A stretch of DNA of 64,000 nt from Marinimicrobium hydrolyticum (lineage in GTDB: Bacteria > Pseudomonadota > Gammaproteobacteria > Pseudomonadales > Cellvibrionaceae): assembly GCF_030848505.1 (NCBI RefSeq), contig NZ_JAVDDU010000002.1:62001-126000 (forward strand). The letters are read 5' to 3'. The notes under the pieces are model-generated. The model was not told the DNA's origin and searched no databases. It saw only the letters and a list, made by a program, of their open reading frames with translations. The translations under genes and the position numbers were made by a program. Positions within the stretch are counted from its first letter, which is position 1. Every line of letters begins with the position of its first letter. Positions 1 through 64,000 of the stretch are shown here, piece by piece.

Positions 1-998
1 TCGGTGTTGCCGTCATAGCCCATTTTGAAAATGGCGCGGCGCATGGTGTTGTCACTCATGCAGTCGTGGCGGTTTTTTTCAGACGGGAACACTAGGTCAT
101 ATTGGCCAGTTATCGGCTTGATCTGCTCGATAACTTCCACGGCCTGTGCTGACAAGGGCACAATGTGGTCAGTGCCCATCTTCATGCGGCTGGCAGGAAT
201 ACGCCAAACCTTTTCCTGTAGATCAAACTCTTCCCACGTAGCCCCGCGCAACTCACCAGAGCGCACAAAAGTCAGCACCAGCAGCTTGATAGCCAGCTTG
301 GTCAGCAGTCGCCCCCGGCCTTCGTACTGCTCCAGCTCGCCTAAAAAGCCGGGCAACTGTTCCCGAGGCAGGGAGGCGCGGTGGCTGGTTTTTCGGCCTT
401 TAAGCACATCGGAAAGGTCAGAGGCGGGGTTGTGAGTAAGTCGGCCCGTCTGGACGGCATAGCGGCAAATGCGGCGTATGTCCTGCAATACTCGCGCGGC
501 TACATCCAGAGCGTCCCGGTGCTCGATTCTGCGAACAACGGCAATCACGTCTTGGGGCTGAATCTCGGCTATTGGGCGGTGGCCCAGGAATGGCAAGGCG
601 TCGCTTTCAATGCGCGTCCAGATGCGCTTGGCGTGGTCTTCCGTCCAGGTGCCCTTCTGGTGCTCCCACCATTCCAGAGCCATAGCAGAAAATAAGGTGC
701 CCTTGGCTATTACCTCTTCCCGGCGCTGGCGCTGCTTTTCCTGAGCTGGGTCAATGTTGGCCGCAAGTTGGTTTTTAGCTTTAGCCAAAGCAGCCCGCGC
801 GGCCTTTAGTCCTATCAGGGGATAGGTGCCAATGGCCAGAGTCTTGCGCTTGCCAGCAAAGCGGTAGTCATAGCGCCAGCATTTGGTGCCGTTGATCTGC
901 ACCAGTAGATAAAGCCCCGCCCCATCGGGCAGCTTGTAGGCTTTGTCCTTGGGCTGGGCTTGTTTAACAGCCGCATCGGTTAGTTTTTGTCCTGCCAT
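1..998 (-). CDS. Tyrosine recombinase/integrase, P4 type, C-terminus cut by window edge
   Basis: The minus strand is open from an ATG at 998 to the window edge (332 codons). The protein begins MAGQKLTDAAVKQAQPKDKA, the DUF4102-type arm-binding start of P4-like integrases. A SAM-like core-binding region follows (around residues 100-185), and then the catalytic domain with the first active-site arginine in FVRSGELRGATWEEFDL. The HxxR and Tyr motifs would lie beyond the edge. By family, it integrates and excises an island at a tRNA gene. It points away from tRNA-Leu(GAG), whose 3' end is 161 bases upstream of the start, so the mobile DNA should extend to the left. The frame is intact throughout what is visible. 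Confidence 0.93.
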   Translation of the reverse strand, partial: MAGQKLTDAAVKQAQPKDKAYKLPDGAGLYLLVQINGTKCWRYDYRFAGKRKTLAIGTYPLIGLKAARAALAKAKNQLAANIDPAQEKQRQRREEVIAKGTLFSAMALEWWEHQKGTWTEDHAKRIWTRIESDALPFLGHRPIAEIQPQDVIAVVRRIEHRDALDVAARVLQDIRRICRYAVQTGRLTHNPASDLSDVLKGRKTSHRASLPREQLPGFLGELEQYEGRGRLLTKLAIKLLVLTFVRSGELRGATWEEFDLQEKVWRIPASRMKMGTDHIVPLSAQAVEVIEQIKPITGQYDLVFPSEKNRHDCMSDNTMRRAIFKMGYDGNT

Positions 999-1047
999 GA
1001 CGGTATCAGCCAAAATTGAACCCGTGATACCGTCAACAATACCGTCA
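998..1047. repeat. Three copies of a 9-11 base motif at the integrase start
   Basis: TGACGGTATCA at 998-1008 overlaps the integrase start codon. Its inverted copy TGATACCGTCA is at 1025-1035, and a shorter direct copy ATACCGTCA is at 1039-1047, twelve bases on. The arrangement fits arm-type integrase sites or an autorepression operator at the int promoter. The motif is seen; its role is inferred. Confidence 0.6.
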
Positions 1048-1099
1048 TTTTTGGCGGATGACAACGGATTAGCCTGGACGCTGCAAGACTAACAGATAC

Positions 1100-1123
1100 A
1101 AAAAAGCCCCGAATGACGGGGCT
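1100..1123 (-). terminator. Intrinsic terminator downstream of tRNA-Leu(GAG)
   Basis: A 7-bp stem (AGCCCCG with CGGGGCT, loop AATGA read on the plus strand) is followed on the minus strand by six T. It lies 36 bases past the tRNA 3' end and before the integrase, so it should end the tpiA-secG-tRNA transcript. Confidence 0.8.
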
Positions 1124-1158
1124 TCTAGGACGATACTGGATCATATCGGTTTTTCAAA

Positions 1159-1243
1159 TGGTGCCCAAGGCCGGACTTGAACCGGCACGGCTTGCGCCAC
1201 TACCCCCTCAAGATAGCGTGTCTACCAATTCCACCACTTGGGC
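1159..1243 (-). tRNA. leuU: tRNA-Leu (anticodon GAG)
   Basis: This 85-base gene has an encoded CCA end, an acceptor stem GCCCAAG/CTTGGGC, a D-arm AATTGGTAGAC, an anticodon stem CTATC/GGTAG with loop TTGAGGG, a class II variable arm and a T-loop GTTCAAGTC. The GAG anticodon matches E. coli leuU, which also lies next to secG. It starts 36 bases past secG and is probably processed from the same transcript. Its 3' end is the likely attachment site of the adjacent integrase. Confidence 0.95.
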
Positions 1244-1279
1244 ATTAAACAGGGGTTACTTCTATTTAACTTTCTTAAC

Positions 1280-1690
1280 TTACTGGTCAGTCCCCTCGGG
1301 AACGTCGGATGCCTCAGGCACTTCAGGAACTTCCGGTACTGCAGCATCGTCATCCGGGGTATCTACCTGGGGCACTTCGGTATCTTCAACATCATCGTCA
1401 GTGATGGGGATTTCCGTGGCGTGAAAACCTGTCGGTATGGCGCGATCACCGATACCCGCGTCCTGCTTGGCGATAATGGCCAGGCCGAAGCTGGTGGCGA
1501 AAAAGAGAACCGCGAGGACTGCGGTAGCGCGGGTAAAAAAGCCGCCACTGCCCTGACTGCCGAATACGGTCTGGGAGGCGCCGCCACCGAAGGAGGCGCC
1601 GGCTACTGCGCCCTTGCCCTGCTGTAGCAGGATCAGGCCGATAATGGCCAGAGCGGTCAGTACGTGAACCAGAAGAATGATATTTTCCAT
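1280..1690 (-). CDS. secG: SecG, preprotein translocase subunit
   Basis: The 136-residue protein has the usual two membrane spans (about residues 3-22 and 54-76), separated by the loop QQGKGAVAGASFGGGASQTV that is diagnostic of SecG. The C-terminal tail is long and acidic, rich in D, E, V and P, and is variable in this family. SecG assists SecYE/SecA in protein export across the inner membrane. It lies 43 bases past tpiA and directly ahead of tRNA-Leu, the usual gammaproteobacterial order. Confidence 0.95.
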   Translation of the reverse strand: MENIILLVHVLTALAIIGLILLQQGKGAVAGASFGGGASQTVFGSQGSGGFFTRATAVLAVLFFATSFGLAIIAKQDAGIGDRAIPTGFHATEIPITDDDVEDTEVPQVDTPDDDAAVPEVPEVPEASDVPEGTDQ

Positions 1691-1733
1691 TGCGTTTTTG
1701 CTCTCTTAGTGAGCGACTCTCAATACCGGGCGG

Positions 1734-2492
1734 TTAATCAGCCGCCTGGCATATGGCGATAAAATCTTCGGCTTTCAGAGATGCGCCACCCAAAAGGGCG
1801 CCATCAATGTCGGCCTTGGCAAAGAGCTGTTCGGCGTTGTCGGGCTTGACGCTGCCGCCGTACAACACCCGGGTGCTCTGCCCCAGTGCGCCGAGTTGGG
1901 CGCGGATAAAACTGTGCACTTCCTGGGCCTGCTCGGGGGTAGCGGTTTTACCGGTACCCACGGCCCATACGGGCTCGTAAGCCACTACAGCGCGCCGAAA
2001 ACTTTCCAGACCCGCCGCGTCAATTACGGTACTGAGCTGCCGACCAATGGTATCCAAAGCCTTGCCCGAGTCCCGATCTTGTTCGGATTCTCCGACACAC
2101 AACACGGGTATCAAGTCGGCGTCGCGTGCGGCGATAAACTTCTTGGCGACTCGCTGATCCGTCTCACCTTGCAGACGCCGCCGCTCGTTGTGCCCGACGA
2201 TCACGTACCGGCACTGCCAATCGGCCAACATCCGGGCCGATACTTCCCCGGTGAAGGCTCCCTCTTCGTATTCACTAAGGGACTGAGCGCCCAGCACAAT
2301 ATTGGACTTGGCGAGCAATTCAGCCGCTTGCTGAAGGTAGGCGAACGGTGGGCAAACAGCCACTTCCGCCTGATGCACCCCCTGCCAACGGGCTTGGATG
2401 GCCGACAGAAGCTCAGCGTTGAACGCCCGGCTGCCATACATCTTCCAATTCCCTACTACCAGCCGGCGCCGCGTGTTCTCTGCTCTGCTCAA
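1734..2492 (-). CDS. tpiA: Triosephosphate isomerase
   Basis: This 252-residue enzyme interconverts dihydroxyacetone phosphate and glyceraldehyde 3-phosphate. The substrate Lys is in VVGNWKMYG, the electrophilic His region reads VIVGHNERR, the catalytic Glu is in VAYEPVWAVGTGKTATP, and the phosphate loop is LYGGSVKPDN. The usual GHSERR reads GHNERR, a Ser-to-Asn change worth noting. The only start before the conserved GNWKM segment is TTG at 2492, preceded by AGGGGG at good spacing. It lies between glmM and secG. Confidence 0.95.
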   Translation of the reverse strand: MSRAENTRRRLVVGNWKMYGSRAFNAELLSAIQARWQGVHQAEVAVCPPFAYLQQAAELLAKSNIVLGAQSLSEYEEGAFTGEVSARMLADWQCRYVIVGHNERRRLQGETDQRVAKKFIAARDADLIPVLCVGESEQDRDSGKALDTIGRQLSTVIDAAGLESFRRAVVAYEPVWAVGTGKTATPEQAQEVHSFIRAQLGALGQSTRVLYGGSVKPDNAEQLFAKADIDGALLGGASLKAEDFIAICQAAD

Positions 2493-2530
2493 AGGTCCCC
2501 CTTAAAGCGGGCGCCAATGTTAGCGAAGAT

Positions 2531-2549
2531 AGGATTAACATACAATCCT
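2531..2549. promoter_or_regulatory. Inverted repeat in the tpiA promoter region
   Basis: AGGATT, seven bases, then AATCCT, 39 bases upstream of the tpiA start. A minus-strand -35-like TTGATG lies just upstream. This could be an operator or only a chance palindrome. Confidence 0.3.
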
Positions 2550-2634
2550 ATTTCGGCATCAACGCCCGTCTTTTGTCGTTTTTTGGTTGTTTTTGGTACC
2601 GATTGCGAATGGACTGACGGTTAAGCGCCAATCG

Positions 2635-3972
2635 CTAGTTCAGGGCTGCTTCCACTACGGCAGCCAGCTCCTGGGCCAGTTCCTTAACCTGCTGTTTGTC
2701 CTGCCCTTCCACCATGACTCGAACCAGCGGTTCTGTCCCGGAGGGGCGCAAAAGAACTCGCCCAGTATTCCCCAACCGATCTTCCACGCTGGCCACGGCT
2801 GACTGGATGGCCTCGTCTTGGGTAAAGTCGACTTTGCGTCCCATACGGACGTTGATCATGGTCTGCGGCGTTTTGCGCATACCTTTTTTGACGTCGTGCA
2901 GGGAGGCGCCGAAGGTGCTCAATGCCATCAATACCTGGAGGGCGGAAACGATGCCGTCCCCAGTGGTGGTGACGTTGCTGCAAATGATATGGCCGGAGGA
3001 CTCGCCCCCCAACGCCCAGCCCTTCTGGCGCATGGTTTCGATCACATAGCGATCGCCCACGTTAGCGCGAGCAAAGGGCACGCCCAAGTCTTTGAGCCCC
3101 AGCTCCAGCCCCAGATTGCTCATCAGGGTGCCTACCACCCCGTCACAACCTCCGCCGTATTGTTGCTGGTAGGAGGCAATGACGTAAAGAAGCTCGTCAC
3201 CATCGACGATTTCACCGCGATGATCCACCATAACCAAGCGGTCACCGTCTCCATCAAACGCTATACCTAAGTCAGCACCCAATTCCTGCACGCGCTCTTT
3301 AAGCGCTTCGGGCTTGGTGGAGCCGCAACTGCGGTTAATATTGGTGCCGTTGGGCTCAGCGGCCAGAGGAATCACTTTAGCCCCTAACTCGCTGAACACG
3401 CTGGGGGCGATGTGGTAAGTCGCACCATTGGCGCAGTCCACAACGATCTGTACACCCTGGAGGCTAAAGCCCCAGGGCATGGTGCCTTTGCAAAACTCCA
3501 CGTAGCGGCCGGCGGCGTCGTCGATGCGGCGGGCTTTACCCAGGCGCTCGGCGGTGACCATGGGTTGATCCAGTTGCGCTTCAATCATCTCCTCAATGTC
3601 ATCGGGGAGCTTGCTGCCGTTGCTGCTGAAAAACTTAATGCCGTTATCCACATAGCTGTTATGGGACGCACTAATAACAATGCCTGCTTGAGCCTGGAAG
3701 GTACGCGTGAGATAGGCAATACCCGGAGTGGGCATGGGGCCCAGTAAGCCCACGTCCACGCCAGCGTTAATTAGGCCCGCCTGGAGCGCGGATTCAAACA
3801 TGTAGCCGGAGATACGGGTGTCTTTGCCAATCAGAATGAGGTTGGGGCCGGAGAAGCGGTCCACCAGGACTCGGCCTGCCGCCCAGCCCAGCTTGAGCAT
3901 AAAATCCGGTGTGATTGGGCCTTCGCCGACCTCCCCACGAATACCGTCGGTACCAAAGTATTTGCGCGCCAT
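2635..3972 (-). CDS. glmM: Phosphoglucosamine mutase
   Basis: This 445-residue protein converts glucosamine 6-phosphate to glucosamine 1-phosphate on the way to UDP-GlcNAc, for peptidoglycan and LPS. The N-terminus is [13 protein letters not shown], the phosphoserine loop is [15 protein letters not shown] (Ser about 103), the metal loop is AFDGDGDR, the sugar loop is GGESSGH, and the C-terminal phosphate site is [15 protein letters not shown]. Length and all loops are normal. It follows folP by 23 bases, as in E. coli. Confidence 0.97.
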
Positions 3973-3995
3973 AATAATCCTTGCTCCAGAGTCTA

Positions 3996-4856
3996 CTATT
4001 CAGATGTGGCGAGGCCTGGGGACGTCACTGCCGCCAGAACCTTGAGAACGTCCACCGTGGCAGCCACGTCATGGACTCGAATGATGTTGGCGCCGCGCTC
4101 AGCGGCGGCCATGGCCAGAGCGAGGCTACCGGGCAAGCGCTCGGACACCTCCCGATCCAGTAGTTTGGCCAACATGGACTTGCGCGACAAGCCCACTAAT
4201 AACGGGCAACCCAGGTCCGTTAGTTCGCCTAGCCGGCGCAACAGTTCCAAGTTGTGATCGAGGGTTTTCCCAAATCCAAACCCCGGATCCAGCAATAACC
4301 GCTCCCGCGCAATACCCGCTTGCTCACAAGCGGTCATGCGTTCCTGCAAAAAGCGCCTGACCTCGGCTACCGGATCTTGGTATTCCGGGTTTATCTGCAT
4401 GGTCGCCGGCTGGCCCTGCATATGCATCAAGCACACGGGTAGCCCCGTCTCGGCGGCTGCCTTCAAGGCGCCATCCCGCTGCAGGGCGCGCACGTCATTG
4501 AGCATGCCCGCACCTACCGAAGCGGCCTCACGCATAACCGCTGGGGTGCTGGTATCGACTGAGATTAGGGCTCCCAGTTCACGCGCCAGAACCTCCACCA
4601 CCGGCACCACTCGGTCCAACTCCTCCGCCTCACTGACTGGCGTGGCGCCGGGGCGAGTAGATTCACCACCCACATCGATAATATCGGCCCCTTCGCTCAG
4701 CATTTTGCGGGCGCGGGTCAAGACAAGATCAAGGGACAGTGAGCCGCTGCGGTAGTACTGGCCGCCATCAGAAAAGGAGTCGGGCGTGGTGTTGAGCACC
4801 CCCATCACACGGGGTCGAGATAAATCCAGCGCTGGGTCGCCAAGTTGCAGTGGCAT
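3996..4856 (-). CDS. folP: Dihydropteroate synthase
   Basis: This 286-residue TIM-barrel enzyme joins p-aminobenzoate to the pterin diphosphate in folate synthesis and is the sulfonamide target. It shows [19 protein letters not shown] at the N-terminus, the pterin site [20 protein letters not shown], and [17 protein letters not shown]. It sits between ftsH (76 bases upstream) and glmM. Confidence 0.97.
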
Positions 4857-4932
4857 ACTGAATCCGTGTGTTGCGGTTGTTTCTGAAGGGGCATCCCCGG
4901 CGGAGGCCGGGGATTATATAACACTCTTCGGG

Positions 4933-6864
4933 TCAGCGCTCTTCGGCGGGGCCGCCTATGGGACCGGACTTTTTGTCGTCCGCAGGTTTGGGCTCTTCGC
5001 CCTCACCGCCTTTGGGCTTCAGGTGGCTATTGAAATCATCGTCGTGCCAATCCTTGGGCGGGCGAACTTTGCGCCGGGCCATCAGGTCGTCCACTTGCTC
5101 GGAGTCGATAGTTTCGTACTCCATAAGCGCGTCTTTCATGGCTTCCAGAATGTCACGGTTTTCTTCCAATATCTGCTTGGCGCGCTGGTAGCACTTGTCG
5201 ATGATACTGCGCACTTCCTGGTCAATCATCTTGGACGTTTCGCCGGAATAATTCGCGGCGGACATGCCGGGCATGCCGGTTTCGTCCTCGCCATAGTGCA
5301 GAGGACCCAGCTTCTCCGACAGGCCCCACTTGGTGACCATGTTACGCGCCAGCTCGGTGGCCCGCTCAATGTCGTTGGAGGCGCCGGTGGTAATGCCATC
5401 GGCTCCCAGAGTCATTTCCTCAGCCAAGCGGCCGCCGAACAGAGTACAAATGCTGGACTCAATGGCGCGCCGGCTCATGCTGTACTTGTCGCCCTCGGGT
5501 AGAAATTGGGTGACGCCCAAGGCCCGACCACGGGGAATAATGGTGACTTTGTGGATCGGGTCGTGCTCGGGCACGATCTTGCCCACGATGGCGTGGCCAG
5601 CCTCGTGGTAGGCGGTGTTTTCCTTTTCCTTCTCACTCATCACCATGGAGCGGCGCTCGGCGCCCATCATAATTTTGTCACGAGCCTTCTCGAACTCTTC
5701 CATGGTAACCAGACGCTTGTTGCCACGGGCCGCAAACAGCGCCGCCTCGTTCACCAAGTTGGCCAGGTCAGCACCGGAGAAACCCGGAGTGCCGCGGGCA
5801 ATAACCATCGCCTCAACGCGCTCGTCGATGGGCACTTTACGCATGTGTACTTTGAGGATCTGTTCCCGTCCACGAATATCCGGAAGACCGACCACTACTT
5901 GGCGGTCGAAGCGGCCCGGACGGAGCAGCGCCTTATCCAGTACATCGGGGCGGTTGGTGGCGGCGATAACGATAACGCCTTCACTACCTTCAAAACCATC
6001 CATCTCCACCAGCAACTGGTTGAGAGTCTGCTCGCGCTCGTCGTGACCACCACCGTGACCGCCGCCACGATGCCGACCCACGGCGTCAATCTCATCAATA
6101 AAGATGATGCACGGCGCCTGTTTCTTGGCCTGATCGAACATGTCCCGGACGCGGGAAGCGCCCACACCCACAAACATTTCCACGAAGTCGGAACCGGAGA
6201 TTGAGAAGAACGGTACCTTGGCTTCACCGGCAATGGCCTTGGCCAGCAGGGTTTTACCGGTACCGGGTGCGCCCGCCATCAGGACACCGCGCGGGATATT
6301 GCCGCCCAGTTTTTGGAATTTGGTGGGGTCGCGCAGGAATTCCACCAGCTCCTGCACTTCTTCTTTGGCTTCATCCACGCCCGCTACATCGGCGAAAGTG
6401 GTTTTGATTTGGTCTTCACCCAACAGGCGCGCCTTGCTTTTGCCAAAGCTCATGGGGCCGCCTTTGCCGCCCATGCCGCCACCTTGCATTTGGCGCATAA
6501 AGAACAACAGTACGGCGATGATGATCAGAATTGGGAAGCTGGCCACCAGCAGTTGCTGCCACAGGCTAGCGGTTTCGGGCATTTTGCCCACCACGTCTAC
6601 CCGGTGATTTAGCAGGTCAGCCATCAGGCGGTCGTCATTGACCTGGGGGCGAACAGTGGTAAACGAGCTGCCGTCGCGCAACACGCCCTCGATCTCCAGG
6701 CCTTCAATGGTAACTTCCTGGACACGCTCATTCTGAACCGCTTCGATAAATTCCGAATAGCTGAGGGTTTCACCGGGTGTAGGCTGCTGGAAGCCCTGGA
6801 ACACGGTGAAGAGCACTGCGGCAATGATCAGCCACAGAATGAGGTTTTTGGTCATGTCGTTCAA
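4933..6864 (-). CDS. ftsH: ATP-dependent zinc metalloprotease FtsH
   Basis: This 643-residue, membrane-anchored AAA+ protease performs quality control and turns over regulators such as LpxC. Two membrane spans (about residues 8-24 and 108-124) flank a periplasmic domain. The AAA module has Walker A GAPGTGKT (198-205), Walker B IIFIDEID (253-260) and the SRH region [18 protein letters not shown]. The protease zinc motif is HEAGH (420-424). The tail is charged and rich in G, E and K. It lies 83 bases after rlmE, the usual pairing. Confidence 0.97.
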
Positions 6865-6947
6865 AAAGTATACCCTCGTGTCACGTCGGATTAGCTCAGG
6901 CGCCAGTATAGTGCCCTAAAATGCAAAAGTACCATGCTTGGCGAGTA

Positions 6948-7577
6948 TTAGCCTCTATCGCCCTTATAGCCTTTGGCTACCAGATAAACTTCCCGCGAAC
7001 GGGCTCGGGAGGCATCTGGCTTGCGCACAGCCACTTGGGAGAAGGCGCCTCGCACATCCTTTAACAGAGGGTCGAAGCCTTCGCCATGGAACACTTTGGC
7101 AACGAAACCGCCTCCGGGTTTCAAAACCTCCCGAGCCATGTCCAGGGCGAGCTCCACCAGGTACACGGCTTGAGGCTGATCAACAGCGTCCACTCCACTC
7201 ATGTTGGGGGCCATATCGGAGATTACAAGATCTGCGCGCCGCTCACCCAAGGCGCTCAAAAGCTGATCTAACACTTCCGACTCGGTAAAATCCCCCTGAA
7301 TAAACTCTACTCCGGCCAGGCCGTCCATGGGCAAAATGTCCGACGCGAGCACCGCGCCTTTGTCGCCCACCAGCCGCGCCGCCACCTGGGACCAGCCGCC
7401 GGGCGCCGCACCCAAGTCGACCACGGTCATGCCCGGGCGTATTAGCTTGTCCTTTTTATTGAGCTCCAACAGTTTGTAGCTGGCTCGTGAACGGTAACCG
7501 TCCTTCTGGGACTGTTTGACGTAGGCGTCGCTGAAGTGCTCTTCGAGCCAGCGGTTACTGCTTTTAGATCTGGCCAT
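6948..7577 (-). CDS. rlmE: 23S rRNA (uridine-2'-O-)-methyltransferase RlmE (FtsJ/RrmJ)
   Basis: The 209-residue protein methylates U2552 of 23S rRNA in the large subunit. The SAM-binding motif is [16 protein letters not shown], and [13 protein letters not shown] and [15 protein letters not shown] carry the catalytic Asp and Lys. It is divergent from yhbY with a 71-base gap and heads the rlmE-ftsH pair. Confidence 0.96.
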
Positions 7578-7648
7578 GAAAAATCCGAAATTGCGTCGGT
7601 AGATGGGTTACAATGCCGCCCTTTGCAGCCCCAGATTCGAGGTAAACC

Positions 7649-7951
7649 ATGCCCCTGAGTTCCGAGCGGAAAAAGCATTTTCGCGCCCTAGGCCACAAGC
7701 TCAACCCGATTGTCACCATTGCTGACCGTGGGTTGACCGACGGTGTGCGCGCGGAACTGAACCGCGCCCTGGACGACCACGAGCTGATTAAGGTCAAACT
7801 GGCGGTTTCCGAGCGGGAAGACCGCCATGAGGTGGTCGAGCTACTGAAAGCCCTGCCACGGGTGGAGATCATTCAGCAGGTAGGCAAGGTTGCGCTGCTG
7901 TACCGGGCCAATAAAAAGCCCAATCCGAAGTTGTCCAACTTATTGCGCTAG
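7649..7951 (+). CDS. yhbY: YhbY-type CRM-domain RNA-binding protein
   Basis: A 100-residue, single-domain CRS1-YhbY protein: LSSERKKHFRALGHKLNPIV at the start, then the GxxG-like loop GLTDGVRAEL, and LPRVEIIQQVGKVALLYR. Family members associate with pre-50S ribosomes. The start has SD-like GAGG eight bases upstream. Divergent from rlmE and convergent with greA, as in many gammaproteobacteria. Confidence 0.94.
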   Translation: MPLSSERKKHFRALGHKLNPIVTIADRGLTDGVRAELNRALDDHELIKVKLAVSEREDRHEVVELLKALPRVEIIQQVGKVALLYRANKKPNPKLSNLLR

Positions 7952-7970
7952 CCACTCTTCTCCAGGGGCT

Positions 7971-7998
7971 CTGGATCCCCGCTTTCGCGGGGATGACG
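7971..7998. repeat. REP-like hairpin repeat, copy 1
   Basis: CTGGATCCCCGC TTTC GCGGGGATGACG forms a 6-bp GC stem with loop TTTC. It lies between the convergent yhbY and greA genes. A second copy is at 45681-45707. Such GGATCCCCGC...GCGGGGATGACG units are common dispersed repeats in proteobacteria; here the hairpin could also act as a transcript end. Confidence 0.7.
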
Positions 7999-8021
7999 GT
8001 GGGGGTGACGCTAGAGCCTTT

Positions 8022-8498
8022 TCAGATATGCTCCACCTTTTCAATTTCATACTCCACTTCACCGCCAGGAGTATTGACCACCACTACGTCACCCTCTTCT
8101 TTACCTACCAGTGCCCGAGCAATGGGTGAGCTAACAGAAATCTTGCCGACTTTAACGTCCGCCTCGTCATCGCCCACGATCTGGTAGCGCACTTCTTTGT
8201 CTGTTTCGGTATTGACGATGGTCACGGTGGTGCCGAAGAACACTTTACCGGTGGGCTCAATGCTTTTCACATCGATAACCTGGGCGTTGCTCAGCTTGCC
8301 CTCAATTTCCTGAATCCGGCCTTCGCAGAAACTCTGCTGTTCGCGCGCGGCGTGGTACTCGGCGTTTTCTTTCAAATCACCGTGTTCACGGGCGTCAGCA
8401 ATGGCCTGCACGATGCGCGGCCGTTGTACTTTTTTTAAGTCCTGCAGTTCGAGGCGCAGTCTTTCCGCGCCTTCTACGGTCATGGGGAATTTACTCAT
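8022..8498 (-). CDS. greA: Transcript cleavage factor GreA
   Basis: A 158-residue protein starting [19 protein letters not shown]. The N-terminal coiled coil has the acidic tip ([20 protein letters not shown]) that enters the RNA polymerase secondary channel and stimulates cleavage of backtracked RNA. The C-terminal FKBP-like domain ends [13 protein letters not shown]. The ATG at 8498 overlaps the carB stop by four bases (ATGA), which sets the start and indicates translational coupling. An upstream in-frame ATG inside carB is less likely. Confidence 0.96.
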
Positions 8499-11400
8499 GC
8501 GCCTATTCTCCCGTGCAGCTCTTGCAAGCGCCGCACTTCCGTTTGTTTTCCAAAACGCAACGCCATGCACACCGCCTCACCGGCAGCGAGAGTCGTGGTG
8601 TAATAGACGTTGTGATTTTCCGCGCTGCGCCGAATGGATGCTGAGTCACGCGTTGCCTGCCGCCCTTCGGTGGTATTGACAATCAAATCGATCTGATCGT
8701 TCTTAATCATGTCAACGATATGCGGGCGACCTTCCTGCACTTTATTCACGACTGCGACTTCGAGCCCCGCTTTTTTCAGTACGGCGGCGGTACCGCGAGT
8801 GGCCACCAGCTTAAAGCCCAGGCTGCTCAGCTCTTTACCGACAACGACAACGCCGGGTTTATCCATGTCACGCACACTAATAAACACGGTGCCGCCGGTA
8901 GGCAATTCGCTGCCGGCGCCCAACTGTGACTTGGCGTAAGCTTCGCCAAACGTATCGCCTATGCCCATCACTTCGCCCGTGGATTTCATTTCCGGCCCCA
9001 AGATGGGATCAACCGCGGGGAATTTGTTAAAGGGGAAGACCGCTTCTTTAACACTGTAGTAATCGGGCACGATTTCCTGAGTGAAACCCTGGTCCGCCAG
9101 GCTGGTGCCGGCCTGACAACGGGCGGCCACTTTCGCCAGGGAAACACCCACGCATTTGGATACAAAAGGAACGGTACGCGACGCACGAGGGTTAACCTCG
9201 ATAACGTAGATTTGTCCGTCCTGGTAAGCGAGCTGGGTATTCATCAATCCCACTACTCCCAACTCCAATGCCATGGCACGAATTTGCTCGCGCATTTCAT
9301 CCTGCACCTTGGCGGGCAAGGAGTATGGAGGCAGTGAGCAGGCGGAGTCGCCAGAGTGTACGCCGCACTGTTCAATGTGCTGCATAATACCGCCGATAAC
9401 CACTTGCTTGCCGTCACTAACGGCATCAACGTCCACCTCAATGGCGGCGCTGAGGAAGTGATCCAACAGAACCGGAGCGTCTTCAGACACTTCCACGGCG
9501 GTGCGCATATAAGTGCGCAACTCATCTTCTTTATAAACAATTTCCATGGCCCGGCCGCCCAGAACGTAAGAGGGGCGAACCACCAGCGGGTATCCCACTT
9601 GCTCAGCGACTTTCAACGCTTCTTCCAAGGAGCGAACGATGGCGTTGGGTGGCTGGCGCAAGCCCAACTTTTGAATCATTTGCTGGAAGCGCTCCCGGTC
9701 TTCGGCGCGGTCAATGGCATCCGGGGAGGTGCCAATAATGGGTACACCTTCCGCTTCAAGAGCGCGGGCCAGCTTCAAGGGTGTTTGACCGCCAAACTGA
9801 ACGATAACGCCTTTGGGGTTTTCTTTGTGCACAATTTCCAGCACATCTTCCAAAGTCACTGGCTCGAAAAACAGACGGTCAGACGTGTCGTAATCGGTGG
9901 AGACGGTCTCGGGGTTACAGTTCACCATAATGGTTTCGTAACCGTCCTCACGCATGGCCAGAGCGGCATGCACGCAGCAGTAGTCAAACTCGATACCCTG
10001 ACCGATACGGTTGGGGCCGCCGCCAATCACCAGAATTTTATCCCGCTCACTGGGGTTAGCCTCGCACTCTTCCTCATAGGTGGAGTACATGTAGGCCGTG
10101 GAGGTCGCGAATTCCGCCGCACAGGTATCCACCCGCTTGTAACTGGGGCGTATGTTGAGTGTGTGGCGATGATCGCGCACGGCCTTTTCGGTGCCACCCA
10201 GCAAGTTCGACAGGCGGCGATCGGAGAAGCCTTTGCGCTTAAGCCGCCACATGGTGTCGTAATCCAGATCACTGAGCTGCTTGCCAGCCAGCGACTTTTC
10301 AATCGAAATCAGCTCTTCGATCTGCACCAGGAACCAGGGATCAATTTTGCTGGCTTCGTGCACTTCTTCCAGGCTCATGCCCGAGCGGAAAGCATCGCCC
10401 ACATACCAAATGCGCTCGGCACCGGGGGTCGCCAATTCGCGACGCAAACGCGCCGGTGTTTCGTCATCGGCCAAGTTCACTTTGGGCTCGAAGCCGCTTG
10501 AACCCGTTTCCAGACCGCGCAAGGCTTTTTGCAGTGATTCCTGGAAAGTCCGGCCGATGGCCATGACTTCGCCCACGGATTTCATTTGCGTGGTCAGGCG
10601 TGCATCCGCCTCGCCGAATTTTTCGAAAGTAAAACGGGGCACTTTAGTGACCACGTAGTCGATGCTGGGCTCGAACGAAGCCGGTGTGGCGCCACCAGTG
10701 ATTTCGTTCTGCAGTTCATCCAGGGTGTAGCCAATCGCCAACTTGGCGGCAATTTTGGCAATGGGAAAACCGGTGGCTTTTGAAGCCAACGCCGAGGAGC
10801 GAGACACACGGGGGTTCATTTCAATCACCACCAAGCGGCCGTCTTCCGGGTTCACCGCAAACTGAACATTGGAACCGCCAGTTTCCACACCGATCTCACG
10901 CAACACCGCAATAGACGCGTTGCGCATGATTTGGTATTCCTTGTCGGTGAGCGTCTGAGCCGGCGCCACGGTAATGGAGTCACCGGTGTGCACACCCATG
11001 GGGTCGAAGTTTTCAATGGCGCACACGATAATGCAGTTATCGTTTTTATCCCGCACCACTTCCATCTCGAACTCTTTCCAACCCAACAGAGATTCGTCAA
11101 TCAACAGTTCGTGAGTGGGGGAAAGATCTAAACCACGTGTACAGATCTCCTCAAACTCTTCCCAGTTGTAAGCGATACCGCCGCCGGAACCACCCATGGT
11201 AAAAGAGGGGCGGATAATGCAGGGGAAGCCGAACTTCTTGGGCACTTCCTTGGCTTCTTCCATGGAATGCACGATTTCCGCTCGGGCGCATTCCAGGCCA
11301 ATGCGTTTCATGGCTTTATCGAATTGATCGCGATCTTCCGCCATGTTGATGGCGGCTTCGTTGGCGCCGATCAGCTCTACGTTGTACTTTTCCAACACCC

Positions 11401-11716
11401 CGTTCTTGGCCAGAGCCAGAGCACAGTTCAGCGCGGTCTGTCCGCCCATAGTGGGCAGCACCACGTCGGGGCGCTCTTTTTCAATGATGCGCGCCACGGT
11501 TTGCCATTCAATGGGTTCGATGTAGGTGGCGTCCGCCATGGCGGGGTCGGTCATGATGGTGGCGGGGTTGGAGTTCACCAGGATGACCCGGTAACCCTCT
11601 TCCCGCAGCGCCTTACAAGCCTGGGCGCCGGAGTAGTCAAATTCGCAGGCCTGGCCAATCACAATGGGGCCGGCTCCAAGAATCAGAACGCTGTTGATGT
11701 CGGTACGTTTTGGCAT
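8495..11716 (-). CDS. carB: Carbamoyl-phosphate synthase large subunit
   Basis: This 1073-residue protein makes carbamoyl phosphate for pyrimidines and arginine from glutamine-derived ammonia, bicarbonate and two ATP. Two homologous ATP-grasp halves are visible: [20 protein letters not shown] with [12 protein letters not shown], and [20 protein letters not shown] with [20 protein letters not shown]-terminal methylglyoxal-synthase-like allosteric domain follows ([11 protein letters not shown]). It is 58 bases past carA and overlaps greA by four. Confidence 0.98.
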
Positions 11717-11774
11717 GATCTTCTCACTTTGCGAAATCGGTTAAATGGGGTGGTCGGTGCTCAGCGGATGCCAT

Positions 11775-12935
11775 TCACCGTTTCGCTTTCTCCATCAATT
11801 CAATAAAGTGGTCGAACAACCCATCGGCATCGTGCGGACCGGGGCTGGCTTCCGGATGGCCCTGGAAGCAAAAGGCCGGCTTGTCAGTGCGATGCAAACC
11901 TTGCAGAGAGCCGTCAAACAGAGATTTATGGGTGGCCTTGAGGTTGGCCGGCAGCGTGGTCTCGTCCACCGCAAAACCGTGATTCTGAGCGGTGATCATG
12001 ACTCGGCCGGTTTCCATATCCAGTACCGGGTGATTGGCGCCGTGGTGGCCAAACTTCATCTTTACGGTTTTCGCACCGGACGCTAACGCCAGCAATTGGT
12101 GCCCCAGGCAAATACCGAAAATGGGTGTGTCGGTTTCCAGAATGTACTTAATGGCTTCGATGGCGTAGGTGCAGGGCTCCGGATCGCCCGGGCCGTTGGC
12201 CAGGAACACACCGTCGGGTTTCATGGCCATAACGTCGCTGGCCAGTGTCTCCGCAGGCACCACGGTCACGTCGCAACCCCGGTCGGTGAGCATGCGCAAA
12301 ATGTTGCGCTTCACGCCGTAATCGAAGGCAACCACTTTGTAGGGTTGCTTCGCGGGTGGCTTGAGGTGGCCTTTGCCCAATTGCCAGGTGCTGTCTTCCC
12401 AGCGGTAGCTTTCTTTACAAGACACTTCCTTCGCCAGGTCCATTCCCTTGAGACCGGGGAAGGCCTTGGCCGCCGCCAGGGCTTTTTCCTCGTCCAGATC
12501 ACCAGCCATGATGCAGCCGTTCTGGGCGCCTTTGTCCCGCAGCAGGCGGGTCAGCCGACGGGTGTCGATGTCGGCGATGCCAATAATGTTCTGAGCCACC
12601 AGATATTCGGACAGGTTACGCTGATTGCGGAAGTTGCTGGCCACCAGCGGCAGATCGCGAATTACCAGACCAGCAGCCCAGCTTTGACCGCATTCGTCAT
12701 CTTCGTCATTGGTGCCGGTATTGCCGATGTGGGGGTAAGTCAGGGTAACGATCTGGCGGGCGTAGGAGGGGTCGGTGAGAATTTCCTGGTAGCCGGTCAT
12801 GGAGGTATTGAACACCACCTCCCCCACCGACAGACCCTGGGCACCGATGGAGGTGCCACGAAAAATACTGCCGTCTTCCAGTACCAGTAATGCGGGTGTG
12901 TGGGCCCCAGTAGTCAAATCAACCTCCTCAATCAT
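11775..12935 (-). CDS. carA: Carbamoyl-phosphate synthase small (glutaminase) subunit
   Basis: This 386-residue class I glutamine amidotransferase supplies ammonia to CarB. The catalytic Cys is in [18 protein letters not shown], the His/Glu end is [15 protein letters not shown], and the N-terminal domain starts [12 protein letters not shown]. An alternative start is TTG at 12917 (380 residues), which sits five bases after GAGGAGG, a much better ribosome-binding site than any before the ATG, and gives the family's usual length. It is the first gene of carA-carB-greA. Confidence 0.96.
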
Positions 12936-13024
12936 GTCACAGCTTTAGCAACAGGACCGACTTGGTCACTTTCCGCAGGCTCAGAGAGACAGCCGCACCA
13001 CCAGGGGTGCGCGAGGCGACATCA

Positions 13025-13187
13025 TTAACAGCGAGCTGCGTGAGTGAAAAACCCGGTCCCGGGCTGTAAAAAAGCGAGATGAAACTGCCGCCTCATCTCG
13101 CTTTCGTTGGGCCTATGGCCAGTGGCTCGGCTTTGGCAAACCGTTTTCTGAGGGCAAATTTTACGCGAGCACCGCCGCCCTGTCCAA
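13025..13187 (-). promoter_or_regulatory. Promoter and leader ahead of carA, possible attenuator
   Basis: On the minus strand, TTGGAC (13187-13182) and TAAAAT (13163-13158) are 18 bases apart and form a good sigma-70 promoter about 220 bases upstream of carA. Transcription would start near 13151 and meet the intrinsic terminator at 13104-13068 after about 50 bases. A short ORF (13096-13025, 23 codons, with Phe/Leu codons over the U-run) begins inside the hairpin. A weaker hairpin CCCG GGAC CGGG followed by five T comes next (13063-13047). The layout fits pyrimidine-responsive attenuation; that is inference. Confidence 0.5.
13068..13104 (-). terminator. Intrinsic terminator in the carA leader
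   Basis: A 12-bp stem, AAAGCGAGATGA with TCATCTCGCTTT, and a ten-base loop are followed on the minus strand by six T. No gene ends on this strand just upstream, so it most likely acts on transcripts from the promoter at 13187-13158. Confidence 0.7.
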
Positions 13188-13385
13188 CGAATATTGCCCG
13201 TTTAACCGCCTTATCCTACGTTGACCAGTCATTGGCAGCAACTCACTTCCAGGCCAACGCACGATAACCGGACGTTCGAGTGCGGATCCGGGAATTGTGC
13301 CATCAGGATCTATAGGCTAGTCTTGCTCTCCCCGGCCACGGCGCTGGGAATGAATAACGACGACAAATTCAGGGGCCAGGCAGTA

Positions 13386-14348
13386 ATGATCATTCAGGCG
13401 GAAGGGATTACCAAGCATTACCGAAGCGTCACGGCGGTAAAATCTGTCAGTTTGTCGGCCCAATCGGGACAAATTCTAGCGCTCCTCGGCCCCAATGGCG
13501 CGGGCAAGTCTTCCCTGATTCGTATTCTCACTGGCCTGACATCCCCGGACGATGGCCGCCTGATCGTCTCCGATGGCGAACGTGAGTACAGCCACGTGCC
13601 TGAACAGTTGCTGGGTTACCTACCGGAAGACCGGGGGCTGTACCTGGAAAAATCCCTGCGCAAGAACCTGAACTACATCGCTGCCCTGCGGGGCATAAGT
13701 AAAGCGAGTCGCCAGGAGCGCATAGAGCATTGGCTGGATTATTTCGAACTAACGGATCGGGCTGACGAACCCTTGAGCCGCCTCTCCAAGGGCAATCAGC
13801 AAAAAGTCCAGCTAATGGCCACACTTTTGCACGACCCGGAGGTGGTGATTCTGGACGAACCCTTCTCTGGCCTGGACCCGGTCAACCAGGAACAGGTGCT
13901 GACACTACTGGCGGAGCTTAAGAGCCAGGGCCGGTTGATTCTACTCAGCGCTCACCAAATGGCGCTGGTGGAACGAGTGGCGGATCAAATGCTGCTGCTG
14001 GATTTGGGTGAATGTATCGCTCAGGGCGGGTTGCACGATGTGAAAGCCCAACTGGGCGAGCAACACGCCTACCAAGTGACTTTGGCCCGAGAGGACGGCG
14101 AGCAAGCCCGCACGGCACTGACCGGTGTGCCCGGGGTGACCATCAGCCCGCCGGACACCAACCCCGACGGCACCTCTAGCCTGGAGTTTGTGCTGTCCGA
14201 CGCCACGCAACTGAGCGCCGCACTGCAACGCCTGAGCGCGGAAGTGCCCGTACTGAAGCTGGACCGGCAAACCACCAGCCTGCACCAACTCTACCTTCAG
14301 TCCATCCGCAAGCGCAGATCACCGGACACCGTGGAGGCCGACCAGTGA
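13386..14348 (+). CDS. ABC transporter ATP-binding protein (NatA/CcmA-like)
   Basis: A 320-residue ABC ATPase. Walker A is GPNGAGKSS (about 35-43), the signature is LSKGNQQKV, Walker B is VVILDEPFSGLDP, and the switch His is in LSAHQMAL. The roughly 100-residue C-terminal extension is typical of ATPases paired with ABC-2 permeases. The start MIIQAEGITKHY fits the family; an in-frame ATG at 13350 is an alternative. It overlaps the permease by four bases (GTGA). The substrate is unknown; the closest functional class is Na+/drug export of the NatAB type. Confidence 0.9.
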   Translation: MIIQAEGITKHYRSVTAVKSVSLSAQSGQILALLGPNGAGKSSLIRILTGLTSPDDGRLIVSDGEREYSHVPEQLLGYLPEDRGLYLEKSLRKNLNYIAALRGISKASRQERIEHWLDYFELTDRADEPLSRLSKGNQQKVQLMATLLHDPEVVILDEPFSGLDPVNQEQVLTLLAELKSQGRLILLSAHQMALVERVADQMLLLDLGECIAQGGLHDVKAQLGEQHAYQVTLAREDGEQARTALTGVPGVTISPPDTNPDGTSSLEFVLSDATQLSAALQRLSAEVPVLKLDRQTTSLHQLYLQSIRKRRSPDTVEADQ

Positions 14349-15529
14349 AGCAAATCCTAACCATTGCCGCCTGGGAGTTTTCCCGCTTCTTCAAATGGAA
14401 GCAGGAACTGATCACCATCTTTTTAATGCTGACCATTGTGTTGGGCGTGGCACTTTGGCCCGCGCTGGTAAACCATTTCGCCACTGAGCAGAGAATTGCC
14501 GTGGTGACGGAGCTGGAACTGCCCCAAGCCCCGGGCTTTTATTTCGAGCGCATCAGCGCTGATGAAGCCAACCGTCTGATCGGCGCTCAGAGCATTGCCG
14601 AGGGCTGGCACGGCGTGGTGCAACACGAGAATTATGCCCTGTCACTAACCACCGTTAACTCGGCACCCTGGGTGGACGAGTTGGGTGAAACGCTGCGCCG
14701 ATGGCTGCAACAACACACACTGGCGAACGCGCAGTTAGAACCAGAGGTCATGCATTGGGTTACCAATCCACCCCAATGGCAAGTACAAAACATTGCCCCG
14801 GCGCCCACATCACCTGAAGAGCGGGAGCAGAACAGCGCGGTGGTGTTTTTAGTGCTGCTGTTGCTAGGCGTGAGCCTGTTTTCTGGTTTTGCGTGTTTCT
14901 TTTCCGCCGTGACGGCCGAGAAACAGCAGCGCGTCACCGAGCAACTGCTGACGCTGATGACGCCTCAGCGCTGGCTGGACGGAAAGATTGTGGGTATCAC
15001 CCTGTTCTGCCTAAAAACCGTGGCCACCATTTTGATGCTTATGTATTTGGGTGGGCTCGGTTTCAGTTTGTACGCGGGGGCAGGTGTTTTTGTCCCTGAG
15101 CTGCCACTGCTGGAAACGCTCAACGCCCTGCTATTTATGCTGTTGGGGATTTTGCTGGTGAACACCCTGATGGGTGCCTTCACCGCCACCATCGACGACC
15201 CCAACCATTCGTCCCGCAGTGTCGTCATGCTGGTGCCAAGCATCCCCATTTTTATCGCTTACACCTTGCGGGATCACCCGGACTCAACACTCACGGTTTT
15301 TTCCAGCCTGTTTCCTTTTACATCATTCGCCGTGATGCCGGTGCGCATGGCCGTTGACGACGTGGGCGTGGGTGAATGGTTGCTGTCTCTGGCTCTGCTG
15401 TTGGCCACTTTGTACTGGGCGCGTCGCGCGGGCGGCCGATTGTTCGCTTTGGGTGTGCGCACCTATGGCCAGGAACCCAGTTGGCGGCAAATGGGCCGGG
15501 CAATGCTGGGGAAAAACCCCGCCGGTTAA
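14345..15529 (+). CDS. ABC-2 type permease (NatB-like)
   Basis: A 394-residue membrane protein starting with GTG, overlapping the ATPase stop. One span lies at about 22-42 after MKQILTIAAWEFSRFFKWKQ. A large external domain of about 120 residues follows, then a cluster of five or so spans from residue 170 to 380. The motif AEKQQRVTEQLLTLMTPQ after the second span is typical of NatB/ABC-2 exporters. It forms the exporter with the preceding ATPase. It is convergent with the downstream gene, with five bases between the stops. Confidence 0.88.
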   Translation: MKQILTIAAWEFSRFFKWKQELITIFLMLTIVLGVALWPALVNHFATEQRIAVVTELELPQAPGFYFERISADEANRLIGAQSIAEGWHGVVQHENYALSLTTVNSAPWVDELGETLRRWLQQHTLANAQLEPEVMHWVTNPPQWQVQNIAPAPTSPEEREQNSAVVFLVLLLLGVSLFSGFACFFSAVTAEKQQRVTEQLLTLMTPQRWLDGKIVGITLFCLKTVATILMLMYLGGLGFSLYAGAGVFVPELPLLETLNALLFMLLGILLVNTLMGAFTATIDDPNHSSRSVVMLVPSIPIFIAYTLRDHPDSTLTVFSSLFPFTSFAVMPVRMAVDDVGVGEWLLSLALLLATLYWARRAGGRLFALGVRTYGQEPSWRQMGRAMLGKNPAG

Positions 15530-15534
15530 AACCC

Positions 15535-16284
15535 TTAAAATTCCACTTCGGCCATTAAGGGTTTGTGATCGGATAAGTGCGACCAAGGCTTATTGGGTAA
15601 CACCAACGGCGTATGAAACTGGGCCGAGCGCACATAGATTCGATCCAGCCGCAGCATGGGCAATACGGCGGGGAAGGAACGGGGTGGTTGACCGTAAATA
15701 TCCGTGAACACTTCATGCAACCCAGCTTGGCGCAACAACACTGCCTGGGATTTGCAGCGCCAGTCATTAAAGTCTCCCGCCACCACCACCGGTTCCGATT
15801 CCGGAATGCTGTTGACCAATTCGCACAACTTTAACAATTGCCGCTGCCGATCTCCTTCACGCAGATTTAAGTGCACACAGATGGCGTGCAGCTGAATGGA
15901 CGCATCCACCATATCCAGTTTGCAATGCAGTAAGCCGCGCTGCTCGAATCGATTCAAAGAGATATCGTGGTTGTCCCAGGAGACGATGGGGAATTTGCTC
16001 AGCAGGGCGTTGCCGTGATGACCCTGGGGGTAAACGGCGTTGCGCCCGTAGGCAAAATCCTGCCAAATACTGTCGGCGAGAAATTCGTAGTGAGGTTCAA
16101 TGGGCCACAAACCTTTGTGGCGGGAGGACCAACTTTTGTGTTCACCCATAACCTCCTGCAGAAAAACCACGTCCGCCGACACCGCACGCACGGCTTCGCG
16201 CAATTCATGCAGAATAAAACGGCGGTTAAACAGGGTAAAACCTTTGTGGGTATTCACCGTCAATATACGAACAGTCCGGCTCAC
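15535..16284 (-). CDS. Endonuclease/exonuclease/phosphatase (EEP) family protein
   Basis: A 249-residue, single-domain EEP phosphohydrolase. Motifs in order: VNTHKGF, VVFLQEVMG (metal Glu), HGNALLSKFPI, HLNLREGDRQRQL (catalytic His), VVAGDFNDWR (Asp/Asn), and SDHKPLMAEV (final Asp-His). There is no signal peptide, so it is probably cytoplasmic. The family cuts phosphodiesters in nucleic acids, lipids or inositol phosphates; the substrate here cannot be told. It lies between dapB and the convergent ABC exporter. Confidence 0.85.
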   Translation of the reverse strand: MSRTVRILTVNTHKGFTLFNRRFILHELREAVRAVSADVVFLQEVMGEHKSWSSRHKGLWPIEPHYEFLADSIWQDFAYGRNAVYPQGHHGNALLSKFPIVSWDNHDISLNRFEQRGLLHCKLDMVDASIQLHAICVHLNLREGDRQRQLLKLCELVNSIPESEPVVVAGDFNDWRCKSQAVLLRQAGLHEVFTDIYGQPPRSFPAVLPMLRLDRIYVRSAQFHTPLVLPNKPWSHLSDHKPLMAEVEF

Positions 16285-16410
16285 TCAACACTCCCGAGCC
16301 ACTGGGCGGCTGCCGGCCCTGTGGGAATCCAGTGACCGCCCAAACCCTGTTTTCGTGGCCTGCTCTTTTGTGAAATGAGTTTCAACGCCGCGCTGACTTT
16401 CAGCCGCGGG

Positions 16411-17259
<849 letters not shown>

Positions 17260-17284
17260 TTAGGCCGACGAACTTAGCAGGCTG

Positions 17285-17896
17285 TTAGTCGTTATCCGGC
17301 TCATCGTGCTCGGCAAACAAGTGCCCCAGTTTGCCGCGCTTGGTTTCCAGGTAGCGGGCGTTGTGGGGGTTGCGACCTGTTTGATGGGAGATACGCTCGG
17401 CCACGACTACACCCATTTCTTCCAGCGCTTTTACTTTGCGCGGATTGTTGGTCATCAGTTTCAGGGATTTTACTTGCAGGTGTTCCAGCATCGGTTTGAG
17501 GATGCTGTAGTCGCGCATGTCTGCGCCAAAGCCCAAGCGCTCATTGGCTTCCACGGTGTCGGCACCGCAGTCTTGCAAGTGGTAGGCGCGGATTTTGTTG
17601 AGCAGTCCTATGCCTCGGCCTTCCTGGCGCAGATAAAAAATGGCGCCCCGGCCTTCCAGGGCGATTTTGTGCATGGCCGCTTGTAGTTGCGGCCCGCAAT
17701 CGCAGCGCAGGCTGAACAGGGCATCACCGGTCAGACATTCGGAGTGCACGCGCGCCAGCAGCGGCTGATCGCCGCTGATGTCGCCCATGGTTAACACCAC
17801 ATGTTCCTTGTCGGCCGCGTCATCGGCAAAGCCGTACATTTTGAACATGCCCCACGGTGTGGGCAATTTGGATGCTTCGATAAAACGAATGGCCAC
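17285..17896 (-). CDS. ribA: GTP cyclohydrolase II
   Basis: This 203-residue enzyme opens GTP in the first step of riboflavin synthesis. The zinc cysteines are in [20 protein letters not shown], the catalytic Arg region is [13 protein letters not shown], and the end is [13 protein letters not shown]. The start is GTG at 17896 with AGAGG upstream; the ATG four bases further up is out of frame. It is a full active-type enzyme, which matters because the RibBA at 21376 has a degenerate cyclohydrolase half. Confidence 0.95.
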
Positions 17897-18010
17897 GCAT
17901 AACCTCTTTAATAGAACCCAACGTGCGGGTCTTTATATTCTTTGAGCCCCGTATACACCTATTGCTGTTCGGACTTAAAGATTTAATGAACTGCTTCTTA
18001 AGCGAGCCCT

Positions 18011-18117
18011 CGGGCCGGGCGGGGTGAGTGTTCAGCAAACGTCGTAAACCCATCCGTGGGGACTGCCCCACAAGATCCCTCTTGTGAGGCTTGCAGAACA
18101 CTCACCCCGCCCGGCCC
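18011..18117 (+). repeat. Hexaloop-hairpin palindromic repeat, copy A
   Basis: Outer arms of 27 bases (18011-18038 and 18091-18117) pair with two mismatches. The core (18039-18090) holds GTGGGG ACTG CCCCAC and CACAAG ATCCCT CTTGTG, two hairpins sharing a few bases. Similarity to copy B (59602-59724) continues outside the arms (GCTTCnTAAGC upstream, TTCTTTTCCG downstream). It fills the 363-base gap upstream of ribA, which otherwise shows nothing recognisable. Confidence 0.8.
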
Positions 18118-18259
18118 CCGCAGCATTAGGCTATTACATTCTTTTCCGATCCTCGCTGTAATTTCCAGCGAAGGCAGGGGGTCCAAGGTAGTGCGAATGC
18201 GGGAATCGAGCCTCGCCAGCGCTACGAATCACAAATTTGGGAATGGCCCCGTTTAACAC

Positions 18260-18907
18260 TTAATACTTGGACTCCAGCAGCAACACACCCCGGTCCACGC
18301 GCATTTCCACCGCACCTAGGTAGCTGTTGCCCAGAAGTACAATATCCGGATAGTCGCTGTCGGTGACCAGCGCTTCCACATATCGCTGTTCCAGGTTACC
18401 CACGGCAACCCGGTCCAAGGTAATACGATAAGCGTCGGCAATACCGTTGGCGGTGCTCACCTGAATAACCTCTCCGGTGCGGTAGTTTATGCCAAGCCGT
18501 TCCGCGGTGCGACGATTCATTGCCACGCTGGTGGCTCCGGTATCCACCATCATGCGGATGTTGTGGCCGTTGATGCTGCCATCCGCCACATAGTGTCCGC
18601 CCTGGCTTTGGGAAATACGCACCTGCACCGGCTCGGTTTCCACAAAGCGCGAGGCGATGCGTCGGGACAGTGTTAGTGTCTGTTGCGCGCCCTCGTATTC
18701 GACAATAGCCGCTTGAGTGGTGGAGGACACCAACTTCACGCCTTCAGGGCTGCGCTCGCCGTCTTTTAGTCGAACCTGTTTACCGTTAATGGTTAGAATT
18801 GCGCTGCCCTGGGCCAGCAAACGCACTTCCAGGTCCACGGCGATCGCCGGGTAAGTGAGAAACAACAGTGCGCCAAGTGCCAGGGAACGGGCCAATCGAT
18901 TTATCAT
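18260..18907 (-). CDS. Retroviral-type (clan AA) aspartic protease, exported
   Basis: A 215-residue protein with a signal peptide (MINRLARSLALGALLFLTYP, cut near AIAVD) and a single aspartyl protease domain. The active site is RMMVDTGATSVAMN. The flap and second hydrophobic motif, YPDIVLLGNSYLGAVEMR, resemble the TIGR02281 family of periplasmic or membrane proteins. Such enzymes work as dimers. It follows pgpA by 30 bases on the same strand and may be co-transcribed. Its substrate is unknown. Confidence 0.88.
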   Translation of the reverse strand: MINRLARSLALGALLFLTYPAIAVDLEVRLLAQGSAILTINGKQVRLKDGERSPEGVKLVSSTTQAAIVEYEGAQQTLTLSRRIASRFVETEPVQVRISQSQGGHYVADGSINGHNIRMMVDTGATSVAMNRRTAERLGINYRTGEVIQVSTANGIADAYRITLDRVAVGNLEQRYVEALVTDSDYPDIVLLGNSYLGAVEMRVDRGVLLLESKY

Positions 18908-18937
18908 TTGCTTTCCTCCACTGGCCCGGCGCGCTTG

Positions 18938-19414
18938 TTACCACCACAGCGCCAGAAGCTGCAACACAATCAAGGCGTAGACCCCCGCCAACACGTCGTC
19001 AATCATAATGCCCATACCGCCACCGACGCGGCGATCCAACCAACCGATGGGCCAGGGTTTGACAATATCAAAGAAGCGGAACAGCACGAAGCCCACCAGC
19101 ATCCATAGCCACCCAGCGGGGGCCAGTAGCATGGTGATCCAGTAGCCCACCATTTCGTCCCACACGATGCCGCCGTGATCATGCACCCCCAAGGCTTTGG
19201 AGCTGCGCTCACACCAGTAGACGCCAAGGGCAAAGGTCACCACCAGCCACAAAAGATAAATGGGCAGCGCCAGGTCCTGAATCAACCAAAAAATGGGTAT
19301 GGCGGCCAAGGTGCCGAAGGTGCCCGGCGCTTTCGGGGCCAAGCCGCTGCCAAACCCGAAGGCAAACAGGTGGTTGGGGTTGCGCAAAAGCTCTTTGAAG
19401 GTAGGGTTAGTCAT
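18938..19414 (-). CDS. pgpA: Phosphatidylglycerophosphatase A
   Basis: A 158-residue inner-membrane phosphatase of phosphatidylglycerol synthesis. The motif FGSGLAPKAPGTFGTLAAIP and the acidic HDHGGIVWDEMVGYWITM are diagnostic, followed by GWLDRRVGGGMGIMIDDVLAG. There are about four membrane spans. The start MTNPTFKELLRNP overlaps the thiL end by eight bases; a longer start lying inside thiL is unlikely. Confidence 0.95.
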   Translation of the reverse strand: MTNPTFKELLRNPNHLFAFGFGSGLAPKAPGTFGTLAAIPIFWLIQDLALPIYLLWLVVTFALGVYWCERSSKALGVHDHGGIVWDEMVGYWITMLLAPAGWLWMLVGFVLFRFFDIVKPWPIGWLDRRVGGGMGIMIDDVLAGVYALIVLQLLALWW

Positions 19415-20375
19415 GGAAATGATTATAGCCCGGTTGATCAAGTTCGAAGGTTTGGCCATGGTGCAGACACTGTACGCTCGCACCGGCCACCATGTGCCCA
19501 ATCACCGTGGCCTGCAACTCACCTTGGGCGATCAGCAGGCCCACTTCGGCCATATGCTCTTCGGGCACGGTAAAACAGAGTTCGTAATCGTCACCACCAC
19601 TAAGCGCCCAATTCAGTGCTTGGTCGCGATCTTCCAGGCCAGCCAGCACCGGGGACAGTGGCAAGTCTTCTACATACACCTCCGCACCTAGATCGCTGGC
19701 GGCACAGATATGCCCCAGATCCGCCACCAGGCCATCGGAAATATCCAGGGCTGCGCTGGCCAGGTCACGGATCTTCCGGGCTTCTGCCACGCGCGGCTCG
19801 GGGCGATAAAAGCGCTGGCGCAGATATTCATCCTGCTCGGCATCCAGCTTCAGGCGCCCTTCTACAGCAGCCAGACCGGCTGCACCATCACCTAGGTGGT
19901 GAGTGACCAGAATATAGTCACCGACACTGGCGCCGTCCCGGCGTAAGGCGTGGCCCGCCTCCACTACTCCCATCACCTGGACGGTGATGCTCAAGGGGCC
20001 GGACGTGGTATCTCCCCCCACCAGCGCGCAGCCGTATTGATTGGCAACGGCGAACAGGCCTCGACTGAAATCCCGCAACCAGGATTCGTCCACGTTCGGC
20101 AAGGTTAACGCGAGGGTGAACCACAGGGGCTGAGCACCCATGGCGGCGAGATCACTTAAATTGACTCGCAAGGCCCGCTGGGCGATGTCCTCGGCGTCAG
20201 CATCGGCAGGAAAATGAACCCCGCTGACCAGGGTATCAACACTGACCGCCAGTTGTTGATAGGGAGGCACTTCCAAGAGCGCGGCGTCATCGCCCACGCC
20301 CATGAATACCCCTTCGGGCGGGTGCTCGGCCTGCTCCTGCTGGAAAAATCGGCGGATAAGTTCGAATTCGCCCAT
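19407..20375 (-). CDS. thiL: Thiamine-monophosphate kinase
   Basis: This 322-residue enzyme phosphorylates thiamine monophosphate to the diphosphate cofactor. It has MGEFELIRRFF, the metal and ATP loop GVGDDAALLEVP, VDTLVSGVHFP, GGDTTSGPLSITVQ, and DISDGLVADLGHI with SGGDDYELCFTV at the C-terminus. It lies 21 bases past nusB and overlaps pgpA. Confidence 0.96.
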   Translation of the reverse strand: MGEFELIRRFFQQEQAEHPPEGVFMGVGDDAALLEVPPYQQLAVSVDTLVSGVHFPADADAEDIAQRALRVNLSDLAAMGAQPLWFTLALTLPNVDESWLRDFSRGLFAVANQYGCALVGGDTTSGPLSITVQVMGVVEAGHALRRDGASVGDYILVTHHLGDGAAGLAAVEGRLKLDAEQDEYLRQRFYRPEPRVAEARKIRDLASAALDISDGLVADLGHICAASDLGAEVYVEDLPLSPVLAGLEDRDQALNWALSGGDDYELCFTVPEEHMAEVGLLIAQGELQATVIGHMVAGASVQCLHHGQTFELDQPGYNHFHD

Positions 20376-20396
20376 AACGTCCTGTGGGATTGGGTT

Positions 20397-20855
20397 TTAC
20401 TTTTGCGCTTTTTTTTCCACAGCGCGCTCGGTTTCGGCGACTCGGTCTAAAACACCATTAACAAATTTATGGCTATCTGCGGCGCCAAACTTTTTTGCCA
20501 GAGCCACAGCTTCATTGATGACCACTTTGTAAGGCACGTCGATGCGGTATTTCAGCTCGTAGCTGCCCAGCCGCAATAACGCCTGCGTCACTGGGTCCAG
20601 CTCATGGGGGCCGCGATCCTGCAAGTGGGGCCGAAAGGCCTCTTCCACTTCGTACAGGCAATGAGGTACGCCGTGCAGCACTTCGTGAAAGTACTCCACG
20701 TCCACTTTGGACATGTCGTTGTCGGTGCGCAGCTCGGCTTCGATCGCATTGAGATTGGCACCGGCCATTTGCCACTGATACAGACCCTGCATAGCGTAAT
20801 GGCGCGCGCGGCGGCGGCCGGCTGGCGATAAAGATGGGGAAGGTGCGTCGGCCAT
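20397..20855 (-). CDS. nusB: Transcription antitermination factor NusB
   Basis: This 152-residue all-helical protein binds boxA RNA with NusE (S10) during rRNA antitermination. It has [51 protein letters not shown] and the end [11 protein letters not shown]. It overlaps ribH by one base (TAATG). Confidence 0.96.
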
Positions 20856-21325
20856 TACACTTTACCCAACAGTGAAACCATTTCCAGGGCGGTACTGGCC
20901 GCTTCGGCGCCTTTGTTGCCCGCTTTGGTGCCGGCGCGCTCAATGGCCTGCTCAATGGAATCCACAGTAAGCACACCAAAAGCGACGGGGATGCCGGCAT
21001 TCAGGGAAACCTGGGACAACCCCTTGGTGCATTCGCCCGCCACGTATTCAAAGTGTGGAGTGCCACCACGAATGACCGCGCCCAAGGCGATAATGGCATC
21101 CACGCCGCCTTTAGCCGCGATGCGCTGGGCGACCAGCGGCATTTCGAACGCGCCAGGCGCGTAGTAGATGGTGATTTGATCATCTTTGATACCCTGCCGA
21201 CGCAGCGTGTCCAGGGCGCCATCCTTCAGGCTCTCAACCACAAAGCTGTTCCAACGGCTGACCAACAGCGCGTAGCGCCCTTTGGCTGCGGAAAAATCTC
21301 CTTCGATCACTTTTATTTGGCTCAT
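20855..21325 (-). CDS. ribH: 6,7-dimethyl-8-ribityllumazine synthase
   Basis: This 156-residue protein condenses the pyrimidine intermediate with dihydroxybutanone phosphate. It shows [30 protein letters not shown], the catalytic region [17 protein letters not shown], and [15 protein letters not shown]. It is part of ribD-ribE-ribBA-ribH-nusB. Confidence 0.97.
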
Positions 21326-21375
21326 AGCAGTTTCTCGTTGTTGCCACTTAATAATGGGTAAAAATAATGGCCGGG

Positions 21376-22494
21376 CTAAGCATCGCCCGGCGTCAGGTGT
21401 TCGACAATTTCCAGGTCAAACCCGGACAGAGCGGTAAAACGCATGGGTGCAGACATCAGGCGCATTTTACGCACTTCCAGATCGCGAAGTATCTGCGAGC
21501 CGGTGCCCACTTGTTTGTAGACCAGATCGGGACTGCGCACGGGCTGTTTACCGGAGAGCAACCAGTCGACGCTTTCCTCCACTTCCTCGGTGCTTTCGTC
21601 GTGGCAAATCAACATCACTACGCCCGCGCCTTCCTCCGAGATTTTTTTCAGCGCCGCTTGATAGGTCCACGACGGGTGTTGGTCTTCGCCTGGCCGCTTG
21701 ATGCTGAGCAAATCGCGAGCGATATCCATCACATGCACGCGCACCAGAAAAGGCGCTTCAGGGTCCACTTGGCCCTTAAGCATGGCAAAGTGCAAATCAC
21801 CACGGGCTTTGTCCCGGTAGGTGCGTAACTCAAATTCGCCGTAGCGGGTATCCACTTGGCGCTGGTTGATGCATTCGACCGTTTTTTCTTTGATAGCCCG
21901 GTAGTGAATCAAATCGGCGATGGTGCCGATCTTCAGGTCGTGCTCCTGGGCAAAGGCCTCCAGGTCCGCGCGCCGTGCCATTGAACCGTCGGGGTTCATT
22001 ATCTCCACGATAACCGCGGCCGGCTCAAAACCTGCCAAGCGGGCCAGATCGCAACCGGCTTCGGTGTGACCGGCGCGGCTCATCACGCCGCCGGGCTGGG
22101 CCATAATGGGGAAAATATGACCTGGCTGCACAATATCGCCCGGCTCCGCTTCGGCGTTTACCGCCGCGCGCACGGTCCGTGCTCGGTCGGCGGCGGAGAT
22201 ACCAGTGGTCACACCTTCAGCCGCTTCAATGGACACGGTAAAGTTGGTGGAGTAGCGCGCTTTATTGTCGGTGACCATCAGGGGCAAGCCCAACTGCTGG
22301 CAACGCTCGGGCGTTAACGTCAGGCACACCAAACCGCGCGCGTGGGTGGACATAAAATTAATGTCTTCCGCCCGCACCTGTTCGGCCACCATAATCAGGT
22401 CGCCTTCATTCTCGCGGTTTTCATCGTCCATCAGGATGATCATCTTGCCCTGACGGAGATCATCAATCAGTTCTTCAATACTATTCAGTTCCAT
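21376..22494 (-). CDS. ribB: 3,4-dihydroxy-2-butanone 4-phosphate synthase with degenerate GTP cyclohydrolase II domain
   Basis: A 372-residue RibBA-type fusion. The N-terminal synthase half is complete: [26 protein letters not shown], and the region [15 protein letters not shown]. The C-terminal cyclohydrolase half has the fold but not the zinc site: where active enzymes have SEC...CDC, this one reads [18 protein letters not shown] with no cysteines. It is therefore expected to supply only the synthase activity (the RibBX form), with RibA at 17285 doing the other step. Confidence 0.94.
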
Positions 22495-22530
22495 AAATGT
22501 CCTGTTGGGAACGTTGTGGTAGCGCTGACG

Positions 22531-23196
22531 CTAAGCCCGATTGAATCCGTGCCGGGTGAGAAAGTCCAGACTGATGCCGGAATCTTCGCTGGGTTCGGCG
22601 GCGCGCTCCCCGAGCAGCAACCTTTCCAGGTAGCGTGCCAGAAGATCCACCTCCAGGTTAACCTGGGTACCGGCTTTGTAGCCGTCCATGGTGGTGCACT
22701 TTAGCGTGTGCGGCACAATATTCAATTCAAATTCGGCGCCATCGACTTTGTTCACGGTCAGGCTAATGCCGTCCACGGTGATGGAGCCTTTGTGAGCGAT
22801 GTATTTGGCCAGCTCATCCGGGGCGCGCAAACGAAAACGCTCGGAGCGGGCATCGCCCCAGCGCTTAACCACTTCGCCAATACCGTCCACGTGGCCGCTG
22901 ACGATATGCCCGCCGAGACGCGTCTGCGGCGTTAGTGCTTTTTCCAGGTTGACGGTGTGCCCCGGTTGCCATTGGCCGGCCGTGGTGTGCATCAGGGTTT
23001 CTCCGGATACATCAGCCCAGTAGCCGCGGCCGGTCAGTTCCACTACCGTCAGGCACACGCCATTAGTCGCGATGGAATCCCCAAGGGCAACGTCGTCCAG
23101 ACCCAAGCCACCGGTTTCGATACACAGGCGCAAGTCTCCGCTGTGGGGTTGCACCTGAGACACCTTACCCATGGCCTCAATAATGCCTGTAAACAT
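22531..23196 (-). CDS. ribE: Riboflavin synthase, alpha chain
   Basis: This 221-residue enzyme dismutates two ribityllumazines to riboflavin. Two lumazine-binding repeats are visible. The first begins MFTGIIEAMGKVSQV with VCLTVVELTG, and the second begins GHIVSGHVDGIGEV with ITVDGISLTVNKV. It lies between ribD and ribBA. Confidence 0.97.
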   Translation of the reverse strand: MFTGIIEAMGKVSQVQPHSGDLRLCIETGGLGLDDVALGDSIATNGVCLTVVELTGRGYWADVSGETLMHTTAGQWQPGHTVNLEKALTPQTRLGGHIVSGHVDGIGEVVKRWGDARSERFRLRAPDELAKYIAHKGSITVDGISLTVNKVDGAEFELNIVPHTLKCTTMDGYKAGTQVNLEVDLLARYLERLLLGERAAEPSEDSGISLDFLTRHGFNRA

Positions 23197-23304
23197 GGAT
23201 TTTTCTCGTCAAGTGGACGCTGTGCCGCGCACAGCGAAGGTTTGAACCGTACAGATAGGGACAAAGTGTAACACCTTACCGCGCCGAGATTCTTTGTCGG
23301 CGGC

Positions 23305-24420
23305 TTAACCTTCCGGGTCCGGGCTGGCGGTAATGCGCCAGTCTTGGCCCAAGGCGCGAATATCCTGAATCTTCAGCGGCAGGTGCCCGGACATTTTCTC
23401 CAGGGGCAAATTGAACAGCGGTCTGGCGCTGCTGCCCAGCAGTTTTGGCGCCATGTAGATAATCAGTTCATCCAGCAGGCCGCGAGCCAAAAAGCCACCC
23501 GCCAATACGGCCCCTGTTTCCACCAGCACTTCATTGCATTCACGTCGGGCCAGCTCCACCAGCAGAGCACTCAAGTCAATGCGCTCATCCACGCTGGGCA
23601 ATGCCAGGGTTTCCACATGAGCCGGCCAGCCACCCGGATCGGGCGCGCCCGCGTGCACCAGCAATATCGGTCCGCCCTGCTCCAACAATGGCGCATCCAA
23701 AGGCAGGCGCAAGCGTGAATCCAAAATGACCCGCAAGGGCTGACGCTCAGCGATGAATTCGGCGTTTTCCAGTTGCAACTCCTGGGCTCGCACCGTGAGT
23801 GAAGCGCGATCCAGTAGCACGGTTTCTATGCCGGTGATAATGGCGCAGCTGCGCGCCCGCAAACGCTGAACATCCTCGCGCGCGCGGCGACTGGTTACCC
23901 ACTTGCTTTCACCGCTGGCCATGGCGGTACGTCCGTCCAAACTCATGGCCAGCTTGCAGCGCACCAATGGCCGCCCGTGTTCCATGCGTTTGATAAAACC
24001 GGGGTTCAGCGCGCGCGCCTCGTCTTCCAACACTGGCCCGCTGACTTCAATACCGGCGGCGCGCAGTTTGTCCAATCCACGCCCGGCGACTTTTGGGTTC
24101 GGGTCTTCCATGCCATACACCACTCGACTCACGCCGGCGGCGATCAGAGCGTCGCAGCAGGGACCGGTGCGGCCGGTGTGACTGCAGGGCTCAAGCGTGA
24201 CGTAAGCGGTAGTACCGCGAGCGCGCTCGCCCGCTCGGGCCAACGCATCGGCTTCCGCATGGGCTTCGCCAGCGCGCCTGTGCCAGCCTTCGGCTACGCA
24301 TTCAGCGTCGTCCACCAATACACAACCCACGCGCGGGTTAGGCATAGTGGTATACAGGCCACGCTCGGCGAGACGCAGGGCGCGCGCCATGTGGGCGCTG
24401 TCACTGACGGGATTGGTCAT
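23305..24420 (-). CDS. ribD: Bifunctional diaminohydroxyphosphoribosylaminopyrimidine deaminase / reductase
   Basis: A 371-residue protein. The N-terminal zinc deaminase has HAEADALARAGE and EPCSHTGRTGPCCDALI; the C-terminal DHFR-like reductase has RCKLAMSLDGRTAMASGESKW and EVLVETGAVLAGGFLA. It carries out the second and third steps of riboflavin synthesis. The start MTNPVSDSAHMARALRLAERG at 24420 is four bases past the nrdR stop; a longer start would lie inside nrdR. Confidence 0.95.
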   Translation of the reverse strand: MTNPVSDSAHMARALRLAERGLYTTMPNPRVGCVLVDDAECVAEGWHRRAGEAHAEADALARAGERARGTTAYVTLEPCSHTGRTGPCCDALIAAGVSRVVYGMEDPNPKVAGRGLDKLRAAGIEVSGPVLEDEARALNPGFIKRMEHGRPLVRCKLAMSLDGRTAMASGESKWVTSRRAREDVQRLRARSCAIITGIETVLLDRASLTVRAQELQLENAEFIAERQPLRVILDSRLRLPLDAPLLEQGGPILLVHAGAPDPGGWPAHVETLALPSVDERIDLSALLVELARRECNEVLVETGAVLAGGFLARGLLDELIIYMAPKLLGSSARPLFNLPLEKMSGHLPLKIQDIRALGQDWRITASPDPEG

Positions 24421-24424
24421 GGCT

Positions 24425-24919
24425 TCAGTCCTGCTCGGACTGCTTGGGTTCGGCCTGCTCTGACTCAGGCTGTTTTTCCAGCCGATCAATCTCACGGCGG
24501 AATTCGGTCAGATCCTTAAACCGGCGATACACTGAGGCAAAGCGCACGTAGGCCACTTCGTCGAGCTTTTGCAGTTGCTCCATCACCTTTTCACCCACCG
24601 TAAAGGCTTTAATTTCACGCTCGCCGGTGGCCTGCAAAAAATGTTTGATGTGGTTGATGGCGGACTCGATATCTTCAATGCTTACCGGCCGCTTTTCCAG
24701 CGCGCGCAAAAGCCCGGCGCGCAGTTTGCGCTCGTCGAAAGGCTCGCGGGTGCCGTCTTGCTTGATGATGCGAGGCATAACCAGCTCAGCCACTTCATAA
24801 GTGGTGAAGCGTTCATGGCAGGAAAGGCACTGGCGACGACGACGCACCTGGTCACCTTCGGCGACCAGCCGGGAATCAACGACTTTAGTATCATCAGCGC
24901 CGCAAAAGGGGCAATGCAT
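24425..24919 (-). CDS. nrdR: Transcriptional repressor NrdR
   Basis: This 164-residue repressor of ribonucleotide reductase genes has an N-terminal zinc ribbon ([17 protein letters not shown] and [12 protein letters not shown]) and an ATP-cone domain ([20 protein letters not shown]-like). The C-terminal tail is unusually rich in E, Q, S and P. It heads the rib block, as in most gammaproteobacteria. No NrdR box is visible in this window. Confidence 0.96.
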
Positions 24920-25000
24920 AACCAGGCCTCATGGTGTACAAAACGTGCGCATCTTAGCACATTTTAAGAGCGCAACCGATTGAGGCCTTTCAAGGGTGGT

Positions 25001-25720
25001 TCAGAGCTCGCCGGCAGCCTCCAGCTCCTGCTCGATAAAGGTGAGCGCCTCGTCGATCAGCAACAACATGGCGGTGCGAGCACGTTCTGGATTGCGGCTT
25101 TTGATGGCGTTGTACACCTTGGCGTGATCTTCAATAACCGCTTCGTGATTGGCCTTAATGACGTTGGTGTGACGGATGCTGACATTGAGCGCGGCCTGAA
25201 TAAAATCTCTCAGCCGTATGTAGAAGCGATTTTGGCTGGCAAATAGAATGCTGACATGGAACGCAATGTCATTCTTCAGAGCCTCTTCCGGCTTGTTCTC
25301 TGACTGCTTCATTCGCTCCAGGGAATCGCCAATGGCCTGAATTCGCTCATCACTGGCATAGCGCGCCGCCAGGGAAGCAGCCTCTGGCTCGATGGCAATT
25401 CGCAACTGCAAAAATTCCCGCAATACCCGCAGGGACGGGTTGCCCTCCAATGACCAACGCAGCAGGTCGGAGTCGAAAATGTTCCACTCCTGCTCGGGCT
25501 GTATGCGAATACCCTGGCGCGGACGACTGGAAATCAGCCCCTTGGCCGACAGCATTTTCACCGCTTCCCGCACGGCGGTGCGGCTGACACCAAAGTGTTC
25601 GCACAACTCCGCCTCACTGGGCAGACTTTCATCCCTGGGGTATACACCGCAAACAATCGCCTTTCCCAGCTCCTGGGTCATGCGCTGGGAGAGATTAAAG
25701 TTTCGTTCCAAAACGGCCAT
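25001..25720 (-). CDS. GntR-family transcriptional regulator, FadR/FCD subfamily
   Basis: This 239-residue protein has a winged helix (LPSEAELCEHFGVSRTAVREAVKMLSAKGLI, about 35-65) and an all-helical FCD ligand domain with metal-type histidines (NDIAFHVSIL, IRHTNVIKANHEAVIEDHAKVYNAI). Such proteins usually repress sugar-acid or sugar catabolism genes and release DNA on binding a metabolite. It lies downstream of galM, separated by a terminator. An AT-rich site overlaps its own -10 region, and similar sites occur ahead of the arabinose genes, making it the best local candidate for their regulator. Confidence 0.88.
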   Translation of the reverse strand: MAVLERNFNLSQRMTQELGKAIVCGVYPRDESLPSEAELCEHFGVSRTAVREAVKMLSAKGLISSRPRQGIRIQPEQEWNIFDSDLLRWSLEGNPSLRVLREFLQLRIAIEPEAASLAARYASDERIQAIGDSLERMKQSENKPEEALKNDIAFHVSILFASQNRFYIRLRDFIQAALNVSIRHTNVIKANHEAVIEDHAKVYNAIKSRNPERARTAMLLLIDEALTFIEQELEAAGEL

Positions 25721-25765
25721 AGTCTTTTTCCGTGTATGAGTAGAGCGCCCACTAAGTGCTCAAGG

Positions 25766-25816
25766 TAGCGCTTTCATCAACAAAACTCAATAAGCACTTT
25801 ATAGTATTATACGACA
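25766..25816 (-). promoter_or_regulatory. gntR promoter with overlapping palindromic operator
   Basis: Read on the minus strand, TCGTATAATACTA (25814-25802) holds a perfect TATAAT and fits the FadR-subfamily pattern TnGT...ACnA. A weak -35 (CTGACT) lies 18 bases upstream. Overlap of operator and -10 suggests autorepression. A nearby GATGAAAGCGCTACC (25779-25765) is a partial LacI-type half-site. Sequence seen; binding inferred. Confidence 0.45.
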
Positions 25817-25896
25817 CATATAGGGGTAGAGTCAGCCGATTTTGGGCAGAGATGAGGGGAAACCAAGTGTTAGCGGTTAGCTTTGGAGCTGAATAG

Positions 25897-25925
25897 AAAA
25901 AAGCCCTTTGCCGGGAGCAAAGGGC
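25897..25925 (-). terminator. Intrinsic terminator between galM and gntR
   Basis: A 9-bp stem GCCCTTTGC/GCAAAGGGC with a five-base loop, followed by six T on the minus strand. It separates the galM transcript from gntR, which has its own promoter. The remaining 200 bases up to the galM stop show only the AT-rich site at 26048-26070. Confidence 0.8.
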
Positions 25926-26047
25926 GAAAGAGACCTCGGCATATCATCAAGACTCGCTTAACTGTCGAAGCATCACTTGAAGCTCAACCTTGCAGTGAGC
26001 AAGCGGGGGCGTCCCAATACGCAGCACCCGCTCCACCAAAGCTGATA

Positions 26048-26070
26048 AGTGATATTATAGTACATATTAA
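26048..26070. promoter_or_regulatory. AT-rich palindrome-like site near the galM 3' end
   Basis: GTGATATTATAGTACATATTA shares the TATTATA core with the sites upstream of gntR, the TonB receptor and araB. It lies past the galM stop, so its role is unclear. It is the weakest of the five. Confidence 0.25.
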
Positions 26071-26126
26071 GCTAAATGCAACCCGGATCCCAAAAGGTGC
26101 CTTATGGGCGGGGCGCTAGTGCTGGC

Positions 26127-27194
26127 CTATTCGGCACTAAACCGGAAGCTCATGAGCGTGCGGTAGATTTCTCCCGGGCGCAGGGTAGTGCTGGGAAACT
26201 CCGGCTGATTGGGCGCGTCGGGAAAGTGCTGAGGCTCTATGCAAAAACCGCTGTGGCGCTCAAAGCGGCGGCCCTTACCTTCCAAGCTGCCGTCGAGGAA
26301 ATTGCCTGAGTAGAACTGAAAACCGGGCTCTTCAGTGAACACTTCCAGCACCCGTCCCGATTCGGGATCCCAAACTCGAGCCGCTTGCACCATGCCTTTT
26401 TCCTCGCCCCGGGCAACCACGTAGTTGTGATCGTAGCCACCATTGGCCAGTTGCAGTTGGGTATCCGCTTGGTGAATAAGCTCACCAATGGGGCGAGCTT
26501 TGCGGAAGTCGAAGGGTGTATCCTCCACTGGCTCGATTCGCCCCAAAGGAATCAGGCCCTCGCCGGCTGGGGTGTAGCGCTCGGCGTTCAAAACCAGCTG
26601 GTGATCGAGTACATTGCCGGTGCCCGCGAGATTGAAGTAGCTGTGCTGGGTCAGATTGACGGGCGTGGCCTTATCGGTTTCGGCGCGGTATTCCGTCAGC
26701 AGCTCGTTACTCTCGGTAAGCGTGTAGGTGACTTGGACGTCTAGGCGACCAGGATAACCCTGATCACCATCAGGACTGATCAAGGTTAATTCCACACCTA
26801 CACCGCGCGCGTCGTTGAAAGAGCGTGCGTCCCATAATTTTTTATCGAAACCTTCCAGGCCACCGTGCAAATGGTTCGCGCCGTCATTGCACTCGAGCTT
26901 GAAGCTTTCGCCGTCCAGCTCGAAGCGGCCTCCCGCAATGCGGTTCCCCACGCGCCCGATGAGCGCGCCGAAATAAGGGGAGTCTTTCAGGTAAGGCTCA
27001 AGGTCGTCATAACCCAGCACCACATCGGCCAGCTTGCCGTCACGATCCGGCGCCCACAGGTGTGTCACTATGCCGCCATAGTTAATCAGCCGAACCTCCA
27101 TGCCATGCGCATTACAAAGGGTAAATTGCGTCACTTCTCGCCCATCGGGCAGGTGGCCGAACGTAGCTTGCGAAACTGAGGAGTTTGTCATCAT
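26127..27194 (-). CDS. galM: Aldose 1-epimerase (galactose mutarotase)
   Basis: This 355-residue enzyme interconverts alpha and beta anomers of free sugars such as galactose or arabinose. It has LINYGGIVTHLWAPDRDG, GRVGNRIAGGRF, the catalytic His region NHLHGGLEGFDKKLWD, NLTQHSYFNLAG, and the Glu region GFCIEPQHFPDAPN near the C-terminus. There is no signal peptide. Its place between an FCD regulator and the arabinan locus fits supply of the right anomer to pentose catabolism. Confidence 0.95.
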   Translation of the reverse strand: MMTNSSVSQATFGHLPDGREVTQFTLCNAHGMEVRLINYGGIVTHLWAPDRDGKLADVVLGYDDLEPYLKDSPYFGALIGRVGNRIAGGRFELDGESFKLECNDGANHLHGGLEGFDKKLWDARSFNDARGVGVELTLISPDGDQGYPGRLDVQVTYTLTESNELLTEYRAETDKATPVNLTQHSYFNLAGTGNVLDHQLVLNAERYTPAGEGLIPLGRIEPVEDTPFDFRKARPIGELIHQADTQLQLANGGYDHNYVVARGEEKGMVQAARVWDPESGRVLEVFTEEPGFQFYSGNFLDGSLEGKGRRFERHSGFCIEPQHFPDAPNQPEFPSTTLRPGEIYRTLMSFRFSAE

Positions 27195-27342
27195 CCGTAT
27201 CCATAATCAGCGAAAGTGAACGGCCCTTTGCGGGTCGGGCCCAGAAAAGAAAGCATGGTATAACCCCATCGCCGCGTTTGCCATCCTATCCTGCCAGTCA
27301 CACCCAATTCGTATTCATTATTGGAATAAACCGCGCCATCGA

Positions 27343-27360
27343 GTTACCTTTATAGGTAAC
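27343..27360. promoter_or_regulatory. Perfect palindrome upstream of mgtE
   Basis: GTTACC TTTATA GGTAAC forms a 6-bp inverted repeat about 85 bases before the preferred mgtE start. It could be an operator or a leader hairpin. No M-box magnesium riboswitch was recognised in the 250-base leader. Confidence 0.35.
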
Positions 27361-27444
27361 CGAAAGAGTTGGGTAAGCAACGCTTAACATCAGAACCATT
27401 AAAAAATGCTCGCGAGTGCGGGCGCCGCTAAGGACGATTTGCCT

Positions 27445-28809
27445 ATGCTGTTAGACTCGGAAGCGCTAGAAGCCCGAGCAGCCCACCTGGCCAACCTGCT
27501 CACTTCTGGAGCGCTGGAGGAAGCTGCCCGAGAGCAGGATAACGTTTCACCCATGCGCATCAGCCAGACGCTAAAGGAGATGCACCCGGAAGATGTGGCC
27601 GAGTTTGTGCGCCTGATCGGTTGGGTGCGAGGCGGCAATCTGGTGGCTTATTTTCCATCGGAAATTCTGGCGCAATTTTTAAAGGTTCTGGACGCAGAAG
27701 AAGCCGCAACACTCAGCCGCCACCTGCCCGCCGCGCGCATCGCCGATGTACTGCCTTCACTTTCCGAATCACTGCGCTCGGCCGTTCTCGAGCGCCTGCC
27801 CCAAGAGATGCGCAGCTCGGTCGAGCGCCTGGAGGCCTACGAAAGCGACACCGCTGGCGCGGAAATGAGCCCGCTGTTTCTTTCGGTGCGCGCCGGCGCC
27901 ACGATCAGCGCCACGCAGGCGGCCGTCCAGGCCATGCCCCCGGAACACCATCGCAGTGCCTACGTGTATGTGGTGGATGAACACTCCCGCCTCAAAGGGG
28001 TGATTTCCCTACGTGAGTTAATGCTCGCCAACCCTGGCGACTCGGTGGACAGGGTTATGATCCCCGACATTTTTGCAGTCCGGGACGACGACTCAGCCCT
28101 GGAAGCGGCCAAACGCATCCGTACCCGGGGTCTGCGCATGCTGCCCGTGGTGGATGCCAATGACCGGTTGGTGGGTGTTATCAGTATTGAGCGCGCCATG
28201 GATTTGCTGTCCAGTGAATTGGCGGGCAGCTTTCTCGGCATCGGTGGTGCTACCGAGGAATCCTTTTTTACCTCCCCCAAACGCGCCGTGGGGATGCGCC
28301 TGCCCTGGATGGCCGCCAATGTGTTTCTGAACCTGGGTGCCGTATGGGTCATTACCGGTTTTGAAGCGACCATTGAACAAGTCGCCATCCTGGCCGCCTT
28401 CCTGCCCATGATTACCGATATGGGCGGCAATGTGGGCATCCAAGCTCTGTCGGTGTCTATTCGCAGCATGGCTCTGGGCGAGGCGCGAGTGCGAGACGTC
28501 TGGCGGGCGCTGCGCAAAGAATTAATGATCGGTATGGTCAACGGACTGGCCCTGGGGCTGCTCTTTGGCGTCATTGTCATGGTGATGCAGCAAAACCTAA
28601 CCCTGGCAGTGGTTGCCTCCCTGGCGCTGAGTGCCAACGTAGTCATCGCCGGGGCCGTGGGTGGCACCATCCCCTTCCTGATTAAGCGCCTGGGTTATGA
28701 CCCGGCCATGATGACCGGGCCCGTGCTGACTACCATTACCGACATCAGTGGCGTGACGGTTTACTTGGGCTTGAGCACAGTGTTCCTAAGTGCCCTGCTT
28801 ATCGTGTAA
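27445..28809 (+). CDS. mgtE: Magnesium transporter MgtE
   Basis: A 454-residue Mg2+ channel. It has an N-terminal MgtE domain (LKEMHPEDVAEFVRLIG), a CBS pair (around residues 130-250, VYVVDEHSRLKGVISLREL and LPVVDANDRLVGVISIERAM), and five membrane spans with MITDMGGNVGIQALSVSIR, the pore signature. The start at 27445 has AAGGA ten bases upstream; an in-frame ATG at 27406 has no ribosome-binding site. It is followed by a strong terminator. Confidence 0.94.
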   Translation: MLLDSEALEARAAHLANLLTSGALEEAAREQDNVSPMRISQTLKEMHPEDVAEFVRLIGWVRGGNLVAYFPSEILAQFLKVLDAEEAATLSRHLPAARIADVLPSLSESLRSAVLERLPQEMRSSVERLEAYESDTAGAEMSPLFLSVRAGATISATQAAVQAMPPEHHRSAYVYVVDEHSRLKGVISLRELMLANPGDSVDRVMIPDIFAVRDDDSALEAAKRIRTRGLRMLPVVDANDRLVGVISIERAMDLLSSELAGSFLGIGGATEESFFTSPKRAVGMRLPWMAANVFLNLGAVWVITGFEATIEQVAILAAFLPMITDMGGNVGIQALSVSIRSMALGEARVRDVWRALRKELMIGMVNGLALGLLFGVIVMVMQQNLTLAVVASLALSANVVIAGAVGGTIPFLIKRLGYDPAMMTGPVLTTITDISGVTVYLGLSTVFLSALLIV

Positions 28810-28828
28810 GGCCGATTGCCCCGTGCCG

Positions 28829-28856
28829 AAAAAGCGGGCCCGGTGCCCGCTTTTTT
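28829..28856. terminator. Bidirectional-type terminator after mgtE
   Basis: AAAAAGCGGGC, loop CCGGT, GCCCGCTTTTT, with six T on the plus strand. It insulates mgtE from the copper-responsive promoter that begins two bases later. Confidence 0.88.
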
Positions 28857-28857
28857 G

Positions 28858-28888
28858 TTGACCTTCCTCTGACGGGAAGGATTAGGCT
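28858..28888 (+). promoter_or_regulatory. CueR-type (MerR family) copper promoter for copA
   Basis: The -35 TTGACC and -10 TAGGCT are 19 bases apart, the over-long spacing that MerR-family activators correct. Within the spacer is the dyad ACCTTCC, seven bases, GGAAGG, matching the CueR box. No cueR gene is in the window, so the regulator must be encoded elsewhere. Confidence 0.88.
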
Positions 28889-28921
28889 CCGTTGTTACAG
28901 CACTAACAGCAGGAGCCGGCC

Positions 28922-31222
28922 ATGACCACTTCCCTCCACCATGTTCCACAAAACGACGTGCACACCCTTTCCATCGAGGGGATGAGCTGCGCTTCCTGCA
29001 TCGGACGCGTAGAAAAAGCGCTCGCCGCCGTACCAGAGGTGGCCAGCGCCAACGTCAATCTGGCAACGGGTAAAGCGACCGTAAGCGTAACCGCGGCGCG
29101 TGCAGACTTACCGACCGCTTTGCTGCAAGCCGTTGCGAAAGCCGGATACCAAGCCCACATTGACGGCCACACGTCCAAACAGGAAGACGACTCTCAAGAG
29201 CGCGAAGCTCGGCGTTTACGCACGGCGCTGTTGTGGGCTGCGGCGTTCACGCTGCCGGTGTTCATTCTGGATATGGGCAGTCATTTTATTCCGCCGTTTC
29301 ACCACTGGTTGATGGCCAGCCTCGGACAACAACAGCTGTTCTTCCTGTTATTTGTGCTCGCCTCAGCGGTGCAATTTGGGCCGGGTTTGCGGTTCTATCA
29401 ACACGGACTGCCCGCCCTGCTGCGCGGAGCCCCAGATATGAATTCGTTAGTAATGCTGGGCACGTCGGCCGCCTGGGGCTATTCGGTGGTGGCGACGTTC
29501 TTACCTCAGGTTCTGCCCCCAGGTACCGTGCACGTTTATTTTGAAGCCTCTGCCGTGATCATCACTTTGATTCTAGTGGGTCGCTATTTGGAAGCGATCG
29601 CCAAGGGGCGCACCAGTGATGCCATTCGCCGCTTGCTGCACTTGCAGGCAAAAAGTGCGCGGCGGGTTCGGGACGGTGAAATCCAGGATGTGGCTATCGA
29701 AGAGATTCGCACGGGTGACCATTTGGAAGTGCGCCCTGGCGAGAAAATTCCACTCGATGGTGTAGTGACTGAGGGCGCTTCCTGGGTGGATGAATCCATG
29801 ATCACTGGTGAGCCAATACCCCTACAAAAAGAGACGGGCGCCGAAGTGGTAGGCGGGACGATCAACACCAATGGTCGGCTCAGAATTCGCGTCACGCACG
29901 TGGGGGCCGATACCGTCTTGGCGCGCATCACCAAAATGGTGGAAGACGCTCAGAACGCCCGCTTGCCCATTCAAGCGCTGGTGAATAAAGTCACCACGGT
30001 TTTTGTGCCTGTGGTCATACTGGTGGCCACACTGACACTCTGGGTGTGGTGGCAATTTGGCCCCGAACCCGCATTGACGATGGCGCTGGTGAACGCCGTA
30101 GCGGTGCTGATCATCGCCTGCCCGTGCGCCATGGGTCTGGCCACCCCCACATCCATCATGGTGGGCACTGGCCGGGCGGCAGAGCTGGGCATTTTATTTC
30201 GTCAGGGAGAGGCGCTGCAGAGCTTGCGAGACGCCTCGGTTGTTGCCCTGGATAAAACCGGCACCCTGACCGAAGGTCGGCCAGTACTGACGGATCTGAT
30301 TCCCACGGAGGCCTACGAGCGACACCAAATTCTGTCCTGGGTGGCGGGTGCAGAACAACATTCTGAGCACCCCATTGCATCGGCCATTCTCAAGGCCGCC
30401 CGCGATCAGGGGCTGGATATTCCCACGACCGAAACCTTCTCCATTGAAGCGGGCTGGGGGCTGGAGGCGACAGTGGATGGAAGACGCGTCCACGTGGGCG
30501 CGGACCGCTATATGACCAAACTGAAAATTGATGTTCAGCCGCTGGCGGAGATTGCCCAAGAGCTCGGCGATCAGGGAAAGTCACCTTTATATGCGGCGAT
30601 TGACGGTCAACTGGTGGCCATTCTCGCCATCGCCGACCCGTTAAAGGCGGGCAGCCGGGCCGCTGTGGCCGCGCTGCACGCCGAGGGCAAACGGGTCGTC
30701 ATGCTCACCGGAGACAATCGGCACACCGCGGAAGCCATTGCCAAGCAAATTGGGATTGATGACGTGGTGGCCGAGTTAAAGCCTGGGGACAAAAAATCGG
30801 CCATACAACAACTTCAAATCAAGCAGCGGGTGGCGTTTGTAGGCGATGGCATTAACGATGCGCCGGCACTGGCTCAGGCAGACGTTGGTATCGCCATAGG
30901 CACGGGTACGGACATCGCCATTGAAGCCGCCGAGATCGTTTTAATGTCGGGCGATCTGCGCAATGTGCCCACGGCTCTAGCCTTATCGCGAGCCACCATG
31001 AACAACATCAAACAAAATCTCTTTTGGGCCTTTGGGTATAACACCCTGTTGATTCCCGTGGCAGCCGGCGTTCTCTACCCCGCCCTCGGGTTGTTGCTCT
31101 CGCCGATGTTCGCCGCAGCGGCGATGGCCGCTTCCAGCGTGTGTGTGCTGGGCAATGCCTTACGCCTGAAGCGTTTTGCCCCGCCCATAGCAAGAGAGCT
31201 TGCTCAGTCCATGAGGCCGTAA
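28922..31222 (+). CDS. copA: Copper-translocating P1B-type ATPase
   Basis: A 766-residue Cu+ exporter. One N-terminal metal-binding domain (GMSCASC, Cys 23 and 26) precedes eight membrane spans. The transmembrane copper site is [15 protein letters not shown], the phosphorylation site is DKTGTLTEG, the ATP site includes SEHPIASAI, and the hinge is [14 protein letters not shown]. The start has AGGAG seven bases upstream. It is driven by the CueR-type promoter. Its 3' end overlaps the convergent hypothetical gene by 19 bases. Confidence 0.96.
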
Positions 31223-31758
31223 AGCTGGTTGAGGGCGTTTAGATATTCAACCTCCACATAGGAGGCACCCTCGTCCACTAAGCTGCCCCACCGCTCGACG
31301 GTACGCTTGCTGGCACCGTAGCTGGCTTCAATAAACATTCGGGTTCCGTCAAAGCCCATGGGGCAGCCCTCGGGCATCAGGTCGCACTCTTTCGCCATCA
31401 GCTCCTCATGGGATTTGAGCTCGAATAACGAAAGGGACTGGAAGCTGGTGAGTATGCCTATGTACTGAGCTTCGGATAACGATTGACGCTCTCCGTTTTG
31501 GGAGTGCGTTACAGCGTTCAGCTCCCCGATAGGCGATTGATAGACCGTCACCCCTGTCGGATCCCCGGCTGGCGGGGCCACGACTACTCGAAAGGCCGCT
31601 TCGTATTCAGTGCTAAGGGCGCATAAAGGGTTGATGCCAAGCCCGTCCAATAGATCTTTATAGGCTTGTGAATCACCGTCGCTGTCGCAGTTTATTTCCC
31701 GGGCAAAGCCGTTGACACTGAAAATTATCAATCCAAAGAATAACAGCCACTTGTCCAT
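31204..31758 (-). CDS. Exported protein of unknown function
   Basis: A 184-residue protein I do not recognise. It has a signal peptide ([20 protein letters not shown]). The mature part carries four cysteines ([26 protein letters not shown]), suggesting disulfides in the periplasm, and is acidic overall. It lies alone between the convergent copA and the TonB receptor. The reading frame is long, has a signal peptide and is not a shadow of another gene, apart from the 19-base overlap with copA. Confidence 0.7.
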
Positions 31759-31866
31759 GGGACCCCCGCTACAGCAACATAAAAATTTTAAGTAAAACTA
31801 TGACAGGGACTTTACATCAAGTCTCCCTCTGAAAGCGAAGATTCAAACGTGCAAAAAATGGCGACA

Positions 31867-31894
31867 TAAAAAAGGGCAGCCCGAAGGCTGCCCT
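31867..31894 (-). terminator. Terminator of the TonB-dependent receptor gene
   Basis: An 8-bp stem GGGCAGCC/GGCTGCCC with tetraloop CGAA (or TTCG on the minus strand) is followed by six T on the minus strand, 23 bases past the receptor stop. Confidence 0.88.
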
Positions 31895-31916
31895 ATCAAG
31901 GGTCCAGCGAACTGGA

Positions 31917-34754
31917 CTAGAAGGAGAAACGAGCTCCCAGCGCAAAGGTTCGGCTAAACAGAGTGTTGACGTGGGAGAAGTACGGGCTGTCGCCGTAGCG
32001 CTCCTGAGTGAACTGCTCTGTCAGATTTGTGGCGTCAAAGGTTAACGTCAACTCGTCGGTGACCCGATAGCTAAACTGGAAGTCCAGACTCTCTTCCGGC
32101 TGACGATAGATTCCCAATGGGTTGGCAAACAGCGCAGCCTCGTTTCGATTGAGTGCGGTGTCGCGCCAGACATAGGACATCCGTACGTCGAAGCTCGGAC
32201 GCTCATACGCCAGGGCTACACTGTATGAGAAGTCAGAAACCCCAAAGAAAGGCATTGTTTCTTCGCCATCGGGCTGGCCGGTTTCATCAAACACCGGAAT
32301 GGTCTGCTCTGAATCCAAAAAGGTCGCACTGGTGATCACACCCAGGCCGTCCAGCTGCTCAGGCAGGTTCTCCGGGAAATAGGTGAAGCCCAGCTCGACA
32401 CCCCGCAAGGTGCCGTCGGAGGCGTTGTCCGGACGAGACCAGATAAAGGTGTCCACCAGGAAGCCATCCGGGATTTCAGAGGCATCCGGCCGAATCCGCT
32501 CACGGAACGGAATGACCAAGCCATCAACCTTACGCTGAAACAAAGTCAGGTAAGTATAGCTGGCATCGCCAAAGTACCATTCAAGTGACAAATCCAAATT
32601 CTTCGAAGTGGTTGGACGCAAATCCGCGTTACCACTGTTCGCCGTACCATAACCAACATTACTTAAGTCATCGTTGTAAGTAATGTTGGGGTTCAAGTCA
32701 TTAAAGCCCGGCATACGCAGGGTTTCGCTGTAAGCCAAACGCAGTAACAACTCATCGCTCAGCTCGTAGCGCAGCATCGCACTCGGCAACAACTCGCTGT
32801 TGGTAGTAGTGGATTCAACGGTAGGATTGCCCGCCTGATCATAGAAAGTGTTATCGGTCTCGACATCCACATAGCGCAGGCCAACCTGACCATCCAGAAG
32901 ACGGCCTGCCAACATAGTTTCGAAATCGGCGGTAGCGTAAAGTGCCGCGTTGCGCTCTTCCACTTCAAAGCTCGGAATCATTCCCAAATCGGTAGGCATG
33001 CCGTACAAATTCATGAAGTGATCGCGGTTATCCCGCAGGTATGGACCACTGGCGACGACCCAACTGCGGGGCGCTGTGGCACGACCTCTCATGAAGTCGC
33101 TGTTGACGTGATGCAAGCCATCGGTATAGGACGCAAAATCGCAGAGGGCTATATCTGGGGGATTCTGCCGATCTGGGTGGGTCACAGCGGCTTCGCAGCT
33201 CTGATTGGAAGCCTGCTCACGAACCTTGGTGGCGGTGTTCCGGTCATCCCACCGGAAACCGAAACCAATCCGCGTCAGAAAATCGAAATCAGTCCGGTAC
33301 TCACCATCTACGGTAAAGGTAATGGCATCACCCGAGTCTTGACCCGCGTTGTTCCAGATTTCCGCCATCCCATACTCACTGGGATCGGTGAGATCTTTCG
33401 GCGTACCGTCGTACTCGAAGAACTCGATACCCGGGCGACCATCGAAGTTCGAACGAATTTCCGGACGCACAGCTGTACCACGCATGGCGAAAAATTCAGT
33501 CTCGTATTCGCTTTCCTGGTAAACCAACTCGGACTCGATACTCAGATTATCGGTCAATTCCCATTTACCGCCCACAGCATAGAGATAGCTATCCGTGCTG
33601 GAGCGCGTGTAGTCGCCACTTGTAAAGTTGAAGCCGTCACGAATGGTTCGGTCGCGGATAATATTGGTGCCCGGATACAAGTTAAAGGTGTCGGAGATTG
33701 AGTCAAACTCGTCACGATCAGCCACTAGGCCGCCGAGGCTTCCCCACCAATCAACAAACGAGAAGTACATATTGTTGAAACTTTCGTTGCGATAGCCGTT
33801 GTAGAAAGCTTCAAGCGTGTATTCAGAACGATCGTTGGGTGCAAACTGTAACGACAGGTTGGCCCCTGGACGCTCACGTTCTCCTGTGAAATCGTTAATG
33901 ATCAAGGCATCGCGAGCAAGGTAGTAAGGGACCTCCTCACCATCAATATTCAACGTCGAGCCCGGTGCGGTCGGCAGGCCCCGATCCAAACCCGGCATCC
34001 AACCTCTCTCAGAGCGAATAAGCTCCATTGGGGCAAACCCGCCCGCGGGATCCTCAGTCGCAAACGGCATTGCTGCACCAGCGTTCATGGTTTGATCGCG
34101 GTAGCGGGTTTTCGCATAGGAGAAGTTAACCAGAGCGCCGAATTCACCGGCATTGGTTTCCCAACGGTTGCTGAACAGCCCGCTGACAACGGGATCGGTG
34201 GTTTCCGCGCGCTCTTGGTGAACGGCACGGCCAGCCAGAGACACACGCGAGCCTTCAAAATCAAATGGGCGGGATGTCCGCACATCGATGGTACCGGCGA
34301 TACCGTTTTCATACTGGTCCGCCGAGCGGCTTTTGCTCACATCTATCCGCGATACCAGCGTCGACGGAATGTCCGCCAATTCTAGGGCGCGGCCCGTGCT
34401 GGTAAACATGGTGCGGCCGTTGACGGTGGTACTGACATCGGGCAGACCACGAATATGTACCGCGTTGACTTCGCCCGTGCCACGGTCGGTCACTTGCACG
34501 CCCGCGACGCGCTGGAGCGATTCGACCACGTTATTATCAGGCAGCTTACCGATATCCTCGGCCACGATGGAGTCAACTACCGATAAGGAATCACGCTTAA
34601 TGTCAATTGCGCGGGTAACGCTGGCACGAAGACCGGTAACCACCACTTCTTCCAACATGCCGGCTTCGGCATCTTGGGTTTGGGCCATAAGGGGTTGTCC
34701 TGCGAGGGCGATGGCAACAGCGATGCTGCTGCTTATGAGGGAACGATTAAACAT
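31917..34754 (-). CDS. TonB-dependent receptor, probably for arabino-oligosaccharides
   Basis: A 945-residue outer-membrane receptor of the Xanthomonas/Caulobacter carbohydrate type (TIGR01782-like). A signal peptide (cut near LMAQTQ) and a TonB box (EEVVVTG) precede the plug (DSIVAEDIGKLPDNNVVESLQRVAGVQV, HIRGLPDVSTTVNGR). A 22-strand barrel follows, ending in the aromatic FALGARFSF. It lies next to the arabinan operon on the same strand but has its own promoter and terminator. The substrate is inferred from neighbours. Confidence 0.93.
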   Translation of the reverse strand: MFNRSLISSSIAVAIALAGQPLMAQTQDAEAGMLEEVVVTGLRASVTRAIDIKRDSLSVVDSIVAEDIGKLPDNNVVESLQRVAGVQVTDRGTGEVNAVHIRGLPDVSTTVNGRTMFTSTGRALELADIPSTLVSRIDVSKSRSADQYENGIAGTIDVRTSRPFDFEGSRVSLAGRAVHQERAETTDPVVSGLFSNRWETNAGEFGALVNFSYAKTRYRDQTMNAGAAMPFATEDPAGGFAPMELIRSERGWMPGLDRGLPTAPGSTLNIDGEEVPYYLARDALIINDFTGERERPGANLSLQFAPNDRSEYTLEAFYNGYRNESFNNMYFSFVDWWGSLGGLVADRDEFDSISDTFNLYPGTNIIRDRTIRDGFNFTSGDYTRSSTDSYLYAVGGKWELTDNLSIESELVYQESEYETEFFAMRGTAVRPEIRSNFDGRPGIEFFEYDGTPKDLTDPSEYGMAEIWNNAGQDSGDAITFTVDGEYRTDFDFLTRIGFGFRWDDRNTATKVREQASNQSCEAAVTHPDRQNPPDIALCDFASYTDGLHHVNSDFMRGRATAPRSWVVASGPYLRDNRDHFMNLYGMPTDLGMIPSFEVEERNAALYATADFETMLAGRLLDGQVGLRYVDVETDNTFYDQAGNPTVESTTTNSELLPSAMLRYELSDELLLRLAYSETLRMPGFNDLNPNITYNDDLSNVGYGTANSGNADLRPTTSKNLDLSLEWYFGDASYTYLTLFQRKVDGLVIPFRERIRPDASEIPDGFLVDTFIWSRPDNASDGTLRGVELGFTYFPENLPEQLDGLGVITSATFLDSEQTIPVFDETGQPDGEETMPFFGVSDFSYSVALAYERPSFDVRMSYVWRDTALNRNEAALFANPLGIYRQPEESLDFQFSYRVTDELTLTFDATNLTEQFTQERYGDSPYFSHVNTLFSRTFALGARFSF

Positions 34755-34863
34755 AACTCTAGCTCTCCTGAGGGTTGCGTATACACCTCGTGGCGTTTTT
34801 GTTTTTGGTAACGCCTTCTGAACGAGGTGGTTTCATTATTATTCCGCCTGGAACCCAAACAAT

Positions 34864-34888
34864 ACTATTGTATTATAACATTACCATC
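34864..34888 (-). promoter_or_regulatory. Operator/promoter site ahead of the TonB receptor
   Basis: On the plus strand TATTGTATTATAACATTA; the 13-mer TATTGTATTATAA is shared exactly with the site ahead of araB (42737-42749). On the minus strand, TTGATG and TAGTAT are 17 bases apart with the site between them. The rest of the 480-base gap 34755-35234 is AT-rich; the inverted repeat at 35150-35205 is its only other structure. Confidence 0.5.
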
Positions 34889-35149
34889 AAGTATTTTATT
34901 CACGTGCGTTTTGGTCGTGATTTTTGGGCAACTCGGCTTTTCAACGTGTATTTTCGCCCATCTCAAGGTTAGCGGTCGCCAACTAGCCTCAAAAAGGACC
35001 AAAACACTTTTTATTTTGTATTACAAATAAGAGGTTATTTTGCACTTTGGAGGCGATATTTTTGATTCGTTGATCATGAACTAGTCGGAAAACCGAGGCT
35101 TTTAACCCATTTGGGAACGCACTTAATTTATGGCCACTTGTGTACAACT

Positions 35150-35205
35150 CAGCCCGGAAGCCCTGTGCATCCATCGATAAGTGGAAGCAAGAAGACTCCG
35201 GGCTG
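35150..35205. repeat. Inverted repeat downstream of the arabinanase gene
   Basis: CAGCCCGGA (35150-35158) pairs with TCCGGGCTG (35197-35205), and pairing continues outward with a small bulge (ACAAC/GTTGT). There is no T-run, so it is more likely an mRNA 3' stabilising hairpin than a terminator for the arabinose operon. Confidence 0.45.
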
Positions 35206-35234
35206 TTGTGGACGGCCCTACGGCATTCATTGCG

Positions 35235-36260
35235 CTAGTCAATAAGCCGGCTTTGGTAAGTATCCAGCGCGCTTTCGTCGATGACGGGCCAGCCATCCTT
35301 CCAGGTAATTTCCGCAATTTTGAGTTTTTGCAGGCCGTCATCGGCCGCCTCGTAGGCGTGGAAGACCAGGTAGTCTGTGCCGTTGAAGGTGTAGGCACTG
35401 TTATGGCCCACGCCATACCAATCCTCGTTGCCTTCCAGAATGACGGTGCCGCCTTCATGGTTCATGTCTACACCGTCCTTATCCAAATAGGGGCCGGTAA
35501 CATTCTCTGAACGTCCCACAGCAAGGTGGTAGGTGCTCTCCGCTCCCCGGCAACATTTCCCGAGGGAAATAAATAAGTAGTAGTAATCGTCCTTTTTAAA
35601 GATAAAAGGCGCTTCGATTTCCCCTGGGCCGGCTAGGGCGTCGTCTAGCAACAGCGAGCGGTCGAGCTTTGCAACGGTGTGCCATTCCTGGGGCTCTGCC
35701 GGTTTGGTCCAGGTGTCGTTCAATTTGAACATCTTCATGCCGCCCCAGAAGGAACCGAAGTTCATCCAGGCCGTGCCTTCATCGTCGACGATGACGTGGG
35801 GATCAATCGCGTTCCACATATCGCGATTGGGTATGGATTGCACAACGATGCCTTGGTCTTCCCAACCGTAGTCATCGGACTCCGGGTTCAGGGTTTTGGA
35901 AGTGGTAACGCCTATGCCCGAGGTGTTTTGGCCGAAGGCGGAGACGGAGTAATAGAGGTAATATTTTTCTTGTTCGTCGTTATAGATGATATCGGGTGCC
36001 CACAGATGACCATTGAAGCCGGGGGCGACGTCGCGCGCCCAATCGGGTTCAGTTTCAAAGGCGCGGCCTTGCAGTCTCCAGTTGATCATGTCGGTGGAGT
36101 TGTAGATGGTAATGCCAGGGCCGGTACTGAACAGGTAGTAGGTGCCGTCTTCTTTAGCCATGACGGGGTCGTGGATGCTGACTTGTTCGGCTTGTGCCGA
36201 CAGAGTGAATAAAGAAAACATTAGGGTACTTATCAGGGCGAGTCGTGTTCTGATCTTCAT
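35235..36260 (-). CDS. Endo-1,5-alpha-L-arabinanase, GH43, exported
   Basis: A 341-residue protein with a signal peptide (cut at AQA/EQ, about 24) and a five-bladed GH43 domain. The catalytic residues read from the motifs are Asp31 (SIHDPVM), Asp153 (NAIDPHV) and Glu216 (GEIEAPF), matching endo-arabinanases such as Cellvibrio Arb43A. It should hydrolyse linear arabinan to short oligosaccharides outside the cytoplasm. It is the last gene of the araB-araD-araA-symporter-GH43-GH43 operon, 38 bases after the previous gene. Confidence 0.9.
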   Translation of the reverse strand: MKIRTRLALISTLMFSLFTLSAQAEQVSIHDPVMAKEDGTYYLFSTGPGITIYNSTDMINWRLQGRAFETEPDWARDVAPGFNGHLWAPDIIYNDEQEKYYLYYSVSAFGQNTSGIGVTTSKTLNPESDDYGWEDQGIVVQSIPNRDMWNAIDPHVIVDDEGTAWMNFGSFWGGMKMFKLNDTWTKPAEPQEWHTVAKLDRSLLLDDALAGPGEIEAPFIFKKDDYYYLFISLGKCCRGAESTYHLAVGRSENVTGPYLDKDGVDMNHEGGTVILEGNEDWYGVGHNSAYTFNGTDYLVFHAYEAADDGLQKLKIAEITWKDGWPVIDESALDTYQSRLID

Positions 36261-36298
36261 TTGTTGAGGTCTCTTTGTTCTGTAGGCGTCTGGCTGCT

Positions 36299-37246
36299 TC
36301 AGTCATTTACCGATGGCTTGCCGAATACAGGCAGCCCTTCGTTATCCCACTTGATGGGCTTAACGAACGTATGGCGGTTTGGATCCCATAAGGGATCACC
36401 TTCGATTTCGGTATAAGTACGGGCGTGGTAGACCAGCATGTCGGTTTTACCATCTTCGGCGATGGTAAAGCTGTTATGGCCAGGGCCGTAGATACGGTTA
36501 TCAAAATCGCTCTGGAATACCGGTTGCTGCACTTTGGTCCAACTGGCCAGGTCCAGTAGGTCGGCGTTTTCGTCAGCGTACAGCAGGCCCATGCAGTAGT
36601 TTTCATCGGTGGCACTGCCGGAATATGTCAGCAGCACGCGACCATTGCGAATAAGCACGGCGGGGCCTTCGTTGACCATAAAGCCACGAGTTTCCCATTC
36701 CAGCTCAGGAATACTTAACCGAACCGGTTTACCCTCAATGGCGTCCGGCGTGTCCATGGGGGCTATATAGAGATTTGAGTTGCCAGCGATACCGGGTTCT
36801 TTCTGGGCCCACACGTAGTAGAGCACGCCTTTGTGGGTGAAGGTGGTGGCATCCAGACAAAAGCTGTCGATGCCCGTGTCTATTTGTTTGGGTTCGCTCC
36901 AGTTGCCTTCCAGCGGATTGTCTGCCCGGGTGCTGATGCAGTACATGCGGTGCTGGAACAGATCGTCTTTAATTTCTCTAGACGGCGCCGCTGCGAAATA
37001 GATGTACCAAGCGCCTTGATTAAAGTGAATTTCGGGAGCCCAGATCAGCTCGCAGAGCGGACCTGTGTCCGGCTTATGCCACACCGCAACGGGCTCCGCT
37101 GAGGCCAATCCGTCGATGGTTTTCGCCCGGCGTAGCTCGAGCCGATCATAGGCTGGCACCGAGGCAGTAAAGTAGTAAAAACCATCGCTGTGTTTGTGGA
37201 TGAAAGGATCGGCACGTTGTTCGATCAAAGTCTTAAGCAAGGTCAC
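36299..37246 (-). CDS. Exo-alpha-1,5-L-arabinofuranosidase, GH43, cytoplasmic
   Basis: A 315-residue GH43 enzyme without a signal peptide. The start is GTG with AGGAG eight bases upstream. RADPFIHKHSDGFYYFTASV (catalytic Asp13) and LRRAKTIDGL, then IWAPEIHF, SFCLDATTF and MVNEGPAVL follow the pattern of the exo-arabinofuranosidase subfamily (GH43_26 type). It would trim imported arabino-oligosaccharides to arabinose. It lies 17 bases after the symporter gene, consistent with coupled uptake and hydrolysis. Confidence 0.86.
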   Translation of the reverse strand: MTLLKTLIEQRADPFIHKHSDGFYYFTASVPAYDRLELRRAKTIDGLASAEPVAVWHKPDTGPLCELIWAPEIHFNQGAWYIYFAAAPSREIKDDLFQHRMYCISTRADNPLEGNWSEPKQIDTGIDSFCLDATTFTHKGVLYYVWAQKEPGIAGNSNLYIAPMDTPDAIEGKPVRLSIPELEWETRGFMVNEGPAVLIRNGRVLLTYSGSATDENYCMGLLYADENADLLDLASWTKVQQPVFQSDFDNRIYGPGHNSFTIAEDGKTDMLVYHARTYTEIEGDPLWDPNRHTFVKPIKWDNEGLPVFGKPSVND

Positions 37247-37263
37247 TGTTTCACTCCTAGTAC

Positions 37264-38670
37264 CTACAAAGGTTGTTCGTTTGCGTAATCTTCAGACAGA
37301 CCGGTTTTTGGCGGTGTTATGTCTTGCTTGCCCGCATTCACCTGCATATCGACATAGTATCGGTTGGTGATTTTGTATTTGAACATCACCAGGCCCATCA
37401 ACGCATGGAAGATGCCCGGGAAGACCGTCAACATGAGCGCGATGCCCGTCACGGTAAACGCCGATTGGACCTCACCGGCTTGGTAACCAAAGTACGTCAG
37501 CAGAAGGCCGGTCACAAAACCCGCCAGCCCCATACCCGCTTTCTGGCAAAAGGAGATTCCCCCAAACGCCAGCCCGGATACTCGCTTACCGTTTTTAAAC
37601 TCCCCGTAATCCACTACTTCAGCAATGGCTGACCAAAAGACTGGCGCGTGCAGATCCACGACAAAACACAACAAAATGTAAAGTACGAACGCCAACCAGA
37701 CATCCCCAGGGGAGACGGCGAAGAACATCAGAATGCTCAACAAAAGCACCAGGATCTGAGACCAACGGAATAACTGCACTTTGCAGTAACGCTTGGTAAT
37801 CCAGGTGGAGGCAACCATCGAGGCGATAGAGGCGGCAATACCGGCGCTCACAAACTGGCCGGCCATGATTTCGGTCCCGCCCAGGTAATGAATGGCGTAG
37901 TAAAAAGCCACGCCACCGCGCAGCGCATAGCCCAGTGTGCCGAGCACGCAGCAGGCGGCGAGAATCAGCCACTGATCATTTTTTAACAGCAGTCCCAGTT
38001 GCTCCTTAAGCGGTTTTTTGTCGACCACATGCTCCACGCGCTCTTTGGTCGTGAAAAAGCAGAACAGCAGTAACAACACACCCACAAAAGACATCAGTCC
38101 CATCGCCAACTGGTATCCTTTGGCTGAATCACCACCGCCCCACATAACGGCCAGTGTTGGCACGGAAGAAATAATGATCCAGTTGGCAATTTTGGCAAAG
38201 AACATCCGGTAGCCATTAGCGGACAATCTCTCTTTAGGATCAGCAGTGAGCACCCCAATGTAGGAGATGTACGGAATGGCAATACCGGTAAACATCAAAG
38301 TGGCAAACAGGTAGGTCACGTAGGCCCATACCAGTTTCATGTTGTAGCTGACATCCGGTGTCGTGAACAACAAAAATATCGCAAACCCGTAGGGGATTGA
38401 GAGATACAGGAAATACTGACGGAAGCGCCCAAAGCGCGACTTGTATTTGTCCGTAATAAGGCCCATCAATGGATCACTGAAGGCATCAATGAAGCGCGCC
38501 GCCAGAAACAGCAACCCCACATGAACCGGCTTTAGTCCAAAAATATCCGTATAAAAGTACTGCATAAAGAAAAACATGGCGGCGATCATTACGTTGACCG
38601 ACATATCGCCAGCACCGAAGCCGACTTTTTCCAGAGTGGACAGCTTATGAACCGTTTTTTCGGACGTCAT
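37264..38670 (-). CDS. GPH-family sugar:cation symporter
   Basis: A 468-residue MFS-type carrier with 12 spans. The start KVGFGAGDMSVNVMIAAMFFFMQY, the RFIDAFSDPLMGLITDKYKSRFGRFR motif after the second span, and the mid-protein KEQLGLLLKNDQW are typical of the glycoside-pentoside-hexuronide family. It probably takes arabinose or short arabinosides across the inner membrane. It lies between araA and the cytoplasmic GH43. Confidence 0.92.
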   Translation of the reverse strand: MTSEKTVHKLSTLEKVGFGAGDMSVNVMIAAMFFFMQYFYTDIFGLKPVHVGLLFLAARFIDAFSDPLMGLITDKYKSRFGRFRQYFLYLSIPYGFAIFLLFTTPDVSYNMKLVWAYVTYLFATLMFTGIAIPYISYIGVLTADPKERLSANGYRMFFAKIANWIIISSVPTLAVMWGGGDSAKGYQLAMGLMSFVGVLLLLFCFFTTKERVEHVVDKKPLKEQLGLLLKNDQWLILAACCVLGTLGYALRGGVAFYYAIHYLGGTEIMAGQFVSAGIAASIASMVASTWITKRYCKVQLFRWSQILVLLLSILMFFAVSPGDVWLAFVLYILLCFVVDLHAPVFWSAIAEVVDYGEFKNGKRVSGLAFGGISFCQKAGMGLAGFVTGLLLTYFGYQAGEVQSAFTVTGIALMLTVFPGIFHALMGLVMFKYKITNRYYVDMQVNAGKQDITPPKTGLSEDYANEQPL

Positions 38671-38757
38671 CTTGGGAAGCCTTATCTTATTTTGGGGTAG
38701 GGTGATCCAAGGGCGTTAAAAGGAAGAGGGCCAAGCGAAAATTCCCCTTGGACCCGT

Positions 38758-38783
38758 CCCCGGTGAGACAGGGCTCACCGGGG
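38758..38783 (-). promoter_or_regulatory. Intercistronic hairpin between araA and the symporter gene
   Basis: A perfect 9-bp stem, CCCCGGTGA/TCACCGGGG, with an eight-base loop and no following T-run. It lies nine bases past the araA stop, where it could protect the araBDA part of the message and lower expression of the downstream genes. Confidence 0.5.
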
Positions 38784-38791
38784 TATTCACG

Positions 38792-40297
38792 CTAAACACC
38801 TTGCTTTAAGAAATAATACGCAGAATTTTGACGCAGCTCATTCTTAAAGCTCCGCACTTTGGTGTCCTCATCAATGATAGTTGCTTCCACGCCGGCCATT
38901 TCACAGAAATCAATCACTTGCTCTATGCTTATAGCTTGAGTGTAGACGCTGTGGTGAGCGCCGCCAGCGTGAATCCAGGCGGCGCCTGCGACGGCTAGGC
39001 TGGGCCGGGGTTCCCACAATGCGGTGCCGACCGGCAGGTGCGGCAGTGGCTCTGGTGGTGTCACAGTATCCACTTCATTCACCAGAATACGGAAGCGAGT
39101 CCCCAAGTCGATGGTGGAGATATTCAGGGCCGGGCCGGGCTTGCCGGTGAAGATTAAGCGGGCGATGTCTTTCTTGATGCCGATGGTGTGCTTGTGCACT
39201 TCCAAGCGGGGCTTTTCCTCAGCGGCGATACTGGGGCAAACCTCCAGCATGTGAGCACCGAGCACTTGGTCACGCGCGCCGAAGTTGTAGGTGTAGTCCT
39301 CCATAAAGGACGTACCGCCCTCACGACCCAAGCTCATCACTTTCACGATGCGGGTCATGGCGGCGGTTTTCCAATCACCCTCAGCGCCATAACCATAGCC
39401 TTTCGCCATCAGCCGCTGTGTGGCCAGACCGGGCAGGCCCGTGAGGCCGGTGAGGTTTTCAAAGCAGTTGGTAAAAGCCTTGAAGCCGCCGTCGTCGAGG
39501 AACTTCTGAATACCCAGCTCCAGGCGGGCTTCGTTTCTCAGCATTTCCATCTGGTGGGAATCTTTCAGCAGCGCTTCTGATACCGTATAGAGCTTAGTGT
39601 ACTCATCGGTGAGCGAGTCAATGTCATCATCACTGATGGAGTTGACCGCCTCAGCCAGGTCCCCCAATCCAAAGGCGTGAACTTCATAGCCGAACTGTAG
39701 CTGGGCGGTGACCTTGTCCCCTTCCGTTACGGCAACTTGACGCATGTTGTCCGCAAAGCGGGCCACTTTTAAGTTCTGCGACTCCTGCCAACCCATCGCT
39801 ACGCGAACCCAGTCGTCAATTTCGGTCTGCACCCGATCAGTCTCCCAATGACCCACAACCACGCGGCGCTGTTGCCCCATGCGGGTACCGATATAGCCAA
39901 ACTCGCGATCACCATGAGCACTCTGGTTGAGGTTCATGTAATTCATGTCTATTTCGGACCAAGGCAGCTCAGCTTTAAACTGGGTGTGCAGGTGCATATA
40001 CGGCTTGTTCAGCGCCTTGAGACCGGCAATCCACATCTTCGCGGGTGAGAAGGTGTGCATCCACAAGATTAAACCCGCACAATTCTCATCACTGTTGGCA
40101 CGCAAACAAACTGCCAGAATTTCTTCGGGGGTTTTTACCGTATCTTGCGCAACGATCGTACAAGAAAGGTTATCCGAATCAGTTAGGCTCGCCGCAATTT
40201 TCTGGCTGTTTTCCGCCACCTGTTTGAGTACACCAGGGCCGTACAGGTGCTGTGAACCGGTTACCAGCCAAACTTCTTTTTGACCATAAATTTTCAT
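38792..40297 (-). CDS. araA: L-arabinose isomerase
   Basis: This 501-residue enzyme converts L-arabinose to L-ribulose. The N-terminus is [20 protein letters not shown]. Metal and catalytic residues lie in [30 protein letters not shown] and in [13 protein letters not shown], with [11 protein letters not shown] and the His in the GGAHHSVYT region. It has normal length and follows araD by 31 bases. Confidence 0.97.
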
Positions 40298-40328
40298 GAG
40301 GGTATCTCGCTAGCTATGTTCAGGTGAA

Positions 40329-41024
40329 TTAGTTGTTTTGTCCGTAGTAGGCGGTTTTGCCGTGTTTACGCAGGTAATGCTTATCGACAATGGCCTGTTT
40401 CAAGGGCTCTACGCCCTGGTTCAAGGTTCGGCTCAGGTAGGCCATTTTGGCGATCTCTTCCAAAATCACAGCGTGGTAAACAGACTTGGCGGCGTCTTTG
40501 CCCCAGGTAAAAGGCGCGTGCCCGGCAACAATAACCATAGGCACTTCATCCGGGCTGCGGTCTTTGTAGCAGTCGGTGATCTGTACGCCAGTCTCCTCTT
40601 CGTAGTCGCGCTGAATTTGGGAATCGCTCATGACCGCCGTGCAGGGAATGCCGCCATAAGCAAAATCGGCGTGGGTCGTACCCAAGCAGGGGATACTCTG
40701 CTGAGCCTGAGCCCAAGCGGTGGCGTAGGTAGAATGGGTGTGGGTGATGCCCCCAATGGTTTCAAAGTGCCGGTACAGGTGGGTGTGGGTTCGGGTATCG
40801 GAGGAAGGTCGCAACGTGCCCGCCACGATCTCATTCTCCAGATCCACAACCACCATATCTTCCGGCTTCATATCCTCGTAGGACACGCCGCTGGGTTTAA
40901 TGGCAATCACGCCAAGGTCGCGGTCAATTTGCGAAACATTGCCAAAGGTGTACACCACAAGGTTGCGGCGCTGAAGCTCCATGTTGGCTTCATAAACCTG
41001 TTCCTGTAATTCGCGGTAGCTCAT
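40329..41024 (-). CDS. araD: L-ribulose-5-phosphate 4-epimerase
   Basis: This 231-residue class II aldolase-fold enzyme converts L-ribulose 5-phosphate to D-xylulose 5-phosphate. It has FGNVSQIDRD, VAIKPSGVSYEDM-type phosphate binding, the zinc histidines in THTHLYRHF and ITHTHSTYATAWAQ, and the third in VAGHAPFTWG. The ATG overlaps the araB stop by four bases (ATGA). Confidence 0.97.
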   Translation of the reverse strand: MSYRELQEQVYEANMELQRRNLVVYTFGNVSQIDRDLGVIAIKPSGVSYEDMKPEDMVVVDLENEIVAGTLRPSSDTRTHTHLYRHFETIGGITHTHSTYATAWAQAQQSIPCLGTTHADFAYGGIPCTAVMSDSQIQRDYEEETGVQITDCYKDRSPDEVPMVIVAGHAPFTWGKDAAKSVYHAVILEEIAKMAYLSRTLNQGVEPLKQAIVDKHYLRKHGKTAYYGQNN

Positions 41025-42688
41025 GTGAGGGCTCCTTCAACAAAGGCACCCAAATTCTGGTACTGCTTATACAATTGGTTGTATTGAGCCGCCGCTTCAG
41101 GGTTGGGCTGATAAGTTTTGCACACGGGCGACGCCATGGCCCTCTGTGCCGCTTCCACGTTGGGGTAAATGCCCGCAACCGTTGCGGCGAAAATGGCGGC
41201 CCCGAGCGCGCAGCTCTGCTCGCTCTCCAAAACATCGATGGGGCAGTTCCAAACGTCGGCACACGTTTGCATCACGAAATCGGATTTTTTGGAAATGCCG
41301 CCAATGACCACCACTGAATCGATGGCAACGCCCTCTTCTTTAAAGCGCTCGATAATGGCCCGGGCACCAAAGGCGGTTGCTTCGACCAGAGCCCGAAAAA
41401 TGTGCGGGGCTTGGCTACCCATGGTCAAGCCGCTGATGGCCATGGAAAGTGTTTGATCGGCATCCGGCGTGCGCCGACCATTGACCCAATCGAGTGCGGT
41501 GATGCCAGTTTCCCCAACAGGAATTCGACTGGCAGCCTCCCCCAGCGCAGCGAGGATTTTGTCTTCAAGCTCTTCCTGCAACGCCTTGTACGTCGATTCG
41601 TTTACCGTGTCGCTTTTCGGCAACAAGCTGTGTAGCGGCCAGGTGAGCAAATCACGGAACCAAGCATAGAGATCACCAAACGCAGACTGGCCCGCTTCGA
41701 GCCCGACCAGCCCCGGAATCACCGAGCCATCCACTTGGCCGCAGATACCACGGATACACTTTTCACCAATGTCTTCGTACTGAGCCACGGTAATGTCGCA
41801 GGTCGAAGTACCCATCACCTTGGTGAGCACACCGGGCTTCACATTTGCACCTACCGCGCCCATGTGCGCGTCAAAGGCCCCGAAACCTACGGGCGTTTCA
41901 ACGGGTAGGCCCAGCTTATCGGCCCAATCGGAATTCAGAAGCCCGACGACTTCGGCCGAGGTGTAAGTTTCGGCCGGCAAACGGTCGCGGAGTCCGTCCA
42001 GCACCGGATCCAGACCGGCAAAGAATGTGTTTGGGGGGTAACCGCCCCAACTGGCATGCCACATGACTTTGTGGCCCGCTGCACAGCGGCCGGCCCGGAA
42101 TTTGTCGGGGTGTGTGGTGCCGGTCAGTACAGCGGGCATCCAGTCACAGTGCTCCACCCAGCTGTAAGCCGCATCGCGCACTGCGGGATCTTCCCGAAGC
42201 ACATGCAAGGCTTTGGCCCAGAACCACTCCGATGAGTAGATACCCCCTTCGTACTTCAGGTAATTTTCGGGTGCCGCCGCAGCGGCAGCGGTGATCTGCT
42301 GGGCTTCCTTAATGGCCGTGTGATCCTTCCAAAGTACAAACATGGCGTTGGGGTTATCGGCAAATTCCGGCGTGAGCGCCAGAGCTACACCGTCGCTATT
42401 GACAGGAACAGGCGTGGAGCCGGTGGTATCAACACTAATGCCCACAACCCGCTGCGCCGCGCCTTCCGGTGCGCCGGCCCAGAGGCCTTGGACGGCTTGC
42501 TCCAGGCCTTCCAGATAATCCAAAGGATGCTGGCGGAAGCGGCTCTTTGCAGGATCAGAGTACAACCCCTGATTCCAACGTTTGTATGGCACAACCTTGG
42601 TGGCCACCTCTTCACCATTGGCGGTATCCACCAATAGCGCTCGAACCGAGTCGGAGCCATAGTCCAGCCCCAGTGCGTAAAACGTCAT
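41021..42688 (-). CDS. araB: Ribulokinase
   Basis: A 555-residue FGGY kinase that phosphorylates L-ribulose. It starts MTFYALGLDYGSDSVRALLVD; later motifs are DTTGSTPVPV, MGTSTCDI, GLEAGQSAFGD and VVIGGISKKSDFVMQTCADV. The ATG at 42688 follows AGGG at good spacing; an in-frame ATG 21 bases upstream is less likely. It is the first gene of the six-gene arabinose operon. Confidence 0.96.
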   Translation of the reverse strand: MTFYALGLDYGSDSVRALLVDTANGEEVATKVVPYKRWNQGLYSDPAKSRFRQHPLDYLEGLEQAVQGLWAGAPEGAAQRVVGISVDTTGSTPVPVNSDGVALALTPEFADNPNAMFVLWKDHTAIKEAQQITAAAAAAPENYLKYEGGIYSSEWFWAKALHVLREDPAVRDAAYSWVEHCDWMPAVLTGTTHPDKFRAGRCAAGHKVMWHASWGGYPPNTFFAGLDPVLDGLRDRLPAETYTSAEVVGLLNSDWADKLGLPVETPVGFGAFDAHMGAVGANVKPGVLTKVMGTSTCDITVAQYEDIGEKCIRGICGQVDGSVIPGLVGLEAGQSAFGDLYAWFRDLLTWPLHSLLPKSDTVNESTYKALQEELEDKILAALGEAASRIPVGETGITALDWVNGRRTPDADQTLSMAISGLTMGSQAPHIFRALVEATAFGARAIIERFKEEGVAIDSVVVIGGISKKSDFVMQTCADVWNCPIDVLESEQSCALGAAIFAATVAGIYPNVEAAQRAMASPVCKTYQPNPEAAAQYNQLYKQYQNLGAFVEGALT

Positions 42689-42734
42689 ATCACCACCCTT
42701 GTCGCACAACCTTTAAGGCAAATTGCCCGATCAT

Positions 42735-42775
42735 TATATTGTATTATAATATGCAACCGGCGTAATGGCTGTCAA
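42735..42775 (-). promoter_or_regulatory. araB operon promoter overlapped by operator-like site
   Basis: On the minus strand a perfect -35 TTGACA (42775-42770) is followed after 18 bases by TATTAT (42751-42746). The -10 lies inside the AT-rich near-palindrome TATTGTATTATAATA (plus strand, 42737-42751). This is the layout of a repressor-controlled promoter, about 55 bases before araB. Confidence 0.6.
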
Positions 42776-42951
42776 TGCCCTTCGAGCAAAAAGGCTCCAG
42801 GGTTAACGATCAGGCGTCGGGGTGCAGTGATGGTGACTACGGAAAGGTCTGGCAGTGCTGGGGTTAGGTGCTGGAGTAAAAAATAGGTACAAAAGAGTTG
42901 TTGAGGTACGCCTGGTTCACGCCGCTCGGGAGCGGGGTTGGACCCGACGAG

Positions 42952-43722
42952 CTACACCCAGCCACCGTCGACAATGTAATGTTGCGCGGTACACATACGA
43001 CTATCGTCTGAAGCCAGAAACAACGCCATAGCGCTGATGTCTTGCGGCATTACCGATGCCTTCAAACACTGACTGTCAAGAATCGTTTGACTGGCTTCCG
43101 GCGCGGCACATAAGCGACGCTGACGTTCGGTCATTACCCAGCCGGGCACCAGGGTATTCACACGAATGTTGTCCGGGCCCATGTCCCGGGCTAGGCCGCG
43201 GGTCAACCCCTCAATAGCGGCTTTTGAGCTGGTGTAACCCGGCATACCTCCCTGAGTCGCATACCAGCTCATGGAGCCCAGATTTATAATGGCCCCACCA
43301 CCCGCTTTACACATATGGCCATACACAGCCTGGGACGCAAAAAAGTGATGGCGCAGATTAACCGCAATGCGATCATCCCAATAATCCACCGTCACCTCCC
43401 GAAAGTCGTGACGGGTGTCATCAGCGGCATTGTTGATCAACACCGTTACATTGCCCAGATCCCGCCTCACGCTCTCAATCGCGGTCTGAAGCGCTGGCAC
43501 ATTCACCAAGTCACAATGGTAAAAATGTGGTGTGGAGCAATGCTCTAACTGTTCCAATCTGGCAACCAGGGCCTCTGCCTCAGCGCGACGAATATCAATG
43601 AACGCCACCCGAGCCATTTGACAGCAGAACGCCTCGACCAGGTTTGCACCTATACCCGAGGCACCGCCCGTAATCAGCACCACCTTGTCTTGCAAACTTG
43701 GATACTGATTGGTCAACTTCAT
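42952..43722 (-). CDS. SDR-family dehydrogenase, possibly sugar-specific
   Basis: A 256-residue short-chain dehydrogenase with cofactor loop ITGGASGIGANLVEAF, NNAADDTRHD, catalytic Ser in LGSMSWYAT, YTSSK (Tyr and Lys), and the end VDGGWV. An acidic residue after the second strand (FIDIRRAE) suggests NAD. Classic SDRs of this subgroup oxidise free aldoses or sugar alcohols. Next to araBAD it might be an L-arabinose 1-dehydrogenase, but the substrate cannot be read from sequence. It is transcribed separately from araB. Confidence 0.85.
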   Translation of the reverse strand: MKLTNQYPSLQDKVVLITGGASGIGANLVEAFCCQMARVAFIDIRRAEAEALVARLEQLEHCSTPHFYHCDLVNVPALQTAIESVRRDLGNVTVLINNAADDTRHDFREVTVDYWDDRIAVNLRHHFFASQAVYGHMCKAGGGAIINLGSMSWYATQGGMPGYTSSKAAIEGLTRGLARDMGPDNIRVNTLVPGWVMTERQRRLCAAPEASQTILDSQCLKASVMPQDISAMALFLASDDSRMCTAQHYIVDGGWV

Positions 43723-43914
43723 GAAACAGCCTCGTTTATTAGGAGTTATGGGCGGGCGGTGGGACGCTGTGTCCCATCAAAAATGAAAAGTTGAAAATAC
43801 TGCAAATTTGAAGAGTACGCCACCCGCCTCCAGTGACTTTCGGATCACTGAGCGGTGCGCAAAGTAGACTTGATCTTCTTACTATAGGTGATGAGCAGTC
43901 CGCCCTCCCGCTTT

Positions 43915-43936
43915 ATATATACTATAATATAACATT
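43915..43936. promoter_or_regulatory. AT-rich operator-like site between SDR and channel genes
   Basis: TATACTATAATATAACATTA shares TATAACATTA with the receptor site and the TATAATA core with the gntR site (reverse strand). It lies in the 389-base divergent gap 43723-44111, about 195 bases from each start. Nothing else recognisable was seen in this gap. Confidence 0.4.
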
Positions 43937-44111
43937 AATTGCAGGATGCCCATCAATCTCCCCAGAGTCGATCATGGATGAATGGCCCAACAGTTCGCCC
44001 AATGGACCTCCGCACTCAGTTTTATAGAATCCCGACTCCGATTGTTTTGCTAAGGTGCAGGCCGGGGGGATATTCTTGCCATACTATCCACGTCTCGCTA
44101 GGAAAGGACCC

Positions 44112-45206
44112 ATGCTACGGACTACCTTTTTCACAACTTTGTTTGCCCTGCTGGTGTGCTTAACCCATACCACGTACGCCCAGGAACCAGCGGCCTCTCA
44201 GCAGCCGACACCCTTAGTCGTGGGCACAAGGGAGGCGCCCCCCTTTGTCATCAAAGACGCGGACGGAAATTTTTCCGGCATCAGCATTGAACTGTGGCAG
44301 CGGGTCGCGACGGAGCTGGAGCTCGACTATGAGTTTCGTGAAGCCAGCCTGGCGGAGCTGATCGATGGACTACAAGACGGCTCGCTTGATGTCTCCGTGG
44401 CGGCCCTGACCGTTACCGCCAGTCGTGAAGAAATAATTGATTTCACCCACCCCTTCCATACCACTGGACTGACCATTGCCATTCAGCGCCAGAGCGGGCT
44501 GGTGTGGAGCACGTTGAGGCAGCTTTTTTCATGGGAGTTTCTCGCGGCACTCAGTGCGCTGGCTGCGCTTTTGTTTGTGGTCGGCTTTATCTTTTGGGTG
44601 GCAGAACGACGCAAGAACGAAGCCATGTTTGGTGGCTCGCCCGCTGAAGGCATAGGCGCCAGTTTTTGGTGGGCGGCTGTCACCATGACGACGGTGGGCT
44701 ATGGAGACAAAGCCCCCATCACATTCTTTGGGCGTGTGATCGCTTTGATATGGATGTTCGCCGCGATTATTCTCATTTCCGGTTTTACCGCAACCATCGC
44801 CACCACGTTGACCGTTAGCCGACTGGAAACGGACATTCGAGGCTTGGGGGATCTGGGTCGCGCTCGCGTGGCTACAGTAAGGGATTCATCCAGCGCGGAA
44901 CTGCTTCGCTACCGGGGCATACCTTTCACGTCGATAGACGATTTAACCGAAGCAATGGGTGCGCTAGCTGATGACGAACTCGATGCTGTAGTGTACGACC
45001 GACCGATTTTGCAGTATCTGGCGTACCAGGAGTACTCGGACAGTGTACGGGTGCTTTCCACCACGTTCGAACGCCAGGATTATGCCATTGCGTTACCGGA
45101 AGGCAGCCCTCTGCGCCGGCCACTCAACTTGGTGATACTGGAAACCATTGCAGATCCGCAGTGGCAAAACGTACTGACGTCTTATTTGGGGGAAGACGAG
45201 CATTGA
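44112..45206 (+). CDS. GluR0-like ligand-gated potassium channel
   Basis: A 364-residue protein combining a split periplasmic binding domain with a K+ pore, the architecture of prokaryotic ionotropic glutamate receptors. A signal peptide (1-23, cut after TYA) is followed by S1 (about 34-130, with Arg105 in TASREEIIDF as the ligand anchor). Next come TM1 (142-164), the pore helix with TVGYGD (194-199), TM2 (207-233) and S2 (240-360, with Asp296 in VVYDRP as the second anchor). AAGGA lies five bases before the ATG. The ligand may be an amino acid, but the setting next to sugar genes is unusual. Confidence 0.88.
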   Translation: MLRTTFFTTLFALLVCLTHTTYAQEPAASQQPTPLVVGTREAPPFVIKDADGNFSGISIELWQRVATELELDYEFREASLAELIDGLQDGSLDVSVAALTVTASREEIIDFTHPFHTTGLTIAIQRQSGLVWSTLRQLFSWEFLAALSALAALLFVVGFIFWVAERRKNEAMFGGSPAEGIGASFWWAAVTMTTVGYGDKAPITFFGRVIALIWMFAAIILISGFTATIATTLTVSRLETDIRGLGDLGRARVATVRDSSSAELLRYRGIPFTSIDDLTEAMGALADDELDAVVYDRPILQYLAYQEYSDSVRVLSTTFERQDYAIALPEGSPLRRPLNLVILETIADPQWQNVLTSYLGEDEH

Positions 45207-45334
45207 GCCTGAGTAAGCTCGCCTGATTTAGGCATTCTATTCGAGAGCGGGGGTTGGGTTTGGCGATCTACCTCTGGGACACCCGCATAGGTTAGGCGGA
45301 AGTTCTCCAGCATAGAATTGTGATGACCTGAGAG

Positions 45335-45441
45335 GGTGGCGGCTGGGGAAGCTATTCCGGAAGCGCGGTAAACACTTCCCTGTGGCTCCCGCGCGTCATC
45401 CATGACGCGAGGGTTCCGGAATAGCTTCCCCAACCCCCACC
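45335..45441 (+). repeat. Hexaloop-hairpin palindromic repeat, copy E
   Basis: Arms of 28 bases (from 45335 and ending 45441; GGGGAAGCTATTCCGGAA paired with its complement) have two mismatches. The core contains GGTAAACACTTCCCTGTGG, then CGCGTC ATCCAT GACGCG, a 6-bp hairpin with hexaloop ATCCAT, and GAGG, in the same order as copy A but with different arms. Confidence 0.75.
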
Positions 45442-45558
45442 TGGTGCTTATAGCGTTGTTCTGCGGTACTCGACGCTGGGCTTTACGGAACCTCCTGGCT
45501 CCGAATGCCCAATTCCCTTATTTCCCGAAACTTGCAGTATGGCACAGCGGAGAGTGGG

Positions 45559-45642
45559 GCAGGCATTCCCGGACCGTATGCGGCAGGGATGCCGCATCCG
45601 AGCTTACAAGGATGTATTTACAGCGTGTCCGGGTGTGCCTGC
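45559..45642 (-). repeat. Hexaloop-hairpin palindromic repeat, copy F
   Basis: Arms GCAGGCATTCCCGGA and TCCGGGTGTGCCTGC pair with two mismatches. On the minus strand the core reads ACGCTGTAAATACATCC, then ATGCGGC ATCCCT GCCGCAT, a 7-bp hairpin with the family loop. Flanks (GCGGAGAGTGGGGCAG before, CAGCACTTTAACAGAGCT after) resemble copy G. Copies E and F and the REP unit account for most of the 530-base gap 45207-45736. Confidence 0.75.
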
Positions 45643-45680
45643 TTCACTCGCAGCACTTTAACAGAGCTGCAATTAAAAAA

Positions 45681-45707
45681 TGGATCCCCGCATTCGCGGG
45701 AATGACG
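45681..45707. repeat. REP-like hairpin repeat, copy 2
   Basis: TGGATCCCCGC ATTC GCGGGAATGACG matches the unit at 7971-7998 with small changes. It lies downstream of rlmB, between copy F and the gene end, where it could also act as a transcript end. Confidence 0.65.
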
Positions 45708-45736
45708 AATGAAGGATGCGCCGAATCAGCGCAAGC

Positions 45737-46486
45737 TTATGTATTAGCTGCTCGTTGACGAACCGCTTCAAACAAACACACACCCGTAGCAACAGAAACG
45801 TTCAGGCTGCTCACAGAACCGGCCATGGGAATCTTAACTAGATAGTCGCACGTCTCCCGAGTCAAGCGGCGCAACCCCTGACCTTCAGCGCCCATCACCA
45901 ACGCAATGGAGCCGGTTAAGTCAGCTTGATACACCGTTTGCTCCGCTTCGCCGGCTGCACCTACCAGCCACACCCCGGCGTCCTGAAGTTTTTTGAGAGT
46001 GCGCGCCAAATTAGTTACGGGTACGAAAGGCAAAACCTCGGCAGCGCCGCAAGCAACCTTGCGGGCCACAGAGGTTAAACTCGCGGATTTATCCTTGGGT
46101 GCAATCACGGCGTTAACGCCGGCCGCTTCAGCACTGCGTAGGCAAGCGCCCAGATTGTGTGGGTCCGTCACGCCATCCAACACGAGCAGTAAAGCCGGCC
46201 GGTCCAACTCTTCAAGCATGCTGAACAAAAACGCTTCATCATGGCTTTCGCCAGCCTGACATTGCGCGACGACACCCTGATGGTTTTCATTGTCCACCAT
46301 CGTGTCCAACTGAGCACGCGGCTTATGTTGCAGTTGAATATCGTTCGCCTGGGCCAGCGAAAGAATTTTTTGCAGACGCGGGTCATTCCGCCCCTGCAGT
46401 ATATAAAGGTGGCGCACACGTTGCGGGGCGCTTTGTAGCAGCGCCTGCACCGCGTGCAAACCGTATACGGTTTGCGAATCACTCAC
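45737..46486 (-). CDS. rlmB: 23S rRNA (guanosine-2251-2'-O)-methyltransferase RlmB
   Basis: A 249-residue SPOUT methyltransferase with an N-terminal L30e-like substrate domain (VYGLHAVQALLQSAPQRVRHLY). The knotted SAM domain has LDGVTDPHNLGACLRSAEAAGV, ALVMGAEGQGLRRLTRETCD and IPMAGSVSSLNVSVATGVCLFE. It starts with GTG, with GAGGA seven bases upstream. It follows rnr, the usual partner. Confidence 0.96.
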   Translation of the reverse strand: MSDSQTVYGLHAVQALLQSAPQRVRHLYILQGRNDPRLQKILSLAQANDIQLQHKPRAQLDTMVDNENHQGVVAQCQAGESHDEAFLFSMLEELDRPALLLVLDGVTDPHNLGACLRSAEAAGVNAVIAPKDKSASLTSVARKVACGAAEVLPFVPVTNLARTLKKLQDAGVWLVGAAGEAEQTVYQADLTGSIALVMGAEGQGLRRLTRETCDYLVKIPMAGSVSSLNVSVATGVCLFEAVRQRAANT

Positions 46487-46562
46487 AGCTTATTCCTCAG
46501 AGTCACCGCCGGGCGTAGGCGGTGGACCGTTTCGGGCCAAACCCAGGTTTTCAAACCAGTGG

Positions 46563-49166
46563 TTATCCCTTCTTCTTAAATTTAGCCAGCGCTTTTTTGA
46601 AGCCAGACGCTGCCGCCGCCAGGAAAGACTCGCTCTTAGCTGGCGCAGCCTCTTTAGTCGGTCGAACTGCTGCAGTTTGCGCCGGCTGCTGAGCCTTCTT
46701 CTTGCTCTGATTACCATGAGTCCGTGACCCTCTACCTGTTTTACTTGCATCCGTCGATCGAGCACTTCCAGTGCCTCGACGACCGGAGCGACCCGGCTTG
46801 TCGCTACGGCGGTCGTCGGTTTTGCCCCGCGACCGTTTCTTGTCCTGAGCAGCCGGGCTTGAAGCCTTGCGCTCACCCTCAGCCTTGGGCGAGCGTGCGT
46901 TGGTCTTGCCTTTGCCGCGTCGGGTGGAAGTGACTTCTTCCATCTCGAAATCGATTTTTCGGCTATCCAAATCAACGCTAACCACGCGTACTTTAAGCTC
47001 GTCGCCCAAGCCAAAGACTTTGCGGGTGCGCTCGCCCACTAGCCGGTGTTTAGCCGGCTCAAAGCGATAGTAGTCTTTTGGCAGCGCGGTGATATGCACC
47101 AGACCATCCACGTACAGGTCTTTCAGCTCGACGAACAAACCAAAGCCGGTAACGCCACTGACCACGCCTTCAAATACCGAGCCTACATGATCCTGTAGAT
47201 ACTCACACTTGAGCCAACTGGTCACATCGCGCGTCGCTTCGTCGGCGCGCCGTTCGGTCAAGGAGCAATGCTCGCCCAGGGCCAGCATATCCGCCGTACC
47301 GTAAGGGTAGAGTTTTTGCTTCGGTAATGGCTTGGCGCCATCGACTTTCACGACATGAGACGATGCCTGATCGCCGCGAATGACCGAGCGCAATGCCCGG
47401 TGTACCAACAGATCGGGGTAGCGACGAATAGGTGAAGTAAAGTGAGCATAGGCGTCATAGCCCAAACCAAAGTGCCCTTCGTTTTCCACCTGGTATACGG
47501 CTTGGCGCAAGCTACGCAGCATTACGGTTTGGATAAGGTGGCTATCGGAGCGCCCTTGGATAGCTTGCATCAACGCCTGAAAATCCGCTGACGTGGGCGC
47601 GTCGCCACCGCCGAGTCCGAGACCCAACTCGCCCAGAAACTCGCGTAAGTTTGCTAGTTTTTCTTCCGCTGGACCTCGGTGTACCCGGTACAAGCTCTCA
47701 ATGCGATGCTTTTCCAAAAAGCGTGCCGCGCAGACGTTGGCGGATAGCATGCACTCTTCAACGATTTTGTGAGCGTCGTTGCGGTGTACCGGCACAATGC
47801 GCTGAATTTTGCGTTCTTCATTAAACTCGATGCGCGTTTCGGTAGTTTCAAAGTCAATCGCGCCACGCTCTTCACGCGCTTTGCGCAACACTTTGTAGAG
47901 CCCATGCAATTGGTGCAGCTGTGGCACTACGTGTTTAAACTCTTGGCGCAGCGGGTGGGAGTTGTCGCCATCGTTCTGCAAAATTTCCCACACCTTGGTG
48001 TAAGTCAGTCGCGCCTGGGAGTGAATCACCGCCTCGAAAAACTTGTAGCTGGTGACTTTGCCTGCCGGGCTCAGGGTCATCTCACACACCAGACACAAGC
48101 GGTCGACATTTGGATTCAGCGAGCAAAGACCGTTGGAAAGCGCTTCCGGCAGCATAGGTACGACAAAGTCGGGGAAGTAAACAGAAGTACCGCGTCGCTT
48201 CGCCTCCTCGTCCAGCGCACTACCTACGGGCACGTAGTGAGACACTTCCGCAATGGCCACGGACAAGCGCCAGCCCCCGCCTTTGCGACGCTCACACAAC
48301 AAAGCATCATCAAAGTCTCGGGCGTCTTCACCATCGATGGTGAGAAAAGGCATGTCCCGCAGATCGACACGACCTTCCATATCCGCTTCGCGGACTTCTT
48401 CGGAAAGTTGACTTGCCTCGGCCGTTACAGCGCTGGGCCAAGTATGAGGAATACTGTGAGCTTCAATGGCCAGGTCGATTTCCATACCCGGCGCCATGTG
48501 ATCGCCTAAAACTTGTACGATACGACCGGTGGGAATACGATTTTTGTCCGGCTGCTGAGCGATTTCCGCCACGACGATTTGGCCGGCTTTGGCCTCACCT
48601 TCCGAACCTGGCGGAATCATAATGTCGTGGGTAATGCGGGCGTTTTCCGGGCGGACAAACTGTATACCCTCTTCTGTAACGAAGCGCCCTGCCAATTGTT
48701 TGGTGTTGTGGGACAGCACCTCAACAATGGCCCCTTCATCCTTGCCGCGGTGGTTTTCGCCGGTTTGGCGTACCAGCACTTCATCGCCATCAAATACACG
48801 GCGCATCTGCCGGTTGTGCAAATAGATGTCGGCGCCGCCATCGGCGCGGATTACGAATCCGTAACCATCACGGTGGCCTTGAACACGGCCACGAATAACA
48901 TCGATTTTGTCCAACCGTGCGAAAGCACCACGGCGGTTGCTGATCAGTTGCCCGTCTCGGGCCATGGCGATGAGCCGGCGGCGCAAGGCTTCAATGCTTT
49001 CATCGTCGTTCAGTTTGAGTTGCTCGCACAACTCAGGGTGGGTAACTGGCCCATCAGCGTCGCCCAGCAGGTCCAGAAGGAATTCCCGGCTGGGGATAGG
49101 GTTGTCGTACTTTTCCGCTTCGCGCTGGGCAAAGGGATCGTTTTTTACATGCTTGCTTTTACTCAA
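46563..49166 (-). CDS. rnr: Ribonuclease R
   Basis: An 867-residue 3'-to-5' exoribonuclease able to degrade structured RNA. Order: N-terminal winged helix, two cold-shock domains, RNB catalytic domain (LTIDGEDARDFDDALLCER with the metal Asp cluster, HYVPVGSALDEEAKRRGTS), a C-terminal S1 domain (VGSVFEGVVSGVTGFGLFVE), then a long Lys/Arg/Ser-rich tail of about 125 residues. The start at 49166 is TTG. The only nearby in-frame alternatives would remove the conserved N-terminal residues. Confidence 0.96.
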   Translation of the reverse strand: MSKSKHVKNDPFAQREAEKYDNPIPSREFLLDLLGDADGPVTHPELCEQLKLNDDESIEALRRRLIAMARDGQLISNRRGAFARLDKIDVIRGRVQGHRDGYGFVIRADGGADIYLHNRQMRRVFDGDEVLVRQTGENHRGKDEGAIVEVLSHNTKQLAGRFVTEEGIQFVRPENARITHDIMIPPGSEGEAKAGQIVVAEIAQQPDKNRIPTGRIVQVLGDHMAPGMEIDLAIEAHSIPHTWPSAVTAEASQLSEEVREADMEGRVDLRDMPFLTIDGEDARDFDDALLCERRKGGGWRLSVAIAEVSHYVPVGSALDEEAKRRGTSVYFPDFVVPMLPEALSNGLCSLNPNVDRLCLVCEMTLSPAGKVTSYKFFEAVIHSQARLTYTKVWEILQNDGDNSHPLRQEFKHVVPQLHQLHGLYKVLRKAREERGAIDFETTETRIEFNEERKIQRIVPVHRNDAHKIVEECMLSANVCAARFLEKHRIESLYRVHRGPAEEKLANLREFLGELGLGLGGGDAPTSADFQALMQAIQGRSDSHLIQTVMLRSLRQAVYQVENEGHFGLGYDAYAHFTSPIRRYPDLLVHRALRSVIRGDQASSHVVKVDGAKPLPKQKLYPYGTADMLALGEHCSLTERRADEATRDVTSWLKCEYLQDHVGSVFEGVVSGVTGFGLFVELKDLYVDGLVHITALPKDYYRFEPAKHRLVGERTRKVFGLGDELKVRVVSVDLDSRKIDFEMEEVTSTRRGKGKTNARSPKAEGERKASSPAAQDKKRSRGKTDDRRSDKPGRSGRRGTGSARSTDASKTGRGSRTHGNQSKKKAQQPAQTAAVRPTKEAAPAKSESFLAAAASGFKKALAKFKKKG

Positions 49167-49333
49167 AATTGGACACCTGTCACTGGGAAATAGGTCGCTG
49201 CCTGTCCTTCAAACAGCGTAAGTTCTCTTGGTTTCGTCGTTGATCAGCCCGGATTATAGGGCAATTGGCTTGACAAGCCCATGCGAGGCAGGCAAAGGCG
49301 GCAAAAAAACCCCAAAAAGGCACATTTGTGCCG

Positions 49334-49362
49334 TTGACAAGGTTAGCCGCGGAATTTATAGT
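49334..49362 (+). promoter_or_regulatory. Strong sigma-70 promoter for tRNA-Leu(CAG)
   Basis: A perfect -35 TTGACA and a near-consensus -10 TATAGT are exactly 17 bases apart. The tRNA begins 36 bases downstream of the -10. A GC-rich stretch follows the -10, as in stringently controlled stable-RNA promoters. Confidence 0.85.
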
Positions 49363-49398
49363 GCGCGGCCTTGGCATTTACTGTCGAGTTTCTCCCCT

Positions 49399-49485
49399 GC
49401 CCAGGTGGTGAAATTGGTAGACACGCTAGCTTCAGGTGCTAGTGGCCGCAAGGCCGTGGAGGTTCAAGTCCTCTCCTGGGCACCA
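49399..49485 (+). tRNA. leu: tRNA-Leu (anticodon CAG)
   Basis: This 87-base gene has an encoded CCA, an acceptor stem GCCCAGG/CCTGGGC, an anticodon stem CTAGC/GCTAG with loop TTCAGGT, a long variable arm (GGCCGCAAGGCC) and a T-loop GTTCAAGTC. CAG reads the major Leu codon CUG. Transcribed alone from its own promoter and ended by the terminator at 49495-49520. Confidence 0.96.
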
Positions 49486-49534
49486 TATTTAGGAAGCCGA
49501 GCAAACGCTCGGCTTTTTTTATGTCTGCCCACTC
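49484..49534 (+). repeat. 51-base direct repeat, copy 1 (tRNA end plus terminator)
   Basis: This runs from the last two bases of the tRNA through its terminator, an 8-bp stem AGCCGAGC/GCTCGGCT with loop AAAC and seven T (49495-49520). It is identical to 49669-49719; the likeness reaches a few bases further into the tRNA 3' end (TCCTGGGC). Confidence 0.9.
49495..49520 (+). terminator. Terminator of tRNA-Leu(CAG)
   Basis: AGCCGAGC AAAC GCTCGGCT followed by a T-run, ten bases past the tRNA CCA end. Confidence 0.9.
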
Positions 49535-49559
49535 GAGGACCGAGGTCCTCTACCGCTTC

Positions 49560-49655
49560 GCGCATCCATGCGCTCTCGCGGATCCTGGCGCGTCCGTGCG
49601 CTGGTAGCTCTCCGCGCATCCATGCGCTCCCGAGCATCCTGGCGCTTCCATGCGC
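49560..49655. repeat. Four tandem 27-base hairpin units
   Basis: Palindromes at 49560 (GCGCATCCATGCGC), 49588 (GCGCGTCCGTGCGC), 49614 (GCGCATCCATGCGC) and 49642 (GCGCTTCCATGCGC) recur every 26-28 bases, forming two 54-base higher-order repeats. Each is a 4-bp GCGC stem with a hexaloop of the ATCCAT kind seen in repeat copy E. Confidence 0.75.
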
Positions 49656-49668
49656 CTGGTCCTGGGCC

Positions 49669-49719
49669 CATATTTAGGAAGCCGAGCAAACGCTCGGCTT
49701 TTTTTATGTCTGCCCACTC
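49669..49719 (+). repeat. 51-base direct repeat, copy 2 (orphan terminator)
   Basis: An exact copy of 49484-49534, including a complete terminator (49680-49705), but with no tRNA in front. The preceding TCCTGGGCCCA is a near copy of the tRNA end TCCTGGGCACCA. It is a remnant of a duplicated tRNA unit or an attachment-site duplication. Confidence 0.9.
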
Positions 49720-49797
49720 AAGAACCGACACTGTTTCTAGGCTTGCGACGACCGAATTGACTCATGTCCGAGGTTTCCGGAATGGTACTGCGGAGAG

Positions 49798-49887
49798 CGG
49801 GGTAGTTGCTCCCGGGCTGTCGCCGATAGGAAGTCGACGTCAAGCCCCTTGGAAGGGTCCACGGGGTGTCCGGAAGTAACCGCCTCG
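49798..49887 (-). repeat. Hexaloop-hairpin palindromic repeat, copy G (diverged)
   Basis: The imperfect arms (about 14 of 20 positions pair) flank a core whose minus strand reads CGTGGACCCTTCCAAGGGGC, then a hairpin CGTCGA/TCGGCG. The flanks GCGGAGAGCGGGGTAG and CAGCGCTAAAACAAAGCT match those of copy F, which supports family membership. The remaining sequence to 50083 shows nothing recognisable. Confidence 0.55.
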
Positions 49888-50083
49888 CTCACAGCGCTAA
49901 AACAAAGCTCCATGGGTGGAATCCAGCTGAACGCTTCGTCAGCTACGAGGCATTTTAGGCGACTTGAGCGGCTGTTGTTATTGGTGATTGCAAAACCCCA
50001 AGACTACCGTTAACCTTGCCCGCGTTTAGCGGTGCAGTGAGGCTGCTTAACACACTATTTGCTCGGCTGAAAAAGTATTTCCT

Positions 50084-51289
50084 ATGCCACAATTAGAATC
50101 CAGGCCCACGCCCCCTAAAGCGCTCATGCGCAATCCCGCCCCCCGGGAAACTCCCGGTTGGATGCGTGGCATATATGCCGGGCTATGTCTGTACCTGTTT
50201 CTCTCTGCACTGAATATCATGGGCGCTGGCCTGGGTAGTTTTGGCCGCGAAAGCGACGCCCTGATCCGCCTCTTCGCCTACGGCGAAAACCCCTTTATAG
50301 CCCTGCTCGGCGCGGTCCTGGTGACCATGATCGTGCAAAGCTCATCTTTTACCTCGGCGCTGATCGTCACTTTGGTGGCAACCGGGGAGATGACGCTGGG
50401 TACGGCGGTGTTCGCCATAATGGGAGCCAATATTGGCACCGCGGTCACCGGTGTTATTGTGGCCCTGGCGAACTTGCGGATTAAGCGCAACTTCCGGCGC
50501 TCCTTTACCGCAGCGCTGATGCACGACCTGTTCAACATATTTACAGTGGCGATTCTGTTCCCGCTCGAATGGCTGACCGGCGCCATGCACGAAAGCGGGC
50601 GGGGCATATTTACGCGTCTGGCGGGCTGGTTGGCGGATGCCGTCGGATTAGAGGAAGTCGCACGGCCCGATAGCCCCATAAAAGTGATTACCGCACCGAT
50701 GGTAAGGGGAGCCGATTGGCTGGGCAGTGTTATGATGCCCACCACCCTATCCCAAAGCCTGTTTATGGCGGCACTTGGGCTGTTGTTGATGTTCGTCGCA
50801 CTGGTCTTTATGGTCAAGAACTTGCGCGGCGCGCTGCTGCGCCACATGGACGGGCTGTTTAGAACCTACTTTTTCCGTACCGACTTGCGCTCTTACGCTG
50901 TCGGGGTGATTTCCACGGTACTGGTACAATCCAGCACCATTACATCCAGCCTGATGGTGCCACTGGCCGGCGCAGGCGTGGTGCGCATGCGCCGGGTATT
51001 TCCGTTTATGGTTGGGGCGAACTTGGGCACCACCGTTACCAGCGTTTTGGCGGCCTCTGCCAATCCGGTTGCGGCTGCCATGACCGTGGCATTGTTTCAC
51101 GTATTGTTTAACCTAATAGGCAGCGTGATCTGGTATCCCTTGCGACGCCTACCGCTAAAGACCGCCAATTGGTATGGACGCCTGGCCGGCCGACAGCCCC
51201 GCTACGCGTTCGCGTTTTTAATTATGATATTTTTAGTCATTCCGCTGGTCGGAATCGGTATTACCGAATTCATTATCGGCGTCCGCTAA
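50084..51289 (+). CDS. Na+/phosphate cotransporter (NptA/PNaS family)
   Basis: A 401-residue membrane protein with about nine spans. It has the two inverted-repeat signatures of the family, TMIVQSSSFTSALIVTLV (about 86-103) and STVLVQSSTITSSLMVPL (about 280-297), and GANIGTAVTG/GANLGTTVTS after each. It imports phosphate with sodium. It is followed after 21 bases by a PhoU-like protein, the usual partner. Confidence 0.93.
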   Translation: MPQLESRPTPPKALMRNPAPRETPGWMRGIYAGLCLYLFLSALNIMGAGLGSFGRESDALIRLFAYGENPFIALLGAVLVTMIVQSSSFTSALIVTLVATGEMTLGTAVFAIMGANIGTAVTGVIVALANLRIKRNFRRSFTAALMHDLFNIFTVAILFPLEWLTGAMHESGRGIFTRLAGWLADAVGLEEVARPDSPIKVITAPMVRGADWLGSVMMPTTLSQSLFMAALGLLLMFVALVFMVKNLRGALLRHMDGLFRTYFFRTDLRSYAVGVISTVLVQSSTITSSLMVPLAGAGVVRMRRVFPFMVGANLGTTVTSVLAASANPVAAAMTVALFHVLFNLIGSVIWYPLRRLPLKTANWYGRLAGRQPRYAFAFLIMIFLVIPLVGIGITEFIIGVR

Positions 51290-51310
51290 GGACGCTCCGG
51301 AGGGACCAAG

Positions 51311-51985
51311 ATGTTTCGTCAGATTTACAGCGCACTGACCTCGGAAAGCACCATCGACAAGGCGTTTTCCGACCTGACCCAAATGCTTAAGCACGGCGCC
51401 TGGATGTTCGAGCGGGCCAACGAGGTTCTGCACAGTACCGCGTCGGCGGAAGAGATTCGTGAATCTATTTATGAGCGAGACCAGGCCATCAATGAGCTGG
51501 AGCGCTCTATCCGCCGTAAGATGTTGCGCTATCTGACCGTCAACCCCGGCCATGATGTCGCCATTTGCCTGGCGCTCATGAGCGTCGCCAAGGACGCCGA
51601 ACGCATTGGCGATTACTGCAAAAACGTATTTGAAGTGGGGCACTTCTATACCGAAGGCTTCCACGTAGCCAAGTACCATGAGCCTCTGGACCGGATGTCC
51701 GAGCAAATGAACAAGATGTTCAACATGGTTATCAAGGCCACCCGCAAGTCTGACGAGAGCCAAGCTCAAAAAGCGATTGAAAACGCTATTGAGATTCGTC
51801 GTACGTGTGACGACATGATTGAGCAGCTGTTTCGGGACGAAGGCCAGATCGAGTTTCACGAAGCCGTGGCCTACTCTCTACTGGCGCGTCATTACAAACG
51901 CGTTGGCGGGCATTTGGCCAACATCGCCACGGCCGTACTCGGGCAACTGGAAGATTTGGACTTTTACGACGACGGAGAGGACTAG
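51311..51985 (+). CDS. PhoU-like regulatory protein
   Basis: A 224-residue all-helical protein with two PhoU-type three-helix bundles. The first has FSDLTQMLKHGAWMFERANEVL, the second VAYSLLARHYKRVGGHLANIATAVL, and the metal-binding signatures are AKDAERIGDYCKNVFE and HYKRVGGHLANI. There is a clear GGAGGGA ribosome-binding site. It probably gates the adjacent phosphate transporter. Confidence 0.9.
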   Translation: MFRQIYSALTSESTIDKAFSDLTQMLKHGAWMFERANEVLHSTASAEEIRESIYERDQAINELERSIRRKMLRYLTVNPGHDVAICLALMSVAKDAERIGDYCKNVFEVGHFYTEGFHVAKYHEPLDRMSEQMNKMFNMVIKATRKSDESQAQKAIENAIEIRRTCDDMIEQLFRDEGQIEFHEAVAYSLLARHYKRVGGHLANIATAVLGQLEDLDFYDDGED

Positions 51986-52062
51986 GGCGCCCCTGCGGTT
52001 GCCCTGCCCGGCAAGCCCTACCCTCCAACCCGCCGAGACATTGCACCAAAAGGACTGCCGCC

Positions 52063-52917
52063 GTGCCTGAACCCACCGCCCCCTCTCCCCTGGGAACTCC
52101 TCTTGCCTGGGATCTGGTAGCCCCGGGCTATGTGGAGTTTAATACCGAGTTTTTCGAGGTTTACTCCGCCGAAGCGCTGAAGTTGGCGGAAATTCGGCCT
52201 AAAGATCACCTTTTGGACGTCGCCGCCGGGCCCGGCTCCTTGAGCCTGCAAGCGGCGGAGCGGGCTGAGAAGATCTGTGCTTTGGACTTTTCCCCCGAAA
52301 TGCTCACCCATTTGCGCGCCCGGGCTAAAGCGCTAAACCTAAGCAACATCGACGTACTCGAAGGCGATGGCCAGGCCCTTCCTTATCCTGATCAGCAGTT
52401 TGATGCGGCTTTCTCCATGTTCGGGTTGATGTTTTTCCCGGATCGGGCCAAAGGCTTTTCTGAACTATTCCGAACTCTCAAGCCAGGCGGTCGCGCGGTG
52501 GTATCTAGCTGGCAAGCCAACTTTGAGCAGCCTTTTTTCAGCGCTATCTTCGATACTTTAGCCCACGAGCTTCCAAACCTCCCGTTGGGTGGTGGTGAAG
52601 GGCCTCCCCTTTCCAATCCAGATGTATTCCAGCGGGAATTGTCTGCAGCGGGTTTCGAAGTCGTTCTGCACCCTTTTACTCACCGCGTGGCCGCGGACCA
52701 AGGCACGACACTTTGGCAGGGCATGCGCCGCTCCTTTGCGCCGCTGGTACTGCTGGAGAACAACCTGGGATCCGAGGCTTTTGCCCCTGTGGCACGCAGT
52801 ATAGAAAATCGGATGAAAGACGAGTTTGCTGGGCCAGTGCTCATTGATATGCCAGCATGGCTGGCGGTTGGTCGGCGCCCCTTAACCCCAGTCGGTTCGC
52901 CCCACCAGGGTGGTTGA
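52063..52917 (+). CDS. Class I SAM-dependent methyltransferase, UbiE-like
   Basis: A 284-residue protein with motif I LLDVAAGPGSLSLQAAE (about 50-66), acidic motif II ICALDFSPEMLTHLR, EGDGQALPYPDQQFDAAFSMFGLMFF and the post-motif LKPGGRAVVSSW. The start is GTG at 52063 with AAGGA about ten bases upstream. The substrate is not identifiable; a small-molecule target is likely. It follows the phoU-like gene by 77 bases. Confidence 0.86.
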   Translation: MPEPTAPSPLGTPLAWDLVAPGYVEFNTEFFEVYSAEALKLAEIRPKDHLLDVAAGPGSLSLQAAERAEKICALDFSPEMLTHLRARAKALNLSNIDVLEGDGQALPYPDQQFDAAFSMFGLMFFPDRAKGFSELFRTLKPGGRAVVSSWQANFEQPFFSAIFDTLAHELPNLPLGGGEGPPLSNPDVFQRELSAAGFEVVLHPFTHRVAADQGTTLWQGMRRSFAPLVLLENNLGSEAFAPVARSIENRMKDEFAGPVLIDMPAWLAVGRRPLTPVGSPHQGG

Positions 52918-52951
52918 TTCAGGCGCCCACCATCCGTATACTTCCCGAGAT

Positions 52952-52965
52952 TGAAACCGGTTACA
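52952..52965. promoter_or_regulatory. LacI-family-type operator
   Basis: TGAAACCGGTTACA fits the LacI/GalR consensus TGnAAnCGnTTnCA at every fixed position. It lies in the 297-base gap before the Nudix-type regulator gene, about 110 bases upstream of that gene's -35. No LacI-family gene is in the window. Confidence 0.45.
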
Positions 52966-53077
52966 CCCTCGTGCCGGCTTGCACCATACCTTCTGCACTG
53001 GACGGGACATAGCCACCATCCAGCGCCAACTAAGGTTCAAGCGTTCCTAGCAAGCCGCCCGAAAACTAGGCAGAAGC

Positions 53078-53106
53078 TCGACCTGAGTAGGAAGCGCCTA
53101 TATAAT
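53078..53106 (+). promoter_or_regulatory. Promoter of the Nudix-type regulator gene
   Basis: A consensus -10 TATAAT (53101-53106) and -35 TCGACC (53078-53083) are 17 bases apart. Transcription from about 53113 would leave a leader of about 100 bases to the ATG at 53215. Confidence 0.6.
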
Positions 53107-53214
53107 CGCGCCAAGCTTTGTCATCGGTACCATTAGTTGGAAGATGACGCGCCGTATCGGCTTAAGGGCCGCCGGCCTATTCGTATTGCTCATTCTTATA
53201 ACGCTAGCAGCCCG

Positions 53215-53967
53215 ATGGATTCGCCCGTGCCAAGAACGAAAGCCAACAGCCAGTTATCGCCCGCGCCCGAGCTTCCGCCTCTGAACGAGCCGGCCGAGTA
53301 CCTGTCCGGGCTTTCCATCGATAACCTTATCTTTGGCTTGGACCATGGGCAGCTGGATATTATGCTGGTCAAGCACGATATCGGCCCTGGCAAGGGCGGC
53401 TGGGCCTTACCCGGTGGCTTTATTGGCCGCCAAGAGAACCTGCGCGACGCCGCCGCCCGGTTGCTGCAAAACCTCACTGGGGTGCGCGATCTGTACCTGG
53501 AGCAACTCAAAGCCTTCGGCCGGATCGACCGGTTTCCCGAAGAGCGGGTGGTCACCATCGCCTATTACGCGCTGGTAAGCGCGGAAGATTACCCGCTAGT
53601 CGCCGGCACTAATGCCGAGGAAGCTAAGTGGTTCAACGTCAATGAGTTGCCCCCACTCATCTATGACCACTCAGACATAGTCCAATACGGTGTGCAGTTT
53701 TTGCGCCACCAAGTGTGCCACAAGCCCATCGGATTCAACCTCCTTCCGGAAAAGTTTACCTTGCTGCAGCTGCAAGAGCTTTATGAGTCGATCCTGGACA
53801 CCAAACTGGACAAGCCCAACTTCCGTCGCAAGATGATGAAGATGAATCTGCTCGCACCGTGCAACGAAAAACAAACCGGCGTGCCGCACCGGGCCGCTAA
53901 CCTTTATCGATTCGATTCAAAAGCCTACGAACGCCTGACGCAAAAAGGCTTTTCCTTCGAATTCTGA
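53215..53967 (+). CDS. NrtR-family transcriptional regulator (non-catalytic Nudix domain)
   Basis: A 250-residue protein with a Nudix fold (about 30-165) joined to a C-terminal winged helix (about 175-250; FTLLQLQELYESILDTKLDKPNFRRKMMKM). The Nudix box reads GFIGRQENLRDAAARLLQNL: Gly68, Glu74 and Arg82 are kept, but the catalytic glutamates after Arg are Leu83, Asn86 and Leu87. Hydrolysis is therefore unlikely, and ligand-sensing DNA binding is expected, as in NrtR and pentose-responsive relatives. ATG at 53215 is preferred; an in-frame TTG at 53137 is an alternative. It precedes the glucuronoxylan genes. Confidence 0.88.
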   Translation: MDSPVPRTKANSQLSPAPELPPLNEPAEYLSGLSIDNLIFGLDHGQLDIMLVKHDIGPGKGGWALPGGFIGRQENLRDAAARLLQNLTGVRDLYLEQLKAFGRIDRFPEERVVTIAYYALVSAEDYPLVAGTNAEEAKWFNVNELPPLIYDHSDIVQYGVQFLRHQVCHKPIGFNLLPEKFTLLQLQELYESILDTKLDKPNFRRKMMKMNLLAPCNEKQTGVPHRAANLYRFDSKAYERLTQKGFSFEF

Positions 53968-54244
53968 CCGCCCGACTCCCTGACTCACACCCAAAATCCG
54001 GCCGTCATACCGGGTTCTGAATAGGCGCTACAGCACCCCGCCCCCTTGTAATCCGACGCCCGTTTGGGTAGCCTTATTGTTTTATTGACTAGAAGAATCG
54101 GACGCCCCCTGTTACGGGTTTCAACCCCCTTTCCCTGAAAATCTTCAGCGACCATCCCGGGCCTCTAGGAGAACACCATGCACCCAGGCAGCCTCATGCT
54201 TACTGCCCTCGCCGCCCTGCGGTCGAATGCCTGGTTGACAGGTC

Positions 54245-54275
54245 TTGGAAGATTTAACCTGGTTGAATATAACCA
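54245..54275 (+). promoter_or_regulatory. Promoter and palindromic operator ahead of the GH115 gene
   Basis: TTGGAA (54245-54250) and TATAAC (54268-54273) are 17 bases apart. The palindrome TGGTTGAATATAACCA (54260-54275) covers the -10. It lies about 100 bases before the alpha-glucuronidase gene and is a natural target for the upstream NrtR-like regulator. Bases 53968-54240 show nothing else except a short ORF from 54178. Confidence 0.5.
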
Positions 54276-54374
54276 AACCTTCGTGGCCTGCGTCTGCGCG
54301 GGTCACTCTTTGGGCAAGCACGCTCGCAAGGAGCCCATACAATCACTTGTCGAGATGAAATAAGAGAGATGTCT

Positions 54375-57278
54375 ATGAGATTGTGGACCCGCTACGGATT
54401 GGGCGCTTGCGCCCGGGTTTTGAACGGAAGGCGCATTTGCGCTTTGATTTTCATTTGGGCAAGTGCAATGACCGCCCAGGCACTGGATAAGCCCAGCTAC
54501 GTGGAAACCAGCCCGCAAAGTGGCAGCTTTAGTCTGGTCGGCCGTGAGCACATGGCCAACATCTATGTGGACGCCGAGGACGATACCGCCGTGCAACATG
54601 CGGCACGTGCGCTACGCTCAGACATCCAGCGGGTCACCGGCAAACAACCCCAAATCGTGCGCAGCGCCGAAAGTCTGGGTGAGCACGGCATCATCATGGG
54701 CACACTCGGGCAAAGCCGGTTAATTGACCGCTTGGTCTCAGAAGGCATCTTCGACCCCGGCGCCATTGTCGGCGAGTGGGACGGTTTTCATATGGAGGTG
54801 GTGGACAAGCCACTGCCGGGCGTAGAACGCGCCCTGATTATCGCGGGCAGCAACCGGCGCGGTGCCGCCTACGGGGCCTACGATCTTATTGAACACATTG
54901 GCGTTTCCCCTTGGCACTGGTGGGCCGACGTGCCCGTTAAAACGAGCGAGTTTTTGTACGTCAATGGCGACACGCACATTCAAGAAGTACCCACAGTCAA
55001 GTATCGGGGCATCTTTCTTAATAACGAATGGCCCGCACTTACCACTTGGGTACACGAGAAAAAAGGCGGTTACCACCACGAGTTTTACGAGCACGTGTTT
55101 GATTTACTCGTGCGCCTAAAAGGCAACTTCCTCTGGCCAACCATGTGGAATAACGCCTTCGCCGATGATGACGAAATGAACATGATCCTCGCCCACGAAT
55201 ACGGCGTGGTGGTGAGCACCTCACACCACGAGCCCATGATGCGCTGGGATAAAGAGTGGGACTGGTACGGAGAAGGCCCCTGGGAGTATTCCACCAACGC
55301 CGAAAATTTGCGCGAGTTCTGGCGCGAAGGCCCGAAGCGTCATAAAGGCTATGACAGTATCTATACGCTTGGCATGCGCGGCCAGGAAGACACCCCCATG
55401 GCCGAGGGGCAAAACATTGAATTGCTGGAGCGTATCGTAAACGACCAGCGGGAGATTCTCGCCGACGTTTTCGACGATCGCCCCCTGGAAGAAGTACCTC
55501 AAGTGTGGGCTCTGTACAAAGAAGTGCAGTACTTCTACGAAGCTGGCATGCGCGTACCCGATGACGTAATCCTTCTCTGGGCCAACGACAACTTTGGCAA
55601 CCACCGCCGCCTACCCACACCAGAAGAGCGCAGCCGCGCTGGTGGGGCTGGCGTTTACTACCACTTCGACTACGTGGGTGGCCCGCGCTCCTATCGCTGG
55701 ATCAACACCATGCCACTGAAAAAAATGTGGGAGCAGATGCACCTGGCCCACAAACACGAAGCGCATAAAATCTGGCTGGTCAACGTGGGTGATCTTAAAC
55801 CCATGGAGTACCCCATCGATTACTTCCTGCGCATGGCTTGGAACCCCGACTACTGGAACCTGGAAAACACTCAGGAGTTTGGCAAGCGCTGGGCGGCACG
55901 CAACTTCGGCCCCGAGTACGCACAAGAAATTTATGACCTAATTACGGACTACACGCGCCACAACGGTCGCCGCAAGCCCGAAGCGCAGGACAAAAATACC
56001 TACAGCTTGCACAACTATCGCGAAGCTGAGCGCATCTATGCGGAAATGCAGGATATGGTTGAGCGTGCCGAAAATCTTTTTGAGCGTATTCCCGAAGACT
56101 ATCGGGACGCTTACGAACAGTTGGTACGTCACAAAGTTCGCGCTACCGCCAACATCACCAAGATGTACGTGGATCAAGCGCGCAACCACCTGTACGCAGA
56201 ACAAGGGCGCCGCTACGCCAACGAGTATGGCGAAAAAGTACGCGCTGCATTCCAACTGGATGCCGAATTGGAAGAGCATTATCACCAACTGAACGACGGC
56301 AAGTGGGAGCATATGATGTCGGAAACCCGCATCGGCTATAACCACTGGAACCGTCCGGTGGCCAATGTGCGCCCGGTGATTTATGACTATGAACCCCACG
56401 CTGAACCGGATATGGGTGTAGCCGTGGAAGGCATGGAGCGCGCCTGGCCGGTACCGGGCCCGCTGGCGCTGCAACGCTTCACCCCCTTCGGTCAGAAGGA
56501 GCGGCGCATCACCGTATACAACCGCGGCACAGCACCTTTTGATTTTACCGCTGAAGCCAGTGACCCCTGGATTCAGGTGAACACCACCGAAGGCACGATC
56601 GAACGCGATGAAGTGCTGGAAGTCAGCATCGACTGGGATAAGGCACCCACAGGCAAAGCGGAGGGTTCGGTATTTATTCAGGGCACCGGCTGGGGTGGGG
56701 CACAAGTCATGGTGCACACGGACAAGCCCGAGCGCCGCTTAATGCGCCGCGCCAAAGGCTTTTTGGAAGCCGACGGTTACGTGAGCATTGAAGCGGGCAA
56801 CTTCGACCGTCAGGTGCAAAAAGGCGGCTACCGGTTTGACGTGATCACCAATCACGGTCGCACTGAATCGTCCATCAGCGCTTATCCCATTGCCGATGAA
56901 AGCACCACCAATCTGGCTGAAGCGCCCTACGTTGAGTATGACGTATATTTCTTTAACACTGGCGAATTCACGATCCACAGCCATTTTGCGCCCAGTTTGA
57001 ACTTTGTACCCGGCCGCGGCATTCGCTATGGTATTGGCTTTGAAGGCGAATCGCCTCAGACTGTGGACTTCCTGGAAGACCTGAGCGACCGCGCCTGGGA
57101 AATTTCCGTACTGGATAACATCCGCACCGCCACGAGTAAGCACACGATCAAAAAGCCAGGTCTGCATCGCCTGCGCTTTTACCGAGTAGATCCGGGCGCG
57201 ACGCTGCAAAAAATTGTTATCGATACCGGCAATTTGAAACCGAGTTATTTGGGACCACCACAAAGTGAGCGCCGCTAG
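54375..57278 (+). CDS. Alpha-glucuronidase, GH115, exported
   Basis: A 967-residue protein with an N-terminal signal segment (ALIFIWASAMTAQALD). The GH115 core has SNRRGAAYGAYDLIEHIGVSPWHWWADVPV, KYRGIFLNNEWPALTTW, LKGNFLWPTMWNNAFADDDEMN, STSHHEPMMRWDKEWDWYG and LPTPEERSRAGGAGVYYHFDYVGGPRSY, with beta-sandwich C-terminal domains. The family removes (4-O-methyl)glucuronic acid from glucuronoxylan. AAGAGAG lies six bases before the ATG at 54375; an ATG six bases earlier is too close to it. The next gene begins 33 bases after its stop. Confidence 0.93.
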   Translation: MRLWTRYGLGACARVLNGRRICALIFIWASAMTAQALDKPSYVETSPQSGSFSLVGREHMANIYVDAEDDTAVQHAARALRSDIQRVTGKQPQIVRSAESLGEHGIIMGTLGQSRLIDRLVSEGIFDPGAIVGEWDGFHMEVVDKPLPGVERALIIAGSNRRGAAYGAYDLIEHIGVSPWHWWADVPVKTSEFLYVNGDTHIQEVPTVKYRGIFLNNEWPALTTWVHEKKGGYHHEFYEHVFDLLVRLKGNFLWPTMWNNAFADDDEMNMILAHEYGVVVSTSHHEPMMRWDKEWDWYGEGPWEYSTNAENLREFWREGPKRHKGYDSIYTLGMRGQEDTPMAEGQNIELLERIVNDQREILADVFDDRPLEEVPQVWALYKEVQYFYEAGMRVPDDVILLWANDNFGNHRRLPTPEERSRAGGAGVYYHFDYVGGPRSYRWINTMPLKKMWEQMHLAHKHEAHKIWLVNVGDLKPMEYPIDYFLRMAWNPDYWNLENTQEFGKRWAARNFGPEYAQEIYDLITDYTRHNGRRKPEAQDKNTYSLHNYREAERIYAEMQDMVERAENLFERIPEDYRDAYEQLVRHKVRATANITKMYVDQARNHLYAEQGRRYANEYGEKVRAAFQLDAELEEHYHQLNDGKWEHMMSETRIGYNHWNRPVANVRPVIYDYEPHAEPDMGVAVEGMERAWPVPGPLALQRFTPFGQKERRITVYNRGTAPFDFTAEASDPWIQVNTTEGTIERDEVLEVSIDWDKAPTGKAEGSVFIQGTGWGGAQVMVHTDKPERRLMRRAKGFLEADGYVSIEAGNFDRQVQKGGYRFDVITNHGRTESSISAYPIADESTTNLAEAPYVEYDVYFFNTGEFTIHSHFAPSLNFVPGRGIRYGIGFEGESPQTVDFLEDLSDRAWEISVLDNIRTATSKHTIKKPGLHRLRFYRVDPGATLQKIVIDTGNLKPSYLGPPQSERR

Positions 57279-57310
57279 GCGGCGTCTTGCCATAAGTGAG
57301 CAAAGGACAT

Positions 57311-58519
57311 ATGAAAATTATCGACGCCAAGGTTATTGTGACCTGCCCGGGCCGAAATTTCGTAACGGTGAAAATCATCACCGAAGACGGACTCTACGGG
57401 ATCGGTGATGCCACCCTTAATGGCCGGGAAAAGTCGGTGGTCTCCTATTTGGAAGATCACATTTTACCTGCCCTGATTGGACGAGATGCCCAGCGCATTG
57501 AAGACATCTGGCATTTCATTTATCGCGGCGCCTATTGGCGTCGCGGTCCAGTGGGAATGACCGCACTGGCCGGCGTGGACGTAGCGCTGTGGGACATCAA
57601 AGCCAAGGCGGCCAACATGCCCCTGTATCAACTACTGGGTGGTCGCAGCCGCGACAAAATCATGGCTTACACCCATGCCAACGGCAAAGACCTGGATTCC
57701 ACCCTGGAAGCCGTAGCCAAAGCCAAAGAGCAGGGCTACAAAGCCATTCGCGTTCAATGTGGTATTCCCGGTATTGCCAAAACCTACGGCGTGGCCAAAG
57801 GTGATGCCAACTACGAGCCCGCCGATTCAGCCTTGCCGTCCGAGGAATCCTGGTCCACCCACAAGTATCTAAATTATATTCCCGAAGTGTTTGCGGAAGT
57901 ACGCCGTGCCTTTGGTGACGATTTGCATCTATTGCACGATGTACACCACCGGCTCACCCCCATCGAGGCAGCTCGCTTAGGCAAAGAGTTGGAACCGTAT
58001 CGACTGTTCTGGATGGAAGACTGCGTACCGGCGGAAAATCAAGAACTGTTTAAGCTGGTTCGTCAGCACACCACTACGCCCCTGGCCGTGGGCGAAGTGT
58101 TTAACAGCATTCACGATTGCCGAGAATTGATTCAAAACCAATTGATCGACTACATCCGCACCACCATAGTCCATGGCGGTGGTATTACCCATGTGCGGCG
58201 TTTAGCCGACTTTGCCAGCCTCTATTCTGTGCGTACGGGTTTCCACGGTGCAACTGACTTGTCACCCGTGTGCATGGGTGCCGCCTTGCATTTTGACTAC
58301 TGGGTGCCAAACTTTGGCATTCAGGAACATATGGCCCACAGCGAGCAAATGGAATCGGTATTTACCCGCGCCTACGAATTCGATGATGGCTACTTTACGC
58401 CGGGCGAGGCCCCAGGGCACGGTGTAGACATCGATGAAAAATTGGCTGCCCAATACCCCTATAAACCGGCGAGCCTACCCGTCAACCGACTGGAAGACGG
58501 AACCCTTTGGCACTGGTAA
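57311..58519 (+). CDS. manD: D-mannonate dehydratase, ManD (enolase superfamily)
   Basis: A 402-residue enzyme that dehydrates D-mannonate to 2-keto-3-deoxygluconate in the glucuronate pathway. With the start at 57311 the known ManD residues fall in register: metal ligands Asp210, Glu236 and Glu262, and catalytic Tyr159 and His212. AAAGGA lies just before the ATG; an in-frame GTG 15 bases upstream is less likely. It uses the acid released by GH115, so the two genes form a pathway. Confidence 0.92.
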
Positions 58520-58572
58520 GCGCCACAAAGAACACACTATTTCTATTGACCATCACAAAGCGAGATTGATAC

Positions 58573-59574
58573 GTGACCGACAGTAACTCTAAACCCAAGC
58601 AGAGCTTCGCCGACCAGCCACTGGTAACCCACATGTACACGGCCGACCCTTCAGCGCACGTGTTTGAAGATCGCATTTATATTTATCCCTCCCACGATGT
58701 GGAAGGCGGTGTCGCGTTCAACGACAATGGCGATCATTTTTGCATGGAGGATTACCACGTATTTTCCATGGCGGAGCCTTTTGGCGAAGTGACCGATCAC
58801 GGCCTCGCGCTATCGGTGAAGGACGTCCCCTGGGCGGCACGGCAAATGTGGGCGCCCGATTGTGCTCACAAAAATGGTAAATACTATTTTTATTTTCCCG
58901 CCAAAGACAAAAACGATGTGTTTTATATTGGCGTCGCTGTAGGCGACTCTCCCGCGGGCCCTTTCGAGCCTCAGCCGGAACCCATCAAAGGCAGCTTCAG
59001 TATTGACCCTGCCGTGTATGAAGACGATGACGGCAGCCACTACCTGTATTTTGGTGGTATCTGGGGTGGACAGCTTCAACGCTGGACCAAAGGCATCTAT
59101 GAAAACGAAGATCGATATCCCGCCGACGACGAGCCGGCCTTGTGCGCTAAAGTCGGCAAGCTGCGCGAGGACATGCTGGAATTCGCAGAAGCGCCAGTTG
59201 ACGTAGTCATTCTGGACGAGAATGGCGAACCATTAAAAACCGGAGACAACAAACGTCGCTATTTCGAAGGCCCCTGGGTACACAAGCACGAAGGTACCTA
59301 CTACTTCTCCTATTCCACAGGTGACACTCACTGCATTGCTTACGCAACCGGCGACAACCCCTACGGACCTTTCACTTACCGAGGCACACTGTTAGAGCCG
59401 GTACTGGGTTGGACCAACCACCACTCGGTGGCAAAAGCGGACGGAAAATGGTACCTCTTCTATCACGACTGCGAATTGTCCGAAGGCGTTACCCATCTGC
59501 GCAGCATCAAGATGACTGAATTAGTGCACAACACCGACGGCACCATTCAAACCATCAGTGCATTTAAGGATTAA
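58573..59574 (+). CDS. GH43 beta-xylosidase/alpha-L-arabinofuranosidase, cytoplasmic
   Basis: A 333-residue GH43 enzyme of the GH43_1 pattern without a signal peptide. The catalytic base is Asp25 (YTADPSAHVFEDRIYIYPSHD), the pKa modulator is in SIDPAVYEDDDG, and the acid is in YFEGPWVHK. MWAPDCAHKNGKYYFYFP supports the assignment. The start is GTG. It would cut xylo-oligosaccharides freed of glucuronic acid. It is the last gene of the GH115-manD-GH43 cluster. Confidence 0.88.
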   Translation: MTDSNSKPKQSFADQPLVTHMYTADPSAHVFEDRIYIYPSHDVEGGVAFNDNGDHFCMEDYHVFSMAEPFGEVTDHGLALSVKDVPWAARQMWAPDCAHKNGKYYFYFPAKDKNDVFYIGVAVGDSPAGPFEPQPEPIKGSFSIDPAVYEDDDGSHYLYFGGIWGGQLQRWTKGIYENEDRYPADDEPALCAKVGKLREDMLEFAEAPVDVVILDENGEPLKTGDNKRRYFEGPWVHKHEGTYYFSYSTGDTHCIAYATGDNPYGPFTYRGTLLEPVLGWTNHHSVAKADGKWYLFYHDCELSEGVTHLRSIKMTELVHNTDGTIQTISAFKD

Positions 59575-59601
59575 GCCGGAATAGCTTCGTAAGCAAGCCC
59601 A

Positions 59602-59724
59602 AGGGCCGCGCAGGGTGAGTATTCAGCAAACGTCGTAAACCCCTCCCTGGGGACTGCCTCACCGGAGCGCCGGCCGAAAGGTCCCTCTTTTGAGGCTTGC
59701 TGAACACTCACCCTGCACGGCCCT
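59602..59724 (+). repeat. Hexaloop-hairpin palindromic repeat, copy B
   Basis: The 28-base arms (59602-59629, 59697-59724) pair with two mismatches and resemble those of copy A. The core has CGTCGTAAACCCCTCCCTGG, an extra GC-rich insertion (ACCGGAGCGCCGGCCG), and AAAG GTCCCT CTTT. Confidence 0.8.
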
Positions 59725-59820
59725 GGCAGCCCCAACTACCGAGTTCTTTTCCGTAAGCCGCCCTCATAACAGGAGTTTGGGGGCGTAAGAATGCCTTAGT
59801 TGGGGCTGCAAAGGTGATTT

Positions 59821-59908
59821 GCAGGAGGCATTTCGAAACTCTCAAAAGAGGGATCTTTTGGGAGAGCCCCCAGGGAAGGGTTTACGGCGTTTTCGAAATG
59901 CCTCCTGC
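59821..59908 (-). repeat. Hexaloop-hairpin palindromic repeat, copy C
   Basis: Perfect 18-base arms, GCAGGAGGCATTTCGAAA and its complement, are unrelated to those of A and B. On the minus strand the core is CGCCGTAAACCCTTCCCTGG, then CAAAAG ATCCCT CTTTTG. Confidence 0.82.
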
Positions 59909-60098
59909 GAAGCGCCTTGGATTACCTTACGAAGCACATCACCTGAAACTGCGTTTTTCGAGTCTCTGGCAGTCAGAGTACTATTTGAGACCGCGCAAAT
60001 TGTGGCGCTGCACTTATTTTCCTCAAATTATTCCGGACAGCAGTGCGCGAAGACGGGAATCCAAGGTAAGAATGAGTTACTTTCGGCTAGGTAGACGA

Positions 60099-60285
60099 TT
60101 CGCAGAAGGCTTTTCGAAACTCTCGCAAGAGGGATCTTGCGGCCGGCGCCCCGGTGGGAGAGCCCCCACGGACGACTCACAGGGACGTGAGGAGTGTCCC
60201 GAAGCGCCGGGAGCGCGTAGGGACGAGGTCCACGACGTTTGCTGAACACTCACCCTGCACGACCCGAGGGATCACTTACGAAGCT
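60099..60285 (-). repeat. Hexaloop-hairpin repeat, composite copy D
   Basis: The left arm (GCAGAAGGCTTTTCGAAA) matches copy C, while the right arm (GCTGAACACTCACCCTGCACG) matches copy B, so the ends do not pair with each other. Two core hairpins are present on the minus strand, CGCAAG ATCCCT CTTGCG and TCAC GTCCCT GTGA. It looks like two elements fused by recombination. B, C and D together occupy much of the 794-base gap 59575-60368. Confidence 0.7.
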
Positions 60286-60368
60286 GCTAATCCAATTATT
60301 TATTCCGGACAGTAGTGAGTGCAAGTGGGGATCCATATTTGCAGGTAATCACTAGTCTCAGTCTCCGC

Positions 60369-61796
60369 CTATCGCACAGTCTGAGCCAGAGGATTTGGTA
60401 GATCAGTAATCGTGCCTGCCCCCAACTCCCCGGCCAGACCAACGGTTTCGTGCAACGTTGGGTGAGCATGAATCGTTAGCGCCAAGTCTTCGATGGAGGC
60501 TCCGAACTCCAGCGCCAGGCTCAACTCCCCCAACAATTCTCCCGCGTTTAGCCCAACAATACCGGCGCCCAGCAATTGATCGTTATCCTTTCGATAGATC
60601 AGCTTAGTTTTGCCCTCGCCGCGCCCAGCACCTAAAGCTCGGCCACTGGCACTCCAGGGAAACACCGCCGTGCGGTACTCAACGCCATCCGCCCGCGCCT
60701 CTTTCTCTGTCAATCCTACCCAGGCGATCTCGGGATCGGTATATGCAATGGAGGGAATGCCCCGGGGCGCGAACACGGCTTTGTGGCCCGCGGCCACCTC
60801 TGCGGCCACATGACCTTCGTGACTGGCTTTGTGAGCCAGCATGGGCTGGCCGACGACGTCGCCCACCGCCAATATATGTTCAACGTTGGTCTGCATTTTT
60901 TCGTTAACCGGGACAAAGCCCTGCTCGTTTACATGCACGCCCGCTTTTTCTGCGCCGATGCTTTTACCATTGGGCCGTCGCCCCACGGCTACCAATACGG
61001 CATCAAAGTCGCGTGTGCCTTTAGGGGCATTCTCGCCCTCAAACGCCACGGTAAGTGCGTGCTCGTGGGCCTGGACCTCGGTCACCTTGGTAGACAAGAG
61101 CACTTCAAAGCGCTCGCGGTTGTACTTGCTGTACACCGCCATCAGGTCTTTGTCAGCGGCGGGAATCAGCTGATCGGCGAACTCCACCACGGTAATCTCG
61201 CTACCCAGCGCTTTGTATACCGTGGCCATTTCCAAAACGATGATGCCGCCCCCGATCACCAGTAAACGTTTGGGCACTTCGGGCAATTCCAACGCGCGGG
61301 TAGAGTCCCAAACTCTTGGGTCGTCATGGGGAATAAATGGCAACTCCACGCTACGTGAACCAGCCGCGATTATCGCCTGTTCAAATTGAACCAGTGTTTC
61401 ATTACCGTCATGCATCACCCGCACTTGGTGCTGATCCACAAATTCGCCCCGACCCTGCACTACTTGGACGTTGCGGGCCTTGGCCATACCACTCACGCCG
61501 TTGGTCAATTTGCCCACTACCTGTTCTTTAAAGGCACGGACTTTATCCAGCTCAATTTTCGGCGATGCGAATGCCAAACCGACGTGACCTGCACCAGCGG
61601 CGTCGTTTATTACCTGAGCCACGTGCAACAGAGCTTTGGAGGGGATACAACCCACGTTGAGGCAAACACCCCCTAAGGTAGGGTAGCGCTCCACCAGGGT
61701 GACCTCCTTACCCAAATCCGCCGCCCGATAAGCCGCCGAATAACCACCAACCCCGCCCCCCAACACCAGCACTTGTGTTTTGATCGTTTGCCCCAT
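60369..61796 (-). CDS. lpdA: Dihydrolipoyl dehydrogenase (E3), stand-alone
   Basis: A 475-residue flavoprotein disulfide reductase. It has the FAD site VLVLGGGVGGYSAAYRAADLG, redox disulfide GGVCLNVGCIPSK, NAD site LLVIGGGIIVLEMATVYKAL, FAD site 2 ILAVGDVVGQPMLAHKA, and the interface His-Glu in HAHPTLHETVG. There is no N-terminal lipoyl domain. AAGGAG lies seven bases before the ATG at 61796. There are no E1 or E2 genes nearby, so it may serve glycine cleavage or another complex. It is divergent from a TetR gene with paired operators between. Confidence 0.93.
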   Translation of the reverse strand: MGQTIKTQVLVLGGGVGGYSAAYRAADLGKEVTLVERYPTLGGVCLNVGCIPSKALLHVAQVINDAAGAGHVGLAFASPKIELDKVRAFKEQVVGKLTNGVSGMAKARNVQVVQGRGEFVDQHQVRVMHDGNETLVQFEQAIIAAGSRSVELPFIPHDDPRVWDSTRALELPEVPKRLLVIGGGIIVLEMATVYKALGSEITVVEFADQLIPAADKDLMAVYSKYNRERFEVLLSTKVTEVQAHEHALTVAFEGENAPKGTRDFDAVLVAVGRRPNGKSIGAEKAGVHVNEQGFVPVNEKMQTNVEHILAVGDVVGQPMLAHKASHEGHVAAEVAAGHKAVFAPRGIPSIAYTDPEIAWVGLTEKEARADGVEYRTAVFPWSASGRALGAGRGEGKTKLIYRKDNDQLLGAGIVGLNAGELLGELSLALEFGASIEDLALTIHAHPTLHETVGLAGELGAGTITDLPNPLAQTVR

Positions 61797-61922
61797 GGCT
61801 TTCTCCTTTAATCTCATTGTCGCCGAGCTTTCACTTGTGGGCTTTTTATACGCCAGCCTATTTCACACCATCTTCTTCCAGCCCTGACGTCGCTCGTGCC
61901 TTTTGCAGCTTCGGCCTCATAC

Positions 61923-61940
61923 CTATCTAGTGATAGGTAG
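61923..61940. promoter_or_regulatory. TetR-type operator, site 1
   Basis: CTATCTAGTGATAGGTAG is a near-palindrome. It lies just past a weak minus-strand promoter (TTGACT 61975-61970, 17 bases, TACTCT 61952-61947) that would drive lpdA. Confidence 0.65.
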
Positions 61941-61979
61941 GCTATTAGAGTAATGACGCACCCTTTGAAAGTCAATAAA

Positions 61980-61997
61980 CTACCTACCACTAGATAG
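61980..61997. promoter_or_regulatory. TetR-type operator, site 2
   Basis: CTACCTACCACTAGATAG is the reverse complement of site 1 at 17 of 18 positions. It is 30 bases before the tetR start. Two such sites in a divergent gap suggest the TetR protein controls itself and lpdA. Confidence 0.65.
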
Positions 61998-62026
61998 CTG
62001 ATCTGCCACCGGAATAGGACATCATC

Positions 62027-62563
62027 ATGGCCACCCATACCGCCGATAAAATTCTCGCCTTAGCCGAGAAAGCCATGTGCACCAAAGGCTACGCGTCGTT
62101 CAGTTTCCGTGAGCTGGCAATGCAGCTGGGTATAAAGAGTGCAAGTGTTCACTACCATTTCCCCACCAAGGCTGACTTGGGCTTAGCGGTGGCTAAGCAC
62201 TACCATCATCGCTACAGTGAGGCGCTGGAAGACATTGAGCGACAGCACCGAACCGCTGGTGAGCGATTGCAGGCCTTGGTGCAGATGTACCGGCAGGAAC
62301 TCGTCACTGGCGATCATATGCCTTTGTGCTGCATGCTGACCGCCGAACGGCAACTGCTGCCCGAAGAGTTGCGTCAGGAGTTGCGGGCATTCTACGAGCT
62401 AAACATTCACTGGTTGATCAACGCCACCGGGCAATCAAAATGCCAAGCTGCACAAGTGTTTGCGCTTCTGCAAGGCGCCTTTATGGGTGGCAAGGCGCTG
62501 GGAGAGAGCCAGTTTTTTGATCAGGTGGTGACCGCGATCGAATCAGTGACCCAAAAACAATAA
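62027..62563 (+). CDS. TetR/AcrR-family transcriptional regulator
   Basis: A 178-residue repressor with the N-terminal helix-turn-helix FSFRELAMQLGIKSASVHYHFPTKADLGLAVAKHY (about 25-60) and a helical ligand domain. CCMLTAERQLLPEEL carries a Cys pair often seen in the TetR_C group related to YcdC/AcuR-like proteins. The start has AGGA eight bases upstream. It is followed after three bases by the symporter gene, so the two are probably co-transcribed. Confidence 0.9.
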   Translation: MATHTADKILALAEKAMCTKGYASFSFRELAMQLGIKSASVHYHFPTKADLGLAVAKHYHHRYSEALEDIERQHRTAGERLQALVQMYRQELVTGDHMPLCCMLTAERQLLPEELRQELRAFYELNIHWLINATGQSKCQAAQVFALLQGAFMGGKALGESQFFDQVVTAIESVTQKQ

Positions 62564-62566
62564 TGA

Positions 62567-63931
62567 ATGAGTGCTTCTATGATGGATAAACGCGGACAGT
62601 TTTCTTCCAAAATCGGCTTTCTACTCGCCGCCGTGGGTTCGGCCGTGGGGCTCGGCAATATCTGGGGTTTTCCCACGCAAGCGGCCAGCAACGGTGGCGG
62701 GGCTTTTGTGCTGGCGTACTTGCTGCTGGCGTTTCTGCTCGCCTACCCGGCGCTGATGGCTGAATTGGTGATTGGGCGCTACGCGCGCGCCAATATCGTT
62801 ACGGCGCTGGGAGATTTGGGAAAGCAGCCACACACTCGCCTTTTGGGCAAAGCTGTCGGTTATTACGGTGTCTTGATCGCCAGCCTTATTCTCAGCTTCT
62901 ACGCCATCGTCGCGGGCTGGATGCTCGCGGAGTTCGGGCAACCGTTAACGCAATTGATAGGTTGGCACAGTGCAGCCCAATGGCTCGCCCAGGAGAGCAT
63001 CCTTCGAAACTTGATCGTCGCATTGGTATTTATGGCTTTGACCATTTGGATTGTGGCCCGAGGCGTGGAAGCGGGCATTGAAGCCTGGTCCACCCGACTC
63101 ATGCCGGTGCTGTTTGTCATCCTGTTGGGATTGATCGTGTATGTGCTGTTCCAGCCCGGCGCCACTCAAGGGCTACGCACCTATCTGGTACCGGATTTTC
63201 GCCAGCTCACCGATCCCGCTCTGTTGCTGAGTGCCATGGGTCAGGCTTTCTTTTCCCTATCGCTAGGCGTCGGCACCATGCTGATTTACGGCTCCTACCT
63301 TAGAAAACAGGACAGCCTGCCCCGCCTGGGCGCCGCCGTAACCCTGATGGATACGGGCATCGCATTTACCGCAGGCTTGTTGATCATTCCCGCCATGTAC
63401 GTGGCGCAACATCACGGCGTGCCTATCTATGGAGAAGGTGGCGAATTGCTAGCCGGACCGGGCCTGATATTCCAAGTACTGCCCAGCTTGTTCGACACCA
63501 TGGGCACCGCTGGCGTGGGCTTAAGCATCGCGTTCTTTGCGCTGATGAGCATTGCCGCGCTCACCTCCTCCATCTCCATGCTGGAGGCGCCCGTGTCCGT
63601 CACCGTAGAGCGAACCCAGCTGCAACGCCCTGGCGCAGCGCTCGCCATAGGCGCGGCCATCTTTGTCGTGAGCGTACTGATCATCTTCAACATGGAAACG
63701 CTGTTCGGCTTTATCATTTCCCTGACCACAGAATACAGCCAACCGTTACTGGGCATCGCCTTGTGTATATTCGTAGGCTGGATCATGCATAGGAACCACG
63801 TACTGGAAGAGCTGAAAGCAGGTCATAAAGACATAGAACACAGTGTGTTCTGGAAAGTTTGGCCGTTTTACGTCCGGGTGATTTGTCCGGTATTGATTCT
63901 ATTGGCATTTGTGCAGAGTTTGCGGGGGTAA
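62567..63931 (+). CDS. Sodium-dependent symporter, NSS/SNF family
   Basis: A 454-residue carrier with about 12 spans and the LeuT-type first helix FSSKIGFLLAAVGSAVGLGNIWGFPTQAASNGGGAFVLAYLLLAFLLAYPALMAELVIGRYAR in its family form. Unwound-helix Gly and Asn residues for Na+ and substrate are present. It probably takes up amino acids. ATG at 62567 is used; in-frame ATGs at 62579 and 62582 are possible. Confidence 0.92.
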   Translation: MSASMMDKRGQFSSKIGFLLAAVGSAVGLGNIWGFPTQAASNGGGAFVLAYLLLAFLLAYPALMAELVIGRYARANIVTALGDLGKQPHTRLLGKAVGYYGVLIASLILSFYAIVAGWMLAEFGQPLTQLIGWHSAAQWLAQESILRNLIVALVFMALTIWIVARGVEAGIEAWSTRLMPVLFVILLGLIVYVLFQPGATQGLRTYLVPDFRQLTDPALLLSAMGQAFFSLSLGVGTMLIYGSYLRKQDSLPRLGAAVTLMDTGIAFTAGLLIIPAMYVAQHHGVPIYGEGGELLAGPGLIFQVLPSLFDTMGTAGVGLSIAFFALMSIAALTSSISMLEAPVSVTVERTQLQRPGAALAIGAAIFVVSVLIIFNMETLFGFIISLTTEYSQPLLGIALCIFVGWIMHRNHVLEELKAGHKDIEHSVFWKVWPFYVRVICPVLILLAFVQSLRG

Positions 63932-63944
63932 TTCGAGTAACCCC

Positions 63945-63972
63945 AAAAAAAAGGGCCGGCAAGAGCCGGCCC
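63945..63972 (-). terminator. Terminator for a minus-strand gene to the right of the window
   Basis: An 8-bp stem GGGCCGGC/GCCGGCCC with tetraloop AAGA (plus strand) is followed by eight T on the minus strand. It also lies 13 bases past the symporter stop, so it may serve both directions weakly. It implies a convergent gene beyond 64000. Confidence 0.7.
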
Positions 63973-64000
63973 AAGTTCGCGTGACTATGTCCAAAGGGGT

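Follow-up and report, generated by a model that had tools for sequence, protein, structure and literature searches.

The repeat copies scattered over a 64,000-nt stretch of the Marinimicrobium hydrolyticum genome (positions 62,001–126,000 of contig NZ_JAVDDU010000002.1, assembly GCF_030848505.1; hereafter, the window) belong to a dispersed repeat that is non-coding and of the same kind as YPAL/RU-2 and TwoAYGGAY. The strand with GGA in its loops (the GGA strand, the complement being the TCC strand) folds as an outer stem with two hairpins, and the pairing is conserved on that strand. On balance, we lean slightly towards the reading that an RNA from the GGA strand carries paired putative CsrA/RsmA sites, with the copies serving as scattered decoys or 3'-end elements. 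New elements of this picture are the joining of three existing names, the spread across Gammaproteobacteria, the strand-specific selection, and the inverted composites.

A covariance model, R1, was built from 39 non-redundant copies of the same genome and calibrated. In the window, it gave seven matches, one of which (part of copy D) was very weak. The copies and associated features are as follows:

18011–18116, minus strand (GGA strand): copy A, arm family 1; R1 match 18023–18106, 87.4 bits
45335–45441, minus strand: copy E, arm family 4, left partner of the E/F inverted pair; R1 match 45347–45429, 81.5 bits
45552–45650, plus strand: copy F, arm family 3, right partner of E/F; R1 match 45559–45642, 91.7 bits
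49802–49883, plus strand: degenerate extra copy missing from the first-pass annotation; R1 44.9 bits, E 1e-10
59585–59593, plus strand: outer inverted terminal repeat CTTCGTAAG of composite B/C, a similarity boundary among family 2-1 composites
59602–59724, minus strand: copy B, arm family 1; R1 match 59614–59712, 65.8 bits
59731–59809, no strand: spacer palindrome between B and C (CAGCCCCAACTA ... TAGTTGGGGCTG), from the sequence and the composite alignment
59813–59917, plus strand: copy C, arm family 2; R1 match 59823–59906, 91.1 bits
59928–59936, plus strand: outer inverted terminal repeat CTTACGAAG of composite B/C, from the sequence and the family 2-1 composite comparison
60099–60268, plus strand: copy D, chimera; weak R1 match 60105–60167, E 0.35

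The GGA strand is the minus strand in copies A, B, and E and the plus strand in C and F. Since B/C and E/F are inverted pairs, each pair has its TCC loops on the plus strand in one partner and on the minus strand in the other. The R1 search recovered copies A, B, C, E, and F as the first-pass annotation had described them, with E-values from 1e-24 to 6e-17. Copy D, also counted there as a member, retains a weak similarity to the family: it combines a C-type left arm with a B-type right arm and extra GGA hairpins, and folds no better than its own shuffles (z −0.48). Copy C folds into a three-way junction at −61.4 kcal/mol (z −8.06 against shuffles), and hairpin 2 of copy B carries a 15-base insertion. 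The window has 5 hairpins that combine an NTCCNT loop with 6 bp or more of perfect stem, compared with approximately 0.15 in dinucleotide shuffles; with stems of at least 4 bp, the numbers are 11 and approximately 2.25. A search of the whole window at Rfam gathering thresholds returned nothing but one tRNA.

Separately from these copies, the terminator after tRNA-Leu(CAG) is duplicated at 49474–49720 as nearly identical copies of ~60 bp. They flank a 129-base array whose minus strand forms four ANGGAN hairpins (GCGC ATGGAT GCGC-like) and which has further GGA motifs (fold z −2.55). This array may represent a further CsrA-type element or an insertion target that was duplicated.

The unit (~105 bp here) consists of a long outer stem around two hairpins, joined in a three-way junction. 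On the GGA strand, the order is a 5' outer arm of approximately 23–33 bases, hairpin 2, a linker, hairpin 1, and the 3' outer arm. Hairpin 1 comprises a 3-bp stem with an ANGGAN loop, a UUYAC bulge on one side, and a short stem at its base, and the loop of hairpin 2 is ANGGAN or AGGAN. Only one hairpin per unit had been noted previously, along with a separate "GTAAA...TCC...GG motif"; this motif is itself hairpin 1, seen on the TCC strand as a GTAAA bulge, a 3-bp stem (TAC/CCC/CAC/TCC), and the same six-base loop as in the other hairpin. The loop had been given as RTCCCT or ATCCAT in every copy. A six-base TCC loop is indeed present, but the rule is wider, namely, NTCCNT, with a five-base NTCCT variant in the second loop.

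Covariation was assessed against shuffled and slid partner columns. In the 39-sequence alignment, 27 of 31 pairs show compensatory changes, and 91.8% of cells are paired, compared with 38–43% when the partners are slid. Over the whole structure, 398 double-changed cells were counted versus 48–83 after a slide of 1–3 columns. The outer stem is paired in 98.2% of cells, with 14 of its 16 pairs changed on both sides. These values bear out the initial observation that stems and outer arms vary while staying complementary. In four copies of the M. hydrolyticum genome (L015, L024, L038, and L046), hairpin 2 contains a further repeat of ~80–85 bp (CCGCAAGCGG...CAAAGCAGTGCTTTGC...TTGCCTCACCC); the host units belong to three different arm families, as if hairpin 2 had been targeted.

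Read on the opposite strand, the "TCC" loops are A(N)GGAN, mostly closed by C-G, which is the CsrA/RsmA consensus. CsrA/RsmE proteins contact the conserved A and GGA of a six-base loop with variable N letters on a short stem; the SELEX consensus is RUACARGGAUGU with an ANGGAN hexaloop, and the CsrB repeat is CAGGA(U/A/C)G (PMC7652899). Among the model-found copies, hairpin 1 is C-ANGGAN-G in nearly all, and hairpin 2 is ANGGAN or C-AGGA(A/C/U)-G, mostly with C-G closing, so that the paired, C-G-closed ANGGAN or CAGGA(U/A/C)G loops of a CsrA/RsmA-binding RNA are present at the sequence level. Comparisons within three arm families gave 0 changes among 344 A.GGA letters, while the loop N letters are changed in 39.5% (hairpin 1) and 11.6% (hairpin 2) and the arms in 2.7%. 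The conservation of the hairpin-1 loop is partly ascertained because its pattern was used in the first search; hairpin 2 and the model-found copies are free of this effect. CsrA does not account for the invariant AC of the UUYAC bulge.

According to the favored reading, the working molecule would be an RNA transcribed from the GGA strand, and its two A(N)GGAN loops, 23 nt apart, would present a site pair that a single CsrA dimer could bind. The long outer stem would protect the RNA and keep both small hairpins from misfolding, and the copies may act as scattered CsrA/RsmA-binding stem-loops, either small decoys or 3'-end elements. The M. hydrolyticum genome has one csrA. The gene is near universal (38 of 40 genomes with the element and 37 of 40 without it), so its co-occurrence is uninformative; it was not found in G212, a 98% complete genome that carries copies. 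In one relative with 74 copies (G004), nine CsrA-family matches were observed, versus one to four in most other genomes.

Selection on folded structure, as proposed in the first-pass annotation, is supported and can be stated more sharply, since both mismatches and folding energies confine it to one strand. With every mismatch weighed equally, the outer arms on the GGA strand have a G.U:A.C ratio of 118:4 in the M. hydrolyticum genome; the ratio was 35:2 for relatives, 67:12 for a diverse set of gammaproteobacteria, and 40:5 for a further group of genomes. On the TCC strand, the two counts swap. As the copies of any one genome are related, they do not count as independent, and the diverse gammaproteobacterial set is therefore the fairer test. 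Among the 175 copies outside the M. hydrolyticum genome, 78 have more G.U and 7 have more A.C. In 274 of 303 copies (~90%; RNA energies, with a few M. hydrolyticum copies counted twice), the GGA strand is the more stable of the two, and strand-specific folding holds with DNA energies too. Because the G.U excess exists only on the GGA strand, one single strand is kept folded. Solo copies are balanced in orientation relative to tandem neighboring genes (5:4 and 14:13). Thus, the GGA strand is not maintained by read-through from host genes, and this balance also argues against a transcription-linked mutational cause.

A more general mutational origin of the complementarity, by quasi-palindrome correction through template switching or by local gene conversion instead of selection, would fit the long, near-perfect, family-specific arms. 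Between family 2-1 composites, hairpin cores are 93–96% identical and the intervening spacer 67%, which means that the cores are either constrained or locally converted, and the core identity could reflect gene conversion. Such correction is, however, strand-symmetric and predicts no G.U excess, contrary to the four ratios above; the excess persists although solo copies lie in both gene orientations, and the invariance of A.GGA beside 40% change at loop N letters is left unexplained. As the excess holds in the independent genomes sampled, this process is refuted as the sole cause, and we regard it as very improbable overall.

In the M. hydrolyticum genome (3.99 Mb), R1 detected at least 149 copies; the first-hairpin pattern gave 64 matches genome-wide, with 0 for the reversed control. 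Few copies lie within long ORFs. Copies less than 600 bp apart are ordered minus then plus in 41 of 44 pairs, and, as read from the copy listing, so are most pairs of G029 and G303. The two units of a pair come from different arm families, in combinations that recur, and their differing arms would stop them from pairing with each other. The family 2-1 composites, B/C included, are bounded by CTTCGTAAG ... CTTACGAAG. The element may spread alone or as an inverted pair, by means of a mobiliser.

These pairs bring in another explanation, in which the folded strand is a DNA end hairpin for a single-strand transposase or recombinase (cf. attC and IS200/REP ends) and only foldable copies move. G.T is the best tolerated mismatch in DNA, and this tolerance, together with the strand-specific folding under DNA energies, would suit such a hairpin. 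The minus-plus order of close neighbors, the inverted terminal repeats, and the patchy distribution point the same way, as does the account of RU-2/YPAL as a mobile MITE in PMC2229807. Nevertheless, the REP-type transposase-like enzyme suggested in the first-pass annotation found no support: Y1_Tnp/RAYT (PF01797) had no match in the M. hydrolyticum genome, while 5 of 14 control genomes matched, and no transposase was found between paired copies in the loci checked. G008 contains plus-minus pairs, the match of both loops to the CsrA contact pattern is left unexplained, and the cores, kept despite the 67% spacer identity, make the copies look constrained long after any move. We therefore consider this explanation unlikely, though worth keeping in view.

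Other signs of mobility were sought around the copies. YPAL/RU-2 is marked by target-site duplications of 3–26 bp and by empty sites in close relatives; here, no consistent duplication was found at the family 2-1 borders, and copy strands read by eye in G008 and G029 gave no clear pattern of replichore orientation. The 3' side of rlmB is without the element in nine relatives, with the gene order differing at least in the nearest one; an empty site at E/F was rejected because gene order is not conserved in the nearest relative. An autonomous parent element between distant minus-plus pairs was also rejected, since the intervening genes, assigned from sequence as aroA, fatty-acid desaturase, LysR regulator, and urease, look ordinary. 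A cassette array in G114 was considered for five same-strand copies, but they lie between ordinary-looking genes. The palindromic repeat GGATCCCCGCATTCGCGGGAATGACG (window 45683–45710) and its relatives with GGACAGCAGTGCGC often border composites and are possibly insertion targets.

The setting of the copies among genes bears on a third alternative, in which the units serve at mRNA 3' ends as stabilisers or as targets of RNase, a role suggested for YPAL, ERIC, and NEMIS, and the GGA loops serve a protein other than CsrA. Copies between genes lie in 23 convergent and 6 divergent intervals, against an intergenic baseline of 11 convergent and 31 divergent; this enrichment and the very stable fold are what a 3'-end role would predict. 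YPAL is reportedly co-expressed with upstream genes and possibly affects transcript stability (PMC2229807). The units have no strand preference relative to neighboring genes, however, and stability alone does not require an invariant A.GGA, making a role confined to 3' ends improbable in our estimation. In three Marinobacter loci (L188, L203, and L210), units in or beside operons form open frames with recurring peptides, e.g., MDGGAERTGRYSQRVSEK, and resemble the RU-2 open frame described in Yersinia.

R1-type matches were detected in 19 of 38 relatives (M. hydrolyticum included) and, at the level of the class, in 36 of 204 genomes; a phylum-wide sample of 150 genomes had 12 carriers, all from that same class. 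Copy number is patchy, from one to more than 149 per genome. An exact-pattern scan of named genomes gave at least 120 stretches. Among the matches listed with a lineage name, one is identified no further than proteobacterium and all others are gammaproteobacterial, and carriers among the matches listed include Rheinheimera, Microbulbifer, Marinobacter, Halomonas, Pectobacterium, Luteimonas, Sedimenticola, and others. In a viral collection, the exact pattern had only 9 matches. The bolder proposal of a mobile CsrA sponge across Gammaproteobacteria, with a candidate CsrA/RsmA site pair and copies selected to stay intact after insertion, is put forward tentatively and is rather more doubtful than credible to us. 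If it is true, the copies of a genome, numbering one to more than 149, would tune, or be tuned by, the Csr/Rsm system. The element provides an inexpensive and direct way of testing whether mobile DNA can distribute binding sites of a global RNA regulator over a genome.

Several known systems can be compared with the element. REP/REPIN sequences likewise form intergenic inverted pairs of palindromic units; the present unit is several times longer, has a three-way junction and no GTAG/CGTC tag, and no RAYT gene was found in the M. hydrolyticum genome. CsrB, CsrC, RsmY, and RsmZ also have several C-G-closed A(N)GGAN loop hairpins and paired sites, but they are single-locus regulated sRNAs with many sites, whereas the units here are repeats dispersed over the genome, each with two sites and with no promoter known.

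No named family had been recognized in the first-pass annotation, but the repeat is of one kind with YPAL/RU-2, Rfam Ysr224, and Rfam TwoAYGGAY. The RU-2/YPAL sequence (Yersinia palindromic sequence, De Gregorio 2006), as printed in Table 1b of PMC2759123, matched copy F in a BLASTN search of the window (81% over 48 bases, E 1.3e-6). Both share the core CGAGCCTACATGGATGTATTTACGGCGT and both GGA hairpins, and the intergenic, multi-copy nature and internal inverted repeats of YPAL/RU-2 are also found in the M. hydrolyticum copies. The GGA strand of YPAL/RU-2 folds better as well (−68.1 versus −59.4 kcal/mol). YPAL is a single unit of ~167 bp from Yersinia and Erwinia; here, the units are ~105 bp with many arm families and, unlike YPAL, often form inverted pairs of two arm families bounded by CTTCGTAAG/CTTACGAAG. 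A CsrA link for YPAL was not found in the literature consulted, in which the account of YPAL comes from two papers later than De Gregorio 2006.

For the TwoAYGGAY RNA (Rfam RF01731, PMC2864571), CsrA binding has been predicted (PMC4333381), so the CsrA idea has a precedent there, and Rfam clan CL00106 holds TwoAYGGAY together with CsrC. No paper tying this proposal to YPAL or Ysr224 was found. All 11 TwoAYGGAY matches in the M. hydrolyticum genome fall on R1 copies, on the same strand and in the same register, with best scores of 33.9 bits there and 42.9 bits in G021, below the gathering score of 43 bits. Both elements have two AYGGAY-loop hairpins, a poorly conserved external stem, and, in some families, tandem G.A in one stem. 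Hairpin 1 differs, being a 3-bp stem with the UUYAC bulge here and a long paired stem in TwoAYGGAY.

Ysr224 (Rfam RF02770), a Yersinia sRNA, is the same element modelled on the opposite (TCC) strand, a choice of strand that speaks against the GGA strand as the working RNA. A Pectobacterium copy (L197) scores 73.3 with Ysr224 (gathering threshold 70) where R1 also matches; in the M. hydrolyticum genome, eight sub-threshold matches were found, with copy F giving 31 bits on the other strand, below 70. In PMC9029176, Ysr224 is one of the most abundant annotated sRNAs. It is probably a repeat and not one sRNA, which may explain this high rank and may inflate such sRNA counts. The comparison joins a MITE and an sRNA, both from Yersinia, with a candidate structured RNA, three entries that are treated apart in the literature found.
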